Below are positions 1 to 64,000 of a stretch of DNA of 64,000 nt, in pieces. Positions within the stretch are counted from its first letter, which is position 1. Each line of letters opens with the position of its first letter. The notes beneath the pieces were generated by a model that saw nothing but the letters and a program-made list of their open reading frames with translations, had not been told where the DNA came from and did no database searches. The stretch is from Cohaesibacter intestini (GTDB lineage Bacteria > Pseudomonadota > Alphaproteobacteria > Rhizobiales > Cohaesibacteraceae), in the NCBI RefSeq assembly GCF_003324485.1, contig NZ_QODK01000005.1, forward strand, positions 186,001-250,000, given 5' to 3'. The position numbers were made by a program, and so were the translations under genes.

Positions 1-1272
1 ATGCCCGGCGACATGCGCATCCGCGATGCGTTGAAAAGTCAGGATTGTCTCTATAGCCTGATGGTCAAGAATCCCCACGGACGCTATGAAGCCAGCGTCA
101 TCGGCTCAATCCTCGACTTCAAATATGCCCCCGATGACCCGGAAGCCGTGATCGAATTGATGGCATCCAAAGGCGTGCGCATCGTCTCGCTGACCATCAC
201 GGAAGGCGGCTACAATTTCCATCACGTGACCGGCAAGTTCAATCTCGACAATCCGGACGTCGTCAAGGAACTGGCCGATGGGGCCACCCCGATCACGGTC
301 TTTGGCTATGTGACCGAGGCGCTCCGCCGCCGTCGCGAGCGGGGCATCGCCCCCTTCACCGTGTCGAGCTGCGACAATATCCAGAGCAACGGCGATGTCG
401 CCAAAGAAATGGTCTGCGCCTTTGCCAAGGCCAAGGATGCGGAGCTCGGCGCTTGGATAGACTCCAATGTCGCCTTCCCCAGTGCCATGGTCGACCGCAT
501 CACCCCAGTCACTGCACCCGAAGACATCACCGAGCTGGAAAAACGCTTTGGCATCGTCGATGCATGGCCCGTGGTCTGCGAGCCCTTCACCCAGTGGGTG
601 GTGGAAGATCACTTCCCGCAAGGGCGTCCGGCCTATGAAAAGGTCGGCGTGCAAATGGTCGAAGATGTCGTCCCCTATGAGTTGATGAAGCTGCGCCTGC
701 TCAATGCCAGCCATCAGGCCCTGACCTATTTCGGTTATCTCGCCGGGCGGCGCTATGCCCATGAAGTGGCAGGCGATCCGATTTTCGCGACTTTCCTGCT
801 CAATTATATGGAAATCGAGGCCACCCCAACCCTGTCTCCGGTGCCGGGCATCGACCTCGATGCCTATCGCCACACGCTCATCGAGCGCTTTTCCAACCCG
901 GAAGTCCGCGACACATTGGCGCGTCTGTGCGCCGAAAGTTCCGACCGCATTCCCAAATGGCTGCTGCCTGTGGTGCATGCCGAACTCGAAAAAGGCGGCG
1001 ATATCTCCCGTTCTGCGGCAGTCGTGGCCAGTTGGGCACGCTATGCCGAGGGCAAGGATGAGCAAGGAGCACCCATCGAAATCGTCGACCGGCTGAAGGA
1101 CGAACTGATGGAAATTGCATCCCATAACAACGACAATGCTATTGCCTTCATTGAGAACCGCGAGGTCTTTGGTGATCTGGTGGATCAGCCGCGCTTTGTC
1201 AGTGCCTATCGTCAGGCACTGGATTCGCTGCACAGTGTTGGCGCTCTGGAGACGGTTCGCCGCTTCTCCTGA
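1..1272 (+). CDS. Polyol (mannitol-type) 2-dehydrogenase, 5' end cut off by the window
   Basis: This is a long-chain polyol dehydrogenase that oxidises a sugar alcohol such as mannitol or arabinitol to the ketose with NAD. The reading frame is open at base 1. Compared with roughly 490-residue family members, about 65-70 N-terminal residues carrying the Rossmann nucleotide-binding start are missing, so the ATG at base 1 is probably internal. Visible family motifs are SLTITEGGY (residues 63-71), MVDRITP (163-169), DAWPVVCEPF (187-196) and the catalytic K-x4-N-x2-H (K230, N235, H238). The C-terminus is complete. xylB follows 158 bp downstream on the same strand, suggesting polyol-to-ketose-to-ketose-phosphate catabolism. 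The exact substrate cannot be read from sequence. Confidence 0.9.
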   Translation: MPGDMRIRDALKSQDCLYSLMVKNPHGRYEASVIGSILDFKYAPDDPEAVIELMASKGVRIVSLTITEGGYNFHHVTGKFNLDNPDVVKELADGATPITVFGYVTEALRRRRERGIAPFTVSSCDNIQSNGDVAKEMVCAFAKAKDAELGAWIDSNVAFPSAMVDRITPVTAPEDITELEKRFGIVDAWPVVCEPFTQWVVEDHFPQGRPAYEKVGVQMVEDVVPYELMKLRLLNASHQALTYFGYLAGRRYAHEVAGDPIFATFLLNYMEIEATPTLSPVPGIDLDAYRHTLIERFSNPEVRDTLARLCAESSDRIPKWLLPVVHAELEKGGDISRSAAVVASWARYAEGKDEQGAPIEIVDRLKDELMEIASHNNDNAIAFIENREVFGDLVDQPRFVSAYRQALDSLHSVGALETVRRFS

Positions 1273-1430
1273 TCTTTTCCGGGTGGTGGTTTCGCGCATT
1301 TTGAGACGCAAACGACCCTCCCAAGTGTCGCTACCCGGATCCCATGTCCGCCACACCCGTTTGATAACAGACGGGTGTGGTGGCCTATCGGCCTTTGCCA
1401 TCAGTTGGGAGGAAATGCGAGGAGGATTGC

Positions 1431-2930
1431 ATGCTATTTCTGGGAGTTGACTGCGGCACGCAGGGAACCAAAGCGCTGATCATCGATGAAGACGGTAACA
1501 CGCTCGGGCGAGGACAGGCTGCGCATGACCTGATCGAGCAGGCCAACGGGGCACGGGAACAACAGCCCCAATGGTGGATCGATGCCATGATCACCGCCGT
1601 CAGGGGCGCAATCAAGGATGCCGATATCGACGGGAGCGCAGTGACAGCCCTTGGCATTTCCGGCCAGCAGCATGGCCTTGTGGTGCTCGATGATGCGGTC
1701 CAGCCCATCCGCGCCGCCAAATTGTGGAATGACACCGAAACCGCCCCTCAGAATGAAGCACTGATTGAAGCCTTTGGCGGTCGCGCCAGCTGGACCAGAA
1801 AGCTCGGCATCGTACCGCGCACCGGTTACACCATCTCCAAGCTGCTTTGGCTGAAAGACAATGAGCCGGACAATTTCGCCAAAATCGCGTCCATCCTGCT
1901 GCCTCACGACTATCTCAATTTCTGGCTGACCGGTCGCCGTGTTGCCGAATATGGCGATGCATCGGGCACCGGTTTCTTTGATATCCGCAGCCGCAGCTGG
2001 GCAGCAGAACCGCTGGCCCTGATTGACGGCGGCACGGGTTTGCTGGAACGCGCCTTGCCAGAATTGGTCGCAGCCGACGCACTTGTTGGCCCTCTGACCG
2101 ACGCTGCAGCAGAGGCCTTGGGCCTCTCCACCAATTGTCAGGTCTCGGCAGGTGGCGGCGACAACATGATGGGCGCCATCGGCACGGGCAATGTAAGGCC
2201 GGGCGTCGTGACCATCAGCCTTGGCACCTCGGCCACCGCCTATTGCTATTCCGACCAGCCGGTGATTGATGACAAGGATTGGGCTGCGCCCTTCTGCTCC
2301 AGCTCCGGCGGTTGGCTGCCCCTCATTTGCACGATGAATGCCACCAATGTCACCACCGGCATGGTCCATGCCTTTGACAAGGATATCAACTTCCTCTCCG
2401 ATGCCCTGCTGGCAACCGAACCGGGCGCAGGTGGTCTCACCCTGCTGCCCTATCTCAATGGTGAACGGACCCCGGACCTGCCCACCGCAACCGGCAGCCT
2501 GCTCGGCCTGCGCAGCGACAATATGAGCATGGAAAACCTGACCCGTGCGATGGTTGAAGGGGTCAGTTTCGGGGTGATTGGCGGCATGAAACGCATCCTC
2601 AATGGCCGCAATGCCGAGCGGATCTTCCTTGTTGGCGGGGGCGCCAAAAGCGCGCCGTGGCGTCAGCTGATGGCGGACGCAACAGGGGCTGAAATTGTCG
2701 TGCCACTGGGCGAGGAAGCTGGCTGCCTTGGCGGTGCATTGCAGGCCATGTGGGCAATCAAGAAGGCAAACGGCCAACCCGAGAGCCTTTCGGACATTGC
2801 CGAACGCTGCATTGCCGTGGATGCTGAGAAAACCACCAAACCCGACACATCCCGTCGGACCGCCTATGAGGCAGCCATGCGACGCTATGGCGAGGCCTTA
2901 ATGACCTTGCACGGCCTCTCTTCTGACTAA
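1431..2930 (+). CDS. xylB: Xylulokinase
   Basis: FGGY-family sugar kinase that phosphorylates D-xylulose with ATP in the cytoplasm. The start at 1431 is chosen because AGGAGG lies at 1420-1425 and the protein then opens with the kinase motif MLFLGVDCGTQGTK. A longer in-frame start at 1377 would add residues with no family match. Visible features are the N-terminal GVDCGTQGTK phosphate loop, GISGQQHG, the DASGTGFFD region and the C-terminal LVGGGAKSAPWRQLMAD motif. The length of 499 residues is normal. It lies downstream of a polyol dehydrogenase gene, which would supply the ketose, and is followed by a clear terminator at 2953-2990. Confidence 0.93.
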   Translation: MLFLGVDCGTQGTKALIIDEDGNTLGRGQAAHDLIEQANGAREQQPQWWIDAMITAVRGAIKDADIDGSAVTALGISGQQHGLVVLDDAVQPIRAAKLWNDTETAPQNEALIEAFGGRASWTRKLGIVPRTGYTISKLLWLKDNEPDNFAKIASILLPHDYLNFWLTGRRVAEYGDASGTGFFDIRSRSWAAEPLALIDGGTGLLERALPELVAADALVGPLTDAAAEALGLSTNCQVSAGGGDNMMGAIGTGNVRPGVVTISLGTSATAYCYSDQPVIDDKDWAAPFCSSSGGWLPLICTMNATNVTTGMVHAFDKDINFLSDALLATEPGAGGLTLLPYLNGERTPDLPTATGSLLGLRSDNMSMENLTRAMVEGVSFGVIGGMKRILNGRNAERIFLVGGGAKSAPWRQLMADATGAEIVVPLGEEAGCLGGALQAMWAIKKANGQPESLSDIAERCIAVDAEKTTKPDTSRRTAYEAAMRRYGEALMTLHGLSSD

Positions 2931-2952
2931 GCAGGCAGATAAGGCAACAAGC

Positions 2953-2990
2953 AAAGCGCCGGCAGCCCGCAACTGCTGGCGCTTTTGTTT
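2953..2990 (+). terminator. Rho-independent terminator after xylB
   Basis: The GC-rich stem AAAGCGCC-GGCAG pairs with CTGCTGGCGCTTTT around a loop at about 2966-2972, followed by TTTTGTTT. It ends the xylB transcript just before the convergent regulator gene. Confidence 0.8.
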
Positions 2991-3931
2991 CAGCGATTGG
3001 TTGAGGAAGAAAGGGGTTGACCCGGCTCGATGGTCCAGTCAAAGCCACGCTTGAGCCGAAAATCCCGCGGCGCGACGCCGATATAGCGGATGAAATTGCG
3101 GTTGAAGGTCGAGAGCACATCGAAGCCCACATCATAGCTGATCGAGGTGATCGGAATGCGGGTTTCAATCAGCAACTGGCAGGCCTTATAGATCCGCAGC
3201 CGATTGATATATTCCTGACAGGAGCAATTCAGACTCTTGGCGAAAAACCGCGAGAAGGTCGAAAATGGCATCCGCTCCCGCTCCGCCAGCAAGCCGCATG
3301 TCAGGTCCGGGCGGTTAAAATTTTCCGCAATATACTCCAAAATCGCGTCGATCCGCTCGGTATGTTCAAGCGGAATTTCCGGCATAGCTTCGCCCAGCAA
3401 CCGGCGATCCTTGTCGGCAGCCAGCACGGCAAAAATCTCGAAAAACAACGCGAGACGCGACAGACCAGACATATTGATCAGACGCTGCAGTAAATCCTGC
3501 ACGATCTGGGACGTTTCCATGGTGAACTCGATGCCCGAGCGGGATTGATGCAGCAGAAACTCGAACTCTTTTGTCCCCTCGAAATCACCGATGCAATTTT
3601 TCGAAAAGGCCTCGGAAAATTGCAGCACCATGTCGCGATTTTCGATGAACAGGCTGTCTTCGCGCTCACTGCAGGCCGCATCGGACACCCACATATGCGG
3701 CAGGTTGGGTCCCATCAACACCAGATTGCCCGGCTCGAAGCGCCCCGCATGGGTGCCGACAAAATAGGACCCGGTGCTGCGCCGGATGATGTGGATTTCA
3801 TATTCCGGGTGATAGTGCCAGCCGGTGAAGGGATAGGGATAATTGTGCGAGAAGGCAAGCACACTGCGATCCAGCGGCGCAACAATGACTTCCCTGACCA
3901 GATTTGTTGTGACGTCGACATTCTTCAGCAA
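2990..3931 (-). CDS. AraC-family transcriptional regulator (cupin plus HTH)
   Basis: Transcription factor with an N-terminal cupin-like sensor domain (motif WHYHPEYEIHII) and a C-terminal AraC double helix-turn-helix. The latter shows YINRLRIYKACQLL followed by ITSISYDVGFDVLSTFNRNF. The only good ribosome-binding site, AGGAGG at 3942-3937, is five bases before a TTG at 3931, so a TTG start giving 313 residues is preferred. The longest frame would start at 4102 and run into the end of nifM. It faces the xylB/polyol dehydrogenase genes convergently and is a plausible regulator of them, but this is only a neighbourhood argument. The ligand is unknown. Confidence 0.8.
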   Translation of the reverse strand: MLKNVDVTTNLVREVIVAPLDRSVLAFSHNYPYPFTGWHYHPEYEIHIIRRSTGSYFVGTHAGRFEPGNLVLMGPNLPHMWVSDAACSEREDSLFIENRDMVLQFSEAFSKNCIGDFEGTKEFEFLLHQSRSGIEFTMETSQIVQDLLQRLINMSGLSRLALFFEIFAVLAADKDRRLLGEAMPEIPLEHTERIDAILEYIAENFNRPDLTCGLLAERERMPFSTFSRFFAKSLNCSCQEYINRLRIYKACQLLIETRIPITSISYDVGFDVLSTFNRNFIRYIGVAPRDFRLKRGFDWTIEPGQPLSSSTNR

Positions 3932-4058
3932 CACCACCTCCTGACGACCGGCGCATTCCAACCGCTTCCCCTGACGGGAAAACCGATCTTCATCTAGCCA
4001 AATCGGCAAGCAGACGCATTGATTTAAGTCGCTTTGCAGCACGGTCCCATCGGGGCGA

Positions 4059-4943
4059 TTACGAGACGGCCAGCCCCTCGATCCATTGCCGCTGGGCACC
4101 ATGGCACCTTGCGGCTGTCAAATGGTCAATAATCCTCTGCCGCACCCTGGCAAAGGGAACGACCTGCCCGTGCAGGATATCCTCGCACAGCAAGATGTGA
4201 AAGCCCATTTCGCTCTCCAGAACGCCGCTGAGCGTTCCTTCATCCATCATAAAAAGAGTCTCATCGAGAAGGCTGTAAAGCGTGCCGCGTGGCACAGATC
4301 CAAGCCGTCCGCCGTCAAGCGCCGTCGGACATTCCGAATGCTGTTTGGCAAACTGTTCGAACTGCGGCACCGAGCCATCCAGTTGATCGCGGATGGCTTC
4401 GATCTTCAACCGGGCCTTGCCGCGGACATTGTCGGCGAGCGCCTCGTTGACGGTGATCAGAATATGGCGGACCGCTCGGGTTTCGGGCATCAGAAACCGC
4501 TCTTGATGGCCGTCATACCAACGCTTGGCCTCCGCGTCGCATGGGGTCGGCACATCCTGCACCACCTTGCCCAGAACCGCGTCCACCCACAATTCGCGCG
4601 CCAGTGCCAGTCTCAGGATTTGCAAATCCAGCCCGTTTGCCAGCAGATCCTGCTCAAAATCCAATGCACTGTCATAGCGGGCCCGAACGCTCTCAACGGC
4701 TTCATCGATCACCTTTTCAGACAGAAAAACATCCCATGCTTCCCGGCTCGATAGAACGGTGCTTTCGATGGCCATGGCTTTTTGAGCCGTTTTCTCGATC
4801 ACTTGCTGCTGCTCTTCGCTCAACTGATCGAACCGGCACTCAAAGGCAGACAAGGCCGCCCGCATCAAGTGATGGGAAAAGACACCTGCCTCATTCTTGT
4901 CCGCCCGATACATGCCATCGCCAATCACACAGTCACCAATCAT
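4059..4943 (-). CDS. nifM: Nitrogen fixation protein NifM (PpiC-type peptidyl-prolyl isomerase)
   Basis: NifM is a parvulin-type cis-trans prolyl isomerase needed to mature the NifH iron protein. The start at 4943 follows GGAG with proper spacing and overlaps the end of nifZ by 11 bases, giving 294 residues; a longer frame up to 5057 would run deep into nifZ. The N-terminal half is helical and variable. The C-terminal half carries the rotamase domain with VRHILITVNE, LDGGRLGSVPRGTL and the GFHILLCEDI ending. It is the last gene of the iscA-nifUSVWZM operon. NifM is standard in gammaproteobacterial nif clusters and uncommon in alphaproteobacteria, which bears on the origin of the island. Confidence 0.88.
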   Translation of the reverse strand: MIGDCVIGDGMYRADKNEAGVFSHHLMRAALSAFECRFDQLSEEQQQVIEKTAQKAMAIESTVLSSREAWDVFLSEKVIDEAVESVRARYDSALDFEQDLLANGLDLQILRLALARELWVDAVLGKVVQDVPTPCDAEAKRWYDGHQERFLMPETRAVRHILITVNEALADNVRGKARLKIEAIRDQLDGSVPQFEQFAKQHSECPTALDGGRLGSVPRGTLYSLLDETLFMMDEGTLSGVLESEMGFHILLCEDILHGQVVPFARVRQRIIDHLTAARCHGAQRQWIEGLAVS

Positions 4944-5424
4944 GCCCGTCTCCAACCACACAATCCTCAAGCGCACTTTCCGGCACCAAGAGCGTCCGGC
5001 CAGGGAAACGCACGTGATAGGCCACGGATCCGACCGCCTCAAGCGTCGCCGCGTCACGCAGCACTTTCAGAATTTCCCCTTTCGCCCCCTCCTCCACGAT
5101 CACGTTGCCCTTGATGCCAAGCGCCAGACGTGCCGTTACCACTTCGCCATATTCATAACGGCTTGGTGTCCAGTCCTCTTCAATCGATAGCAATTCCCGA
5201 TCGCGACAGCCAACAATCCGGTCTTCATCGGTGAAATGCACCGTATAGATCACCTGATCCTGCAAGAAGGTGCCCACATCGCGCACCACCCCGGTCGAGC
5301 CGCGCCGGATCAGCAGGGTGCCGGTCTTTTCACCCGGATAGGTGCCGTCATTACGCACATTGCGCAGGACGCGCACGACATCACCATAATCAAAGCGCGG
5401 AGGTGGCAGAGCAACGGCACTCAT
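4933..5424 (-). CDS. nifZ: Nitrogen fixation protein NifZ
   Basis: NifZ assists maturation of the second P-cluster of the MoFe protein. The start at 5424 overlaps the nifW stop as ATGA and has GGAGG upstream, giving 163 residues. Two copies of the small SH3-like NifZ fold are visible: the first opens with FDYGDVVRVLRNVRNDGTYPG, the second with YEYGEVVTARLALGIKGN. The GTLLIRRGSTGVVRDVG segment and the C-terminal PGRTLLVPESALE are typical of the family. Translation looks coupled to nifW upstream and nifM downstream. Confidence 0.9.
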   Translation of the reverse strand: MSAVALPPPRFDYGDVVRVLRNVRNDGTYPGEKTGTLLIRRGSTGVVRDVGTFLQDQVIYTVHFTDEDRIVGCRDRELLSIEEDWTPSRYEYGEVVTARLALGIKGNVIVEEGAKGEILKVLRDAATLEAVGSVAYHVRFPGRTLLVPESALEDCVVGDGHDW

Positions 5425-5735
5425 TTCAACAACTCCTCCAACGGAACAAAAGCAGGTTGCGACGCCTTGAAGACCTTGAACACCTTCTCGGTCTGGGCAT
5501 CGGATTGGACGAAGTCTTGATAAGCAAGGCCGAGCTGACGAGTATAATAATCCCACCAGGCTTCGCCAGAAACCGGCCCATCCCGGTCCAAAGTGAGATA
5601 GTCATGGAAGCGCTGCAGGATATGCAGCCGATTGACTGTCACGACATGGGGATCATAGGCAATGTCGAAATAGTCCAGAAACTCCTCTGCACTCGACAGA
5701 TCCACCAGATCCGCTTCAATTTCTTCATTTCTCAT
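5421..5735 (-). CDS. nifW: Nitrogenase-stabilising/protective protein NifW
   Basis: NifW binds the MoFe protein, apparently while P-clusters form, and protects nitrogenase in air. The start at 5735 follows AGGAG, giving 104 residues, the usual size. Recognisable family segments are LSSAEEFLDYFDIAYDP (near 12-28), VNRLHILQRF and the C-terminal KVFKV region. It sits 25 bp downstream of nifV and overlaps nifZ by four bases, so it belongs to the nifUSVWZM transcript. Confidence 0.92.
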   Translation of the reverse strand: MRNEEIEADLVDLSSAEEFLDYFDIAYDPHVVTVNRLHILQRFHDYLTLDRDGPVSGEAWWDYYTRQLGLAYQDFVQSDAQTEKVFKVFKASQPAFVPLEELLK

Positions 5736-5760
5736 CGGGTTCTCCTGTCTGTTGTCCAGC

Positions 5761-6903
5761 CTAGGCGGCACGCCCTTCGCTAGCCAGATCACGGTGAAAA
5801 GCCAACAGATCTGCCTCGTTCGGCGACCTTTTGTAGATTTCCGCAAAGCGCCGCACCCGGGTCAGGATCTCCAACGCTTCGGCCACCGACAGGGTCAGCC
5901 CCAGCTTTTGATAAACATGCAGCACCGCCCGCGTGCCGGAATGTTTGCCGAGCACCAATTCATGCTGACGCCCCAGCGTCAGCGGATCGAGGCCCTGGTA
6001 ATTTTTGGGATCCTTGACCAATCCGTCGACATGAATGCCGCTCTCATGGGTAAAGACGCAGGACCCGACCAGGCTTTTTTGATGTGGAACCGGCCTGCCC
6101 GAGGCCGTTGCCACCAACTCCGACAAAGCGTGGAAGCGCCGTTGATCGACGCCTGTCTCAAAGCCGTAAAGGCTGGCTGCTGAGGCGACAAACTCTTCCA
6201 GCGATGCATTGCCCGCCCGCTCCCCAAGGCCGTTCACCGTGGTGTTGACATGGGTCGCACCACCGAGCGCGGCAGCCAGACTGTTGGCCGTTGCCAGCCC
6301 GTAATCATCATGGGCATGCATTTCCAGCTCCAGATCACTATTCTGCCGCAGCGTACGAAAAATCTCCGCGGTGCCAAAGGGTTCGAGAATCCCGACCGTA
6401 TCGGCGAAGCGGAATCGCTGAGCGCCTGCGGCTTGAGCCACGTCCAGCACCGACAACACAAAATCAAGATCGGCACGGGAGGAATCCTCACCCCCCATCA
6501 GCACTTCAAAGCCTGCATCGAGCGCCATCGGCACCATCCGGGCAATCTGGGTCAATACATGGTCGCGGTCCCGTTGCAGCTTGTGCTTAATCTGCTGGTC
6601 CGACATCGGGATCGACAGATCGATCATTTGCACCCCGAGCCCCTTGGCGGCCTGCAGATCCGCTTCGCACATCCGACACCAGACGATGGTGCGGATATCC
6701 AGATTGAGTGATGTGATCGAGCGGATGGTCTCTTGCTCTTCTAGCCCCATCGCCGGAATGCCGATCTCCAATTCTGGCACCCCGGCGGCGGCCAGATTGC
6801 GGGCAATGTCGCATTTTTCCCGCTGAGTGAAAGCAACGCCTGCCGACTGTTCCCCGTCGCGCAGGGTGGTGTCATCAATGACGATTGTCCGTTTCTTGCC
6901 CAT
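5761..6903 (-). CDS. nifV: Homocitrate synthase NifV
   Basis: Condenses acetyl-CoA and 2-oxoglutarate to R-homocitrate, the organic ligand of FeMo-cofactor. ATG at 6903 is nine bases after AAGGAG; an in-frame GTG at 6912 abuts the Shine-Dalgarno and is unlikely. At 380 residues it has the expected length. Visible features are the DmpG/LeuA-type barrel with DTTLRDGEQ (metal and substrate binding), the HAHDDYG metal-binding histidines, the NGLGERAGNASLEE signature and FTHESGIHVDG in the C-terminal part. It lies directly downstream of nifS in the same operon. Confidence 0.97.
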   Translation of the reverse strand: MGKKRTIVIDDTTLRDGEQSAGVAFTQREKCDIARNLAAAGVPELEIGIPAMGLEEQETIRSITSLNLDIRTIVWCRMCEADLQAAKGLGVQMIDLSIPMSDQQIKHKLQRDRDHVLTQIARMVPMALDAGFEVLMGGEDSSRADLDFVLSVLDVAQAAGAQRFRFADTVGILEPFGTAEIFRTLRQNSDLELEMHAHDDYGLATANSLAAALGGATHVNTTVNGLGERAGNASLEEFVASAASLYGFETGVDQRRFHALSELVATASGRPVPHQKSLVGSCVFTHESGIHVDGLVKDPKNYQGLDPLTLGRQHELVLGKHSGTRAVLHVYQKLGLTLSVAEALEILTRVRRFAEIYKRSPNEADLLAFHRDLASEGRAA

Positions 6904-6918
6904 GGCAAACACTCCTTG

Positions 6919-8127
6919 TCAGGCATAAGCCGGGTTGAAGGCCTGATCTGGGCTCTCGACCGGTCCGTTGGTGCCCCAATAGGGCGAAAGCGAGCGCAAC
7001 TGGGCAACGATCGGCGGCATGATATTGATCACCCGGTCAATCTCTGCTTGGTTCGTGTAGCGCGAGAGGGAAAAGCGGATCGCTCCATTCATTGCCGTGT
7101 CGGGAATGCCCATTGCCCGCATCACATGCGACGGCTCCTGTGATCCCGAGCTGCAGGCAGAGCCGGATGAAGCCGCCACACCCATTTTGTTGAGCAGCAG
7201 CAACAGATCGTCCCCTTCGACAGCGTCAAAAGCGATCATGCTGGTGTTGGGCAAGCGATTGTCTGGATCACCGGTCACGAAGCAATTGGGAATAGCGGAC
7301 AGAATGCCGTCCTCCAAGCGGTCCCGCAAAACCCTCACGCGGTGCATCTCGTCCCTCATGACGCCAAGCGCCATATCGCAGGCTTTGCCAAGCCCGATGA
7401 TCGATGGAACATTTTCCGTACCAGCCCGGTGCCCACGCTCCTGATGCCCGCCACGCAACAATGGCCGGAACCGGGTGCCACGCTTGAGATACAGAACCCC
7501 GATGCCCTTTGGGGCATGTAGCTTGTGCCCCGACAGGGACAGCATATCGACGGGCAACCTTTTCAGATCGATTGGCACCTTGCCGACCGCCTGCACTGCG
7601 TCGGTGTGAAACAACACGCCCGCATCGGAAGCCAACGCAGCCATCGCGGCGATGGGGAACAGGGTGCCAGTCTCATTGTTGGCCCACATCACGGTCACCA
7701 GCGCCACCTTGTCGCTCAACAAGGCTTTGTAGGCATCAAGATCAAGCCGCCCGCGCATATCCACCTTGAGATAATGAACGCGATAACCGTCTTGCTCGAG
7801 ACTCTGACACAGAGACAAAACCGCTGGATGCTCCACATTCGTGGTGATGATTTCGCGCCGCGATGGCTGCGCTTTCAAGGCGGATAGGATGGCGCAATTG
7901 TCCGCTTCGGTGCCGCAAGAGGTGAAGATGATTTCACTCTCATGAGCCGCCCCCAGCAAGGCCTGAACCTGCTGGCGAGCTGCCTTGACCGCACGTGCCA
8001 CCCCATTGCCGAACTGATGCAGGCTGGACGGATTGCCAAACTGCTCGGTGAAATAAGGCAACATCGTCGCAACGACCGCCTCATCAACCTGCGTGGTGGC
8101 GTTGTTATCAAGATAGATGCTGCCCAT
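6919..8127 (-). CDS. nifS: Cysteine desulfurase NifS
   Basis: PLP enzyme that removes sulfur from L-cysteine for nitrogenase Fe-S clusters. With ATG at 8127 the protein begins MGSIYLDNNATT, the classic NifS start. A GTG at 8133 has better spacing (eight bases) from AAGGAG and is an equal candidate. The PLP lysine is K202 in SLSGHKLHAPKG, and the persulfide cysteine is C325 in SSGSACSSGS. The length of 402 residues is normal. Its Shine-Dalgarno overlaps the nifU stop codon, so translation is coupled to the Nfu-type nifU. Confidence 0.97.
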   Translation of the reverse strand: MGSIYLDNNATTQVDEAVVATMLPYFTEQFGNPSSLHQFGNGVARAVKAARQQVQALLGAAHESEIIFTSCGTEADNCAILSALKAQPSRREIITTNVEHPAVLSLCQSLEQDGYRVHYLKVDMRGRLDLDAYKALLSDKVALVTVMWANNETGTLFPIAAMAALASDAGVLFHTDAVQAVGKVPIDLKRLPVDMLSLSGHKLHAPKGIGVLYLKRGTRFRPLLRGGHQERGHRAGTENVPSIIGLGKACDMALGVMRDEMHRVRVLRDRLEDGILSAIPNCFVTGDPDNRLPNTSMIAFDAVEGDDLLLLLNKMGVAASSGSACSSGSQEPSHVMRAMGIPDTAMNGAIRFSLSRYTNQAEIDRVINIMPPIVAQLRSLSPYWGTNGPVESPDQAFNPAYA

Positions 8128-8138
8128 GACCACTTGCT

Positions 8139-8456
8139 TCACTCCTTCGCCAGAGCGTCGACAGAAAGCATCACAGGCGGTTTCCTTTTCAGCTGACTGG
8201 CAGGCAGCACCTGAACAAAGTCCCCCAGCGCCTCGACTATTTTGTCCTGCACCCGCGACAGGGTGACGGACGCCAACTGGCAACCGACACAAGCGCCCTT
8301 CATGGAGACAAACACCTTCTTGCCATCCACTTCCACCAGCTCCATGTCCCCCCTGTCAGCCTGCAGCATCGGCCGAAATGTTTCGATGACCGCTTCAATG
8401 GTCGCAACGCGCCCTTGCGGATCTGGGTCCTTGACGACCTCCGAGTGCTTTGTCAT
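8139..8456 (-). CDS. nifU: Short NifU (Nfu-type Fe-S carrier domain only)
   Basis: Fe-S cluster carrier containing only the C-terminal Nfu domain of NifU. The cluster-binding CxxC is C56-x2-C59 within KGACVGCQLAS. ATG at 8456 follows AAGGAG, giving 105 residues. Full-length NifU of Azotobacter is about 300 residues with an IscU-like scaffold and a central [2Fe-2S] domain, both absent here. It lies between the A-type carrier gene and nifS, so a nif-specific role is well supported. The scaffold function must come from elsewhere in the genome or from the A-type carrier. Confidence 0.88.
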   Translation of the reverse strand: MTKHSEVVKDPDPQGRVATIEAVIETFRPMLQADRGDMELVEVDGKKVFVSMKGACVGCQLASVTLSRVQDKIVEALGDFVQVLPASQLKRKPPVMLSVDALAKE

Positions 8457-8496
8457 GACGGTCTCCTTGACAGGCCAACCAGCCGATCCAATCGGA

Positions 8497-8820
8497 TCAG
8501 GCGGCAAAACTCTTGCCGCAAGAACACATCGATGCGGCATTGGGATTGGTGAAGGTGAAACCGGAGCCTTCAAGGCTCTCCGCAAAGTCGATCTCGGTAC
8601 CGATCAGCATCTCGGCATTGTCCGGCACGACATAGAGGGTAATGGCCCCCGTCTCGACCACATGGTCTCCCTCTTGCGGACCTGCGACCAAGGCGAGTTT
8701 GTATTGAAGGCCTGCACAGCCGCCAGAGATCGCGGCGATCCGGAGACCGGTGAGCGGGTTCTTGGCATCGGCCATCAGCCGTTGCAAGACGTCCTGAGCT
8801 TTGTCGGTAAGTGTGAGCAT
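8497..8820 (-). CDS. iscA: A-type Fe-S carrier, nif-specific IscA/HesB
   Basis: Small A-type carrier that delivers Fe-S clusters to nitrogenase components. The three conserved cysteines are present: C35 in SGGCAGLQY, and C99 and C101 in MCSCGKSF. ATG at 8820 with AGGA upstream gives 107 residues. It is the first gene after the sigma-54 promoter at 8863-8878 and heads the nifUSVWZM operon. Confidence 0.92.
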   Translation of the reverse strand: MLTLTDKAQDVLQRLMADAKNPLTGLRIAAISGGCAGLQYKLALVAGPQEGDHVVETGAITLYVVPDNAEMLIGTEIDFAESLEGSGFTFTNPNAASMCSCGKSFAA

Positions 8821-8862
8821 TCTGTCATCCTTGCAATCTGTCAATCAAACTGATCAGAGCAT

Positions 8863-8878
8863 TGCAAGGGCTATGCCA
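8863..8878 (-). promoter_or_regulatory. Sigma-54 -24/-12 promoter of iscA-nifUSVWZM
   Basis: On the minus strand the sequence reads TGGCATAGCCCTTGCA. It has GG at -24 and GC at -12 with correct spacing, about 40 bases before the iscA start. Confidence 0.9.
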
Positions 8879-8946
8879 AGGCAGGCAATATAGATTAAAT
8901 ATATGAAATAATTAACAAAAGCCATTGATCGACCCAATCATTCCTT

Positions 8947-8962
8947 TGTCGGATTTGCGACA
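8947..8962. promoter_or_regulatory. NifA upstream activator sequence for iscA-nifU operon
   Basis: TGTCGGATTTGCGACA is a perfect TGT-N10-ACA, about 70 bases upstream of the sigma-54 promoter at 8863-8878. Confidence 0.85.
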
Positions 8963-9002
8963 AACAAGCTGCATTCTCGACAGAAGCCATTGGCGCTCTG
9001 AT

Positions 9003-9036
9003 ACAAAAATGGGGCCAGCACAGGCCGCCCCTTTTT
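9003..9036 (-). terminator. Terminator after fdxB
   Basis: On the minus strand GGGGCGGCC...GGCCCC is followed by ATTTTTGT, about 30 bases after the fdxB stop. The plus strand also shows CTTTTTG after the stem. It separates the nifENX operon from the iscA promoter region. Confidence 0.8.
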
Positions 9037-9059
9037 GTCTTTCTCATGCCCTGTCCGGC

Positions 9060-9398
9060 TCAGGCGGCTTCCGCCGTCATATGGGTGAAGCAGCTCTTGG
9101 GGCAAATTTTTGAACAAGCCTCGCAACCAATGCAGTCATCCCGGTTTTTCAGCGCCATGACCATGCTGGTATCATCAGAAAAACCATCATCATCATCGTC
9201 ATCGCCGAACGGATCGTCATCATCCAGATCGTCATCCTCATCAAGCCCGAGGCTTTCCCGCTCGACCAACTCGAACACATCGCGCGAACAGACGCGGAAA
9301 CAGCGGCCACAACCAATGCATTTCTTGGCGTCGAGCGCCTCGACAAATTGTGGCACCCATTCCTCGCCGCCCAAGGTCAATCCAACAATCGCGCTCAT
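9060..9398 (-). CDS. fdxB: Nif-specific ferredoxin FdxB (2[4Fe-4S]) with an acidic insert
   Basis: Low-potential ferredoxin of the nif-specific type III family, probably an electron donor for cofactor assembly or nitrogenase. The start at 9398 gives 112 residues. The first cluster motif is C27, C30, C33, C37 and the second is C89, C92, C95, C99. Between them, residues 53-76 are almost pure aspartate/glutamate (17 acidic of 24). Acidic linkers occur in this family, but this one looks long. It is the last gene of the nifENX operon and is followed by a terminator. Confidence 0.9.
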   Translation of the reverse strand: MSAIVGLTLGGEEWVPQFVEALDAKKCIGCGRCFRVCSRDVFELVERESLGLDEDDDLDDDDPFGDDDDDDGFSDDTSMVMALKNRDDCIGCEACSKICPKSCFTHMTAEAA

Positions 9399-9399
9399 C

Positions 9400-9621
9400 T
9401 CACGCCCCTTCCATCTTGGTTTCAGCCTGTTGGAGCACGGCTTCCGCCTCACTCCAGAGCTTGCAGGCCTGATAGGTTTCCTCAGCCAGCGCCGGCAGCT
9501 CTTCAAAGGCAGCGGGCAAGCGATCTTCAACCAGATCATGCAGTTCCATTGCCTTTTCCGATGCGACCCTCTTGGCTTTTCTGACAAGCTTGATCAGGGC
9601 CTTCCTATCCGCTTCATCCAT
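9400..9621 (-). CDS. CCE_0567-like small helical nif-cluster protein
   Basis: 73-residue all-helical protein, rich in Ala, Glu and Lys, matching the small metal-binding family named after Cyanothece CCE_0567 (DUF683). This family sits beside nifX genes in many diazotrophs. The segment ASEKAMELHDLVEDRLP is typical. Its function is not established; metal binding has been reported for the family. It is placed between the nifX-associated gene and fdxB, with one base to fdxB. Confidence 0.8.
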   Translation of the reverse strand: MDEADRKALIKLVRKAKRVASEKAMELHDLVEDRLPAAFEELPALAEETYQACKLWSEAEAVLQQAETKMEGA

Positions 9622-9633
9622 CTTTTTTGGTCC

Positions 9634-10116
9634 TCACAATTTGGCGATATCGCGATGGGCCTCGACGAGGGCTGCAGCCTTGTCGATGATCTTGTTCGCC
9701 TCGCTCTCCATGGCCTCAAGGGACTTGAAGCCAAAGCGATGGACATCGCGCAGCGTTTTGTCCGAGACAATCAGCTTGCCCACCGCGATCAGCGCTCGGC
9801 CAAAGCCTTCATGGGTGATGTTGACAATCGGCACCGCCATCAGCCCGGTCCGCGCTTCGATGCTGGCCGACAGCGCGTTGTACCAGGCCTTGATCCGCGC
9901 CATCAGCTCCTCATCCGGGTCGCCAATGATTGGCACCGCCCGCTTGCGTTCCTTGGTCATGATGAAAGGATCAATGATTTCATGCGCCCCGACTTGATCC
10001 CATATACCGTAGGAGTCGATGGCCCGCATCTGACGCAAAATCTCGACTATAAAGGGCGATTTCAACGCGGGATCATCCTTGTCGACCACCAGTTCGTCAT
10101 CCATATCAATCAGCAT
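9634..10116 (-). CDS. NifX-associated nitrogen fixation protein (DUF269)
   Basis: 160-residue member of the family regularly found directly after nifX. Recognisable segments are SPFIVEILRQMRAIDSYGIWD near the N-terminus and FGRALIAVGKLIVSDKTLRD. ATG at 10116, nine bases after GGAG, is preferred to the GTG at 10122 that overlaps the nifX stop. The biochemical role is unknown; the genomic link with FeMo-cofactor carriers is strong. Confidence 0.88.
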   Translation of the reverse strand: MLIDMDDELVVDKDDPALKSPFIVEILRQMRAIDSYGIWDQVGAHEIIDPFIMTKERKRAVPIIGDPDEELMARIKAWYNALSASIEARTGLMAVPIVNITHEGFGRALIAVGKLIVSDKTLRDVHRFGFKSLEAMESEANKIIDKAAALVEAHRDIAKL

Positions 10117-10118
10117 TG

Positions 10119-10607
10119 TCACTCACTCCAACCTTCCTCTTCCATCGCGTCAAACCGCTTGGCATCCGGCCCGTTGGCAGCGTTCAGCGCCCGCAAAATC
10201 CAAAGCGCCGGATCATGGCTGAGCTCATCCTGCAGCAAGGCCAATTGCGCCTTGATCGGGGTGCCATCCGCCACCTTGATCGGTTGCACACCAACCTGTT
10301 TCAACTGTCCGATGGCCGACGCTCCCACGGCCCGGCAATAGAGCGCGGCACAATCCTCCAGCGCCTTCACCCGCACCGCCAGCTTGTCCTCATTGCCATC
10401 CATCGCCGCTTCACCAAAGCTGATGCTCTGATGGAAATGCGCCTCGTCGCGTGTCACCAGAAAAACCGCCAGATTGGCACAGGTGCCAAAATGCTGATCC
10501 ACATGCTTCTGATCCGAGGTGGCAAAGGCCACCCGCAAGGCACAGTCGGCAAAACCGTCTTCCATATCCTGATCCAGCAGGGTCAGCCTTCGCATGAACT
10601 GTGCCAT
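10119..10607 (-). CDS. nifX: FeMo-cofactor precursor carrier NifX
   Basis: NifX binds NifB-co and the VK-cluster and shuttles precursor to NifEN. The visible fold is the dinitrogenase cofactor-binding domain: LRVAFATSDQKHVDQHFGTC at the start, and LYCRAVGASAIGQLKQVGVQPIK later. ATG at 10607 gives 162 residues; a GTG at 10616 that overlaps the nifN stop is the alternative. The gene follows nifN directly in the nifENX operon. Confidence 0.93.
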   Translation of the reverse strand: MAQFMRRLTLLDQDMEDGFADCALRVAFATSDQKHVDQHFGTCANLAVFLVTRDEAHFHQSISFGEAAMDGNEDKLAVRVKALEDCAALYCRAVGASAIGQLKQVGVQPIKVADGTPIKAQLALLQDELSHDPALWILRALNAANGPDAKRFDAMEEEGWSE

Positions 10608-10612
10608 GGCCC

Positions 10613-11992
10613 TCACACTCCCTTGGTCGGTTTGGCGCTTGGTGCCTGCGCATAGATCGAGCGATAGGGCGCGACCGCGCCGGGATCGGCGGTCACCAAC
10701 AGATTGGCGACATCAAACAGGGTCTGGCGGCTGCCGCGATAACCGACCCAGCATTTGGCTGGCGCACCGAATGTGTCGAACTGCGGGAATCCGGCTCGCA
10801 ACAGCGGAAGCCCAAGGCGCTCGGCGCTGGCAACACAATGACTATTGCCGATCACCAGCTCTGCAGCATCCTCTGCGGCAAAGGCTTCCAGCTCTTCCAG
10901 ATCGCCAATCTTCACCCGCTCGGTCATCATCCGCTTGAGGATCGGGGCGTTAGAGGGCGCAATGACCGCGACCACTTGCGCCCCCATGCCCACCAGCAAA
11001 TCACTCAATGCCTTCAACAAATCCGGCTCAGCGGCCAGGGCCGCCCGGCAGCCCCCCAGATGAAAATGGCTGTCCAGCATCGCATCCTGCAATTGCTGGC
11101 GCTGCCGCTCCAGCCGCGCAGGCACCGGCTGGCCCGACAGCGCATGAAGGGCGCTGATCAGACGATCCGTCGCTTCCAGCCCCATCAAATGATCAAAGCG
11201 GATGTCGGGCACGCCCGTGCGCTGATGCAACAGATCGGCAGCCTGTGTCAGACTGTCGCCAATCACCAAAGTCGCCCGCGCTTTGTGCAGGATGTCAAAA
11301 TCCCCAACGCATGTGCCGCCGGTCGTCAGCGGATTGAAATCCCGCGCATTGAGGTGCCCATCAAGGCTGGTGGAAATATCCGGCAGGACCAGCGGAATGA
11401 GCCCGAAGGCTTCCACCAGCTCCTTGACTTCATCAATATCCGCAGGCGTCATCGAACCATTGACCAAAATATTGACCTGCCGATTGCTGGCGATGCCGCC
11501 TTTGGTTTCCGCCTCTGGCACCAGCCGGTTGATCATTTGATAGACCGCCTTGGCAAAGCCGCTTTCCATCGAGCCGACATAATCGGGTGTTTCCACCGGT
11601 ACCACGGCAGTCGATCCGCATTCTGGGTGGGTCTTGCGAAAGACCGAAACGAGCCGCTGAACATCTGCCCCTTGTGTCTCCGACAGACCGGTGGTCGGCA
11701 GACCGATCAGCGCCGGGGCAAATTTCTCATGCAACACCTTTAGCCCCTCGACCACATTGTCATCGGCCCCCATCACAGCGCTGACCTGATCCATCGCAGT
11801 GGTTTGCAGCGGCACCGGTTCGCGGAAATGGCCAATCAGGAAAATTTTCCCATATGCCGTACAACCCTGCGCCCCATGCAGCATGGCGATGGCATTGCGG
11901 ATACCCAGAAAGGCCAGCGCCGCCCCCAGCGTGCTGCTGGCTTTCAGCGGGCTGACAGACAGCGCCTTGTTGCGTTTGAGTATTTGTGTCAT
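10613..11992 (-). CDS. nifN: FeMo-cofactor scaffold subunit NifN
   Basis: Beta-type subunit of the NifEN scaffold on which FeMo-cofactor is completed. ATG at 11992 is seven bases after GGAG that overlaps the nifE stop region, giving 459 residues. Homology to NifK is visible in NKALSVSPLKASSTLGAALA, HGAQGCTAYGKIFLIGHFREP, LIGLPTTGLSETQG and the DFDILHKARATLVIGDS region. It is co-transcribed with nifE four bases upstream. Confidence 0.96.
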   Translation of the reverse strand: MTQILKRNKALSVSPLKASSTLGAALAFLGIRNAIAMLHGAQGCTAYGKIFLIGHFREPVPLQTTAMDQVSAVMGADDNVVEGLKVLHEKFAPALIGLPTTGLSETQGADVQRLVSVFRKTHPECGSTAVVPVETPDYVGSMESGFAKAVYQMINRLVPEAETKGGIASNRQVNILVNGSMTPADIDEVKELVEAFGLIPLVLPDISTSLDGHLNARDFNPLTTGGTCVGDFDILHKARATLVIGDSLTQAADLLHQRTGVPDIRFDHLMGLEATDRLISALHALSGQPVPARLERQRQQLQDAMLDSHFHLGGCRAALAAEPDLLKALSDLLVGMGAQVVAVIAPSNAPILKRMMTERVKIGDLEELEAFAAEDAAELVIGNSHCVASAERLGLPLLRAGFPQFDTFGAPAKCWVGYRGSRQTLFDVANLLVTADPGAVAPYRSIYAQAPSAKPTKGV

Positions 11993-11996
11993 GGCT

Positions 11997-13400
11997 TCAC
12001 TCCGCAGCTTCGATACTGGCTGTTGCATTCCATGGCGCAGGCGAGCGCACCGCCTGCCAGACAGGACTGTCCATGGCCTGAGCAATTTGCTCAGCAAAGG
12101 TGATCATGCCGTCATAGCCCGCATAGGCATGCTCGCGCTCCTGATTGATATGCAGGAACGGAATCCTAGCTTTGAGCGCGGTATACATGTTCCGCCCGCC
12201 CGCAATCAGAATATCCGTATCTGTCTCATAGACCATGTCGATCAGCGCCCGCGGGCCCTGACTTTCATCCAGCATCCGGGTCTTCTCGCCCATCAGGTCA
12301 CGGATCTTCTGCTTGTCGGCTTCGGTTGATTTGCGCGTTGAGGTGGCCACCACCTCCATGCCCAGATCCTGCAGCGCCGAAACAATCGACCAGGCTTTCA
12401 CCCCGCCGGTATAAAGCAGCGCCTTTTTGCCTTTGAGCTTCTCGCGCCAAGGGGCCAACGCCGCCGCGATCCTTGTTTCTTCGCGCGCAATCAGCGCTTC
12501 GGTCCGCTCGCTCAGGCTCGGATCATCAATCAGCCGGGCAAAGTCCCGCAAGGCAAGGCTCATGTCGCGGACGCCATAAAAGCTGCCCTCAAACCATGGG
12601 GTGCCATAGCGATCGTTGAGTTTGCGGGCGACATTGATCATCGCTTTGGAGCAGACCATCATATTGACCTCGGCCCGATGCATGCATTGGATATCGCGGA
12701 ACCGCGCATCCCCGGACAAAGTCCCCAAAATCCTCAGGCCCAGCTCATCAAATAACGGCAGCACATGCCACAGCTCGCCAGCGATGTTATATTCGCCAAT
12801 CAGGCTGATATCATGGACCTCAATGCCTTCCCGCTGGAGATGATCGGGCACCGGGTCAGGCTCGCGGGTGCCGATCACATGGCGCACCATGGCGTCACCG
12901 GCAATTCGGTTGCCGAGATTTTTGGTGCCGTAAAAGCCAGCCGCATCGACGGGAACCACCGGCACACCCCAGCGTTTTTCCGCCGCCTTGCAAACCATGG
13001 CAATGTCATCGCCGATCAGCGCCGGAACGCAGGTATTATAAACAAACACCGCTTCAGGATCGTGGCTGTCGATGGCCTGTTTGATGGAATGGAACAGACG
13101 CTTTTCGCCCCGGCCCATAATCACATCCTGCTCGGTCATGTCAGTGGTGAAACCGAGTTTATACAGCTGCTCGCCGGAAGATTTGCTGCCTCGATTGTCC
13201 CATGCACTGCCAGCGCAGGCGATCGAGCCATGAACGATATGAGCCACATCCGCAATTGGCAGAAGGGCGATCTGGGCGCCGTCAAAACAGCAGCCCCCTG
13301 CCGCCGCCCCGGGCTTGGGCCGGGCACAGCCGGATTTGGACTGGTGATTATGCTCGCAGGCTGGCTCATCCAGCAGTTCGGCAATCTCGCTTTGTTTCAT
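11997..13400 (-). CDS. nifE: FeMo-cofactor scaffold subunit NifE
   Basis: Alpha-type subunit of the NifEN cofactor scaffold. ATG at 13400 is chosen because the predicted transcription start of the sigma-54 promoter lies around 13432, so the longer frame starting with GTG at 13433 would have no leader. This gives 467 residues. Family features are the Cys-rich [33 protein letters not shown] region (two segments), [34 protein letters not shown] and [11 protein letters not shown]. First gene of the nifENX operon. Confidence 0.95.
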
Positions 13401-13441
13401 CTGCCACAAACCCCGTTTGTAAATTGCTCTCACATCAACTT

Positions 13442-13457
13442 TGCAAGGCCTGTGCCA
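13442..13457 (-). promoter_or_regulatory. Sigma-54 promoter of nifENX operon
   Basis: The minus strand reads TGGCACAGGCCTTGCA, a near-ideal -24/-12 element about 42 bases before the nifE ATG. Confidence 0.93.
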
Positions 13458-13501
13458 AATGTTAATTCATTGATTTACCGATGTTTTTCACCAAATCCCT
13501 T

Positions 13502-13517
13502 TGTCGCAAAGCCGACA
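13502..13517. promoter_or_regulatory. NifA upstream activator sequence for nifE
   Basis: TGTCGCAAAGCCGACA fits TGT-N10-ACA exactly. It lies 45 bases upstream of the -24 element, which is closer than usual. Confidence 0.78.
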
Positions 13518-13533
13518 GCAACCCGCCAAGCCT

Positions 13534-14484
13534 TCAGAAACTGTAGGGATAGCGGATCCAATGTTCCAAAACCGCCAAATCTTTCTCGGCCAAATAGCGG
13601 AAGTCATCGCGATGGTCGGCATAAACCGTCATGGCGATCTGCGGCCAGACCTTTTGCTCGGTCAGCATCGCGAAATACCAAGCCATTGGGAAACCGGCCT
13701 TGCGATCATAGTCGTGCAGATAATTGCCCAGCTCCAGCCCGGACAAGGCCAACACCGCTTGCCCCGGCACCGGCTGCGGCTTGATCGGCAGCGGTGTCGC
13801 CTCGATCTTGCGCTCGCCGAAACGATCCATGAAAGACAAGAGCTTCAAGACGAAATGGTCGCAAAAGCGCCCCTTGGATGCGGCGCTCGATTTGTCCCAT
13901 TCTTCCAGAAACCGGATATAGCGCAAATCCGACCCTTCTGATGACACTTGCCGGGAGACCAGCTCACCGATATCGGTGATCGAGCGGAAATCATATTTTG
14001 CCGCCCCCAACGGCCGCGCCTCGACGCGCGCAGCAAAGGCCCCGGCAGGGTCAAGCAGATCCTCGATATCATCGGGCACCTGATCGTCAATGAACAAAGG
14101 ATGGTCGACCACTTCGGTCAGTTCCTCGACTTCCAACTGCACAAAGCCCGCCGCCCCGTCTCCATTCGGGGCGACGAAATAATGGGTCTGACCATCAAAC
14201 CGGGTTGTGAAATAGCCTTCCGCGCCAAACTTCTCATAAAGGGCAAAGACATCATGATCACAAGCATCCTCCGCCCATTGGCGCAGATTCATCGCCACCC
14301 GGTTAAAACCCGCATCCACCACGCCACCAATCCGGTGCCAGTCCGAGCGTGTGGTGCGATAGCGAAAGGTGTAATCAGGCAAGATGGTGCTGACGGCCTC
14401 GACCAGAGACACATGATGCACGCCGGGAGGCACCATCCGGCAAATCCTCTCCAGTGACTTGGTGCGTGGCTGCATGTCTATCAT
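13534..14484 (-). CDS. Conserved-looking protein of unknown function in the nifHDK operon
   Basis: 316-residue soluble protein that I do not recognise. The start at 14484 overlaps the stop of the upstream gene as ATGA; ATG at 14475 is an alternative. No signal peptide, membrane segment, nucleotide-binding loop or cysteine cluster is visible. The sequence is rich in aromatic residues and acidic stretches, for example VDHPLFIDDQVPDDIEDLL, and ends HWIRYPYSF. It is the last gene of the run nifHDKT-fdx-nafY-(DUF6129-like), so it is expected to be NifA-controlled. A role in nitrogenase maturation or protection is inference from position only. Confidence 0.75.
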   Translation of the reverse strand: MIDMQPRTKSLERICRMVPPGVHHVSLVEAVSTILPDYTFRYRTTRSDWHRIGGVVDAGFNRVAMNLRQWAEDACDHDVFALYEKFGAEGYFTTRFDGQTHYFVAPNGDGAAGFVQLEVEELTEVVDHPLFIDDQVPDDIEDLLDPAGAFAARVEARPLGAAKYDFRSITDIGELVSRQVSSEGSDLRYIRFLEEWDKSSAASKGRFCDHFVLKLLSFMDRFGERKIEATPLPIKPQPVPGQAVLALSGLELGNYLHDYDRKAGFPMAWYFAMLTEQKVWPQIAMTVYADHRDDFRYLAEKDLAVLEHWIRYPYSF

Positions 14485-14768
14485 GATGGATTGTCTTCCA
14501 CCTCCCCTTGTTCTAATTCGGCAATCACGATCCCCGTCGCCTGCTCCACTTGGCTGGTAAAGGCAATGCACCCCCCGCCACTGGTGACCAGATAGAGATT
14601 GAAAGCGGCCGCTTCACGCACCGGCTTTGCAGCGACAATGTCGTCATCCTGACAATAGGTGAAATGAATGTCTGGCCAGTGCGATCTGAGGCCAGCGGAA
14701 ATATCCGGCCCCAGCACTTGGCCAGCCACCCGCGCGCACACCCCATCCAGAACAGCGTCATCAATCAC
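14481..14768 (-). CDS. DUF6129-like small nif-cluster protein
   Basis: 95-residue protein resembling the DUF6129 family of nif clusters; the assignment is by memory of size, context and pattern. GTG at 14768 overlaps the nafY stop as GTGA and has GGAGG seven bases upstream, which decides the start. Visible segments are VARVAGQVLGPDISAGLRSHWP (two pieces) and the glycine stretch TSGGGCIAFTSQ. No catalytic motif is seen. Translational coupling to nafY suggests a shared job in cofactor handling. Confidence 0.65.
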   Translation of the reverse strand: MIDDAVLDGVCARVAGQVLGPDISAGLRSHWPDIHFTYCQDDDIVAAKPVREAAAFNLYLVTSGGGCIAFTSQVEQATGIVIAELEQGEVEDNPS

Positions 14769-15463
14769 GCGTCTTCCTCCAGAAAGCCCGTCAGGGTCTG
14801 GGCTTCCTGCCCCATCACCCGCGCCAACCAAGGCGGTGGGGATCCAGCCAGAACGCTTTGCAATTTGGCCAACAGGTCGCGCGCTTGCCCGCCTTGGGGC
14901 TGCTTGATCGGATGAATGTTGGCCCGCACGACCTTGGCCGCAGCAGGCCCACCAATCGACATAACGGCCAGCACCTGACAATCTGCAATCAGCGACGCCC
15001 GCCACTTATTCTTGTCCTCGACATCTTCTGGCTCCTCGTTGCGCCGCACATCGATCAATCGCTGTTCCGTTCCCGACAATTGATAAATGAGGAAACGGCG
15101 ACAGGACCCGAAATGCCCATCCAGCTCCTCGGCCCCATTGGAGGCACAAGCCACCCGGATCGAGCCGGGCATGTCCCCTTCCTGATAGGGATCGAGAGTG
15201 AAGTCATCGACATCCGCATCCACCCCTTCCCCTTTAAGCAGACGCAAGACGGCTTTGAGTTGATCGGACGGAATGGGGATCAAGGTCTCCCCGCCTGCCT
15301 TGCGAAAGGCCTTCATGCCGAGCTGCGCAACTTTTGCTTCCGTCATCGGCACCCCGACAGCTTGCACAAGGATATCGATCAGCGACCCTGCATCCACGTC
15401 CGGCAAGTCTTGCGCCGCCAGTCCGATTCGCAGAGCCATTTCTCTGGACAAGGCTTCAGTCAT
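14765..15463 (-). CDS. nafY: NafY-like FeMo-cofactor/apo-dinitrogenase binding protein
   Basis: Two-domain protein like Azotobacter NafY (gamma protein), which holds apo-NifDK and FeMo-cofactor. The N-terminal helical domain (about 1-85) contains MALRIGLAAQDLPDVDAGSL. The C-terminal domain (from about 100) is the NifX-type cofactor fold with SIRVACASNGAEELDGHFGS. ATG at 15463 after GGGGA gives 232 residues; the open frame extends further upstream but without family similarity. It could equally be annotated nifY, since NifY and NafY share this fold. Confidence 0.82.
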   Translation of the reverse strand: MTEALSREMALRIGLAAQDLPDVDAGSLIDILVQAVGVPMTEAKVAQLGMKAFRKAGGETLIPIPSDQLKAVLRLLKGEGVDADVDDFTLDPYQEGDMPGSIRVACASNGAEELDGHFGSCRRFLIYQLSGTEQRLIDVRRNEEPEDVEDKNKWRASLIADCQVLAVMSIGGPAAAKVVRANIHPIKQPQGGQARDLLAKLQSVLAGSPPPWLARVMGQEAQTLTGFLEEDA

Positions 15464-15563
15464 TGGATCTTCCCCATAGTGAACCAACCAAAAGGGTTTG
15501 AAGAGTGAAGGAGTGCGCTTGCCAACCAGGAAGCAATCGCCAAGACGCACCCCCTCGTCGCAT

Positions 15564-15761
15564 TCATTCAGCCGGAATGATGCAACCATCTTCAAAGCAC
15601 AATTCAAGGCATTTCGGCGCGTCAAAGCTGCCCTCACACTCGGTGCATTTGGATGCATCGATGGCATAGACACCCTTGGACGGGGAAATTGCCCCGGTCG
15701 GGCATTCCGGCTCGCAGTCGCCACAGGCGGTACAAAGATCGGCGTTAATCATCATGGCCAT
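15564..15761 (-). CDS. 2[4Fe-4S] ferredoxin in the nifHDK operon
   Basis: 65-residue bacterial-type ferredoxin. The first cluster motif is C10, C13, C16, C20 and the second is C39, C42, C51, C55, with the eight-residue gap between the second and third cysteines of the second motif typical of FdxN-type proteins. A good AAGGAG precedes ATG at 15761. It lies between nifT and nafY, so it may donate electrons to NifH or take part in cofactor insertion. Confidence 0.92.
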   Translation of the reverse strand: MAMMINADLCTACGDCEPECPTGAISPSKGVYAIDASKCTECEGSFDAPKCLELCFEDGCIIPAE

Positions 15762-15790
15762 GGTCTGGCTCCTTTCATTGAGAGGAAGAA

Positions 15791-16003
15791 CTATCCGCGC
15801 TTGAAGCGCAGGGTCGTTGGAAAAGCGGGTGGAGGGGAAATTGGATCGATATAATATTTGGTCCCGTCCGAGAGCTCGATCACCCCGCCCCAGGCGTCCC
15901 CATTGTCGGTCTCAACGGAGGCAATGACCTCTTCGAGATCCTTTTTGGCGACATAAAAGAGCAACTCGCCCTTGTCGTTGTGCCGCAGCATGACATTTGG
16001 CAT
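15791..16003 (-). CDS. nifT: NifT/FixU protein
   Basis: 70-residue NifT with the family start MPNVMLRHNDKGELLFYV and the ending PTTLRFKRG. AAGGAGG precedes ATG at 16003. Its function is unknown in all species; loss has little effect where tested. It follows nifK as in Azotobacter and Klebsiella. Confidence 0.93.
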   Translation of the reverse strand: MPNVMLRHNDKGELLFYVAKKDLEEVIASVETDNGDAWGGVIELSDGTKYYIDPISPPPAFPTTLRFKRG

Positions 16004-16083
16004 CAAAACCTCCTTCGCCGCGCCCGCATCCCCCGCTGCCAAAGATGGCAACGAGGGACAAAAACGCAACTTGTGTCGGCGCC

Positions 16084-17655
16084 TTAGCGCACCAGATCAT
16101 AGTTGAAGTCGGTCTTGCCCATGATCATCGTTTCCCTGTCGAGCTGTTCCAGCACCGCATTGGTCAAGGTGGTCAGAATGGTCATTGCCCCTTCATAGCC
16201 AAGGGTGGTGGCCCGATGCAGGTGATGGCGATCAAAGATCGGGAAGCCGATCCGGATCAAAGGCACGCGGAAGTCTTCGCCCTTGCGCAGGGTGTCACGC
16301 TCGATGAATTTGCCGTAGCTGTTGCCGATCATGAAGTCGGGACGATCGGTGAAGATCAGCGACCGCATATGCCACAAATCCTTGCCGACATGGACTTCGC
16401 AATTGGCCCCGTAAGGGCTGTCGGCGAGCATTTTATCCATCGCCTTCTTCCAACGCTTGTTGGCATGGTGGCAGAGAATATGCCGCGGCTCGGCCCCCAA
16501 TTCCAGCAAGAAGGCGGTCATGCCCATGACAAAATCGGCATCGCCCCAGAGCGCATATTTCTTGCCATGCAGCCAAGCGTGACTGTCGGTCATCATGTCG
16601 ACCAACCGACCGCGCTCCAGCTCCAGCGACGCCGGGATTTCCTTGCCAGTGATCTCGGCAATTTTCATCAGGAAATCATCGGTCGATTTCAGCCCCATTG
16701 GGATATTGATGGCTGGCGTGTCATGCTTCCAGGTATTCTTGGTGAATTTGCGCGTCTTGACCGACTGCCAAGGCTGCAACAAAAGGGTGTCCTTGGCATT
16801 GGGCGCGTCTTTCACTTCATCCTGCGTGGTGCCACCCGAATACATGCGATATTTGCCATCCGCTGGCGTATCGAGCACTTCGGATGGATCGCAGAGCAGC
16901 GAATAGTCGACACCCATCTCTTCCATATAGCGGCGCATGACACGGTAATTGCCAAGATAGGTCTCAAAGCCCGGCACGATGTTGATCTTGCCATTCGAGC
17001 CGACTTCCTTGTCCTCCATATTATTGAGCGTGAAGTAGCGGATCGTGCCCTCGAACATATTGTCCCAGCCGGTCGTGTGCGAGCCGACAAAGCTTGGCGT
17101 ATGGGCAAAAGGCGTCGGGAAATCGGCCTCGATATGGCCTTCCTTCTTGGCGTTGCCGATGAAGGCATTGAGGTCATCGCCGATAACCTCGGCCATGCAG
17201 GTGGTCGACACCATGATCATGTCCGGCTTATACAAAGCCTTGGCATTTTCCAGCCCGTCAAACATGTTTTTCTGGCCGCCAAACACCGCTGCATCCTCGA
17301 TCATCGAATCCGAGACACAGGCGATAGGTTCTTTGAAATGGCGGTTGAAATAGGTGCGGAAATAGGCAACGCAGCCCTGCGATCCATGCACATAAGGCAA
17401 GGTCTTCTCAAAGCCCAGTGAACAGAGCACCGACCCCAGCGGCTGGCAGGCTTTGGCCGGGTTGATGGTCAATGCCTCGCGCGAAAAATTGAGGTCTTTA
17501 TATTCCTCGGTCGTCGTCCATTCGAACACTTCATCAATCTTGGCCTGATCGACCCGGTTTTCAAACAAGGCCTGCTTGTCGCCAAGGGACTTGGTATATT
17601 CCTCTTCCCGAAAGAGAGGATAGCTGGGTTTGATATTCTCTACAGTCTGACTCAT
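16084..17655 (-). CDS. nifK: Nitrogenase MoFe protein beta subunit
   Basis: Beta subunit of dinitrogenase. ATG at 17655 after AAGGAGG gives 523 residues. The three P-cluster ligands fall at C70 (AKACQPLGS), C95 (GSQGCVAYFR) and C153 (STTCMAEVIGDD), the same numbers as in Azotobacter. The extended N-terminal region before C70 is that of the long, group I type NifK. It is separated from nifD by 94 bases. Confidence 0.99.
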   Translation of the reverse strand: MSQTVENIKPSYPLFREEEYTKSLGDKQALFENRVDQAKIDEVFEWTTTEEYKDLNFSREALTINPAKACQPLGSVLCSLGFEKTLPYVHGSQGCVAYFRTYFNRHFKEPIACVSDSMIEDAAVFGGQKNMFDGLENAKALYKPDMIMVSTTCMAEVIGDDLNAFIGNAKKEGHIEADFPTPFAHTPSFVGSHTTGWDNMFEGTIRYFTLNNMEDKEVGSNGKINIVPGFETYLGNYRVMRRYMEEMGVDYSLLCDPSEVLDTPADGKYRMYSGGTTQDEVKDAPNAKDTLLLQPWQSVKTRKFTKNTWKHDTPAINIPMGLKSTDDFLMKIAEITGKEIPASLELERGRLVDMMTDSHAWLHGKKYALWGDADFVMGMTAFLLELGAEPRHILCHHANKRWKKAMDKMLADSPYGANCEVHVGKDLWHMRSLIFTDRPDFMIGNSYGKFIERDTLRKGEDFRVPLIRIGFPIFDRHHLHRATTLGYEGAMTILTTLTNAVLEQLDRETMIMGKTDFNYDLVR

Positions 17656-17749
17656 TTGGTCCTCCTTCGCGCCACCAATGCGTGAACAGGCGAAGTGTTT
17701 GAGAAATTGCGCTCGGCCAGATCCCACTTCGGCTCTGGCCGCTATGGGC

Positions 17750-19222
17750 TTATTCAGCGGCAATCGCCGCCGGCTCACCCGCCCGCTTCCAAGGCGGTGT
17801 CAGGCTGTCCCAGCATGGATTATTCAGGGTCATATCCATGTCGCGTGCAAAGATGGCAAAGCCGTCATAGCCGTGATACGGGCCGGAATAATCCCAGCTA
17901 TGCATCTGGCGGAACGGGATGCCCATTTTCTGAAAAATGTATTTTTCCTTGATGCCCGAGCCGATCAGGTCCGGCTTGACGCGATTGACGAAGGCTTCGA
18001 ATTCATAGCCGGTGACATCATCATAGATGAGGGTGGCATTGCCCATTTCAGGGATCGTCCGGTCGTAATCGTCATTATGGGCAAACTCATAGCCGGTGCC
18101 GACCACTTCCATGCCCAGATCTTCATAGGCACCGATGATGTGACGCGAACGCAAGCCGCCCACATAGAGCATGACTTTCTTGCCTTCGAGGCGCGGCCGA
18201 TATTTGTCGACCACGGCCTGCCATTCGGGACGATATTTCTCGATGACCCGTTCGGCGCCTTCCTTGATCTTATCGTCAAAATGCGAGGCAATGTCGCGCA
18301 AGGCTTCTTCGATCTTGGTCGGGCCAAAGAAGTTATATTCCATCCATGGCACGCCAAACTTCTCTTCCATATAGCGCGAGATATAGTTCATCGAGCGATA
18401 GCAATGCAGAAGGTTCAGCTTGGCTTTCGGCGTCTGTTCCATTTCGGCCAAGGTGCCATCACCGGACCATTGGGCAATCACCCGCAAGCCCATTTCCTCA
18501 AGCATGATGCGCGAGGCCCAGGCGTCACCACCGATGTTATAGTCGCCAATGATGGTGACATCATAATCGGTCGCCTCGAACTCCTTGCCCGTTGCCGGAT
18601 CAATGATCCAGTCGCGAATGGCATCGTTGGCAATATGATGCCCCAACGACTGGGACACGCCGCGAAAACCTTCGCAGCGCACAGGCACGACCGGCTTGTT
18701 CAACTGATCGGCCTTCTGTTTGGAAATGGCCTCGATATCGTCACCAATCAGACCAATCGGACATTCGGATTGTACCGAAATCCCCTTGGCCAGCGGGAAC
18801 AGCATTTCGATCTCGTCGATCAGCTTGTCGAGCTTTTTGTCGCCACCAAACACGATGTCCTTTTCCTGAAAATCGGAAGTAAAATTCATCGTGCCGAAGG
18901 TGTTCACCCCCGTATCACCGACATAATAGTTGCGGCGACCGGCGCGGGAATATTGGCCACAGCCGACCGGGCCGTGGGAGATATGGATCATATCCTTGAC
19001 CGGACCCCAGACCACACCCTTCGAACCGGCATAGGAGCAGCCACGAATGGTCATGACGCCGGGCAGGGATTTGCGGTTGGAAGTGATGCATTTGCTCGAT
19101 TTTTCGAGATCAGGATCGTTGACGGCCAGATGCTTGGCGCGGTCGGTCTGCGCTTTCTCCGGATAGACCTCAAGCACTTCCTGGATGAGCGCTTCGGTTT
19201 CTTCTTTTGTCAGATGTGACAT
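17750..19222 (-). CDS. nifD: Nitrogenase MoFe protein alpha subunit
   Basis: Alpha subunit of dinitrogenase carrying FeMo-cofactor. ATG at 19222 gives 490 residues. P-cluster ligands are C62, C88 and C154. The FeMo-cofactor cysteine is C274 ([12 protein letters not shown]), and the cofactor histidine lies in [12 protein letters not shown]195, which hydrogen-bonds cofactor and substrate, is in SLGHHIAND. All active-site residues are intact, so this is a functional Mo-nitrogenase rather than a VnfD/AnfD type. Confidence 0.99.
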
Positions 19223-19310
19223 AGGGGTTCCCCATTGTGAAGGCGGGGACCAATCCGTCCCACACCTTGTGCAACATTTCAGGGTGTCTGATAGAGACAG
19301 GTTGGCGCGG

Positions 19311-20351
<1,041 letters not shown>

Positions 20352-20392
20352 TTATACGGCAAGGCGGAGATACGACAATTTCCAAAATTCTT

Positions 20393-20408
20393 TGTCGCAG
20401 ATTTTACA
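20393..20408. promoter_or_regulatory. NifA upstream activator sequence (nifH side)
   Basis: TGTCGCAGATTTTACA fits TGT-N10-ACA. It lies 101 bases upstream of the nifH -24 element, the classical distance. Confidence 0.88.
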
Positions 20409-20420
20409 GAATGTCTGCCC

Positions 20421-20460
20421 ATTGTCGGGCATCACGCAAAATGCCCGCAAATGCGACAAT
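20421..20460. repeat. Nested inverted repeat between the nifH and SIR2-like promoters
   Basis: The inner arms CGGGCAT (20426-20432) and ATGCCCG (20441-20447) are perfect. The outer arms ATTGTCG (20421-20427) and CGACAAT (20454-20460) are also perfect. It lies between the two NifA sites and could be a DNA-binding site or a hairpin. Its role is unknown. Confidence 0.6.
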
Positions 20461-20491
20461 GTCACATCCATTCGCCTGACCAGACCCTGAT

Positions 20492-20507
20492 TGTCAGCTT
20501 TGTGACA
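20492..20507. promoter_or_regulatory. NifA upstream activator sequence (SIR2-like gene side)
   Basis: TGTCAGCTTTGTGACA fits TGT-N10-ACA and is itself an inverted repeat. It lies 57 bases upstream of the plus-strand sigma-54 promoter at 20565. Confidence 0.85.
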
Positions 20508-20564
20508 ATCTCTGATCATCCAAATTTCTCATTGCTTTCAAACTCTTAATCGGAACGCGCCCAT

Positions 20565-20580
20565 TGGTCCAAAACTTGCT
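20565..20580 (+). promoter_or_regulatory. Sigma-54 promoter of the SIR2-like gene
   Basis: TGGTCCAAAACTTGCT keeps GG and GC at -24/-12 spacing and lies 40 bases before the start codon of the divergent gene. The match is weaker than for nifH. Confidence 0.75.
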
Positions 20581-20620
20581 CCTGTAAAGACAAAGGTGAC
20601 AAACATACAAAGAGGGCGAT

Positions 20621-21472
20621 ATGAACCGGTCAGACATCGAAACCATCATTGAAAAAATCGCAAGCGGCTCGGTCGTTCCCTATCTCGGCCCCGGTGTGCT
20701 CTATGACGTCCGCCATGACCCATCCGGGGAATCCATGCCCGCCGACAGTGACAGCCTGATCCTTGCCATGAACAGAGGACGCCCGATGGCCCCCAAGCTG
20801 ATGTATGAGTTCCCGCGCGCGGCAATGAATATTGAGCTCAAGCGCGGCAGGCGTTTCATCGAGCAATTTCTAACCAAACTCTATGGTGCGGAAAAATGGA
20901 GCCGCGCCGCCCTGCATGACTGGCTCGCCAGCCTCAAGCCCGCCTATGTCATCGACATCAACCGCGATTTGCAATTGCAGCAAAGCTATCAGCAGGTGCC
21001 CCATTTGCTGGTCCGAGGCATCGCCCGGATTGGCGGCACCGATTATCGCTTCATGCTGCATCAGCATGACGGCGAGACCTATCGCTGCGTAACAATAGAG
21101 GAGGCCGACACCAGCCTGCCGATCCTCTTCAAGCCGTTGGGCTCGCCCCTGCCGCATCCGACCTATATTGCCTCGGACGCCGACTTTGTCGATTATCTCA
21201 CCGAATTGATGGGCGGCTTTGGTGTGCCTGCTTTCCTCAAAAGCCAACGCAAGGGCAAGCAATATCTGTTTCTCGGCATGCGCTTCACCCGCGACACCGA
21301 GCGGATGGTGATGTCGGACATCATTCATGACGCAGCCGAGGAAGCTGGCTGGGCACTGATCCCCAATCCCACCGACAAGGAGCGTCGTTATTGTGCCAAG
21401 AAGGGCATCACCATCATCGAAATGGCATTGCCCGACTTCCTCGATGTCGCCCAAACGGCTGCCTTTGCCTGA
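20621..21472 (+). CDS. SIR2-like protein divergent from nifH
   Basis: 283-residue protein resembling the SIR2_2 group. The N-terminal SGSVVPYLGPGVLYD resembles the glycine-rich NAD-binding loop (GAG-type, here GPG), and the FEP-like FKPLGSPLPHP segment follows at mid-protein. The canonical sirtuin catalytic HG and zinc cysteines are not seen, so deacylase activity is unproven. SIR2-like genes beside nifH occur in other diazotrophs. The sigma-54 promoter and NifA site upstream indicate co-expression with nitrogenase. GAGGG precedes ATG at 20621. Confidence 0.72.
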   Translation: MNRSDIETIIEKIASGSVVPYLGPGVLYDVRHDPSGESMPADSDSLILAMNRGRPMAPKLMYEFPRAAMNIELKRGRRFIEQFLTKLYGAEKWSRAALHDWLASLKPAYVIDINRDLQLQQSYQQVPHLLVRGIARIGGTDYRFMLHQHDGETYRCVTIEEADTSLPILFKPLGSPLPHPTYIASDADFVDYLTELMGGFGVPAFLKSQRKGKQYLFLGMRFTRDTERMVMSDIIHDAAEEAGWALIPNPTDKERRYCAKKGITIIEMALPDFLDVAQTAAFA

Positions 21473-21619
21473 CCGCGCGGATGACGAAGCGGCCGAAAAA
21501 CCAGTTGCGCCCTCGCAGGGAACATGCAAGGGAACAGGCAAGGAAGGGGCAAGACAAGGCTGACAGGCAACGCCAGACAAGCTTCGGCCCCAAAGGACCA
21601 GACCCAAAAGGACGATAAA

Positions 21620-21964
21620 ATGAGCGAATTGCCACCCTGCCCCAAATGCGGCTCGGCCTATTGCTATGAAGATGGCCCCCTGATCATCTGCCCCGAATGC
21701 GCCCATGAATGGTCGCCTGCGGCAGCCGCCGCCGAAGCAGAAGCCAGCGTCATTCGCGATGCCAATGGCACCCCACTGGCCGATGGCGACACCGTCACCG
21801 TTATCAAGGATCTGAAAATCCGCGGCACCAATGACGTGGTCAAGGTTGGCACCAAGGTGAAGAATATCCGCGTTGTCGGCGGCGACCACGATATCGACTG
21901 CAAAATTCCGGGCATCGGCCCAATGGGTCTGAAGTCGGAATTCGTCAAGAAAGTCGCCGACTGA
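21620..21964 (+). CDS. yjdM: PhnA/YjdM family zinc-ribbon protein
   Basis: 114-residue protein with an N-terminal zinc ribbon, CPKC then CPEC ([15 protein letters not shown]... ICPECAHEW), and the conserved PhnA C-terminal domain [15 protein letters not shown] through GLKSEFVKK. Despite the historical name, it is not part of the phosphonate-degrading lyase; its role is unknown. ATG at 21620 follows AAGGA. It lies 147 bases after the SIR2-like gene on the same strand, probably on the same NifA-driven transcript, and is followed by a strong terminator. Confidence 0.85.
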
Positions 21965-21984
21965 GCTCAGTCAGGCGAAAAGAC

Positions 21985-22024
21985 AAAAGGGCATGACCGC
22001 TTTCCCGGTCCTGCCCTTTTTTTT
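21985..22024. terminator. Bidirectional terminator between yjdM and nifQ
   Basis: AAAGGGCATGACCG pairs with CGGTCCTGCCCTTT, followed by a run of T on the plus strand and A-rich sequence on the other side. It serves the convergent yjdM and nifQ ends. Confidence 0.88.
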
Positions 22025-22028
22025 GCCG

Positions 22029-22622
22029 TTACTCGAACATGCCTTCCTCGGCAAAGCAGACCTTATATTCTGAGCAGGTCTCACACGAAGGCGAGCGGCA
22101 GAGGATAAAGCCCTCTTTGGCACAGAGCTGGCGGTAGAAGAATTTCTTCCAGCGCATATTCTTGTCATTCTGCGCGGCCAGCGGGCGGAAATTGTGCAAC
22201 AACATCTGCCCCAAAAATGGACGAGAAAAAAGCCCTAAATCCGACCAGAGATGGTCTGACCCCATGCAGCCCGTCGCGATGATCTGGGCCATCCAGACCT
22301 CGCTGTCCGACAGCCCACTGCGATGCTCCAGCAGCAGGCTGCGCACGTCATCAAGTTCCGGTGCCCGCTCCGGTTCAACTTCCAGCCGCACCTCACAGTC
22401 CATGCGATCAAGCGATGGAAAATGATAGGCCAGCAAAGCCTCAAAACTGGCCTTATCCAAACCCAGAAATCGCGGCATCGCGCCTTGGCCAACCATCCAA
22501 CTGGCCAGAATCTGAGACAGAAAATCAGCATTGGAATCCGGACGCGCAGCAGCCCTCAGACGCGCATAGGGCGCCTGAGGGCTTAGAGACTGATCCAGCA
22601 TCACAGCAGACCTGCTACCCAT
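22029..22622 (-). CDS. nifQ: Molybdenum-processing protein NifQ
   Basis: NifQ delivers molybdenum to NifEN/NifH for FeMo-cofactor. The hallmark C-x4-C-x2-C-x5-C motif is at C175, C180, C183 and C189 near the C-terminus. ATG at 22622 shares a base with the stop of the upstream ferredoxin gene (TGATG), giving 197 residues. An internal ATG at 22601 is an alternative start. Last gene of the nifB operon; as in Pseudomonas stutzeri, nifQ sits at the nifB side of the island. Confidence 0.93.
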   Translation of the reverse strand: MGSRSAVMLDQSLSPQAPYARLRAAARPDSNADFLSQILASWMVGQGAMPRFLGLDKASFEALLAYHFPSLDRMDCEVRLEVEPERAPELDDVRSLLLEHRSGLSDSEVWMAQIIATGCMGSDHLWSDLGLFSRPFLGQMLLHNFRPLAAQNDKNMRWKKFFYRQLCAKEGFILCRSPSCETCSEYKVCFAEEGMFE

Positions 22623-22981
22623 CAGGCACGCTCATAGGTGACGCGAATATCTTCATCACGCACGATCATCTGACAGGCCAGCCGCCAGTCGCTGGGCATA
22701 TCATTGACGATGATCTGCTCCAGATCGTCCTTGCTGATCTTGCCGATCTCGCGCAGGACGGTCTTTTCCTTGTCGGTCATATGCACGCCCATATGGGTCG
22801 GCCCGCCGTCAATATCAGTCACCTTGATGACACAAGATCCGCATTCGCCATCGCCACAGTCAAAGGCAATCGGCACTTTGAATTCCTTGGCCAGCGACAG
22901 CACGGTTTTCTTGTGGCTGCCCGCAGGCGCATAAATTTCCATCTCGTCAAATTCGGGATGCTGGAAGATGATTTTCGGCAT
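22622..22981 (-). CDS. FeSII/Shethna-type [2Fe-2S] ferredoxin (nitrogenase protection)
   Basis: 119-residue [2Fe-2S] protein with ligands C42, C47, C50 and C103. It matches Azotobacter FeSII in the features I remember: a TDKEKTVLREIGK loop, then a lysine/acid region, SDWRLACQMIV and RDEDIRVTY at the end. FeSII binds oxidised MoFe and Fe proteins and locks them in an inactive, oxygen-tolerant complex. It lies between fdxD and nifQ in the nifB operon. It could be an ordinary electron carrier, but the extended insert around residues 68-95 favours FeSII. Confidence 0.8.
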   Translation of the reverse strand: MPKIIFQHPEFDEMEIYAPAGSHKKTVLSLAKEFKVPIAFDCGDGECGSCVIKVTDIDGGPTHMGVHMTDKEKTVLREIGKISKDDLEQIIVNDMPSDWRLACQMIVRDEDIRVTYERA

Positions 22982-23009
22982 CTTGTTTCTCCTTCATGGT
23001 TGGAGCAAA

Positions 23010-24664
<1,655 letters not shown>

Positions 24665-24675
24665 GGTCACGTTCC

Positions 24676-24951
24676 TTACAGGATCCCTTCGGCCACCAAG
24701 GCGGCGATACGCTCAGGCGGAATGCCGGTCAGCGAGCCGGGCGGATTGACCACCTCGCCAAATTGATCAAGGATCGCCCCTTCCACCGGGCAAATGCTGG
24801 CGCATTGGGACACCGCATAGTCCCCGTCGCAATGACTGCAGGCCCGGCTGTCGATGACAAACCGACTCTCCCCTTGCGCAATCGCCTTAGTTGGGCAGAC
24901 ATCCATGCAGGCATGGCAGGACACACAAAGATCACTGATCTGATAGCTCAT
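24676..24951 (-). CDS. fdxN: 2[4Fe-4S] ferredoxin FdxN-like next to nifB
   Basis: 91-residue ferredoxin with cluster ligands C9, C12, C15, C19 and C38, C41, C50, C54. AAGGA precedes ATG at 24951. FdxN-type ferredoxins beside nifB supply electrons for the radical-SAM reaction of NifB or for nitrogenase. It ends with a C-terminal extension of about 30 residues (IPPERIAALVAEGIL). Confidence 0.9.
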   Translation of the reverse strand: MSYQISDLCVSCHACMDVCPTKAIAQGESRFVIDSRACSHCDGDYAVSQCASICPVEGAILDQFGEVVNPPGSLTGIPPERIAALVAEGIL

Positions 24952-24975
24952 GCTGGTTTCCTTATCTTGCCCGCA

Positions 24976-26538
24976 TCAGGCGCTGATTGGCCGGGTTGTG
25001 GCTGCAGCGTCCAGAGCGCCGCCCTCATACAATTCGCGATAAACCGCCATCACGGCGTCAGCAATCGGCTCCATGGCATGCTCGCCATTGGGCGCGATAC
25101 CCGCCGCCTCCAATTGATCCCACGGCTCGAAGCCGATCTTCGAGCAAAGCACTGCTTCGCAATCTGAAAGCATCCGGATGGTCTTTTGCAGGGTGGTTTC
25201 CCCATCGCCGCAACTGGTGTCGCCGCTGCAATATTGCTCGGTCTTGCGATGGCCAACCAGCCGCGCCCCTGTGGGAGTGGCTTCATAGATCATGAATTCC
25301 TTGGCATGACCGAAATGCTGATTGATCAGCCCCTGCCCTTGACTGGCCACAGCCATCTGCACCGGGCGCAAATCAGCAGGAAGACCAGAAAGGTCTTTGC
25401 TTGTTTGACCAACCGACAGGCCGTTATAGGTGAAGAGAGTTCGGGCGCTGCCAGCTCCCGACTGCAGCTGCAATTGTGCCTTGAGGTCGGCAGCACGCTC
25501 TTTCTTCCGCGTCCGGTCCGCTTCGATTTGCGCATGGACCTCGGCCCGCTCTTTCATTGCCGCCTGATAGTCGATCTCCAACCCGTCAATTTTGGCCAGC
25601 GTGAAGTCTTCGCCGCGGTCTTCCCCCAATAGACCAACCGCGTCGGCGCGGCATTGGCGGCAATGGCGCATCATATTCATATCGCCACAGGCATCTTGCA
25701 GCGTGGTCAACTCGGCCTGCGTTGGTCCACGCTGGCCCATCACCCCATAATAGGTGCCATGCTCGGCTTCAGCGATCAGCGGCATGACATTATGCAGAAA
25801 CGCCCCCTTGGCGCGGATCACCTTGCTGACCTCTTCCAAATGGGCATCATTGACGCCGGGGATCATCACCGAATTGACTTTGACCAAAATGCCCTTCTCG
25901 ATCAGCATCTCAAGGCCACGCAATTGCCGCTCAAGCAGGATTTTTGCCGCTTTCACCCCGCGCATGCGGCGATTCTTCCAAAAAATCCATGGATAGATTT
26001 GCGCCCCGATTTCCGGGTCCACCGCATTGATGGTGATGGTCACATGATCGACATTATACTGGGCCAATTCCTCAACACAGTCCGGCAAGGCCAGCCCGTT
26101 GGTCGAGACGCAGAGCTTGATATCCGGGGCTTTTTCCGACAATTGACGAAAGGTCTCGAAGGTGCGCGCCGGATTGGCCAGTGGATCGCCGGGACCAGCC
26201 ACCCCCAAAACCGTCATTTGCGGGATCGAGGCGGCCACCGCCAGCGTTTTGCGGACGGCCTGCTCCGGGGTCAATACTTCAGAGACAACACCGGGACGGC
26301 TCTCATTGGCGCAATCATATTTGCGATTGCAATAGTTGCACTGGATGTTGCAGGCCGGTGCCACCGCCACATGCATACGGGCATAATGGTGATGCGCCTC
26401 TTCGGAATAGCAGGGATGATCTTTGATCCGATCGCGAATGCTGTCGGGCAACGCGTCAACATGATCCTTGGAACTGCCACAGGACACTTGCGTGCATCCC
26501 GCTGCATCATTCTGCTGGTCTGGCCCGAACACATCCAT
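24976..26538 (-). CDS. nifB: FeMo-cofactor precursor synthase NifB
   Basis: Radical-SAM enzyme that fuses [4Fe-4S] units into NifB-co. ATG at 26538 is chosen over 26568 because the sigma-54 transcription start is predicted near 26573. The resulting 520 residues have the radical-SAM triad C63, C67, C70 (ACNIQCNYC). The NifX-type cofactor-binding C-terminal domain, from about residue 400, contains [19 protein letters not shown]. The first gene of a long operon ending in nifQ. Confidence 0.97.
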
Positions 26539-26583
26539 GCTCCGCGTCCCCTTATTGCCAAAAGTCAAAGTCGACCAAGACTT

Positions 26584-26599
26584 TGCAAGGGGCGTGCCA
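26584..26599 (-). promoter_or_regulatory. Sigma-54 promoter of nifB operon
   Basis: The minus strand reads TGGCACGCCCCTTGCA, an ideal -24/-12 element. Confidence 0.95.
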
Positions 26600-26666
26600 G
26601 CAGCTTAATTTCAAACCAAAACATTGAATTAAAAAGGAAAAATCAAACACTCATACAGATCATGAT

Positions 26667-26682
26667 TGTCGACTATCTGACA
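26667..26682. promoter_or_regulatory. NifA upstream activator sequence for nifB
   Basis: TGTCGACTATCTGACA fits TGT-N10-ACA and lies 68 bases upstream of the nifB -24 element. Confidence 0.88.
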
Positions 26683-26736
26683 ATCGGAGGGAAGGATGTG
26701 TGCACGTTTCACAACAATCCTCTTCCCCTTCATGTA

Positions 26737-28377
26737 TCATATCTTGCGCACCGAAATGCCGAGGATCTTGATCCGATAGGCGATCTGGCGTGGTGTCATG
26801 TCGAGCAAGCGTGCGGCCTTGGCCTGCACCCAGCCAGCCTCTTCCAAAGCGGCAATCACCCGCTCACGCTCATCGAGTTCTTCGTCATGCCAGGCCTTGG
26901 CTGGTGTGGTGGAGGGCTCGGCAGCATGCGAGGCCGTTTTGAGGATCGGCGGCAGGGGTTGAGACGGCACCCCGACCAGAGCCTTTTCCGGCAAGCCGGT
27001 CAGCGATACCGTTTCCCGGTCGATGATACCGGTTGGGCTCATCACGCTGGCCCGCTCAAGACAATTTTCCAGCTCCCGCACATTGCCCGGCCATGTATGC
27101 CGCATCAGTAGACGGATGGCACTATCCTTCAGCGTCAGCGGACGGCCTTGCTGGCTGCCGATCTTGGCGATCAGAAAACGCGCCAGATCGGGAATGTCAT
27201 CCATTCGATCCTGCAGCGAGGGCATATTGATCGCCATCACATTCAGCCGGTAATAGAGATCTTCGCGGAAGTCGCCATTTTCAATTGAGGCTTCCAGATC
27301 CTTGTTGGTTGCCGCGATGATCCGCACATCGACCTTGATGGTTTTGTTGCCGCCCACCCGTTCAAACTCACCTTCCTGCAACACCCGCAGCAGCTTCGAT
27401 TGAAAGGCCGGCGTGATCTCGCCAATTTCATCAAGAAACAGGGTGCCCCCATCCGCCTCCTCAAACCGTCCCTTGCGCATCGAGGTCGCACCGGTAAAGG
27501 CCCCTTTCTCGTGGCCAAACAATTCGGATTCGAGCAGATTGTCTGGTAAGGCTGCGCAATTGAGCTTGAGGATTGGCTCACGCGCCCGCGGCGAATTATA
27601 GTGGATGGCATTGGCAATCAGCTCCTTGCCCGTGCCGCTTTCCCCGCGGATCAGCACCGTGGTGTTCCATTTGGCCACCAGCCGAACCTGATCAAACACC
27701 ATCCGCATGGCTTCGGTCTCACCCACAACATTCTCAAAACCATGCTGCCGTTTGACCCGGCGACGCAGACTGTCCCGCTCGGCCCGCAATTCATTCTGTT
27801 CCGCCTGCACAGCGCTAGACAGCTGCAACACGCGCCCGATGAGGGAAGCGATCATCTGCACCAGTTTGGCATTGTCTTCCAAAAAGCGATCGCCATTGTT
27901 TGGTTGCACCGCGAGCACGCCCACGGCCACATCGCCACCAGTGAAAATCGGTGCACCAATGAAGGGGAGATCCGGGTCATACATGCCCAGACGATCGAGA
28001 AAGCGCGGCTCGTCCGCAATCCGGCGCACAAGGATCAGTTTTTTCTCGCTCAGAATCGATCCGACAATGCCTTCGCCGGGTTGGTAACGCACATTCTTGG
28101 TATAGATCGAATGGTCCTGATGCATGTCGGTGATCTTAAGATCTCCGCTTGTCTCATCGACCAAACAGATCATGCCATAGTGAAGGCGTCCTTCCTCATG
28201 CAACAGCTTCAAAACCTCTTGCGAGGTTTCCTCAAGATTGAGGGATTGGCCAAGCAACTGGCTGACCTGATACAGGGTGTCCAGCTCCTGACGGTAAAAG
28301 GAGCAATAAACAGGATGAGGGCAAACGCCCTCCGTCCTGTTGGGCGGGCTTGGTCTAGAAGATGGATCGGCTCTCAT
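26737..28377 (-). CDS. nifA: Nif-specific sigma-54 activator NifA
   Basis: Master activator of nif promoters. Domains: GAF about 35-180; AAA+ with Walker A GESGTGKE (245-252), the sigma-54 loop GAFTGA (292-297) and Walker B GTLFLDE (311-317); a linker 455-500; Fis-type HTH 517-542 ([22 protein letters not shown]). Cysteines in the AAA domain are only C274 and C439. The CxxxxC linker motif of oxygen-sensitive alphaproteobacterial NifA is absent. ATG at 28377 gives 546 residues; the start is not firm because the Shine-Dalgarno is weak. It lies 23 bases downstream of the NifL-like gene. Confidence 0.95.
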
Positions 28378-28400
28378 ATCACTCGCAATCTCCGTGCTGA

Positions 28401-29279
28401 TCAACAAGCAGGCATTGTGATGCAGAGGAAGCAGCCGGAGCTGCCGTTGCTTCTGATCTCCATCTCCCCATGGAGTTCGGTTAAAATCTGATGGGCAATG
28501 GCCAACCCCATGCCCGAGCGATGCTTGGTCCCACGCCAAGCGGTAAAGAAGGGTTCGAACACTTTCGCACGCAGGGATTTTTCTATGCCAGGGCCACTGT
28601 CATGAATGCTAATCTCGATCATTCCATCTTGCGCGGTTGTCGAGCGAATGCTGACATCCCGCCCCTTTGCCCCCTCCTGTCCCACGGCGATAATTGCATT
28701 GGACAGCACGATACGAAGCAGGATCCTGAGGCCGATTTCGTCGCCAAAGGTCATCGGCAAATCGGATTTGGCCCGCCAGTCGACAACAATCCCGTGATAG
28801 GCAAGATCATCGGCCATGATGACCAGACAATCGCGAATGGCTTCATTCACATTGACCGGCCCATGCACCACATGCTTCTTGTCCGGCTCCGAGAGCCTGA
28901 GGGTCTCAATCGCTGCGTGGCCGGACTCCAGCGCTTCATCCAGCGCATATTCCATCGGCGTGCAATGATGCTCCCGATTCTGGTCCTGGTCCTGCAAATG
29001 ACAGCGATTGAGATTGTTCGACATCGCCTGCACAACATTCAGCGGTTTTTGCAACAGATAGAGCGCCCCATCGATCATCTCGCGGGTGCGATACTCCATT
29101 TCCGTCTCCGCCATGCGGGCCCGGATGGCATGCAGCCGGGCCTTCTCATATTGCTGCTTCTGAAAGTCGATCAACTGACAGTGGCTCGCGCATTCCATCG
29201 AAGGCCCCAAAGCAGGGCCAGAGGAAGGAATCGCGGAATGGACGGGCCCCGACATTGGCTTGATAGATAGGTCTGACAT
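28401..29279 (-). CDS. nifL: NifL-like GHKL anti-activator lacking PAS domains
   Basis: 292-residue protein upstream of nifA and apparently co-transcribed with it. The C-terminal GHKL ATP-binding domain is clear: N-box N194 (IVLSNAI), G1 HDSGPGI (226-232), F-box FEPFFTAW and G2 GMGLAIAHQI (256-265). The helix before it carries LLQKPLNVVQA (75-85), like NifL. At the phospho-acceptor position of histidine kinases it has Tyr74 instead of His. Classical NifL is about 500 residues with two N-terminal PAS domains, one binding FAD; here there are only about 60 residues before the helix. C30, C34, C93, H94, H104, H105 and C106 could bind metal or react with oxygen. The 300 bases upstream contain no missing PAS fragment. 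Confidence 0.75.
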   Translation of the reverse strand: MSDLSIKPMSGPVHSAIPSSGPALGPSMECASHCQLIDFQKQQYEKARLHAIRARMAETEMEYRTREMIDGALYLLQKPLNVVQAMSNNLNRCHLQDQDQNREHHCTPMEYALDEALESGHAAIETLRLSEPDKKHVVHGPVNVNEAIRDCLVIMADDLAYHGIVVDWRAKSDLPMTFGDEIGLRILLRIVLSNAIIAVGQEGAKGRDVSIRSTTAQDGMIEISIHDSGPGIEKSLRAKVFEPFFTAWRGTKHRSGMGLAIAHQILTELHGEMEIRSNGSSGCFLCITMPAC

Positions 29280-29376
29280 GGCTATGCAGCTTCTCTTTGA
29301 TCATTCACCAGAAAAGCAATGCAAAATACGTGCCGAAGAAGATTCCTTGAATTTCCTAGATATTTTTACGTCCAAA

Positions 29377-29392
29377 TGTCACCTTTGCTACA
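29377..29392. promoter_or_regulatory. NifA upstream activator sequence for rnf
   Basis: TGTCACCTTTGCTACA fits TGT-N10-ACA. It lies 122 bases upstream of the rnfA sigma-54 promoter and about 98 bases upstream of the divergent nifL-like start. No -24/-12 element was found on the nifL side. Confidence 0.82.
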
Positions 29393-29513
29393 AAAACAAG
29401 CCGATCAAAGTCAAAATTGTAGCAATCTTCTCACAAATACGTAATTGCACTACGTATATCTTCCTTCAAGATTTCCGCCACCTTTGCGCCTTCTAACCAG
29501 ACCAAAAGTAACT

Positions 29514-29529
29514 TGGCACGGTTAATGCA
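29514..29529 (+). promoter_or_regulatory. Sigma-54 promoter of rnfABCDGEH
   Basis: TGGCACGGTTAATGCA has an ideal -24 half and a -12 half with A in place of the first T. It lies 50 bases before the rnfA ATG. Confidence 0.87.
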
Positions 29530-29578
29530 GATTGCCAGTTGACGACTTGAAATCAACAAGCAATCGGCTAGGCGTATC

Positions 29579-30160
29579 ATGGAAAATTTGTTGCTCATTC
29601 TGCTGGAAACCGCACTGGTCAACAATGTTGTACTGGTCAAGTTCCTTGGGCTTTGTCCCTTCCTCGGGGTGTCGAACAAATTGTCGTCGGCCATCGGCAT
29701 GGGCTTTGCCACCACCTTCGTGCTGACCATCGCGGCGACCGCCAGCTGGACAATCGAACGCATGGTTCTCCAGCCCTTCGATCTTGGCTATCTGCGCATC
29801 CTGACGCTCATTCTGGTGATTGCCTCTGTGGTGCAGTTTACCGAACTGGCGATCAAGAAGCTGTCGCCCTTTCTGCATCAGGGACTGGGCATCTTCCTAC
29901 CTCTGATCACCACCAACTGTGCGGTGCTCGGCGTCGCCCTGCTCACCATTCAGGAAGACCATTCCTTTCTCGAAAGCCTTCTGTTCGGCTTTGGCGCGGC
30001 GATGGGCTTCACCTTGGTGCTTGTCCTGTTTGCGGGTCTGCGCGAGCGCCTGAAATTCGCCGACGTGCCGACCATTTTCGCCGGCACGCCAATTGCCTTT
30101 CTGACCGCCGGTTTCCTCAGCCTGTCCTTCATGGGCTTTGCCGGGCTTGTCTCTCACTAA
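29579..30160 (+). CDS. rnfA: Rnf complex membrane subunit RnfA
   Basis: 193-residue integral membrane protein with about six transmembrane helices. The conserved cysteine segments [14 protein letters not shown] and [10 protein letters not shown] hold the Fe-S site between RnfA and RnfE. Rnf uses NADH and the ion gradient to reduce ferredoxin for nitrogenase. The Shine-Dalgarno is weak. First gene of a NifA-type sigma-54 operon. Confidence 0.97.
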
Positions 30161-30185
30161 TGACCGGATGGATGGAGCAACGCAT

Positions 30186-30722
30186 ATGATGGAAGCAACG
30201 ATCACTCTTCTGACGCTCGGTCTGGTGCTGGGCGGCTGTCTCGGCCTTGCCGCTCTCTATTTGCGCGTCGAAGGCAACCCCATCGCAAGCGAGCTGGAAA
30301 CCATGATGCCCGGCACCAATTGTGGCCAATGCGGCTTTTTGGGCTGCGCGGCCGCAGCCAACGCGCTGGCAAGCCGCGAAGCAGGCGTCACCCTCTGCCC
30401 GCCCGGCGGCAAGACGCTGGCAGCCGGGCTCGCAGACAAACTGGGCATCGAGGCCGACCTGACCGAGGTTGGCGACAGTGGCCCGATGATCGCTTTTGTT
30501 TTTGAAGACCTTTGCATTGGCTGCACCAAATGCCTCAAGCGCTGCCCGACCGACGCGATCATTGGCGCTTCGAAACAGCTGCACGGGGTGGTCGATGATG
30601 CCTGCACCGGCTGTGAGAAATGCGCTGATGTCTGCCCAACCGGAGCCATCACCATGCGCAGAGAAAATGCCACCCTGCAGACATGGCACTGGCCAAAACC
30701 CGAATTGCCCTTGGCAAGCTGA
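30186..30722 (+). CDS. rnfB: Rnf complex ferredoxin subunit RnfB
   Basis: 178 residues with an N-terminal membrane anchor, then a [4Fe-4S] site at C46, C49, C54, C71 (NCGQCGFLGC ... LCPPGG) and two ferredoxin clusters (C110, C113, C116, C120 and C140, C143, C146, C150). ATG at 30186 follows GGAG; a longer frame from 30138 overlaps rnfA. Compared with long clostridial RnfB it has no extra clusters. Confidence 0.96.
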   Translation: MMEATITLLTLGLVLGGCLGLAALYLRVEGNPIASELETMMPGTNCGQCGFLGCAAAANALASREAGVTLCPPGGKTLAAGLADKLGIEADLTEVGDSGPMIAFVFEDLCIGCTKCLKRCPTDAIIGASKQLHGVVDDACTGCEKCADVCPTGAITMRRENATLQTWHWPKPELPLAS

Positions 30723-30734
30723 CAGGAGCTGGTA

Positions 30735-32261
30735 ATGAAACTGTTCAAGATCAAAGGCGGCATTCACCCCAAAGGGCGCAAGGAAGCAACGTCGAACAAA
30801 GCGATCCAATCGATCCCGCTGCCCACCATGCTGCGGATTCCCCTGCAACAGCATATCGGGGCGCCCGCCACCGCTCTGGTTGAAAAGGGTGATCTGGTCA
30901 AAAAGGGCCAATTGCTGGCCAAGGCCCGCGGGGCCGTGTCGGCCAATATCCACGCCCCCACCTCAGGCAGGATCATTGCCATTGGCCGTTTCATCGCGCC
31001 CCATGCCTCCGGCCTACCCGGCACCACCATCACCCTGCGCCCCGATGGGGAAGAGGCTTGGGCAGACCGACCACCCCCTCTTGACCCAGACACCGCCCCT
31101 GTCGATGAGTTGGCGAAGCGGGTCGCTGAGTGCGGCATTGTCGGGCTGGGCGGGGCGACCTTCCCCTCCGGCGTCAAACTCAATCTGCGCAACCGCTATG
31201 ATCTGAAGCTGCTGGTCATCAACGCCGCCGAATGCGAACCCTATCTCACCTGCGACGACCGCCTGATGCGCGAACGGGCAGAAGATGTGCTGACCGGGGT
31301 GCGCATCATGGCCCGCACGTTGGGCGTGGAGCGCGTAATCGTCGCCATTGAATCCAACAAACCTGAAGCGGCAAAAGCCCTTCGCACCATTACAAAAGCG
31401 TCTGGTGACGACAAAATTTCTATCGTTGAGGTGCCCGCCCGCTACCCGATGGGCTCGGAAAAGCATCTCGTTCAGACCCTGACCGGCAAGGAAACCCCGG
31501 CCCGTGCCCTGACCGCCGATATCGGCGTGGTAGTGCATAATGTCGCCACCGCCTATGCCATCCAACAGGCTGTGTGCCATGGCCGCCCGCTCATTTCGCG
31601 CATCGTCACGCTCAGCGGCGAAGCGATGGCTGAGGGCGGCAACTTTGAGGTCTTGCTCGGCACGCCGGTCTCCCATCTGGTTGAGCAAGCAGGTGGCTTG
31701 AAACATGACCCGGACCGCCTGATCATTGGCGGCCCGATGATGGGCCAGCCCCTCTCCAGCCTGCGCGCGCCAATCATCAAGGGCATCAATGGCATTTTGG
31801 CCTTGGGCCAAAAGCAAAAACAGGCCCCGCCGCCCATGCCCTGCATTCGCTGCACCTCTTGCGCGGCGGCCTGCCCTTGCGGCCTTTCGCCCTTTGACAT
31901 GGCCCAACGCATCCGCAGTGACGAACTCGACAGCGCCGTTGATATTGGCCTGCTCGATTGCATCGGCTGCGGCTCCTGCGCCTATGTCTGCCCGTCGAAA
32001 ATCCCGCTGGTGCAATATTTCAACTATGCCAAGGGCAGCCTGACCGCCAAGCAGCGGGCCGACCACAAACAGGAAGAGACCAAGCGTCTGGTCCAGACCC
32101 GCGACGCGCGCATGGAAAAGATGCGGCGTGAAAAGCAAGAAGCCATGGCCCGCATGAAGGCGGAACGCGCAGCCAAGAAAGCGAAAGAAGAACAACAAAA
32201 GCAAGCCGCCGCTGCGGCCCAAAATGCCGACACAGAAACCAAAATCAAGGTGGAAGCATGA
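30735..32261 (+). CDS. rnfC: Rnf complex NADH/FMN subunit RnfC
   Basis: 508-residue soluble subunit homologous to the flavin-binding NuoF fold. A lipoyl-like N-terminal region is followed by the Rossmann/SLBB region and two [4Fe-4S] motifs, CIRCTSCAAACP and CIGCGSCAYVCP. The C-terminal tail from about 445 is charged, Lys/Ala/Glu-rich and probably coiled. AGGAG precedes the ATG. The stop overlaps the rnfD start. Confidence 0.97.
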   Translation: MKLFKIKGGIHPKGRKEATSNKAIQSIPLPTMLRIPLQQHIGAPATALVEKGDLVKKGQLLAKARGAVSANIHAPTSGRIIAIGRFIAPHASGLPGTTITLRPDGEEAWADRPPPLDPDTAPVDELAKRVAECGIVGLGGATFPSGVKLNLRNRYDLKLLVINAAECEPYLTCDDRLMRERAEDVLTGVRIMARTLGVERVIVAIESNKPEAAKALRTITKASGDDKISIVEVPARYPMGSEKHLVQTLTGKETPARALTADIGVVVHNVATAYAIQQAVCHGRPLISRIVTLSGEAMAEGGNFEVLLGTPVSHLVEQAGGLKHDPDRLIIGGPMMGQPLSSLRAPIIKGINGILALGQKQKQAPPPMPCIRCTSCAAACPCGLSPFDMAQRIRSDELDSAVDIGLLDCIGCGSCAYVCPSKIPLVQYFNYAKGSLTAKQRADHKQEETKRLVQTRDARMEKMRREKQEAMARMKAERAAKKAKEEQQKQAAAAAQNADTETKIKVEA

Positions 32262-33352
32262 GTATGACCGACGTCACAAGCGGCCCGTTCCTCCATTCTG
32301 GAGCCAGCGTTTCCCGCACAATGGGGCTCGTTATCCTCGCGCTGGTCCCCTCAACAGCCTTCGGGCTTTATCTCTATGGCTGGCCGGCCATCACGCTGTT
32401 TGTGGTGACCATCAGCTCAGCTCTTTTGTTTGAGGCCATCGCCCTCAAACTGGCCGGAAAACCGATCCTGCCTTTCTTAACCGATGGCTCAGGTCTGTTG
32501 ACCGGTTGGCTGCTGGCCATGACCCTGCCCCCTTGGGCCCCTTGGTGGATTGGCCTCATTGGCTCGATGATTGCCATCCTGCTGGCCAAACATGCCTTTG
32601 GCGGCCTTGGCCAGAACATTTTCAACCCGGCCATGATCGCCCGCACGGTGCTGTTGATTTCCTTTCCAGTGCAAATGACCCAGTTTCTGCCGCCCCTGCC
32701 ACTCAGCAGCGCCAACGCCCCCGGCTTTCGTGAAGGGATCGAGGTCGTGCTCACCGGTCATGCAGGACTGGATGCCCTTTCGGGTGCCTCTCTGCTTGGT
32801 TCGATCAAAACGCAACTGGGTCAGGGCGAAACACTGCCCAGCATTCTCGCCAGCCTGTTTGACATGCGCGATGCAGCCATCGGGTCGATTGCGGGTTCCA
32901 TGGGCGAGACCTCTGCCTTGCTTGCCCTGCTCGGTGGCCTTTTCCTGCTGATCACGCGGGTCATCAGCTGGCACATCCCGGTCTCGATGATTGCCGCGAT
33001 GGTGGCTCTTTCCACCCTCTGCCACAGCCTCAACCCCGATCTCTATCTTGGCCCGGATGTGCATCTGCTCTCAGGTGCCTTTCTCTTCTCGGCCTTTTTC
33101 ATCGCCACCGATTATGTCACCGCACCGGGCACCGACAGGGGCAAGATCATTTTCGGGGCAGGCATCGGCATGCTCACCTTTGTCATCCGCACATGGGCTG
33201 CCTACCCGGAAGGGGTCGCCTTTGCGGTCCTCTTGATGAATGCCACCGCGCCGCTGATTGATGCCTATGTCCGGCCCCTGATCTATGGCCGCACCCGCAA
33301 GGGCACCCCGCTCAGTTACCCTGATGACCACACCAAAGGACCAACGTCATGA
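32258..33352 (+). CDS. rnfD: Rnf complex membrane subunit RnfD
   Basis: 364-residue membrane protein with about nine helices. The covalent FMN site of RnfD/NqrB is normally a Thr in a SGAT motif; here it reads D-A-L-S-G-A-S with S178 at that place. The flavin transferase motif tolerates Ser, so flavinylation remains likely. ATGA overlaps link it to rnfC and rnfG. Confidence 0.95.
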   Translation: MSMTDVTSGPFLHSGASVSRTMGLVILALVPSTAFGLYLYGWPAITLFVVTISSALLFEAIALKLAGKPILPFLTDGSGLLTGWLLAMTLPPWAPWWIGLIGSMIAILLAKHAFGGLGQNIFNPAMIARTVLLISFPVQMTQFLPPLPLSSANAPGFREGIEVVLTGHAGLDALSGASLLGSIKTQLGQGETLPSILASLFDMRDAAIGSIAGSMGETSALLALLGGLFLLITRVISWHIPVSMIAAMVALSTLCHSLNPDLYLGPDVHLLSGAFLFSAFFIATDYVTAPGTDRGKIIFGAGIGMLTFVIRTWAAYPEGVAFAVLLMNATAPLIDAYVRPLIYGRTRKGTPLSYPDDHTKGPTS

Positions 33353-34062
33353 GCGGCGAGGCAGACATCAATAGGGCTCCGGCAACAAGCCTTGCTGAAC
33401 GGACCCACAAATTGGGCATCTGGATCGGCACCCGCTTTGAGGCCATCCGCAGCAACCCGCTCTATCTGGCCCTGTTGCTTGGTTTCTTCTCGGTCGTCAG
33501 CGCCCTCACCCTGTCCTCGGCCTTTCTTGCCACCGAAGAGGCCATTGACCTGCGCCACAAGGAAGATTTGCAAAAGTCTCTCGCGCTGGTGATCCCGGAC
33601 GATCGCCATGACAATGATCTGGTCACCTCTGCCTTCACCCTCAAATCAGAGGATGGCATCGAAAAGCTGGTCTATCCGGCTCGGCTGGGCGGTCAGCTGG
33701 AGGCGGTTGCCTATCAGACCACAGCACTCGGCTATGGCGGCCCAATCCTCGTCTTGCTCGGCGTTGACAAGGATGGCCAATTGCTTGGTGTCCGGGTCTT
33801 GCAGCATGCAGAAACTCCGGGACTGGGCGACAAGATCGAAGCCGACCGCAGCGACTGGATCACACGCTTTGCCGGTCTGTCTCTTGGCAATCTGCTGCCG
33901 GAAAAATGGGCGGTGAAAAAGGATGGCGGGGCCTTTGACCAATTTTCTGGCGCCACCATCACCCCGCGCGCCGTGGTTCGCTCGGTCAAGCAAGGCCTTC
34001 AGTTTTTCGAGCAGAACAAAGCCAAGCTGCTGGCCCAGCCCTCGGACAATGGAAAAGGATAG
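33349..34062 (+). CDS. rnfG: Rnf complex FMN subunit RnfG
   Basis: 237 residues with one N-terminal membrane anchor (about 37-60) and a large periplasmic FMN-binding domain. The FMN attachment threonine is T203 in DQFSGATITPRAV. TPGLGDKI is the usual companion motif. It is coupled by ATGA to rnfD. No apbE flavin transferase gene is in this window. Confidence 0.96.
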   Translation: MSGEADINRAPATSLAERTHKLGIWIGTRFEAIRSNPLYLALLLGFFSVVSALTLSSAFLATEEAIDLRHKEDLQKSLALVIPDDRHDNDLVTSAFTLKSEDGIEKLVYPARLGGQLEAVAYQTTALGYGGPILVLLGVDKDGQLLGVRVLQHAETPGLGDKIEADRSDWITRFAGLSLGNLLPEKWAVKKDGGAFDQFSGATITPRAVVRSVKQGLQFFEQNKAKLLAQPSDNGKG

Positions 34063-34067
34063 ACATC

Positions 34068-34757
34068 ATGCGCTATCGTGACATCACACTGGAAGGCCTC
34101 TGGACCAACACCATCGTCTTCTCCCAGACCTTGGCCCTTTGCCCGCTTTTGGCGGTCACCAGCACCGCCACCAACGGTCTGGGTTTGGGTTTGGCAACAA
34201 CGGCGGTTCTGGTGGCCTCGGCCTTTGTCATTGCCTTGCTGCGCACCATGATCGAACGGGAGATCCGCATCCCGGCCTTTGTGCTGATCATTGCGGCGCT
34301 CGTCACCATCGTCGACCTCTATATGAATGCTTATCTGCACGATCTTTACAAGATTCTGGGCCTCTTCATCCCGCTCATTGTCACCAACTGCGCCATCCTT
34401 GGCCGGGCCGAAAGCTTTGCCTCCAAAGCCAGAATTCTGCCCGCCATGGTGGATGGCTTGATGATGGGGGTCGGCTTCACCATCGCGCTGGTGCTGCTAG
34501 GCTCGGTGCGCGAGATCCTCGGCTCCGGCACCTTGTTCGCGGGGGCTTCTCTGCTCTTGGGGCCGTCTCTGGCTTTTCTCGAGCTTGAAATCCTCCCGAA
34601 TTATGACGGTTTTCTGCTGTTTGTCCTGCCCCCCGGAGGCTTCATCCTGCTTGGTCTGATCCTCGTCGGCAAACGGCTGATTGACCGGACCATTGAGGAA
34701 AGGGCCAAACCTCAGGTGACCCCTGAAAAGCCGGTTGGCAAGCAGATCACTCTATAG
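34068..34757 (+). CDS. rnfE: Rnf complex membrane subunit RnfE
   Basis: 229-residue membrane protein with six helices, paralogous to RnfA. The conserved SQTLALCPLLAVTS and VTNCAILGRAES segments carry the cysteines of the shared Fe-S site. It lies five bases after rnfG. Confidence 0.96.
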   Translation: MRYRDITLEGLWTNTIVFSQTLALCPLLAVTSTATNGLGLGLATTAVLVASAFVIALLRTMIEREIRIPAFVLIIAALVTIVDLYMNAYLHDLYKILGLFIPLIVTNCAILGRAESFASKARILPAMVDGLMMGVGFTIALVLLGSVREILGSGTLFAGASLLLGPSLAFLELEILPNYDGFLLFVLPPGGFILLGLILVGKRLIDRTIEERAKPQVTPEKPVGKQITL

Positions 34758-34766
34758 GAGCCTCCC

Positions 34767-35027
34767 ATGAATATCGGCGTTGCTTATGTCACCCCCATTC
34801 ACAAGGTCTGGATCCGAATGGAAATGCCAGATGATTGCTCGGCAGAAGAAGCGATCACCCGATCAGGCATCCTGACCCAGTTCCCCGAGATCGATCTCAG
34901 CGCACAAAAGGTCGGCATCTTTGGCCGCATCGTCAAGCTCAACCAGCGGCTGGAAGACGGGGACCGGGTTGAAATCTATCGCCCCATCACGGTCGATCCC
35001 GATCAGGTGGAACGCCGGGACATGTAA
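34767..35027 (+). CDS. rnfH: RnfH-family small protein
   Basis: 86-residue ubiquitin-like RnfH, beginning with NIGVAYVTPIHKVWI and ending with EIYRPITVDPDQVERR. Its role is unclear; it is the last gene of the rnf operon in Rhodobacter and Pseudomonas stutzeri nif regions. GGAG precedes ATG at 34767. The next gene is convergent, with only 9 bases between stops. Confidence 0.93.
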   Translation: MNIGVAYVTPIHKVWIRMEMPDDCSAEEAITRSGILTQFPEIDLSAQKVGIFGRIVKLNQRLEDGDRVEIYRPITVDPDQVERRDM

Positions 35028-35036
35028 TCACGCGCC

Positions 35037-36794
35037 CTAATAAACATCCCGCTGATAGCGATGGTCCTTCGTCAGCTGATCCATATAGGCATCGACCCCC
35101 GCGGCATCCAGTTTGCCGTGGGTCGCGATAACCCGCCGGATGGCTTTATCGACATCGGACGCCATGCGGCTGGCATCGCCGCAAATGTAGATCGCGGCCC
35201 CAGCCTCAAGCCAGTCAAAGAAAGTCGCTCCGTCCTTCTCGATCAAATGCTGGACATATACTTTCTCTGTGCTGTCCCGTGACCATGCAAGGCTCAACCG
35301 GGTCAGAAGACCACTCGCCGCCCAACCTTCGATCTCGCCCCGATAGAGATAATCCGTCGCCTGATGTTGGTCGCCGAAGAAGAGCCAATTGTCGCCGGTT
35401 GCCTGCCGCATTTCACGTTCTTCCAAAAAGGCATGGAACGGCGCGATGCCTGTGCCCGGGCCGATCATGATCACCGGCTTGCTGTCGTCTTCGGGCAGAT
35501 GGAAATGTCCCGATCGCTGGACATAAACCCCGACGCTGCCGCCAAGCGCCAGCCTTTTGCCCAGAAAGGTTGAGGCCACCCCCTGCCGTTTGTGACCCTC
35601 CAGATCATAATGGACCTCTCCGACCGTCAGATGCACTTCACCGGGATGTTTTTTCGGGCTGGAGGCAATCGAGTAAAGGCGCGGCTGCAGCGGTCGCAGC
35701 CCATCGACAAAGGCCTGCGCATCAAGATCTGGAACACCAGCTCTGAGCAGATCAATCACATGAGCATCCGCAAACGGACGCTCGACGCCCCATGCCTCAA
35801 GGGTCGCGGGCGTCACCGTCACGATATCAAGCTTGGTCAGCACCGCCGAACGCAGCTTGCAGGCACCGGATTTGAGATTGACCACCTCCCGACCTGTGAG
35901 CCCAAGCAAGGCAAGGATCTCATTGGCCAGCTCCGGCGCATTAACCGGCCAAACCCCTAGAGAGTCGCCGACTGAATAATCAAGATCCTCGCCACCGCCG
36001 GCGAGTGAAATCTCCACATGATTGACCCTCTTGGCCGATCCATCGCCACTCAGGCAATCAGCACCCATCAGGGAGGCAAGGAAAGGATGGTTTTTGTCAA
36101 AGGCAGGCCCGGCTTCTTCTGCGTCTGCCACGCCCGCTGCCCCTGCGGCAGAAGCAAAAGGCTCAGACAGGAAAACCGCCTCTTTCCAGGCGGCATAATC
36201 CTCATCATAGGCCACATCGCAGCTCACCAGCGCTGCGGCCCGCGTTGCGCCCAACTCGGCCAGACGCGCATCCAGATCGGTGCCCACCTTGTTGAAATGC
36301 GGATAGGAACTGTCTCCCAGCCCACAAACACTGAAATTAAGGCTGGCAGGCAGTGTGGGCGCATCGACCGCCATCAAAGCCTCATAGAATTTCTTTGCAT
36401 TGTCCGTTGGTTCCCCCTCGCCGAACGTCGCCGCAAGGATCACCACATGATTGAGGCTGACCAGATCCTCTGGCGTCACGGAATCCAACTCTCCAATCTC
36501 CGCCTCAAAGCCCTTGGTCTTGGCATATTTGCGCAAATCCTTGGCCAAGGATTCCGCCGTGCCGGACTGGGAGCCAAACAGGATTTTCAGTGCCGTGCCC
36601 GCCTCATTTTCAGCACCGTCCCCCTTTGCCGCTGCGGCAATGGCAAAGAGGCCAGTCATCAAACCATTCAACCAATTGCGTTGCTCGCTGTCGAAAGGCG
36701 CGTCCTCCGGGATAAAGTGCGGTGCATTCTGGGCATTGGCCTGACCAATCGCCGTAGCGAGCCGGGCAAGCATCTCTGGATCTTGTTTGGTCAT
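35037..36794 (-). CDS. CysJ-like NADPH flavoprotein reductase
   Basis: 585-residue diflavin reductase. It has an N-terminal helical piece, a flavodoxin domain (LFGSQSGTAESLAK, about residue 77), a FAD domain with RLYSIASSPK, and a NADP domain with IGPGTGIAPFHAFLEERE ending DRDVY-type (YQRDVY). It moves electrons from NADPH through FAD and FMN to a sirohaem reductase. The sequence alone would be called sulfite reductase alpha subunit (CysJ). The neighbouring NirA-type reductase, cyanase and nitrite channel favour assimilatory nitrite reduction. GAGGGATGTGAG precedes ATG at 36794. Confidence 0.85.
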   Translation of the reverse strand: MTKQDPEMLARLATAIGQANAQNAPHFIPEDAPFDSEQRNWLNGLMTGLFAIAAAAKGDGAENEAGTALKILFGSQSGTAESLAKDLRKYAKTKGFEAEIGELDSVTPEDLVSLNHVVILAATFGEGEPTDNAKKFYEALMAVDAPTLPASLNFSVCGLGDSSYPHFNKVGTDLDARLAELGATRAAALVSCDVAYDEDYAAWKEAVFLSEPFASAAGAAGVADAEEAGPAFDKNHPFLASLMGADCLSGDGSAKRVNHVEISLAGGGEDLDYSVGDSLGVWPVNAPELANEILALLGLTGREVVNLKSGACKLRSAVLTKLDIVTVTPATLEAWGVERPFADAHVIDLLRAGVPDLDAQAFVDGLRPLQPRLYSIASSPKKHPGEVHLTVGEVHYDLEGHKRQGVASTFLGKRLALGGSVGVYVQRSGHFHLPEDDSKPVIMIGPGTGIAPFHAFLEEREMRQATGDNWLFFGDQHQATDYLYRGEIEGWAASGLLTRLSLAWSRDSTEKVYVQHLIEKDGATFFDWLEAGAAIYICGDASRMASDVDKAIRRVIATHGKLDAAGVDAYMDQLTKDHRYQRDVY

Positions 36795-36804
36795 CTCACA
36801 TCCC

Positions 36805-38556
36805 TCAACTTGCTCGCTCAAGCAGGCTCGGCAATTGCTCGTCCGTCAGGCTGCGGGCATAGCTCAAAAAGCTCTGGCCGGGTGCCCTCTGGTCCAGATA
36901 ATTGCCGACCACAGTGCCCACGATGGCCTCCAGTTCATCAGACCCGATCGGACCACACAGGGGCCGCCCAATCCCACGATCTGAGTCACTGCCCCCGCCC
37001 AGCACCACGAAATAGCCCTCGCCGCCATCGGGCATGGTCGCCCCCACCAATCCAATATCGCCGATATAATGCTGTGCGCAGCTATTTGGGCAGCCGGTGA
37101 GGTGAATATTGAGGGGCTGATCGAGACGGAAGGTCTGCTCCAGATGCCGGATCAGCCGCGTGCCATCGGCCTTGGTATGGGCAAGACCAAACTTGCAGCC
37201 CCATTTTCCTGTACAAGCCACGCCACCTGCCGCGAAGGCCGTCGCCTTGGTCGCGATGCCAGCGGCATTCAGCTCGGCCTCGGCAAGGGAAAGCTGATCA
37301 TCTGGCACATGCGGAATGAGAATATTCTGCCAGACAGTCAGCCGCAGATCATTGCCGCCATAGTGCATCGCCACCTTGCCAATGGTCCGCATCTGCTCCG
37401 ACGACAAGCGCCCCATTTCCAGCGCGACGCCGATATAATTGATCCCCACCTCACGCTGGGGATGGACACCAATATGGCCAGACCGGTTCACCGGCGCGCG
37501 CGGCGCGTCATGGGCGTCATCAAGCCGGATCAGCTGGAAATCAGCGTCCATTTCCAGCAATTTCTCATCGGTCCGCTTGAGGAACCATTCCACGCCCTTG
37601 GCGTCGAGCAGATATTTGAGCCGCGCCTTCTTGCGATTGGTCCGATCGGCATGCTCGACAAAAACATGCAGCATGGCGGCCCCGACCATCACCGTCTGGG
37701 CCGGAGTGCAAAGGGCTCCGGTCGCACGGGCCAGATCCTTGTGACCGGAAATGCCACCGAGCGAAATCCGGCAATAAAGTCCAGGCTCGACGCCCGCCTC
37801 ATTCATCCCGACCCTGACCGCCTGAAAGCAAATATCGTTGCTGTCGCTCACCGACGAAATGGCGCCGCCGCCATCAAAGGAAATGTTGAATTTGCGCGGC
37901 AAGCCCTGCAAGGCGCGGCTATTGAGCACCAGATTGGACAGCCGGATCGTGTAGGGCGACAGGTCAATCAGCTCTTGCGAGTCAAAGCCAGAAGTCGGAG
38001 CAGCGGTCATATTGCGCGCACTATCGGCCCCCGATCCATGACAGGACAGGCCTGCCTGATGGATCCTGTCGAGGATCTCGAGCACATTTTTGGGTTCAAT
38101 TTCGCGCAGCTGCAAATTGCCGCGCGTCGTCACATGGGCATAACCGCCAGCAAGCTCATCAGCAATCTCGGCCATAACCAGCATCTGGTCGCCGCGCATC
38201 TTGCAGGCCGGTATGCGCATCCGCATCATGTAACCGGGGCTGTTGGGCGCCACATTGAAAAAGCCCCAATGGCGAAGCAGGAAATTGTCCAGCCCCTCAG
38301 CCATTTCATTGCGGTCCGTCCAGCGCTCCAACCGCAAACGCAGATCAAGCGGATGCTGCTGATATTTCGCCAGTTCTTCCTTGCACAAATCCTCAATCGG
38401 CGTGCCATGCACCATCTCTGGTTCTGAGCCACCCTGAGCCGTCGACCCATTGCTCGGTGCAAAAGCCTCATGCAGATTGAGCTGCGCAATGGCATCAACG
38501 AGATAGGCGATCTGGTCCGGGCTGAAACCCTTCTTTTTCTCAAGCGGTGCATGCAT
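36805..38556 (-). CDS. nirA: NirA-type sirohaem nitrite reductase (sulfite reductase hemoprotein family)
   Basis: 583-residue sirohaem/[4Fe-4S] reductase. Cluster ligands are C448, C454 (CTGKWGC) and C489, C493 (TGCPNSC). The family segments GGYAHVTTRGNLQLREI, PRKFNISFDGGG and RSGHIGVHPQ fit bacterial NirA rather than CysI. It reduces nitrite to ammonium in six one-electron pairs. It lies 10 bases upstream of the CysJ-like flavoprotein gene, which could replace ferredoxin as donor. Sulfite reduction cannot be excluded by sequence alone. Confidence 0.83.
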   Translation of the reverse strand: MHAPLEKKKGFSPDQIAYLVDAIAQLNLHEAFAPSNGSTAQGGSEPEMVHGTPIEDLCKEELAKYQQHPLDLRLRLERWTDRNEMAEGLDNFLLRHWGFFNVAPNSPGYMMRMRIPACKMRGDQMLVMAEIADELAGGYAHVTTRGNLQLREIEPKNVLEILDRIHQAGLSCHGSGADSARNMTAAPTSGFDSQELIDLSPYTIRLSNLVLNSRALQGLPRKFNISFDGGGAISSVSDSNDICFQAVRVGMNEAGVEPGLYCRISLGGISGHKDLARATGALCTPAQTVMVGAAMLHVFVEHADRTNRKKARLKYLLDAKGVEWFLKRTDEKLLEMDADFQLIRLDDAHDAPRAPVNRSGHIGVHPQREVGINYIGVALEMGRLSSEQMRTIGKVAMHYGGNDLRLTVWQNILIPHVPDDQLSLAEAELNAAGIATKATAFAAGGVACTGKWGCKFGLAHTKADGTRLIRHLEQTFRLDQPLNIHLTGCPNSCAQHYIGDIGLVGATMPDGGEGYFVVLGGGSDSDRGIGRPLCGPIGSDELEAIVGTVVGNYLDQRAPGQSFLSYARSLTDEQLPSLLERAS

Positions 38557-38606
38557 GGCGTGACGATCCTTGCGTCCAGAGGGCTATTGGTCGAAGCGGC
38601 ATATAA

Positions 38607-38643
38607 CCCAGTGGGGAACATCGATATTTTGGTCCCCACTGGG
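38607..38643. repeat. Strong inverted repeat between cynS and nirA
   Basis: Perfect 11-base arms, CCCAGTGGGGA (38607-38617) and TCCCCACTGGG (38633-38643). A second small hairpin (GGTAGG/CCTACC, 38653-38667) overlaps the cynS stop. No good U-run follows on the minus strand. A transcript stabiliser, attenuator or protein site are all possible. Confidence 0.7.
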
Positions 38644-38662
38644 CTCCTTGCAGGTAGGCCTC

Positions 38663-39106
38663 CTACCAGGCGTTATATTGCAGATACTTGCCGCACATCT
38701 CGACCTTGACCCTGTCCCCTTTGGGGCTTGGCACGCGGGTCACACTCATGTCGAAATCGATGGCAGACATGATACCGTCACCAAATTCTTCATGAATCAG
38801 CGCCTTCAATGTTGGCCCATAGACGCCGACAATCTCATAGAAGCGATAGATACAGGGATCCGTCGGGACCGCTTGTTCCCAAACCTTGTTCGGGCTTTCC
38901 GCCAGCACCTCGGCCGCCTCGTCCGGCAGCCCCAAAACGGACACCAAGGCCTTGGCTTTCTCAAGCGGAAAGGCATTCATTCCAACGCAGGCAGAATGGG
39001 TAAAAACCGGCGACATTTCGATCTTCGCGGCAATATCACTCCAGCCCATACCAGCCTTTTTCTTGGCTTCCAGAATAAGAATTGTCACATCATCTTTGGT
39101 CAACAT
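38663..39106 (-). CDS. cynS: Cyanate hydratase (cyanase)
   Basis: Converts cyanate and bicarbonate to CO2 and carbamate, which yields ammonium. The catalytic residues are R88, E91 and S114 (YRFYEIVG and IMSAIDF), matching R96/E99/S122 of the E. coli enzyme. At 147 residues it is slightly shorter than E. coli. AGGAGAGAGACAAG precedes ATG at 39106. It lies within the nitrite assimilation cluster. Confidence 0.96.
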   Translation of the reverse strand: MLTKDDVTILILEAKKKAGMGWSDIAAKIEMSPVFTHSACVGMNAFPLEKAKALVSVLGLPDEAAEVLAESPNKVWEQAVPTDPCIYRFYEIVGVYGPTLKALIHEEFGDGIMSAIDFDMSVTRVPSPKGDRVKVEMCGKYLQYNAW

Positions 39107-39135
39107 CTTGTCTCTCTCCTGTTATTGAATACGGT

Positions 39136-40899
39136 TTATTGACTGGCAATATAGATGGTCTGGATCAGGCAGATCAGCAGCAGCAAAGCCGAGATGGCTT
39201 TCCAAGCCTGCTCCGGCAGCCTGTCAAACAACGGCCTCTTTGATTGGGATTGATAGCGAAGGCTGGGGGTCCGCATGGCTGCCTCAAACTCAGACAAGGC
39301 GTCAAACCGATGCGCCGGAGACGGAGCGACCGCACGCCGCAATGCATCATCGAGCCAATCGGCGATGGCTCGCTTGTCACTGTGGGCGCGTTTGTATCTC
39401 AGACGCTTGAGGTCGGAGGCCTTGCGCATCTGCGAAACCTGAATGCCGTAAGGCAACGCGCCAGTCAAAAGTTCATAGGCGATGACACCTAGGGAAAACT
39501 GATCCGATTGCCAGCTGATCGCGTCATGAATGTAATATTCCGGTGCGGTATATTGCACCGTACCCATGATCTCGGCTTCGCAGGCATCAGGGCCTGCTTC
39601 CTGCACACCGGCCACATAGACCGATCCGAAATCAATGATGGTCACCCCGAGATCCGGCGTGATGATGATATTTTCTGGCCGCAGATCCTGATGCAGCATT
39701 TCCCGCCGATGCAAGGCACGCAACCCCTTGATGATCTGCTCAAGGATTTCCCGGCACATCTCAATGCTGCGATCGGGATTGTCATGCATCCATTGGCGAA
39801 GGGTCTGTCCGGCCACATAATCGGTCAGAATATACAGGTGCGAGCGTTGTCCATGGGCCTTGGGTGCGGACATCAGATAGTCACTATCCAGTCGTCTTGC
39901 GACCCATTCCTCAATCATGAAACGGCGCATGGCCCGCTCGTCGGCAAGAACTTCGCTGGCCGGTATCTTGAAAGCCACTTTCTGCCCATCCGGCAGAGCA
40001 GCCAGAAAAATGTGTGAGCGGTGATTGGCATGCAGCTCCCGAAGGAGCATGATGCCGTCAATCACATCTCCTGCCTTTGGGGCAACCGGGAAGGGCTTGA
40101 GATCCCCGTCAGGCGAAAAGACCAACGCGTCATCATCAGGCACGCGATCAATCAGCAAGATTTGCAGAGTGGCATTGTCATCACAGCCCCGCGCCATCGC
40201 CGCCTCGATGATCTGCCCGGCAGCCCGGTCAAGATCGTCAGACGTCGCGATGGCGTCAATAACCAGATCCTTGTCCCAGAATTCGTGCGCCCCATCGGTG
40301 CTCAGAATAAAGACGTCGCCTTGCGATAGCCGCTCCTGCCGATAATCGATCTCGACCGCACTGTCGACGCCAAGGGCACGGGACAAGACCGTCTGGCCAT
40401 CAGCCGTTACGCTGCGATGCGCCCGCGTCAGGGGTTCCAGCGCACTGCCGGAAAGACGCCAGATTCGGCTGTCACCAACCGTGAACAAGTGGGCCGACGG
40501 CCCCTTGAAGACAGCCGCGGCCAGAGTGCAGACATAACCATGGTCCGGATCGCTGATACCCTTGAAGCAACTTTGCGCATGCAGCCAGCTGTTGGTCGCG
40601 CTGATAACACGAGAAATGGAGTTTTTGACCGACCAGGCCTCCGGCGTCGCATAATAATCGCTCATCAGGGATTTGATGGCCGTGTGCGCCGCGGTCCGGC
40701 CATGATCCGAGCTGGAGATTCCGTCGGCAATCGCAATCAGAATACCCTTCGAAACCAAGGCCGAACCTTCGGGCAAGCTGGCGCCGTAAAAATCGTCATT
40801 GCGTGCCTTGGGACCAGTCGCACTCGCCTGACCAAGGGAGACCATGGCCTTTGCCTTATCAAACAGGTTTGGTGCACTGGATTTCAACAAAGCAAACAT
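39136..40899 (-). CDS. PP2C phosphatase-Ser/Thr kinase fusion with C-terminal membrane anchor
   Basis: 587 residues. The N-terminal PP2C domain (about 20-255) has metal-binding DD35-36, DG59-60, GDSR (142-145), TDG (201-203) and DDN (240-242). The Hanks-type kinase domain (about 280-545) has the ATP lysine K311 (VAFK), HQDLRPEN (403-410, with Q replacing R of HRD) and DFG (423-425). One transmembrane helix lies at 566-585. Opposing activities in one chain suggest a switch on a membrane target. It lies between cynS and the nitrite channel gene; similar fusions occur beside nitrite/nitrate genes in other proteobacteria. The start is uncertain: ATG at 40845 is an alternative. Confidence 0.9.
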   Translation of the reverse strand: MFALLKSSAPNLFDKAKAMVSLGQASATGPKARNDDFYGASLPEGSALVSKGILIAIADGISSSDHGRTAAHTAIKSLMSDYYATPEAWSVKNSISRVISATNSWLHAQSCFKGISDPDHGYVCTLAAAVFKGPSAHLFTVGDSRIWRLSGSALEPLTRAHRSVTADGQTVLSRALGVDSAVEIDYRQERLSQGDVFILSTDGAHEFWDKDLVIDAIATSDDLDRAAGQIIEAAMARGCDDNATLQILLIDRVPDDDALVFSPDGDLKPFPVAPKAGDVIDGIMLLRELHANHRSHIFLAALPDGQKVAFKIPASEVLADERAMRRFMIEEWVARRLDSDYLMSAPKAHGQRSHLYILTDYVAGQTLRQWMHDNPDRSIEMCREILEQIIKGLRALHRREMLHQDLRPENIIITPDLGVTIIDFGSVYVAGVQEAGPDACEAEIMGTVQYTAPEYYIHDAISWQSDQFSLGVIAYELLTGALPYGIQVSQMRKASDLKRLRYKRAHSDKRAIADWLDDALRRAVAPSPAHRFDALSEFEAAMRTPSLRYQSQSKRPLFDRLPEQAWKAISALLLLICLIQTIYIASQ

Positions 40900-40998
40900 C
40901 TCTGACTGGGCGTGGAAAGAGCAGGCTGGATGGCCAGGCTGGATGGCAAGACACCACCCAGCCCTTTGGTTTCATCTCACCTCAAGGGTGACTGCGCA

Positions 40999-41835
40999 TC
41001 ACTCAGCCGGTTCAGCAACCGTGCCGACTGGACGGCGCGATGGCGAGGTGCGGAAATGAGTCGCGTAGATCATGCCGCCCACGAAGGTCAGACCACCAAC
41101 GAGGTTGCCGACAATGACCGGAATTTCGTTGTAGGCGAGATACTCGAACCAACCGAAATTGCCGCCCAGCATGATGCCTGATGGGAACAGGAACATGTTG
41201 ACGATGGAATGCTCGAAGCCGAGATAGAAGAAGACAAGGATCGGCATCCACATGGCCATGATCTTGCCCGACACAGTGTTGGACATCATCGCAGCAACCA
41301 CGCCGGTGGACACCATCCAGTTGCACATCACCGCCCGAATGAAGACCGTCAGGAAGCCAGCAGCACCCGCTGCCGCATATCCCACCGTACGGGTCTCACC
41401 GATCACTCCGATTTTTTGCCCAACCGCATTCGGCTCTTGCGAGAAACCCATGGTGAAGATGATCGCCATGAAGATGGCTGTGGTCATCGCACCGGCAAAG
41501 TTGCCGATAAAGACCAGTCCCCAGTTGCGCAAGACGCCGCCCCATGTCACGCCAGACCGTTTGGCAAGAAGCGCCAGAGGGGCAAGCGTGAAGACACCGG
41601 TCAGAAGGTCAAAGCCCAGCAGATAGAGCATGCAGAAGCCGACCGGGAACAACAAAGACGCAACAAGGAAGTTGCCGGTATTCACCGCAATGGTCACTGC
41701 AAAAGCCGCAGCCAGCGCCAGAATGGCACCCGCCATATAGGCCCTGATCAGCGTATCCTTGGTGGACATGAAGACTTTTGCTTCCCCAGCTTCAATCATC
41801 TGGACCGCAAATTCAGAGGGTTTCACATATGCCAT
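40999..41835 (-). CDS. Formate/nitrite transporter (FocA/NirC family)
   Basis: 278-residue pentameric channel protein with about six transmembrane helices. The central-gate histidine is H209 in GFEHSIVNM, at the same number as in FocA. The VKPSEFAVQMIEAGE N-terminus and LLTGVFTL are typical. AGGAG precedes ATG at 41835. Next to nirA and cynS, nitrite import is the likely role. Confidence 0.92.
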   Translation of the reverse strand: MAYVKPSEFAVQMIEAGEAKVFMSTKDTLIRAYMAGAILALAAAFAVTIAVNTGNFLVASLLFPVGFCMLYLLGFDLLTGVFTLAPLALLAKRSGVTWGGVLRNWGLVFIGNFAGAMTTAIFMAIIFTMGFSQEPNAVGQKIGVIGETRTVGYAAAGAAGFLTVFIRAVMCNWMVSTGVVAAMMSNTVSGKIMAMWMPILVFFYLGFEHSIVNMFLFPSGIMLGGNFGWFEYLAYNEIPVIVGNLVGGLTFVGGMIYATHFRTSPSRRPVGTVAEPAE

Positions 41836-42339
41836 AGAACAACTCCTAAAAGGCTCATTCGCTCCCGCAGGAGCAGTTGGGATCTAGGCAAAATGGGGCT
41901 AGCCAGCCTGAGCGGGTGAATTGTCTGAAAAGGGAGCAACGAAGGGAATCCGTGTGCGGTCACGCCGCAAGAAAGACCGCGTGTTTGTCAGGGCTGGATA
42001 GCAACATTGCCTATGGATGTCCGCCGTTGGACAATCAATAAAAGGTTCAATAAACCTGATCTCACTTATGCATGGAGCGTGCCAGTTCCCGGAGTTATTC
42101 GGTAAACTACTTAGTATCAAACACTTAATAAGAAGACTGAAGAAGAAGACTGAAAAAGAAGGCTCACATCGGTCTGGGCGACCGGCCTCAAGCATGAACA
42201 AAAATTAATCTATTTTTCCATGATGGCTAAAATTTAACCAACCTGTCATGGTGGGGCTGCCTTCTACCAACCACCATATGCAAGCCCAACCTACACGAGG
42301 ACAGATCGTTCGGCTTGCCCGCTTCATGACACCCGGACA
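41836..42339. other. Intergenic region upstream of the nitrite channel gene
   Basis: 504 bases without a convincing gene. It should hold the promoter of the channel/kinase/cynS/nirA genes on the minus strand. An imperfect tandem repeat of AGAAGACTGAAGA lies at 42131-42165, and a TGTCC-GCCGTT-GGACA inverted repeat at 42018-42033. No -24/-12 promoter was found. Confidence 0.6.
42131..42165. repeat. Short imperfect tandem repeat
   Basis: Two 13-base units (AGAAGACTGAAGA at 42131, AGAAGACTGAAAA at 42144) and a decayed third unit beginning AGAAGGCT. It is purine-rich on the plus strand. Function unknown. Confidence 0.6.
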
Positions 42340-43041
42340 TCACCTGTCAGCAGAGATGGCCTCAAGGGGAAACAACGCCTCAAAGGCCTTCGTCCCTTTT
42401 GGCGAGAAGGCGATGACCCGTGTTGCCTGATCGCGCCTGAGCCACGCCAACGCTTCAAAACGCGCCAGAAAGGCGCGCCCGAGACTACCCGCCAAATGCG
42501 AGCGCCGCTCGCTCCAGTCAAGACACTCCCGGCACAAAGACGCCCGCCCTTTGCTGAGCGACGCGAGGTCGATACCAAGCTCGGCGACAAAAGCTGCACC
42601 GGATGCAGTGAGAACCAGCGCATCATCCTCAAACACCAGATGACCTTGTGCAACCAGACTGTCGAACATCTGCGTGCCCATGTCACCGGCCAGATGATTG
42701 TAGCAAACCCGCGCCTTTCTGAGCGCATCATCCTTCGGCCCGGTGCGTCGGCGCAAATGGCCCGCTCCAGCCGCAAGCCCCATCAACCCTTCGAGCACAT
42801 GAGCAACCTCATCGCTTGCCAGCGAGAAATATTTGTGTCGCCCCTGCTTGCGCTGCCGCAACAGGCCTCCGCGATCAAGCTTGGCAAGATGGGCACTGGC
42901 AGTCTGCAAGGTAACACCGGCTTCTGCCGCCAGTTCACTAGCCGTCAAGGCCTTGCCCGACATCAGCGCGGTCAACATGTTGGCACGCGCCGGGTCGCCA
43001 ATGAGGGCTGCAATCTGGGCTATGTTTGGTCCTTCTTTCAT
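42340..43041 (-). CDS. ArsR-family transcriptional regulator with C-terminal extension
   Basis: 233-residue regulator. The N-terminal winged helix (about 5-85) shows IGDPARANMLTALM and LTASELAAEAGVTLQTASAHLAKL. The longer C-terminal domain is that of the two-domain ArsR subgroup, with CYNHLAGDMG and SLCRECLDWSERRSHLAG. It lies divergently from two small genes encoding dimeric alpha-beta barrel proteins and probably controls them. No clear Shine-Dalgarno precedes ATG at 43041. Confidence 0.87.
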   Translation of the reverse strand: MKEGPNIAQIAALIGDPARANMLTALMSGKALTASELAAEAGVTLQTASAHLAKLDRGGLLRQRKQGRHKYFSLASDEVAHVLEGLMGLAAGAGHLRRRTGPKDDALRKARVCYNHLAGDMGTQMFDSLVAQGHLVFEDDALVLTASGAAFVAELGIDLASLSKGRASLCRECLDWSERRSHLAGSLGRAFLARFEALAWLRRDQATRVIAFSPKGTKAFEALFPLEAISADR

Positions 43042-43114
43042 AGTTCGACCATAACCGAAGCATCAACGTCAGGCAATGGGCTATCCTCGCACCAATCAAC
43101 CAAAGGAGATCACC

Positions 43115-43444
43115 ATGCTGACCTGCATCATCCGCTATCACATCGACCCGACGAAAAAGCAGCAATTCATCGACTATTCTCAAAATTGGGGTCAGGCCAT
43201 TCCTCGCTGTGGTGCCGGCCTCATTGGCTATTATGCCCCGCACGAGGGATCCTCGACGCTGGCCTATGGTATCTACAACATCCCCAGTCTTGCCGCCTAT
43301 GAAGCCTATCGCGAACGCCTGAGGGCCGACCCGCTGGGGCAGGAAAACTATGCCTTTGCGCAGAAAGAGAAATTCCTGCTGCGGGAGGACAGAACTTTCC
43401 TGAAATGCGTCTCGTCTCCCACGCCATCGGAGCCGCACTCATGA
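43115..43444 (+). CDS. NIPSNAP-family protein
   Basis: 109-residue ferredoxin-fold protein with MLTCIIRYHIDPTKKQQFIDY at the start (two segments) and ENYAFAQKEKFLLREDRTFLK near the end. ATG at 43115 is preceded by GGAGATCACC. The biochemical role is unknown. The pair with an antibiotic-monooxygenase-like gene under a divergent ArsR regulator is seen in other bacteria. Confidence 0.82.
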   Translation: MLTCIIRYHIDPTKKQQFIDYSQNWGQAIPRCGAGLIGYYAPHEGSSTLAYGIYNIPSLAAYEAYRERLRADPLGQENYAFAQKEKFLLREDRTFLKCVSSPTPSEPHS

Positions 43445-43794
43445 TTGCGGTGATTTTCGAGGTTTATGTCACCGAGGGGCGCAAGGCCGATTATCTCACC
43501 ATCGCCGCGGCCATTCGCCCGATGCTCGAACAGATTGATGGCTTCCTCTCGGTTGAACGCTTCCAGAGCCTGACCGAGCCGAACAAGATGCTCTCCCTGT
43601 CTTTTTTCGAGCATGAAGACGCCATAGCCCAATGGCGCAATCTTGCAACCCACCGGCAAGCACAAGGCAAGGGACGAGCTGAGGGGCATGACGCAGTGTT
43701 TGACGATTATCGCCTGCGTGTCGCCAGTGTGTTGCGGGACTATGGCAAATTCGACCGACAGCAAGCCCCAATAGACAGCGAGGAAAAAGATTAG
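43441..43794 (+). CDS. Antibiotic biosynthesis monooxygenase (ABM)-domain protein
   Basis: 117-residue dimeric alpha-beta barrel protein with MIAVIFEVYVTEGRKADYL and SVERFQSLTEPNKMLSLSFFE. ATG at 43441 overlaps the preceding stop as ATGA, so the two products are translationally coupled. Members include quinol or haem-degrading monooxygenases, but no residues here decide a substrate. Confidence 0.82.
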   Translation: MIAVIFEVYVTEGRKADYLTIAAAIRPMLEQIDGFLSVERFQSLTEPNKMLSLSFFEHEDAIAQWRNLATHRQAQGKGRAEGHDAVFDDYRLRVASVLRDYGKFDRQQAPIDSEEKD

Positions 43795-43821
43795 TCGCGA
43801 AAAAATCCGCCAAGCAACATG

Positions 43822-43875
43822 CGCTCTCCCACCCATCCAGCAAAGCAGTCACCTCTGGTGGATGGGTGGGGAGCG
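43822..43875. repeat. Long inverted repeat after the ABM gene
   Basis: The arms CGCTCTCCCACCCATCCA (43822-43839) and TGGATGGGTGGGGAGCG (43859-43875) pair nearly perfectly. No T-run follows on either strand, so it is not a textbook intrinsic terminator, although it follows a gene end. Confidence 0.7.
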
Positions 43876-44151
43876 ACCACACGCCAACGCCCTCATACAA
43901 CCGCTTGAGCAAAGATCCAATAAGTCAGAGCAATAAATTGGACGAATATTTACAAAACAAACCAAGAAAAGCACAAATAATCTTTCAAAAAGATCCGGTC
44001 ATTCGATCATTGATTTAAATCCATTGAAGAACAGCCCCATTTACATATAAGTTAAAAGAAATATTGAATCTTCAAACGAATAACCAACAATGTTTTTGCA
44101 AAGACGGTGCATGCCTTGAGGAGCGCCCCAAACAATGGGAAGGCAAATCGC
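43876..44151. other. AT-rich intergenic region before the histidine kinase gene
   Basis: 276 bases, clearly richer in A and T than the flanks. No reading frame, tRNA or strong promoter element stood out. It presumably holds the promoter of the two-component pair. Confidence 0.5.
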
Positions 44152-46116
44152 GTGAAGACTTCAAGACAATTGGAACCATCAAAAATCCCGGTCCTGCTTC
44201 TGGTTGGCATAACAACCGCACTGGGGGGGCTAACAGTCATGGGAATCTGGCTGTTACAACTCGAGTTTTTTGTCACCACCTTCCCAATCATCTTTGCGAT
44301 GCAGTTCAACACCGCTTTGTGCTTTGTGTTGACAGGCGGGGCCTTCATTGTCACTGCCATCTATCAGCCGGTTACGCCCCACTTCCTGAGCGCCCCGGCG
44401 GGACTTCTCGCGGGTCTCTCGCTCCTTCAATATTGGTTCGGCACGTCAATCGGCATCGACACCTTGCTGCTTGATCCCTTCGTGAGTATCGGCGCGTCAG
44501 AGCCCGGACGAATGTCTCCCACCACAGCGATTTGTTTTTTGCTTGTGGCTATCGGCCTTTCCCTGTCCCGCGCGGACAGTTTCAGAAAGGCCCGCATGGG
44601 GTTGGGGCTAGCGACTATCTGCATTGCCACCTTCACCGTGATCGGTTATGCCATTCATCTGGAATCCAGCCTCGACTGGATCGGCGTGCCGCGCATGTCT
44701 CCTCATACAGGCATCGGTTTCATTGCCTTGGGATTTGGGTTGGTCCATACCGGTTCGAACAATGGGCGCATCTATGTGATCCTCTTGGTCGCACCTTTGC
44801 TGCTGATCCTGTTTGCCTTTTTTGTGCTTGTCACCCAATCATCCTCGGATCTCTCGCAGTTGATCATGACGTATCTTCTGCTTGAAGACAAACAGTCCGA
44901 GACAATGAACAAGCTTTCCATTGTCATTGTTGCTGCCGTCCTGCTCTATTTGGGCTTGACCCTTTATGCATTGTGGCACGCCCGACGCAGTATCCAGAAC
45001 ATGAGGGCCGTCGAAAGAAGCAAGGCGCAGATGGCTGCAATCATCGATCAGGTAACGGACGGCATCATCCTGATTGACGAACGAGGCAGCATTCTGTCTG
45101 CCAATGAGGCAAGCGTCGATATGTTCGGCTTTGAGAGAAGCGAGATGATCGGACAAAATGTCTCCATCCTGATGCCTCAGGATATTGCCAAACACCACCA
45201 GAGCTATCTCGAAAACTCCGATCAAAACAGCATAGCCAAGATCATCTCCAACTATCGAAAGCTGGAAGCCAGGCATAAATGTGGCCGCACCTTTCCGATC
45301 GAATTGTCCGTATCCCGGATCGACGCGCAGGAACAGGTCATGTTTAGCGGCATGATCCGGGATATCTCCCATCGCAGGCAAACCGAAGCCGCCTTGCTGG
45401 CAGCCAATGCGGAACTGGAGGACTTTGCCTACCGCACATCCCATGATCTGCGCTCGCCCATCGCATCAGCGATCGGACTGGTTCGCATTTGCGAAACACA
45501 ATTGCAGGACAGAGAACTGGCCCTCCTTGAGGAAAATCTGACGCGTCTGCATAACAACTTTCTGCGCCTCGACAGCCTGATTGAAAACATCATCGAGGTC
45601 ACACGCGCCCGCCTGATGGTGGAAGGTCCGACTGAGTTTCCGGTTCGCGAGACGATCGAAGAACTGTTGACCGAGTTGAGCCATCTGGATGGCTATGCCG
45701 ACATGACCTTGCACATCGACATTGATCCGGAGCTTGCCATCGAAACCAGTCTGACCAAGTTTCAGATGATCATCAGAAATCTGCTTTCCAATGCCGTGAA
45801 ATACCGCGACAGGAACGAAGCCAAGTCCAAAATGCATATTTCCGCTCAGCAATCGGACCAAACTCTGGTGCTGACATTCACCGACAACGGTATTGGGATC
45901 CCGCCAGAGGCTCAACCGAAATTGTTCGAAATGTTCAGGCGCTTTCATCCCAAAGTAGCGGTCGGGAGCGGTCTGGGAATGTATATCATGAAGAAATGCT
46001 CGGAAGCGTTAGGCGGATCGATCCGGTTTGAACCACAGCCCAAAGGCAGCCGTTTCATCCTCGAACTGCCAAATGGAGGATATGATGTCCCTGAGGAAAA
46101 TCCTGATCGTCGATGA
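44152..46116 (+). CDS. Membrane PAS-sensor histidine kinase
   Basis: 654 residues with the preferred GTG start at 44152, eight bases after GGAAGG; a GTG at 44107 lacks a ribosome-binding site. About eight transmembrane helices fill residues 12-276. A PAS domain follows (about 289-409; GIILIDERGSILSANEAS), then HisKA with H431 (YRTSHDLRSP) and HATPase with LLSNAVKYRD, DNGIGIP and GSGLGMYI. The signal is unknown. Its stop region overlaps the response regulator gene by 32 bases, so the two are a cognate pair. Confidence 0.9.
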   Translation: MKTSRQLEPSKIPVLLLVGITTALGGLTVMGIWLLQLEFFVTTFPIIFAMQFNTALCFVLTGGAFIVTAIYQPVTPHFLSAPAGLLAGLSLLQYWFGTSIGIDTLLLDPFVSIGASEPGRMSPTTAICFLLVAIGLSLSRADSFRKARMGLGLATICIATFTVIGYAIHLESSLDWIGVPRMSPHTGIGFIALGFGLVHTGSNNGRIYVILLVAPLLLILFAFFVLVTQSSSDLSQLIMTYLLLEDKQSETMNKLSIVIVAAVLLYLGLTLYALWHARRSIQNMRAVERSKAQMAAIIDQVTDGIILIDERGSILSANEASVDMFGFERSEMIGQNVSILMPQDIAKHHQSYLENSDQNSIAKIISNYRKLEARHKCGRTFPIELSVSRIDAQEQVMFSGMIRDISHRRQTEAALLAANAELEDFAYRTSHDLRSPIASAIGLVRICETQLQDRELALLEENLTRLHNNFLRLDSLIENIIEVTRARLMVEGPTEFPVRETIEELLTELSHLDGYADMTLHIDIDPELAIETSLTKFQMIIRNLLSNAVKYRDRNEAKSKMHISAQQSDQTLVLTFTDNGIGIPPEAQPKLFEMFRRFHPKVAVGSGLGMYIMKKCSEALGGSIRFEPQPKGSRFILELPNGGYDVPEENPDRR

Positions 46117-46474
46117 CGAAGAAGTCGATCAATATATCTGCAAATATGTCATCGAAAAATTCGACCCGACCATTGCGACCCTGTCTGCCTTTAATGGCAG
46201 GGAAGCGCTCGACATTCTGCGCCAAGACGACCCTGATGCGATCATTCTCGACATCAACATGCCAATCATGAATGGCTTCGAGTTTCTCGAACGCTATGCC
46301 GCGGAGTTCGACAACCATGTGCCCGTTGTTGCGATGTTGACCAGTTCGATCCATGACCACGACAGGGACGTTGCCTTGCGCTACGTCTTCGTCGATGTCT
46401 GCTTCCAAAAACCACTCACCGAGGACCATCTGGCACAGCTGGCAAACACCTGGGAGCAATCCACACAAAGCTGA
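46085..46474 (+). CDS. Single-domain response regulator
   Basis: 129-residue CheY-like receiver with no output domain. Phospho-acceptor D56 (ILDINMP), acidic pocket D10/D11, T86 and K109 are in place. ATG at 46085 is preferred over 46082 because of spacing from GGAGG. It probably acts by protein contact, in a phosphorelay or as a phosphate sink. Confidence 0.9.
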   Translation: MSLRKILIVDDEEVDQYICKYVIEKFDPTIATLSAFNGREALDILRQDDPDAIILDINMPIMNGFEFLERYAAEFDNHVPVVAMLTSSIHDHDRDVALRYVFVDVCFQKPLTEDHLAQLANTWEQSTQS

Positions 46475-46537
46475 TGTCACGCGCATCTCGCAAGCCCCGT
46501 CAGGAACAAACCGGGCGCAAGCACAGCATCCGCTGCG

Positions 46538-47449
46538 CTACATCAGCATCAGCCTGTAGTCGATGGACCAAATCTCGCCCTGCGCCAATGACACCCCTGT
46601 CGAGCGATCGATTTGCAGATCATTGCTGTCAAAATAGGATGCAATCGGCTCGACACCCAGACCCACAAAAGGTGCGGATTGATGAGTATCGAACTGGGCC
46701 GGATGGGCAATCCACAACAGGCAATGGGGGAGCTTCTCGGCCTCCCATTGCAGCCGAATGGTCTGTCCAACGTCTCCAAAAAACAGATCCGCTCGCCCCT
46801 CGGTCTGCCACAGCTGCACCAGATCCTGCTGATCAGACAGAGGCAGATCATCAAGATCAACAAAGCAATCGGCGGCCAAAGCCGCTGTGGCAGGTCGCAG
46901 ACAATCAGGGGCTGCCTGAGCCGGACCGGAAGCCGGGATCGACAGAGCCAGCTTCCCATCCTTCATCGGCATCCGAAAAATCGGATGCAGACCAATGGGC
47001 AGGTGACAGGCTTGACGCGCTTCCACCACCAGACGGAAATCCACCGCCGCCTCCCCCGGCACAAGCCGGATATACCGTTCGAGCCGCCGGATCACATGAG
47101 CAGGCGGATAATCGATCTCCAGTGTGATCGCCGTCTGGTCGCGCTCGATCATCCGCCAGGGACGGTTCGAGCAAAAGCCGTGATGCTCCCCATCAGCAGC
47201 AACCGATCCAAACGGCACGCACGGCCATTCCCCGCCGAGGGTTTTCAGATGCGCCGCTCCACTGGCCGGTGGCGTTGCGCTGCCATGCAGCCAGTCCGCC
47301 TCGGCCAGCGGATGAAACGGACGCCCCTCGGGGGTCTGAAAGGCAAGATGATGCAATGCCGCACCGAATGACCAGACCTGAGCACTGGCATGACTGGAAG
47401 CAAGCGTCCAGATTTCGGTTTGAGGTCCAGCGCGACGTTGGTTCAGCAT
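46538..47449 (-). CDS. Aldose 1-epimerase family protein
   Basis: 303-residue mutarotase-fold protein. HHGFCSNRPW, GLHPIFRMP and LGVEPIASYFDSN are the recognisable family segments. It interconverts sugar anomers. The gene lies 18 bases downstream of the sugar ABC transporter ATPase on the same strand, as in Pseudomonas glucose uptake operons. Confidence 0.8.
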   Translation of the reverse strand: MLNQRRAGPQTEIWTLASSHASAQVWSFGAALHHLAFQTPEGRPFHPLAEADWLHGSATPPASGAAHLKTLGGEWPCVPFGSVAADGEHHGFCSNRPWRMIERDQTAITLEIDYPPAHVIRRLERYIRLVPGEAAVDFRLVVEARQACHLPIGLHPIFRMPMKDGKLALSIPASGPAQAAPDCLRPATAALAADCFVDLDDLPLSDQQDLVQLWQTEGRADLFFGDVGQTIRLQWEAEKLPHCLLWIAHPAQFDTHQSAPFVGLGVEPIASYFDSNDLQIDRSTGVSLAQGEIWSIDYRLMLM

Positions 47450-47467
47450 AATTGGATCTATCCGTCT

Positions 47468-48580
47468 TTAGCGAATGCGTTCTGTGGTCGCAGGGTCAAA
47501 GAACACGACCTTTGCCATATCAAAGGCAACGGTGGCGCTTTCCCCGGCATTGACCGCCGCATTGGCCCGCATGCGGGCAATGGCCTGCTTGCCGCCCAGA
47601 TGCAGAATGGCGAAGGTGTCCGAGCCCGCAGGTTCGACCACATCGACCATACATTGCCGCTCGACCACCTTGTCGGAGGTGCGGTCCGCCCCATGCGGGT
47701 CGGTCAGGGCTTCGGGGCGGATGCCCAGAACCACAGACTTGCCGACAAAGTCGCCCAGCGAGCCGGGATCACTGACCGGCAGATCAAAGTCCGCCCCGCT
47801 GGCATCCTGCAAGGTCACCGCGATGCCCTCACCCGCTTTCTTGACGCTGGCAGGCACCAAGTTCATCGAGGGCGAGCCCATGAAATCGGCCACAAACATA
47901 TTGACCGGATTGTCATAGATCTCGGCAGGGGTGCCGAATTGCTGCAAATAGCCATCCTTCAACACGGCGATCTTGCTGGCCAGCGTCAGCGCTTCGATCT
48001 GGTCGTGGGTCACATACACGATGGTGGTGCCCATCCGTTTATGCAGCCGCTTGATCTCGGTGCGCATATCGACACGCAGTTTGGCATCAAGGTTGGACAA
48101 AGGCTCATCGAAGAAGAAAACCTGCGGATCGCGCACAAGCGCCCGGCCCATGGCCACACGCTGACGCTGACCACCGGACAGTTGCCCCGGCTTGCGGTTC
48201 AACAACTCGCCAATCTGCAACATGTCAGCCACCCGCTTGATCGCAGCTTCCCGCTGTTCCTTGGGCACCTTGCGCACTTCCATACCGAAGCTGATATTCT
48301 GCGCTACGGTCATGTTGGGATAAAGCGCATAGGACTGGAACACCATCGCGATATCGCGCTTGGAAGGCGGAAGCCCCGCAACAGACTTGTCACCGATCCG
48401 GATTTCGCCCGAAGTGACTTCCTCCAGCCCGGCAATGGTATTGAGCAAGGTCGATTTGCCACAGCCGGACGGGCCGACCAGCACCAGAAATCCACCATCC
48501 TCGATTTCCAGATTGATGCCCTTGAGCACATCGACATTGCCATAGGACTTGTAGAGATTTTCAATGGAGAGAGATGCCAT
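47468..48580 (-). CDS. Sugar ABC transporter ATPase (UgpC/MsmK type)
   Basis: 370-residue ATPase with Walker A GPSGCGKST (about 38-46), signature LSGGQRQRVAMGRA, Walker B VFFFDEPLSNLDAK and a C-terminal MalK-like TOBE/regulatory domain. It energises the two permeases encoded just upstream, four bases away. Substrate is probably glucose or mannose, from the type of binding protein. Confidence 0.94.
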   Translation of the reverse strand: MASLSIENLYKSYGNVDVLKGINLEIEDGGFLVLVGPSGCGKSTLLNTIAGLEEVTSGEIRIGDKSVAGLPPSKRDIAMVFQSYALYPNMTVAQNISFGMEVRKVPKEQREAAIKRVADMLQIGELLNRKPGQLSGGQRQRVAMGRALVRDPQVFFFDEPLSNLDAKLRVDMRTEIKRLHKRMGTTIVYVTHDQIEALTLASKIAVLKDGYLQQFGTPAEIYDNPVNMFVADFMGSPSMNLVPASVKKAGEGIAVTLQDASGADFDLPVSDPGSLGDFVGKSVVLGIRPEALTDPHGADRTSDKVVERQCMVDVVEPAGSDTFAILHLGGKQAIARMRANAAVNAGESATVAFDMAKVVFFDPATTERIR

Positions 48581-48584
48581 AGTC

Positions 48585-49466
48585 CTATCCTTTGACAGAG
48601 CCGGCCATCAGGCCACGCACGAAATAGCGGCCAGAGACGATGTAAACGACAAGGGTGGGGAGTGCAGCCAGAATGGCCCCGGCAAAATGCACGTTATATT
48701 CTTTGACGCCGGTCGAACTGTTGACCAGATTGTTGAGCGCAACCGTGATCGGGATCGAGTCAAAGTCGGCAAAGGACACGCCAAACAGGAAGTCATTCCA
48801 GACGTTGGTAAACTGCCAGATGACGGTCACCACAAAGATTGGTGCCGAGTTAGGCAGCATGATCCGCCGGAATATCTGGAAGAAGCTCGCACCATCAATC
48901 TGGGCGGAGCGGACCAGTTCGGTCGGAAACGCCTCATAATAGTTGCGGAAAAACAGCGTCGTGAAACCAAGACCATAGATCGTGTGCACCAGCACCAGCC
49001 CCGGCGTGGTACCGGCCAGACCGAGCAAGCCCAGAATACGGGCCATCGGCACCAAGACAATCTGGAACGGAATGAAGCAGGCGAGAAGCAAAGCCCCAAA
49101 AATGATGCTGTCGCCCTTAAAGCTCCATTTGGTCAGGACATAGCCATTCAACGCCCCCAAAATGGTCGAAATCAGCACCGCAGGCACAACCATGAGGATG
49201 GAGTTGATAAAGAAGGGCTTGAGACCGGACGGATCAACCCCGATCTGGGCCGTTGACCAGGCCGACAGCCAAGGGGCAATCGTCCAGTCCTGCGGCAAAT
49301 TCATCATGCCGCCACCGCGGATTTCATCCAGCGGCTTGAAGCTGTTGACCACCATCACATAGAGCGGCAACAGATAATAGATGGCAAACAGGATCAGGGC
49401 GACATAGATCACAGCACGGATCAGGCGATCCGACATGGATGATGGGTTGGAGACGGATTGGGTCAT
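48585..49466 (-). CDS. Sugar ABC transporter permease (MalG type)
   Basis: 293-residue inner-membrane permease with six helices. The EAA loop reads EAFPTELVRSAQIDGASFFQIF in two pieces. ATGA overlap with the upstream permease gene shows coupled translation. Comparable to GtsC of Pseudomonas. Confidence 0.92.
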   Translation of the reverse strand: MTQSVSNPSSMSDRLIRAVIYVALILFAIYYLLPLYVMVVNSFKPLDEIRGGGMMNLPQDWTIAPWLSAWSTAQIGVDPSGLKPFFINSILMVVPAVLISTILGALNGYVLTKWSFKGDSIIFGALLLACFIPFQIVLVPMARILGLLGLAGTTPGLVLVHTIYGLGFTTLFFRNYYEAFPTELVRSAQIDGASFFQIFRRIMLPNSAPIFVVTVIWQFTNVWNDFLFGVSFADFDSIPITVALNNLVNSSTGVKEYNVHFAGAILAALPTLVVYIVSGRYFVRGLMAGSVKG

Positions 49467-50338
49467 CTCTTGTCTCCACTTCTCATTTCGCTATAGAGAT
49501 AGGGCACGATGATCGAGAAAATCATGATCATCATGATGATGGCAGACGACGCGCCAACCCCCATCTGGTTGCGGGTGAAGGTGTAGCTATACATGAAGGT
49601 CGCGGGCATCTCCGTTGCCCGGCCCGGACCACCGCCGGTCAAGGCGACGACAAGGTCATAGGCCTTGATCGCCAGATGAGCGAGAACCACAAAGCTCGAC
49701 AGGAAGACCGGACGCATCATCGGAATGATGATCTTGCGATAGATGGTGCCTTGCGAGGCGCCATCCATTTCAGCGGCCCGGATGATCTCGGTATCCACCC
49801 CACGCAACCCGGCAAGGAACATCGCCATAACGAACCCGGATGACTGCCAGACAGCAGCCATGACAACGGTATAGATCGCCATATTGCGGTCTTTGATCCA
49901 ATTGAAGTGGAAGCTCTCCCAGCCCCAGCTATGCAGGGTTGCCTCAAGACCGATGCCCGGATCAAGAAACCACTTCCAGGCAATCCCGGTGACGATGAAG
50001 GACAAGGCCATTGGATAGAGATAGATCGGTCGCAGAACCCCTTCGCCGCGGATTTTCTGATCCAGAAAGATCGCCAACAACAAACCAAGCAGCGTACATA
50101 TGGCGATATACAAGAAGCTAAAGACACCCAGATTGGTGAGCGCCGTGCCCCAATGTCTGAGCTTGAAAAGTTTTACATAATTGGAAAGTCCGATCCATTC
50201 GTCAGACGGCAGCATCCGCGAATTGGTCATCGAGAGATAACCGGTATAGACGATGAAGCCATAGACGAAGATCAGGACGAGAAGGAAGCTCGGCGCAAGC
50301 ACGATGCGCGGCACCCAGTCACGAATGCGGTCCAGCAT
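49463..50338 (-). CDS. Sugar ABC transporter permease (MalF type)
   Basis: 291-residue inner-membrane permease with six helices. The EAA loop includes IIRAAEMDGASQGTIYRKI. It lies 112 bases downstream of the binding-protein gene and overlaps the next permease. Comparable to GtsB of Pseudomonas. Confidence 0.92.
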   Translation of the reverse strand: MLDRIRDWVPRIVLAPSFLLVLIFVYGFIVYTGYLSMTNSRMLPSDEWIGLSNYVKLFKLRHWGTALTNLGVFSFLYIAICTLLGLLLAIFLDQKIRGEGVLRPIYLYPMALSFIVTGIAWKWFLDPGIGLEATLHSWGWESFHFNWIKDRNMAIYTVVMAAVWQSSGFVMAMFLAGLRGVDTEIIRAAEMDGASQGTIYRKIIIPMMRPVFLSSFVVLAHLAIKAYDLVVALTGGGPGRATEMPATFMYSYTFTRNQMGVGASSAIIMMIMIFSIIVPYLYSEMRSGDKR

Positions 50339-50450
50339 GGGTCTCTTTCACGTAGGGGGCTGGTGAATTTGACGTCCTTGGAGGCCGGAGACGAAACACC
50401 TCCGGCCAATGTCTGACCAATTTGCGAACTGTCAGACGTCCTTAAGAGGA

Positions 50451-51710
50451 CTATTTGGCTGCTTCAACAGCATCGACCATTTCTTCAGCAGCGGTGGCCG
50501 AGTCAAATTCGCCGTTGAAATGCGCGGTGATGACATCGAACATGGCGCTCTTGATGCCATCCGGCACAGCATGGCCATGGGCCATGGAGCCGAACAGACG
50601 ACCATTTTTGGCAGCGTCGCCAAGATCAGCCATGCCTTTTTTACCGCAATCATCAAAGGCATCATTCGGCACGTCGGTGCGTGCTGGAACGGACCCCTTC
50701 ACAGTATTGAAGGCGATCTGGAAGCCCGGATCCATAACGGCAGACGCCATTTTCTTCTGAGCGGTGCCACCTTCTTTCATGTCGAACATGGCAAACTGGT
50801 CAGAGTTGAAGGTCACCGCACCTTGCGTGCCCGGGAAGCGGATGCAAACAAAGTCTTCGCCCGGCGTCAGTTTGGACTGCAGGAACTCGCCCTTCGCCCA
50901 GTCACCCATGACCTGCATGCCAGCTTCACCCTTGATGACCATGGCGGTCGCAAGGTTCCAGTCACGACCGGAGAAGTTGTCATCAACATAGCTGCGCAGT
51001 TTGGCCATACGATCAAAGGCTTCAACCATCTTGGCACCGCCAAGGGCTTCTGGATCCAGATCGATCATCGCAGCCTTGTAGAAGTCGTCACCCAGTGACA
51101 GAACGACGGAATCGAAGATCGTGCCGTCCTGCCAGGCCTGACCACCATGGGCCAGAGGGGTCACACCCTTGGCTTTCAGGGCATCGAGCATGGCAATCAG
51201 CTCGTCCCAGCTGGTTGGCGCCTTGCCCCCCACTTCATCAAGCAATTTCTTGTTGATCCAGACCCAGTTGGTCGAGTGGACATTCACCGGAGCGGCAATC
51301 CAGTTGCCTTCATATTTGGAGAATTCCTGCAAGGCGGGTGGTACCACGTTGTCCCAACCTTCAGCTTTCGCGATGTCATTCAGATTGCCAAGCACGCCCT
51401 GCTTGGACCAATCCTTGATGTTGAAGCCCATCATCTGAACGGCGGTTGGTGGGTTACCGGCCGTCACACGCGCACGAAGTGCGGTCATGGCAGACACACC
51501 GGAGCCACCGGCCACTGGCATATCAGCCCATTTAACACCTTGTTTCTCAAGATTTTCTTTCAAAACATTGAGAGCAGCAGCCTCGCCACCAGCGGTCCAC
51601 CAATGGAGAACTTCAACATTCTCATCAGCAAAAACCGGGGTAACGGCGAGGGGAATAGCAACGAGGGCAGCACCAACAGCGGTGCCGGTCAGGATCGATT
51701 TCAGTTTCAT
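50451..51710 (-). CDS. Sugar ABC transporter substrate-binding protein (glucose/mannose type)
   Basis: 419-residue periplasmic protein. The signal peptide is about 1-24, with cleavage after VFA. The mature start [12 protein letters not shown], together with [16 protein letters not shown] and [12 protein letters not shown], resembles Pseudomonas GtsA/GltB for glucose or mannose. GGAGG precedes ATG at 51710. It heads the transporter operon, facing a lacI-type gene across a palindromic operator candidate. Confidence 0.9.
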
Positions 51711-51747
51711 TCTGTTTCCTCCCAGTGTGAAGTCTGAATCTGGACGC

Positions 51748-51763
51748 ATTATAACGTTGTAAT
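51748..51763. promoter_or_regulatory. Candidate LacI-type operator
   Basis: ATTATAACGTTGTAAT is a palindrome with one mismatched pair and the central CG typical of LacI-family sites. It lies between the divergent binding-protein and regulator genes. Confidence 0.6.
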
Positions 51764-51870
51764 AATAAATGGTGTCAATTGATTTTTTTACGGACCTTGG
51801 GCTAGGCTACGACAACAGGCAAAGGAATGATCGGGAGATCCGGCCGAACCGGACTCAAAAAAACCACGCA

Positions 51871-52920
51871 ATGGACCCCAACTCGATGGCCAAAAAAGCC
51901 CCAATCTCGGACCTCATTCCGTCAGGCACGCGCCCGACCCAACAGACCATTGCCGACATGACGGGGCTGGCGGTGACGACCGTTTCAAAGGCCCTGCGCA
52001 GCGATCCGAAAATTTCTGAAAAAACCCGTCTGCTGGTTGAAAAGGTCGCCAAGGAAGTGGGCTATGTGCCTGACCGTGCGGCCCAGCGCTTGCGCACGGG
52101 AAAAACCCATGTCATCAGCCTGATCCTTGATCCCCACAATGAGATTTTAGGCTTTGGCAATTCGATGATCACAGGCATTGTCGAAGCCCTCCAAGGTACC
52201 AACTATCACCTTAATATCACACCGCATTTCACGCCCGGCCACATCATGGAACCGGTGGTCAACATCGTCCGTAACGGCTTGGCCGATGGGTTGATTTTCT
52301 CTCGCACCCGGGCACTCGATGAACGGGTGCGGTTCCTCTCAGAACGGGACTTTCCCTTTGTCACCCATGGGCGGACCGAATTCAGCAAACAGCATAATTT
52401 CGTCGATTATGACAATGAGGCCTTCGCCTATCAGGCCGTCATGCGCCTGGTGGCAAAAGGCTGCAACAAGGTCTGTATCTTGTTGCCCTTGAGCAAATTC
52501 ACCTTCTACCAACATATGCGCTATGGCTTCATGCGCGCAGTGCGGGAAACCGGTGTCGATCACCTGCTGCCCGAGGATGTGTCCCTTGATTCGCCATCTG
52601 ACCAGCTTGTGGCATGGGCAAAGGGGCTGGCCGGGACCGACGCCATGCCCGACGGCATCATATGCCCCGGCGAGACCTCCTATTTTGCGGTGGAAAACGG
52701 CTTTGCCGCAGGCGGAAAAAGGCAGGAGCAAGACTATTGCGTCGTCGCCAAAAGTGTATCCGCCGTACTGCCCCTGAACAATCCAAACCTCGATCTGATT
52801 GCCGAGGACGTCAAGGAAGCAGGCTTTCTGATGGGGCAATCCCTGCTTGAAGTGCTGTCCTCACCGGAAAAGGCGCCTCGCCAGATTCTGCAAGAGCCAA
52901 CCTTGAAATTTCCGATCTAG
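51871..52920 (+). CDS. LacI-family transcriptional regulator
   Basis: 349 residues with an N-terminal LacI HTH (TQQTIADMTGLAVTTVSKALRS, about 30-52) and hinge (GYVPDRAAQRLRTGKT), then a periplasmic-binding-like sugar domain. Start codon is uncertain: ATG at 51871 or 51886; neither has a strong Shine-Dalgarno. It is divergent from the glucose/mannose-type transporter and is the likely regulator. It resembles AglR-like regulators, but the ligand is not known. Confidence 0.88.
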   Translation: MDPNSMAKKAPISDLIPSGTRPTQQTIADMTGLAVTTVSKALRSDPKISEKTRLLVEKVAKEVGYVPDRAAQRLRTGKTHVISLILDPHNEILGFGNSMITGIVEALQGTNYHLNITPHFTPGHIMEPVVNIVRNGLADGLIFSRTRALDERVRFLSERDFPFVTHGRTEFSKQHNFVDYDNEAFAYQAVMRLVAKGCNKVCILLPLSKFTFYQHMRYGFMRAVRETGVDHLLPEDVSLDSPSDQLVAWAKGLAGTDAMPDGIICPGETSYFAVENGFAAGGKRQEQDYCVVAKSVSAVLPLNNPNLDLIAEDVKEAGFLMGQSLLEVLSSPEKAPRQILQEPTLKFPI

Positions 52921-52927
52921 GTCACCG

Positions 52928-52975
52928 ATAAAAAAGCAACGGGCTTCCCTGATGAAGATCAGGAAAACCCGCTGC
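52928..52975 (-). terminator. Terminator of araB
   Basis: On the minus strand GCAGCGGG-TTTTCCTGAT pairs with ATCAGGGAAG-CCCGTTGC and is followed by TTTTTTAT. It also lies after the convergent lacI-type gene. Confidence 0.85.
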
Positions 52976-53015
52976 CACCTTGACCCTGGGAAGAGATCAT
53001 AGGCTTGGGAGAGAC

Positions 53016-54650
53016 TTAATCGCGTTTCGACAGCTCTTCAGAGAAGGCGCCCAACCGCTTGTAATCCGCATAAATGGCTTCATAGGCCTTGTGGGCTTCC
53101 GGATCGGGTTTGAAGACTTTTTCAACTGGGCTGTGCATCGCTGCTTTCGCCGCTTCAATATCCTCATAGGCCCCGGCAGCCGTCGCCGCAAAGATCGCCG
53201 CACCCCGGGCACAGCATTCATCAGATGCCACAACGCTGATTTCACGGTTGAGCACATCGGCGCAAATCTGCGAAACCAGATCGGACTTGCGGGCAATGCC
53301 GCCGATGCCAACGATACTCTTGACCGGAATACCTTCGGATTCGAACCGTTCGACAATGGCCCTTGAGCCAAAGGCCGTCGCTTCAATCAGGGCCCGATAG
53401 ATAGATGGAGCCGTCGAGCCCAGATGCAACCCGGACAGGATCGCCTTGATCGTCTGATCCGCATCCGGCGTCCGCCGTCCATTCAGCCAGTCCAGCGCCC
53501 GCTCGCCATAGGCTCCCGGCGGCAACTGGGCAGCAGCCTCTTCAAGCTGCGGCAGCAAGGACCCCGCCTTGGTATTGCTGCGCCGGTTCCACATCAAGAC
53601 GCGTTCAAACCAGGCAAAGACATCGCCAAAAGAGGACTGCCCTGCTTCAAAACCGATATAACCCGGCATCGCACTGCCCGGCACCTGACCACAAATGCCA
53701 TGCACCAACGTGTCCTTCACCTCTTCCGGTGGGGCGATCAGAATATCGCAGGTCGATGTGCCCATCACCCGCACCAGCGAGTAAGGCTCAATGCCCGCAC
53801 CAACCGCACCCATATGACAATCAAACGCGCCGACTGCGACCGGGATATCTGCATCCAGCCCCAATCGTCCAGCCCATTCATTCGACAAGGTGCCCGCAGG
53901 TTGATCACTGGTCACGGTGTCTTGATAAAGCGGACTTGGCAGATTGCCGAGGCACGGATCAAGCGCCGTCAGCCATTCGCGGCTCGGCAGGCCGCCAAAT
54001 TCCGGGTGCCACAGGGCCTTGTGCCCGGCAGAGCAGCGGCTGCGAACAATCTTCGCCGCATCATCAACACCCGTCAGCACCGATGGCACCCAATCGCACA
54101 ATTCAACCCAGCTGGCCGCGGCCTGAAACACTGCAGGATTGCGCCGACCGACATTGAGGATCTTGGCCCAGTACCATTCAGAGGAATAAATGCCGCCAAC
54201 ATATTTGGTATAGTCGGGAAACTGGCCGGAGTGACACAGTGCATTGATCTCTTCGGCTTCGGCCACCGAGGTGTGGTCCTTCCACAGAATGCACATCGCA
54301 TCCGGGTCGGTCGCAAAGCCATCCTTGAGCGCCAGGGCGGTCGCATCCGCCGTCACAGGCAGGGGTGACGAGCCGGTCGTGTCCACCCCGATACCGATGA
54401 TTTTCGGCTTGCCCGGCGCCATTGACTGAACGGCGTCCCGCACGGCGGCGGTCATCGCTTCAAGATAGTCTGCCGGGTGCTGACGAAATTGTTGTCGCGT
54501 CGGCTCGCAAAAGCGCCCTTCTGCCCATCGCGGATAAGCCGCAACGGCGGCGGCGAGCTCATCCCCCCCCGCAACACTGACAATCACCGCCCGGACACTA
54601 TCCGAGCCAAAATCCAACCCCAAGACACAAATCTGCTGATCAGCGGCCAT
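53016..54650 (-). CDS. araB: L-ribulokinase
   Basis: FGGY kinase of 544 residues that phosphorylates L-ribulose. The LGLDFGSDSVRAVIV start, AFDCHMGAVGAG, SCD-type MGTSTCDI, GYIGFEAGQSSFGD and ARGAAIFAATAAG regions identify ribulokinase. GGAGG precedes ATG at 54650. It is divergent from araC, with half-site repeats between them. araA and araD lie beyond araC on the same strand as araB, in a separate unit. Confidence 0.94.
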   Translation of the reverse strand: MAADQQICVLGLDFGSDSVRAVIVSVAGGDELAAAVAAYPRWAEGRFCEPTRQQFRQHPADYLEAMTAAVRDAVQSMAPGKPKIIGIGVDTTGSSPLPVTADATALALKDGFATDPDAMCILWKDHTSVAEAEEINALCHSGQFPDYTKYVGGIYSSEWYWAKILNVGRRNPAVFQAAASWVELCDWVPSVLTGVDDAAKIVRSRCSAGHKALWHPEFGGLPSREWLTALDPCLGNLPSPLYQDTVTSDQPAGTLSNEWAGRLGLDADIPVAVGAFDCHMGAVGAGIEPYSLVRVMGTSTCDILIAPPEEVKDTLVHGICGQVPGSAMPGYIGFEAGQSSFGDVFAWFERVLMWNRRSNTKAGSLLPQLEEAAAQLPPGAYGERALDWLNGRRTPDADQTIKAILSGLHLGSTAPSIYRALIEATAFGSRAIVERFESEGIPVKSIVGIGGIARKSDLVSQICADVLNREISVVASDECCARGAAIFAATAAGAYEDIEAAKAAMHSPVEKVFKPDPEAHKAYEAIYADYKRLGAFSEELSKRD

Positions 54651-54702
54651 GCCGATATCCTCCCATCGGTCGGTCGAAAGCCTCGCACCAGCATCCAAAT
54701 CT

Positions 54703-54717
54703 TATGGATTATTCTAC
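54703..54717. promoter_or_regulatory. Candidate AraC half-site 1 (araB side)
   Basis: TATGGATTATTCTAC. It shares TATGGA-TATTCT with the copy at 54768 and resembles the TCCATA core of E. coli araI when read toward araB. Confidence 0.6.
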
Positions 54718-54767
54718 TCAAAAACTTTCGACACTCTTCTTTCCAAAGCGCACGTTTCAGATTAGAA

Positions 54768-54782
54768 TATGGACTATTCTGA
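54768..54782. promoter_or_regulatory. Candidate AraC half-site 2 (araC side)
   Basis: TATGGACTATTCTGA, a direct repeat of the element at 54703, 65 bases away. A third, looser copy (TATGGACGATCATTCT) overlaps the araC start codon at 54812. Confidence 0.6.
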
Positions 54783-54812
54783 TGCCTTCCAATACAGCAA
54801 AGCGCTAGAGAT

Positions 54813-55826
54813 ATGGACGATCATTCTAAATTTGATCCCAGCGCAGACCCACAAGTTCAAGGTCTGTTCAAGAAACTGGCCTATGACACAGCCCCCAAGG
54901 GAGCCGACGATGAGGTTGCGCCGCTTTTTCCCGGCTTTCAGTTCGACGTCAAATTGGTCGCCGGCATCACTCCCATTGAGAGCGGCGGCCCACTGGATTT
55001 CTATATCGACCGCCCCAACGGCATGCGCGGCTGGATCATAAACCTGACGGTCGACGGCATTGGCCGGGTGTTTGACGGCCCCAATTCCTTCACCGTCGAA
55101 CCGGGCGATCTATTGCTTTTCCCGCCGGAAGCACGCCATTTCTATGGCCGCGATTTCGACGCCGACAAATGGTGGCATCGCTGGATCTATTTCCAGCCGC
55201 GCGCATTCTGGAAACCATGGCTGGACTGGCATCAGGTGGTCGATGGCGTCCATATCTTGCGCAAACGCGACGAGGCCAAGACCAGCGAGCTGTTCCGCCT
55301 GTTTGTCGAAGTCGAGAAATGGGCCAAGTCTCCCGACAATCTGTCTGTTGATCTTGCCTTCAACCGACTGGAACATATCCTGCTGCAATGCGCCCGGATG
55401 ACCCGTTCCTCAAGCATGAACACACCAACCCTTGACGACCGCGTGCTGGCGGCTTGCTCCCTGATTTCCGCCAATCTCGACAAGCCGCTATCAGTCAAAG
55501 ACATTGCCAGCCATGTCTGCCTGTCGCCTTCTCGCCTGTCACACCTGTTCCGCAAGAATATCGGCACCGGCGTGGTCCAGTGGCGCGACGGCCAGCGGGT
55601 GCAATATGCAATGCAGATCCTGCGGGTCACCAATGTGCCAATCAAGTCCCTCTCCCAAATGGTCGGCTATGAGGATCCACTTTATTTCAGCCGCGTTTTC
55701 CGTCGCCATACCGGCATGAGCCCGCGCACCTTCCGCGACAAGAGCCTGCACAACATCACCAGCAACGGCACCATTTCGCCGCTCCCCGGGGACGCAATCG
55801 TGCAATTGCCGCTGCGCCCGGACTGA
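54813..55826 (+). CDS. araC: Arabinose operon regulator AraC
   Basis: 337 residues. The N-terminal arm and cupin domain match E. coli AraC closely in motif: DFYIDRPNGMRGWIINLTV, PGDLLLFPPEARHFYGR and WWHRWIYFQPRAFW. The C-terminal double HTH contains LSPSRLSHLFRKNIGTG and YEDPLYFSRVFRRHTGMSP. It senses L-arabinose and regulates ara genes. The Shine-Dalgarno before ATG at 54813 is poor. A strong terminator follows. Confidence 0.93.
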   Translation: MDDHSKFDPSADPQVQGLFKKLAYDTAPKGADDEVAPLFPGFQFDVKLVAGITPIESGGPLDFYIDRPNGMRGWIINLTVDGIGRVFDGPNSFTVEPGDLLLFPPEARHFYGRDFDADKWWHRWIYFQPRAFWKPWLDWHQVVDGVHILRKRDEAKTSELFRLFVEVEKWAKSPDNLSVDLAFNRLEHILLQCARMTRSSSMNTPTLDDRVLAACSLISANLDKPLSVKDIASHVCLSPSRLSHLFRKNIGTGVVQWRDGQRVQYAMQILRVTNVPIKSLSQMVGYEDPLYFSRVFRRHTGMSPRTFRDKSLHNITSNGTISPLPGDAIVQLPLRPD

Positions 55827-55875
55827 TTGCCCTGATGGGCGCTCACGACGACGTGCCAAACCTGCCTCACAAACA

Positions 55876-55916
55876 AACACCCCCGAAAGATCGTGTCTTT
55901 CGGGGGTGTTCTGTTT
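55876..55916. terminator. Bidirectional terminator between araC and araA
   Basis: AACACCCCCGAAAGA pairs perfectly with TCTTTCGGGGGTGTT around a five-base loop. T-rich flanks on both strands serve the convergent genes. Confidence 0.9.
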
Positions 55917-55982
55917 CACTGCCCTCGCGAGGCGCGGGTCTGCGGGGACTCTTGTCTGACGCGAGGGCAGTCGGCCTGAAAA

Positions 55983-57491
55983 TCAGGCCCTAAATCCCTT
56001 GGCAAAGTGCCAATAGACTTCATTCATGCGCAAATCCTGCTTGAAGCGCATGGTTTCAGTTTGCTCATCGATCAAGGCCAGTTCCATCCCGGCGATGGTA
56101 GCAAAATCATCAAGCATCTCCGAGGTCACATCGTAGCTATAGGCGGTGTGATGCGCACCACCCGCCAAGATCCATGCGGAGCATGCGGTCTTGAAGTCTG
56201 GTGCACATTCCCAAACCGCACGCGCCACCGGCAGGTTCGGCAGGTCAGGATGATCCACGGCCTTGACCTTATTGACGATCAGGCGGAAGCGATTGCCCAG
56301 ATCAACGAAGCAGGCATTCAGCGCATCACCCTTCTGGGCATTGAAGACCAGACGCACCGGATCGGCCTTGCCGCCAATACCAAGCGGATGAATTTCCATT
56401 TGCGGTTTGTCGACGGCAATCGACGGGCAGACTTCAAGCATATGCGCACCAAGCACCTTCTCGGCACCGGGTTTGATATCATAGGTATAGTCTTCCATGA
56501 AGGACGTTGCCCCGGTCAGCCCATGACCCATCACTTTCATGGCGCGCACGAGCGCCGGGGTTTTCCAGTCCCCTTCCCCGGCAAAGCCAAAGCCCTTGGC
56601 CATCAGCCGCTGCGGCGCAAGACCGGGCAACTGGTTAAGTCCATGCAGATCCTGGAAGGTATGCGTGAAGCCAGTATAGCCCCCTTCAGTAAGGAAGGCC
56701 TCAAGCCCCAGTTCCTGACGCGCAGCATCCAGCAGCGAGGCACGCTTTTCGCCCCCAGCTTTCAAGGCTGGCACCAGATCGTAAAGCGCTTCATACTCGG
56801 CGACCAATGCCTCGACATCAGCCTCGGCAATACTGGCCATCCGGTCAACCAGATCGCCAACGCCCCAGCCATCAACCGCAAAGCCAAAGGCCATTTCGGC
56901 ACCGACTTTGTCCCCTTCAGTGACGGCGACATCGCGCATATTGTCACCAAAGCGGCAGAAACGGGCCCCTTGCCAGTCATGCCAGGCTCGGGCAGCCCGC
57001 ATCCAGCTATCAATCCGCTCCTGCACATCGGCCTCAGACCAGTGACCCACCACCACCTTGCGGCCAAGACGCAAGCGTGAATGCATGAAGCCTGCTTCCC
57101 GGTCGCCGTGAGCGGCCTGATGCAGGTTCATATAGTCCATGTCGATGCTGTCCCAAGGCAGGTCGGCATTGAGCTGGGTATGAAGATGCAGCACCGGTTT
57201 GGTTAGCTGGGTAAGGCCACGGATCCACATTTTGGCCGGCGAGAAGGTATGCATCCAGAGAATGACGCCGCCACAGGTCGGGTCAGCAGACGCCCGACGG
57301 CACATATCGGCAATCTCATCAGTTGTGGTGCCAACACCGGCAAACTCAATCGGCAGAACCAACCGCCCATCCTTGCTGAGCCCATCAACGACCGTGCGGG
57401 CATTCTCGGCAACCTTGCCCAGAGCCTCCGCCCCATACAGATGCTGCGAACCACAGATAAACCAGAATTTCAACTCTTTGAGTGCAATCAT
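55983..57491 (-). CDS. araA: L-arabinose isomerase
   Basis: 502-residue enzyme that converts L-arabinose to L-ribulose. [12 protein letters not shown] at the start, the PCGG-type [39 protein letters not shown] and [12 protein letters not shown] mark the family; metal ligands are carried by the conserved Glu/His positions. AGGCAGG precedes ATG at 57491. It lies downstream of araD on the same strand. Confidence 0.97.
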
Positions 57492-57576
57492 TTTCCTGCC
57501 TCTTCATATCCCGTTTGTTGTTGTCCCCATGGATGAAAGGCAGTGCCCGGTTGCCCCCATCTGCTAAGGAAGTCTG

Positions 57577-58266
57577 CTATTTTTGGCCATACCAGGCATT
57601 TTTGCCGTGTTTGCGCTGATAGTGATAATCAAGCACATAATCTTCCAACGACTGCAAAGGGTTGGAGATGGTGGCCGAAATGGTGGCCATATGGGCGATC
57701 TCCTCAAGGATCACAGCATTGCGCACCGATTCATCCGCATCCGCGCCCCATGCAAACGGTCCATGACCTGCCAGCAGAACCATCGGCACCGCCACCGGAT
57801 CGAGGCCTTCAAAGCGCCTTACGATCGCTTCACCCGTCGCTCCTTCATAATCCCGCTCCACCTCTTGAGGGCTGAGCGGCGCCGTGCAAGGAACAGAGCC
57901 CGCGCAATAATCTGCCTGTGTCGTGCCAAGACAAGGGATCGACCGCCGGGCTTGTGCCCACGCGACAGCATGGCGCGAATGGGTGTGACTGACGCCACCA
58001 ATTGTCGGGAAAGCCTTGTAAAGCACTGTGTGGGTGCGGGTATCCGAGGACGGTTTCTTGTCACCCCAGACGACCTTGTTGTCGAGATCAACCACCACCA
58101 TGTCATCGGCGGTCATCACTTCATAAGGCACGCCGGATGGCTTGATAACCACCAACCCCGCCTCGCGGTCAATGCCTGAGACATTGCCCCATGTATAGAG
58201 CACAACCCCGCGTCGATTAAGCTCGATATTGGCTTCAAAAACCTGCTGTCGCAGTTCAAGCAACAT
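57577..58266 (-). CDS. araD: L-ribulose-5-phosphate 4-epimerase
   Basis: 229-residue class II aldolase-fold epimerase completing arabinose entry into the pentose phosphate pathway. YTWGNVSGIDRE, VSHTHSRHAVAWAQ (zinc histidines) and LLAGHGPFAWG are diagnostic. ATG at 58266 follows GGGAGG, which decides against the longer frame from 58272. It heads the araDA unit. Confidence 0.95.
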   Translation of the reverse strand: MLLELRQQVFEANIELNRRGVVLYTWGNVSGIDREAGLVVIKPSGVPYEVMTADDMVVVDLDNKVVWGDKKPSSDTRTHTVLYKAFPTIGGVSHTHSRHAVAWAQARRSIPCLGTTQADYCAGSVPCTAPLSPQEVERDYEGATGEAIVRRFEGLDPVAVPMVLLAGHGPFAWGADADESVRNAVILEEIAHMATISATISNPLQSLEDYVLDYHYQRKHGKNAWYGQK

Positions 58267-58640
58267 GGGCAACCTCCCTCACCATCAACGCCCGAACGAC
58301 AGGCCAGCTCTGCCCCGTTCCGGCGGATTTCTCAAAAGCCTCCTAAGGACAAGCCGAGCGGCTTGCCTCCGGACGCACTCCTCTGGTGAGAGTCTGGGCC
58401 GAAGCAATCGTCACCGCTAGAGGCTATACCGCCAATTATATGGATGATCCTGCCGTTCAAATTTGTGCCAATACTGGATGAAATCCAACTGCCGCCAGCA
58501 TCGGCGAACCACATCATTACATGGCCTTTTCGCCTGCGCTTACAACAAAGAAAAGGGCAGACCAAAGGTCCACCCTTTCCAGTGTCAGTTCCTGCTCGAT
58601 GTAAAACCAAGTTCAAGAAGGACCTGCATTCAACGGCGCA
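58267..58640. other. Intergenic region between araD and gguB
   Basis: 374 bases without a convincing gene. It should contain the araDA promoter. The only clear structure is the gguB terminator at 58552-58578. Confidence 0.6.
58552..58578 (-). terminator. Terminator of the chvE-gguAB operon
   Basis: AAAGGGCAGACC/GGTCCACCCTT forms a stem with small internal mismatches. On the minus strand it is followed by TTTTCTTTGTTG. Confidence 0.75.
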
Positions 58641-59858
58641 TCACTGAGCCTTGTTCTTGTTGTAGACATCGAAGATCACGGCGGCGAGCAGCACCAGCCC
58701 CTTGATGACCTGCTGGTAGTCGATCCCGATCGACATAATCGACATGCCATTGTTCATCACGCCCATCAGGAACGCGCCGATGATCGCCCCGGTCACCGTA
58801 CCGACACCACCCGAAAGAGAGGCCCCACCGACAACCACGGCAGCGATCACATCAAGCTCGAAGGTGAAGCCGGCCTTAGGCGTCGCGGTATTGAGGCGAG
58901 CCGCAAAGACCAGCCCGGCAAAGGCCGACAACAGCCCCATATTGGCAAAGGCCAGGAAGGTCAGTCGCTCGGTTTTGACCCCGGACAGTTTGGCAGCTTT
59001 TTCGTTGCCGCCAAGTGCATAGATCCGACGACCAATGGTGGTCCGCGACGTCACAAAGGTATAAATTCCCATCAGCAGTGCCATGACGATCAGCACGTTG
59101 GGATAGCCCTTATAGCCCGCCATCAGGTAGGACAGATAGGAAATGGCAAAGACGATCAGACCATTTTTGACCACGAAGAAGGAGAATGGTTCCTCCACCG
59201 TACCATGCTTCTGCTGTTGCTTGCGTGCCTTGATATTGACATAGAGCAGCGCCGCACTGACGGCCAGACCAAGCGCAATAGTCAGGATATGCGGACGACC
59301 CGAACCAAACAGATCGGGAATGAATCCCGAGCTGAGTTTCTGGAACGCCACCGGAAATGGCCCGATGGACTGCCCTTCAAGCAGGGCCAGCGTCAGTCCG
59401 CGAAAAACCAACATGCCCGCCAAGGTCACAATGAAGGCCGGGATCTTATAATAAGCCACCCAGAAGCCCTGCAAGCAACCAATGACCACTCCGACCGCCA
59501 GACAGACCACAATGGTCACAGCAGCATTGATCTCGTAATTGACGATCATCACCGCCGCCAGCGCGCCGATGAAACCAACCACCGAGCCGACCGACAGGTC
59601 AATATGACCGGCCACAATGATCAGCAACATGCCGACAGCCATAATGACCACATAGGAGTTCTGCAAAATCAGGTTGGTCAGATTGAGCGGCCGCATGAGA
59701 ATGCCGCCAGTCATGACCTGAAAGAAGATCATCACGACGACCAGCGCCAACAACAGACCGTATTCGCGCATGTTGGCCTTGAAATATTTAGCGATTCCAG
59801 TGGTTTCGCCTTCGGAAGGCTCTTGCGAACCAACGGCGGGTTTTGCCATTTTACTCAT
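58641..59858 (-). CDS. gguB: Multiple monosaccharide ABC transporter permease GguB/MmsB
   Basis: 405-residue inner-membrane permease with about ten helices. The N-terminal cytoplasmic stretch MSKMAKPAVGSQEPSEGE precedes helix 1. IVAGHIDLSVGSVVGFIGA and VGGASLSGGVGTVTGAIIGA are typical of RbsC-like permeases. ATG at 59858 follows GGTGAG; GTG at 59870 is an alternative. It lies directly downstream of gguA. Confidence 0.95.
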   Translation of the reverse strand: MSKMAKPAVGSQEPSEGETTGIAKYFKANMREYGLLLALVVVMIFFQVMTGGILMRPLNLTNLILQNSYVVIMAVGMLLIIVAGHIDLSVGSVVGFIGALAAVMIVNYEINAAVTIVVCLAVGVVIGCLQGFWVAYYKIPAFIVTLAGMLVFRGLTLALLEGQSIGPFPVAFQKLSSGFIPDLFGSGRPHILTIALGLAVSAALLYVNIKARKQQQKHGTVEEPFSFFVVKNGLIVFAISYLSYLMAGYKGYPNVLIVMALLMGIYTFVTSRTTIGRRIYALGGNEKAAKLSGVKTERLTFLAFANMGLLSAFAGLVFAARLNTATPKAGFTFELDVIAAVVVGGASLSGGVGTVTGAIIGAFLMGVMNNGMSIMSIGIDYQQVIKGLVLLAAVIFDVYNKNKAQ

Positions 59859-59869
59859 TGTCTCACCCA

Positions 59870-61396
59870 CTATTCCTGTGTCTTGATGATCATTCGCATG
59901 ATCTTTTCTTGGCTCGCTTCGGCGGCAGGCAGCTCACCCACCATGCGGCCCTCATTCATGACGTAAATCCGGTCACACATACCCAGCAACTCCGGCATTT
60001 CCGACGAGATGAAAATGATTCCTTTCCCCTCTTCGGCCAGTTGATTGATGATGGTGTAGATTTCGAACTTGGCGTTGACGTCGATGCCGCGAGTTGGCTC
60101 ATCAAGGATCAGCACATCCGGCTGGGAAAACAGCCATTTGCTGAGCACCACCTTCTGCTGATTGCCACCCGACAGATTGACGACATTCTGCTGCAGGTCC
60201 TTGCAGCGAATGTTGAGTTTCTCGCGATAGTCCGCACCGACCAGCGTCTCTTTGTTTTCATCCAGCACCATGCTGCTCGACACGTCATCGAGATTGGCCA
60301 GGGTAATGTTGGTACGAATGGAGTTTTCCAGCACCAGACCATATTGCTTGCGGTCTTCGGTCACATAGGCAACCCCCTGATCCACCGCCTTGTCGATGGT
60401 GCTCAGGTCAACCGCCTGACCGCGCAAACTGACGTCGCCGCGGATATTCTTGCCATAGGAGCGGCCAAACAGGCTCATCGCCAGCTCGGTTCGCCCGGCC
60501 CCCATCAATCCGGCAATACCGACAATCTCGCCCGCCTTCACATGCAGCGAGACATCCTTGATGAAGTGATAGTCGGCACGGATCTGGTGATCGACATTCC
60601 AGTTATTCACTTCGAGCAGGGTTTCACCGATCATCGCATCACGCTGCGGGAAACGATTGGTCAGCGATCGACCAACCATGTCACGAATGATGGCATTTTC
60701 CATTTCTTCCGACTTGTCACAATCAAGCGTACTGACCGTCTGGCCATCGCGCAAAACGGTGATTTTGTCGGCGACCTTCACCACTTCATTGAGTTTGTGC
60801 GAAATCAGAATCGAGGAAATACCCTGGCGTTTGAACTCCAACAGCAGTTCCAGCAAGGCATCCGAGTCGCTTTCATTCAGCGACGAGGTCGGCTCATCCA
60901 GGATGAGCAGCTTGACCTGTTTTGACAGGGCCTTGGCGATCTCCACCAATTGCTGTTTGCCCACGCCCAGATTGGTAATCAGGGATCCGGTTGGCTCATC
61001 CAGCCCGACCTTTTTGAGCAACTCTGCAGAGCGCGTATGCGCCGTCGGCCAGTCGATGATGCCATATTTGGAAGGCTCATTGCCCAGAAAGATGTTTTCG
61101 GCAATTGACAGCAGCGGCACCAGTGCCAGCTCCTGATGAATGATGATGATGCCTTTTTCTTCACTGTCGACAATGCCATTGAATTGCTGCACGTCGCCGC
61201 GATAGATGATATCGCCCTCATAGGATCCGTAAGGATAGACGCCGCTCAGCACCTTCATCAGCGTGGATTTTCCCGCGCCGTTTTCACCAACGAGGGCATG
61301 AATTTCCGCTTCAGAGACGGTGAGATTGACATCGCTTAGCGCCTTCACACCAGGGAAGGTCTTTGTGATGTCACGCATTTCCAGAATGGTAGTCAT
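59870..61396 (-). CDS. gguA: Multiple monosaccharide ABC transporter ATPase GguA/MmsA
   Basis: 508-residue tandem ATPase of the RbsA/XylG type. The first half has GENGAGKST and [15 protein letters not shown]; the second has the degenerate [16 protein letters not shown] loop and [15 protein letters not shown]. The start at 61396 follows AGAGG. Works with ChvE and GguB for arabinose, galactose, glucose and related sugars. Confidence 0.96.
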
Positions 61397-61493
61397 ATCA
61401 GCCTCTGGGAGACAGTTCTGGTTTGAGAAAAGCCGCTTTTCACGGCGCAGGTGAGCGGTGGCGGTCAGGCCGCCACCGACCCCTTGGGAGGAC

Positions 61494-62573
61494 CTATTTG
61501 ATCTGGTCCATTTTGTAGTAGCCGGAGCCAATCAGGATTTCTTCCCAATTGCTGCGGTTCACGTCGACTGGTTTCAGCAGGTAGGACGGAACAACTTTCA
61601 CACCATTGTCATAGGTTTTGGTGTCGTTGATTTCCGGCTCGCCACCCTTCAACAGAGCTTCAACCATGCCCACGGTCACACGGGCCAACTCACGGGTATC
61701 CTTGAAGACGGTGGAATATTGCTCATTCGCCAGCATGGACTTGATGGATGGAACTTCTGCATCCTGACCGGTAACGATCGGCATTTTCATGTCGCCGGAG
61801 CCATAGCCAACGCCTTTGAGCGAAGACAGAATGCCGATGGACAGGCCGTCATATGGAGACAGCACGCCGTCGATGCGCTTGTCGGTGTAGAAAGCCGACA
61901 GCAGGTTGTCCATGCGGGCCTGAGCCACAGAGCCGTCCCAACGCAGGGTGCCGACTTTATCCATGCCAAACTGACCGGACTGTACAACAAGTTTGCCTTC
62001 ATCGATCAGCGGCTGCAGAACCGACATGGCACCATTATAGAAGAAATAGGCGTTGTTGTCGTCTGGTGAGCCACCGAACAGCTCGATATTCAGCGGCCCT
62101 TTGGCATTGGCAACATCCAGACCCTCGACAAGAGAGCTGGCCTGAATAACACCAACCTGGAAGTTGTCGAAGGTGGCATAATAGTCGACATTGCCGGAAT
62201 CGCGGATCAGGCGATCATAGGCAATAACCTTGATGCCGGATTCAGCGGCCAGATCAAGCGCGGCCGACAGGGTGGTGCCGTCGATTGCAGCAATCACAAG
62301 CGCGTCGACCCCCTTCAGGATCATGGTTTCAACCTGACGCAGCTGGTTAGCAATATCATCTTCTGCATATTGCAGATCGGTTTTGTAACCGGCCTTTTCA
62401 AACTGCTCGACCATCGAATGGCCGTCAGAAATCCAACGCGCTGAAGATTGGGTCGGCATGGCGATACCGACAAAGCCGTCGGCGGCGATGGTCGGCGCAC
62501 CGGACAGAGACAATCCTGCTGCCAAAGCCATGGCACCGACACTCAAGCTTTTAAGAAACTTTGCAAATCCCAT
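61494..62573 (-). CDS. chvE: Sugar-binding protein ChvE
   Basis: 359-residue periplasmic binding protein. The signal peptide is about 1-30 ([12 protein letters not shown]), followed by [19 protein letters not shown], typical of Chv[22 protein letters not shown] and [12 protein letters not shown] are ligand-pocket regions. GGGAGG precedes ATG at 62573. In Agrobacterium, ChvE binds arabinose, galactose and others. Here it lies next to ara genes, so arabinose uptake is likely. Confidence 0.95.
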
Positions 62574-63079
62574 TATGAGATCCTCCCAAGGAAACGCACC
62601 CAAAGGGCTGTCATGATTTTGCTCCACCGGCTGATCCGGCAAAGCGAAGAGAATTGACAAAGGGAAAAGCTGCACGATTAGCGCGACAAAGATCGTTCGG
62701 AGGATGCGTCCACTGCATCATCCGCAAAGCCGCATGACGCAATGTCATTCGGACACAACCATCTAATAAATCGCTTAAAACTCCCGTTTTGAGCTTTCAG
62801 TGCTGTCGAAAGCTCAACTTCTCCCTATATCCTCCGCCTGCCATTGTGGGGCAATGGCGATAGGAAGGAAGAAATCATACGGTCAAAAACATGGATGATT
62901 TTGCTTTTCTCACACTTTCTACACCGAAAGATCCATCTTGAACTTATGGCATAAGTTGAGCAAGCCAGCCGGAAAAGCGGCAGCTTCTCAGCCAACCAAA
63001 CGGCACAGACCTAACCAAAAACGCGTAAAAAACATGGATGAAAGAGGGATACAGTCGGGATCGACGGCCTTGTTAGACC
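62574..63079. other. Intergenic region upstream of chvE
   Basis: 506 bases without a convincing gene. It should carry the chvE promoter. It contains the perfect 17-base palindrome at 62941-62957 and two copies of AAAAACATGGATGA at 62885-62898 and 63028-63041. Confidence 0.65.
62941..62957. promoter_or_regulatory. Perfect palindrome, candidate operator
   Basis: AACTTATG-G-CATAAGTT, eight-base arms with a one-base centre. It lies between gntR and chvE and could bind the neighbouring GntR regulator or another sugar regulator. Confidence 0.55.
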
Positions 63080-63811
63080 CTATTGCATAGCGTCTTTAGC
63101 CTGCAAAATGATCCGCTGCATCGCCTCTTCAGCCCTGTGTGGTTGACCCGAACAGATGGCATTGAGCAAAGATGCATAGTCCGCACGCCCTTGATGCAGT
63201 TGATCGGAGGGATGGGAGATGGCCAACGGATCACGAGGTTCGTTGCGCAAATAAACCGAAAAAAGGGCAGTCTGGACCATATCACCCAGCGACGACAAAA
63301 ACCGGTTGCCCGACAGATGCAGGATAGCTGTGTGGAACGCCACGTTGGCCTTGGCAAAAGCCAATGGCTCCTGCGCCAGAAACATTGCCTCGGCAAGGCG
63401 GGTCAAATGCAATTTCTGGATATCATCGGACCGCTCTGCCACGTGGCTGGCGGCGGCCGGCTCGAAAATCAATCTGATTTCGAACAATTCTTCAAGAAAC
63501 GGTCCGGGTTTACGCAGGGAGGCGTGCCATCGCAACACATCAGGATCAAACATCGACCAGTCGGCCGCAGGTCGCACCCGCGTTCCCACTTTGGCTTTCG
63601 ATTGTAACAATCCCTTGCCAACAAGGGTTTTTTTAGCCTCCCGAATGACCGTTCGGGAGACACCAAACATTTCTTCCAGATCCGGATCCAGCGGGATCAT
63701 TGTCCCCTCGGCGTAATCGCCGCAGACAATTGCAATTCCTAGCTGGTCAACAACCTTGCTGGTGTTGCTGAAGGCCTGTTGGGGGGTCCCGGCAGCTGTT
63801 GCAAAACTCAT
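63080..63811 (-). CDS. GntR/FadR-family regulator
   Basis: 243 residues with an N-terminal winged helix (IPLDPDLEEMFGVSRTVIREAKK... KGLLQSKAKVGTRVRP) and a C-terminal helical FadR (FCD) ligand domain. In the FCD domain, the histidines of FHTAILHLSGN are the usual metal-site position. ATG at 63811 lies two bases after the stop of the permease gene upstream, so it is the last gene of that operon. Likely controls the sugar or sugar-acid transport operon beyond the window end. Confidence 0.87.
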   Translation of the reverse strand: MSFATAAGTPQQAFSNTSKVVDQLGIAIVCGDYAEGTMIPLDPDLEEMFGVSRTVIREAKKTLVGKGLLQSKAKVGTRVRPAADWSMFDPDVLRWHASLRKPGPFLEELFEIRLIFEPAAASHVAERSDDIQKLHLTRLAEAMFLAQEPLAFAKANVAFHTAILHLSGNRFLSSLGDMVQTALFSVYLRNEPRDPLAISHPSDQLHQGRADYASLLNAICSGQPHRAEEAMQRIILQAKDAMQ

Positions 63812-63813
63812 GA

Positions 63814-64000
63814 TCAGGTCGCGAATTTTGTTGCCGGTCTTTTTCGAACTGTCGTTGCCCAACCCAAGCCTTTCTGCAACATAATAAAGGTGAAGAGCAG
63901 AATGCCTATCACAATCTTGGTCCACCAGCTCGACAGGGTTCCGTCGAAGACGATGTAGGTCTGAATCAGGCCCATGATGAGGATACCAAAGAATGTCCCG
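63814..64000 (-). CDS. C-terminal end of a YjfF/RbsC-type sugar permease, cut by the window end
   Basis: 61 codons are visible, reading GTFFGILIMGLIQTYIVFDG, then TLSSWWTKIVIGILLFTFI and a basic tail. This is the last part of an RbsC-like permease; the segment with FDGTLSSWWTKI resembles YjfF of the galactofuranose transporter. The stop is at 63816-63814. The rest of the gene lies outside. Confidence 0.75.
   Translation of the reverse strand, partial: GTFFGILIMGLIQTYIVFDGTLSSWWTKIVIGILLFTFIMLQKGLGWATTVRKRPATKFAT

Follow-up and report, generated by a model that had tools for sequence, protein, structure and literature searches.

A NifL descendant without PAS domains is encoded beside nifA in Cohaesibacter

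The NifL-NifA pair serves as a model for the merging of oxygen, nitrogen and carbon signals. Two oxygen sensors are textbook features of this system, namely the FAD-binding PAS1 domain of NifL and a four-cysteine motif in NifA. Published work reports that the contact between the two proteins runs through the GHKL and DHp regions of NifL (PMC12998174), and that the GHKL domain binds ADP and probably provides the GlnK site (PMC8219145). A NifL variant without PAS1, the 143-519 fragment with five linker residues deleted, is described as keeping its nitrogen response while showing no oxygen-responsive inhibition of NifA, and "locked-on" forms of Azotobacter vinelandii NifL are also known (PMC3466315); the variant lacks PAS1 only, not both PAS domains. 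In A. vinelandii, nifL adjoins nifA and a divergent rnf operon (PMC6490700), the same arrangement as in Cohaesibacter.

As for Alphaproteobacteria, one account, in its passage on the subject, gives NifL as absent (PMC4999443), another states that most members of the class lack it (PMC12727197), a third describes the alphaproteobacterial proteins as little studied (PMC9866876), and a fourth reports NifL in this class together with an rnf-nifLA neighbourhood (PMC6490700). Section 6 of this last source makes no mention of PAS loss, and its main text does not contain the word Cohaesibacter. No natural PAS-less NifL appeared in the titles and abstracts among the matches listed in our literature search, outside which subscription papers and supplements lay, and the literature searched yielded no experiment on Cohaesibacter NifL; the single paper there in which both names occur does not deal with the NifL of this genus in the passages concerned. 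A NifL that has naturally lost its sensor half and is under selection shows what the essential core of the protein is, and a minimal antiactivator of this kind may aid the engineering of nitrogen regulation.

The window, a stretch of 64,000 nucleotides from Cohaesibacter intestini (contig NZ_QODK01000005.1, positions 186,001 to 250,000), contains a nifL-like gene (P0001) of 292 codons that starts with ATG and is supported by its open reading frame, profile matches, phylogeny and promoter. A preliminary description, made from the letters alone, had placed a 292-residue frame at 28401-29279; the frame is real and lies on the minus strand (29279..28401), the plus-strand frame at these positions being interrupted by stops. 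The TIGR02938 NifL model (494 positions) matches residues 39-289 over its positions 250-492 with 180 bits, a score below the curated cut-off of 242.45 and compared with 79.9 bits for the next-best family, while profile positions 1-249, the PAS half, are unmatched. Similarly, a Pfam search up to an E-value of 1 returned no PAS family, and all three families listed were of the HATPase_c type. In the PDB, the best match falls on chain A of the NifL-NifA complex from A. vinelandii (9qq6; E 1.3e-34; Foldseek E 2.4e-16), and other histidine kinases match more weakly.

The GHKL nucleotide-binding domain (residues 139-292; 28404..28865, minus strand) is complete, as had been proposed beforehand, matching PF02518 with an E-value of 5.7e-17. 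An alignment of 19 C-terminal halves shows no variation at N194, D227, G229, G231, F241, G256 and G258; we assign these residues to the nucleotide boxes (N, G1, F, G2), whose residues are intact. An AF2 monomer model built from 19 sequences (mean pLDDT 80.3) predicts a continuous helix over residues 28-97 that combines the signalling helix and the first DHp helix (28989..29198, minus strand), followed by a loop, a second helix at residues 108-129 and the GHKL fold; a first model from 13 sequences had the same layout at a mean pLDDT of 63.8. DHp-like helices and a GHKL domain are common to this protein and to A. vinelandii NifL (9qq6; TIGR02938), whereas PAS1, with its FAD, and PAS2 are absent from the Cohaesibacter protein, which also carries extra conserved cysteines. 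Profile match, Pfam search, tree and structure matches agree that the protein is a NifL descendant without PAS1 and PAS2, and the earlier expectation of a PAS-less NifL is borne out. Since both domains are missing, oxygen sensing by PAS1-bound FAD is lost, again as had been anticipated.

Tyr74 (29058..29060, minus strand) occupies the phospho-acceptor position, so that the histidine of an ordinary histidine kinase is missing, and A. vinelandii NifL (9qq6) has at the aligned position a histidine that is presumably His305. The preliminary description was right that a tyrosine stands here, but the residue does not set the protein apart. Alignment A2, which includes 10 of the 12 Cohaesibacter rows and leaves aside the full-length proteins L029 (a near-copy of L028) and L057 (divergent), has tyrosine in 11 of 11 PAS-less rows, and the eight full-length NifLs show four tyrosines, three phenylalanines and one histidine. 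Tyr74 as a special feature is thereby ruled out, and the residue is ordinary for NifL.

Phylogeny places the protein inside the NifL family. In a tree of 29 C-terminal halves, the 23 NifL rows separate from six kinases (support 100/99; the six were taken from the 24 non-NifL matches of the phylum sample), which rules out an ordinary histidine kinase. The 13 PAS-less proteins form a single clade (100/99) nested among full-length NifLs and sister to three full-length NifLs of the order (G078, G103 and G114; joint support 100/100). These three resemble the Cohaesibacter proteins in having tyrosine at the histidine position and a partner NifA without the cysteine motif, and differ in matching the NifL model over positions 1-490/492 and in having open frames of 565-600 aa. 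The tree leaves out L022-L026, five matches in four other genomes with long frames (589-1964 aa); branches are long for L056, L057, L073 and L074, and bootstrap values are 89-91 at the deeper forks among the NifLs. The simplest history suggested by these sequences would be a single loss of the PAS domains inside the full-length NifLs. In a published nitrogenase tree, Cohaesibacter clusters with Gammaproteobacteria (PMC8399215), a placement consistent with a transferred nif cluster.

The PAS-less NifL occurs in 12 of 18 genomes (G000-G017) of Cohaesibacter, a genus of marine bacteria, and NifA occurs in exactly the same 12; as judged by position, its match shares contig and strand with NifL in every case and lies just downstream. 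Of the six genomes without either gene, one is 64% complete and another has 8% contamination. Among 397 genomes of the order, 16 matches reached E <= 1e-40, comprising the 12 Cohaesibacter proteins, one from the Hyphomicrobiales metagenome-assembled genome (MAG) BM303 (L009/L032, genome G033) and three full-length NifLs. The only NifL match among 385 genomes of the class was the window's own, and 398 genomes of the phylum gave seven matches over the cut-off, all full length, together with 24 further matches besides the window's own that span most of the profile in frames of 782-1909 aa. These samples overlap, and other PAS-less NifLs may exist. The five loci returned by a contig-level scan were those of two Cohaesibacter species (C. 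marisflavi and C. haloalkalitolerans), that of BM303, one in a MAG whose NifL is full length and one in Cohnella, where the match is weak. BM303 belongs to another family; its protein is PAS-less, is encoded beside nifA and falls in the same clade as the Cohaesibacter proteins.

A short form of this kind could, in a lone genome, stem from misannotation, a frameshift or a decaying gene. Such an origin is extremely improbable here: the short form is shared by thirteen genomes, a promoter pattern lies beside the start in 12 of them, and dN/dS is well below 1, at 0.03-0.16 in eight pairs (the two most distant of these have high dS values, 1.7 and 2.3). The gene is under purifying selection. A sequencing error or a hidden PAS exon is ruled out by the shared short form and the promoter position, the PAS loss being common to all 13 genomes. 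The PAS-less NifL is thus a real, selected variant, present in every sampled Cohaesibacter genome that has NifA.

Gene order and promoter patterns leave no place for the missing domains. Directly downstream of nifL lies nifA (26737..28377, minus strand; profile match), whose likely ATG at 28377 is 23 nt past the nifL stop, in agreement with the claim that nifL stands just upstream of nifA; the overlap of the two genes in the list of open reading frames is an artefact of a TTG start choice. Upstream, the divergent rnf operon begins with rnfA (29579..30160, plus strand; called by model match). A pattern scan, with consensus sequences for the promoter and the NifA box from PMC4999443, located a σ54-type -24/-12 promoter pattern of nifLA at 29321..29335 (minus strand), a second one for the rnf operon at 29514..29528 (plus strand) and, between them, a NifA upstream activator pattern TGT-N10-ACA at 29377..29392. 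The σ54-type pattern starts 56-59 nt before the nifL ATG in 12 of 12 Cohaesibacter genomes, so the interval from promoter to start codon is too short to encode a PAS domain. Together with an open frame of only 299 aa around the gene in its own genome, this upholds the earlier view that the locus has no room for two PAS domains. The BM303 contig starts 22 nt before its PAS-less nifL ATG, too short to show a promoter.

The promoter patterns across the 12 genomes are degenerate, and the shuffled control covers the window, where the σ54-type pattern occurs 13 times against 3.1 expected, a count reached in none of 100 shuffles. The NifA-box pattern is common by chance and is not above expectation in the window (12 against 9.1), and its weight therefore rests on its constant position, 113-125 nt before the nifL ATG in 12 of 12 genomes. 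The aligned Cohaesibacter sequences between nifL and rnfA (12 loci) also conserve a TTGCTACAA-like stretch, about 30 bases beyond the NifA box as seen from nifL.

We consider it probable that the PAS-less NifL, which descends from NifL through the loss of both PAS domains, functions as an antiactivator of NifA. The observations in its support are its ancestry, the single PAS loss, the intact nucleotide boxes, purifying selection, the nifA operon with its promoter and a NifA of the NifL-dependent type. By analogy with studied NifLs, from which NifA inhibition, dimer formation and the response to nucleotide and PII are extrapolated, a dimer would use its GHKL domain and DHp-like helices to keep NifA in an inactive form. 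The inhibitory state would be the one with ADP bound to the GHKL domain and/or with the domain contacted by unmodified PII/GlnK; NifA would be released under nitrogen limitation, when it binds 2-oxoglutarate. The genome carries two PII genes. Antiactivation and a nitrogen/ADP response are likely on this comparison, and the preliminary proposal that the protein senses nitrogen/ADP only is a sound default. By analogy with the "locked-on" forms, the PAS-less NifL could also act as a constant inhibitor.

The partner NifA bears on how oxygen might be perceived. The four-cysteine oxygen motif C-x11-C-x(15-24)-C-x4-C is missing from all 16 NifAs encoded beside NifL (12 from Cohaesibacter, one from BM303 and three next to full-length NifLs), including that of the window, and is present in 21 of 21 other NifAs examined in the order, out of a list with seven more matches, of which one scores above the cut-off and six below it. 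The partner is thus of the NifL-dependent type. Because neither PAS1-FAD nor the NifA motif is present, both textbook oxygen sensors are absent from the pair, which raises the question of how Cohaesibacter keeps nif off in oxygen. Near the N-terminus of NifA (28303-28323, minus strand), two cysteines in the context CPHPVYC occur in 15 of the 16 aligned NifAs beside NifL, the sixteenth row being incomplete.

Oxygen may be sensed elsewhere, through a pathway of the FixL-FixK type or a stand-alone PAS protein, with NifL sensing nitrogen only. This explanation is plausible, although we lean slightly against it. Candidates are encoded in the genome. On contig C7, a PAS kinase resembling FixL lies about 2.5 kb from a regulator of the Crp/Fnr type (both named by inspection), and other contigs encode three PAS proteins that are short, with frames of 180-188 aa; these last, however, are only 27-30% identical to the NifL PAS domains and unlinked to nif. 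A search of the own genome for a split-off NifL PAS domain gave as its best match a 969-aa frame of GGDEF type (by inspection) with 28% identity. A scan of the nifL promoter region in the 12 genomes, extending 330 nt upstream of the gene, found no FNR/FixK box with fewer than two mismatches, a result that counts against such a pathway at this promoter and in favour of sensing through the NifL cysteines. Two boxes with two mismatches (L019, L020) lie at different places, the remaining genomes have three mismatches or no box, and the counts are near the shuffled expectation. As for the short stand-alone PAS proteins L102, L103 and L105 (contigs C3, C1 and C8), they appear Aer-type PAS-like by inspection.

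The cysteines of NifL offer another possible route. The preliminary description had proposed a Cys/His cluster; its cysteines C30, C34, C93 and C106 are present and conserved in the genus, whereas H94, H104 and H105 vary in the Cohaesibacter alignment, which rules out such a cluster; the feature is better described as two cysteine pairs. The first pair lies in an ECAxxCQL motif (C30 to C34 codons, 29178..29192, minus strand), with both cysteines in 12 of 12 Cohaesibacter proteins and six of eight positions invariant, against two of 28 in the preceding N-tail. The second lies in the hairpin loop from C93 to C106 (28962..29003, minus strand), which contains exactly two cysteines in all 12 proteins despite lengths of 11-18 residues and nine distinct sequences. 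Cysteine is the sole residue type occurring twice in all 12 loops, C106 is the sole invariant column of 15, and the first loop cysteine stands two columns later than C93 in 10 of the 12. Cys codons alternate between TGC and TGT while the residue is kept, C151 is also retained in 12 of 12, and each C-terminal half contains 8-11 cysteines, compared with 1-6 in 17 comparison proteins. Among the full-length NifLs of the order, L027 and L028 differ in having neither the ECAxxC motif nor hairpin-loop cysteines. The conserved pairs look constrained.

These features, along with a NifA that lacks its own oxygen motif, would fit a tentative reading in which cysteines take over from the flavin. The two chains of a parallel dimer might bring their C30/C34 pairs together at the top and/or their loop pairs together at the base, and an Fe-S cluster, zinc or reversible disulfides there would maintain oxygen or redox sensing. 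The ligands are conserved in the 12 Cohaesibacter proteins, which come from related genomes (three subclades in the tree) and are counted unweighted, and their meeting in space is judged on the monomer model only. In that model one helix of about 70 residues has C34 close to one end and C93 close to the other, 59 residues and, if the helix is straight, 88.5 Å apart, which rules out a four-cysteine site within the monomer and leaves no single site per chain; the Cys/His metal site within one chain suggested earlier is not supported. CxxxC is not known as a canonical motif for zinc or Fe-S binding, which also weighs against the proposal. Furthermore, the PAS-less BM303 protein lacks C30, C34, the loop cysteines and C151, so PAS loss did not need these cysteines, and most simply they would have been gained after it. 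In this respect BM303 provides a natural comparison, PAS-less and devoid of the four cysteines. A redox input through the cysteines is a possibility, if an unproven one, and it adds to the antiactivator explanation rather than excluding it. The stronger version, in which Cohaesibacter NifL swapped its flavin-PAS sensor for Fe-S, metal or disulfide cysteine sites at the ends of the antiactivator dimer, as a minimal redox switch evolved after PAS loss, is unlikely; if true, the swap would have given nitrogen fixation a redox switch that is both minimal and new.

The remainder of the window contains nifH, nifD, nifK, nifE, nifN, nifB, nifS and nifV over their model cut-offs and a nifX-like gene slightly below its own. 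Among the genes next to nifB, positions 23405-24670 (minus strand) encode a flavodiiron-type protein, a candidate oxygen- or NO-consuming enzyme whose flavorubredoxin model matches are below the cut-offs. A single open reading frame at 39136-40899 (minus strand) matches both PP2C phosphatase and Ser/Thr kinase models, likewise below their cut-offs, and is adjoined by a formate/nitrite transporter-like gene at 40999-41835.
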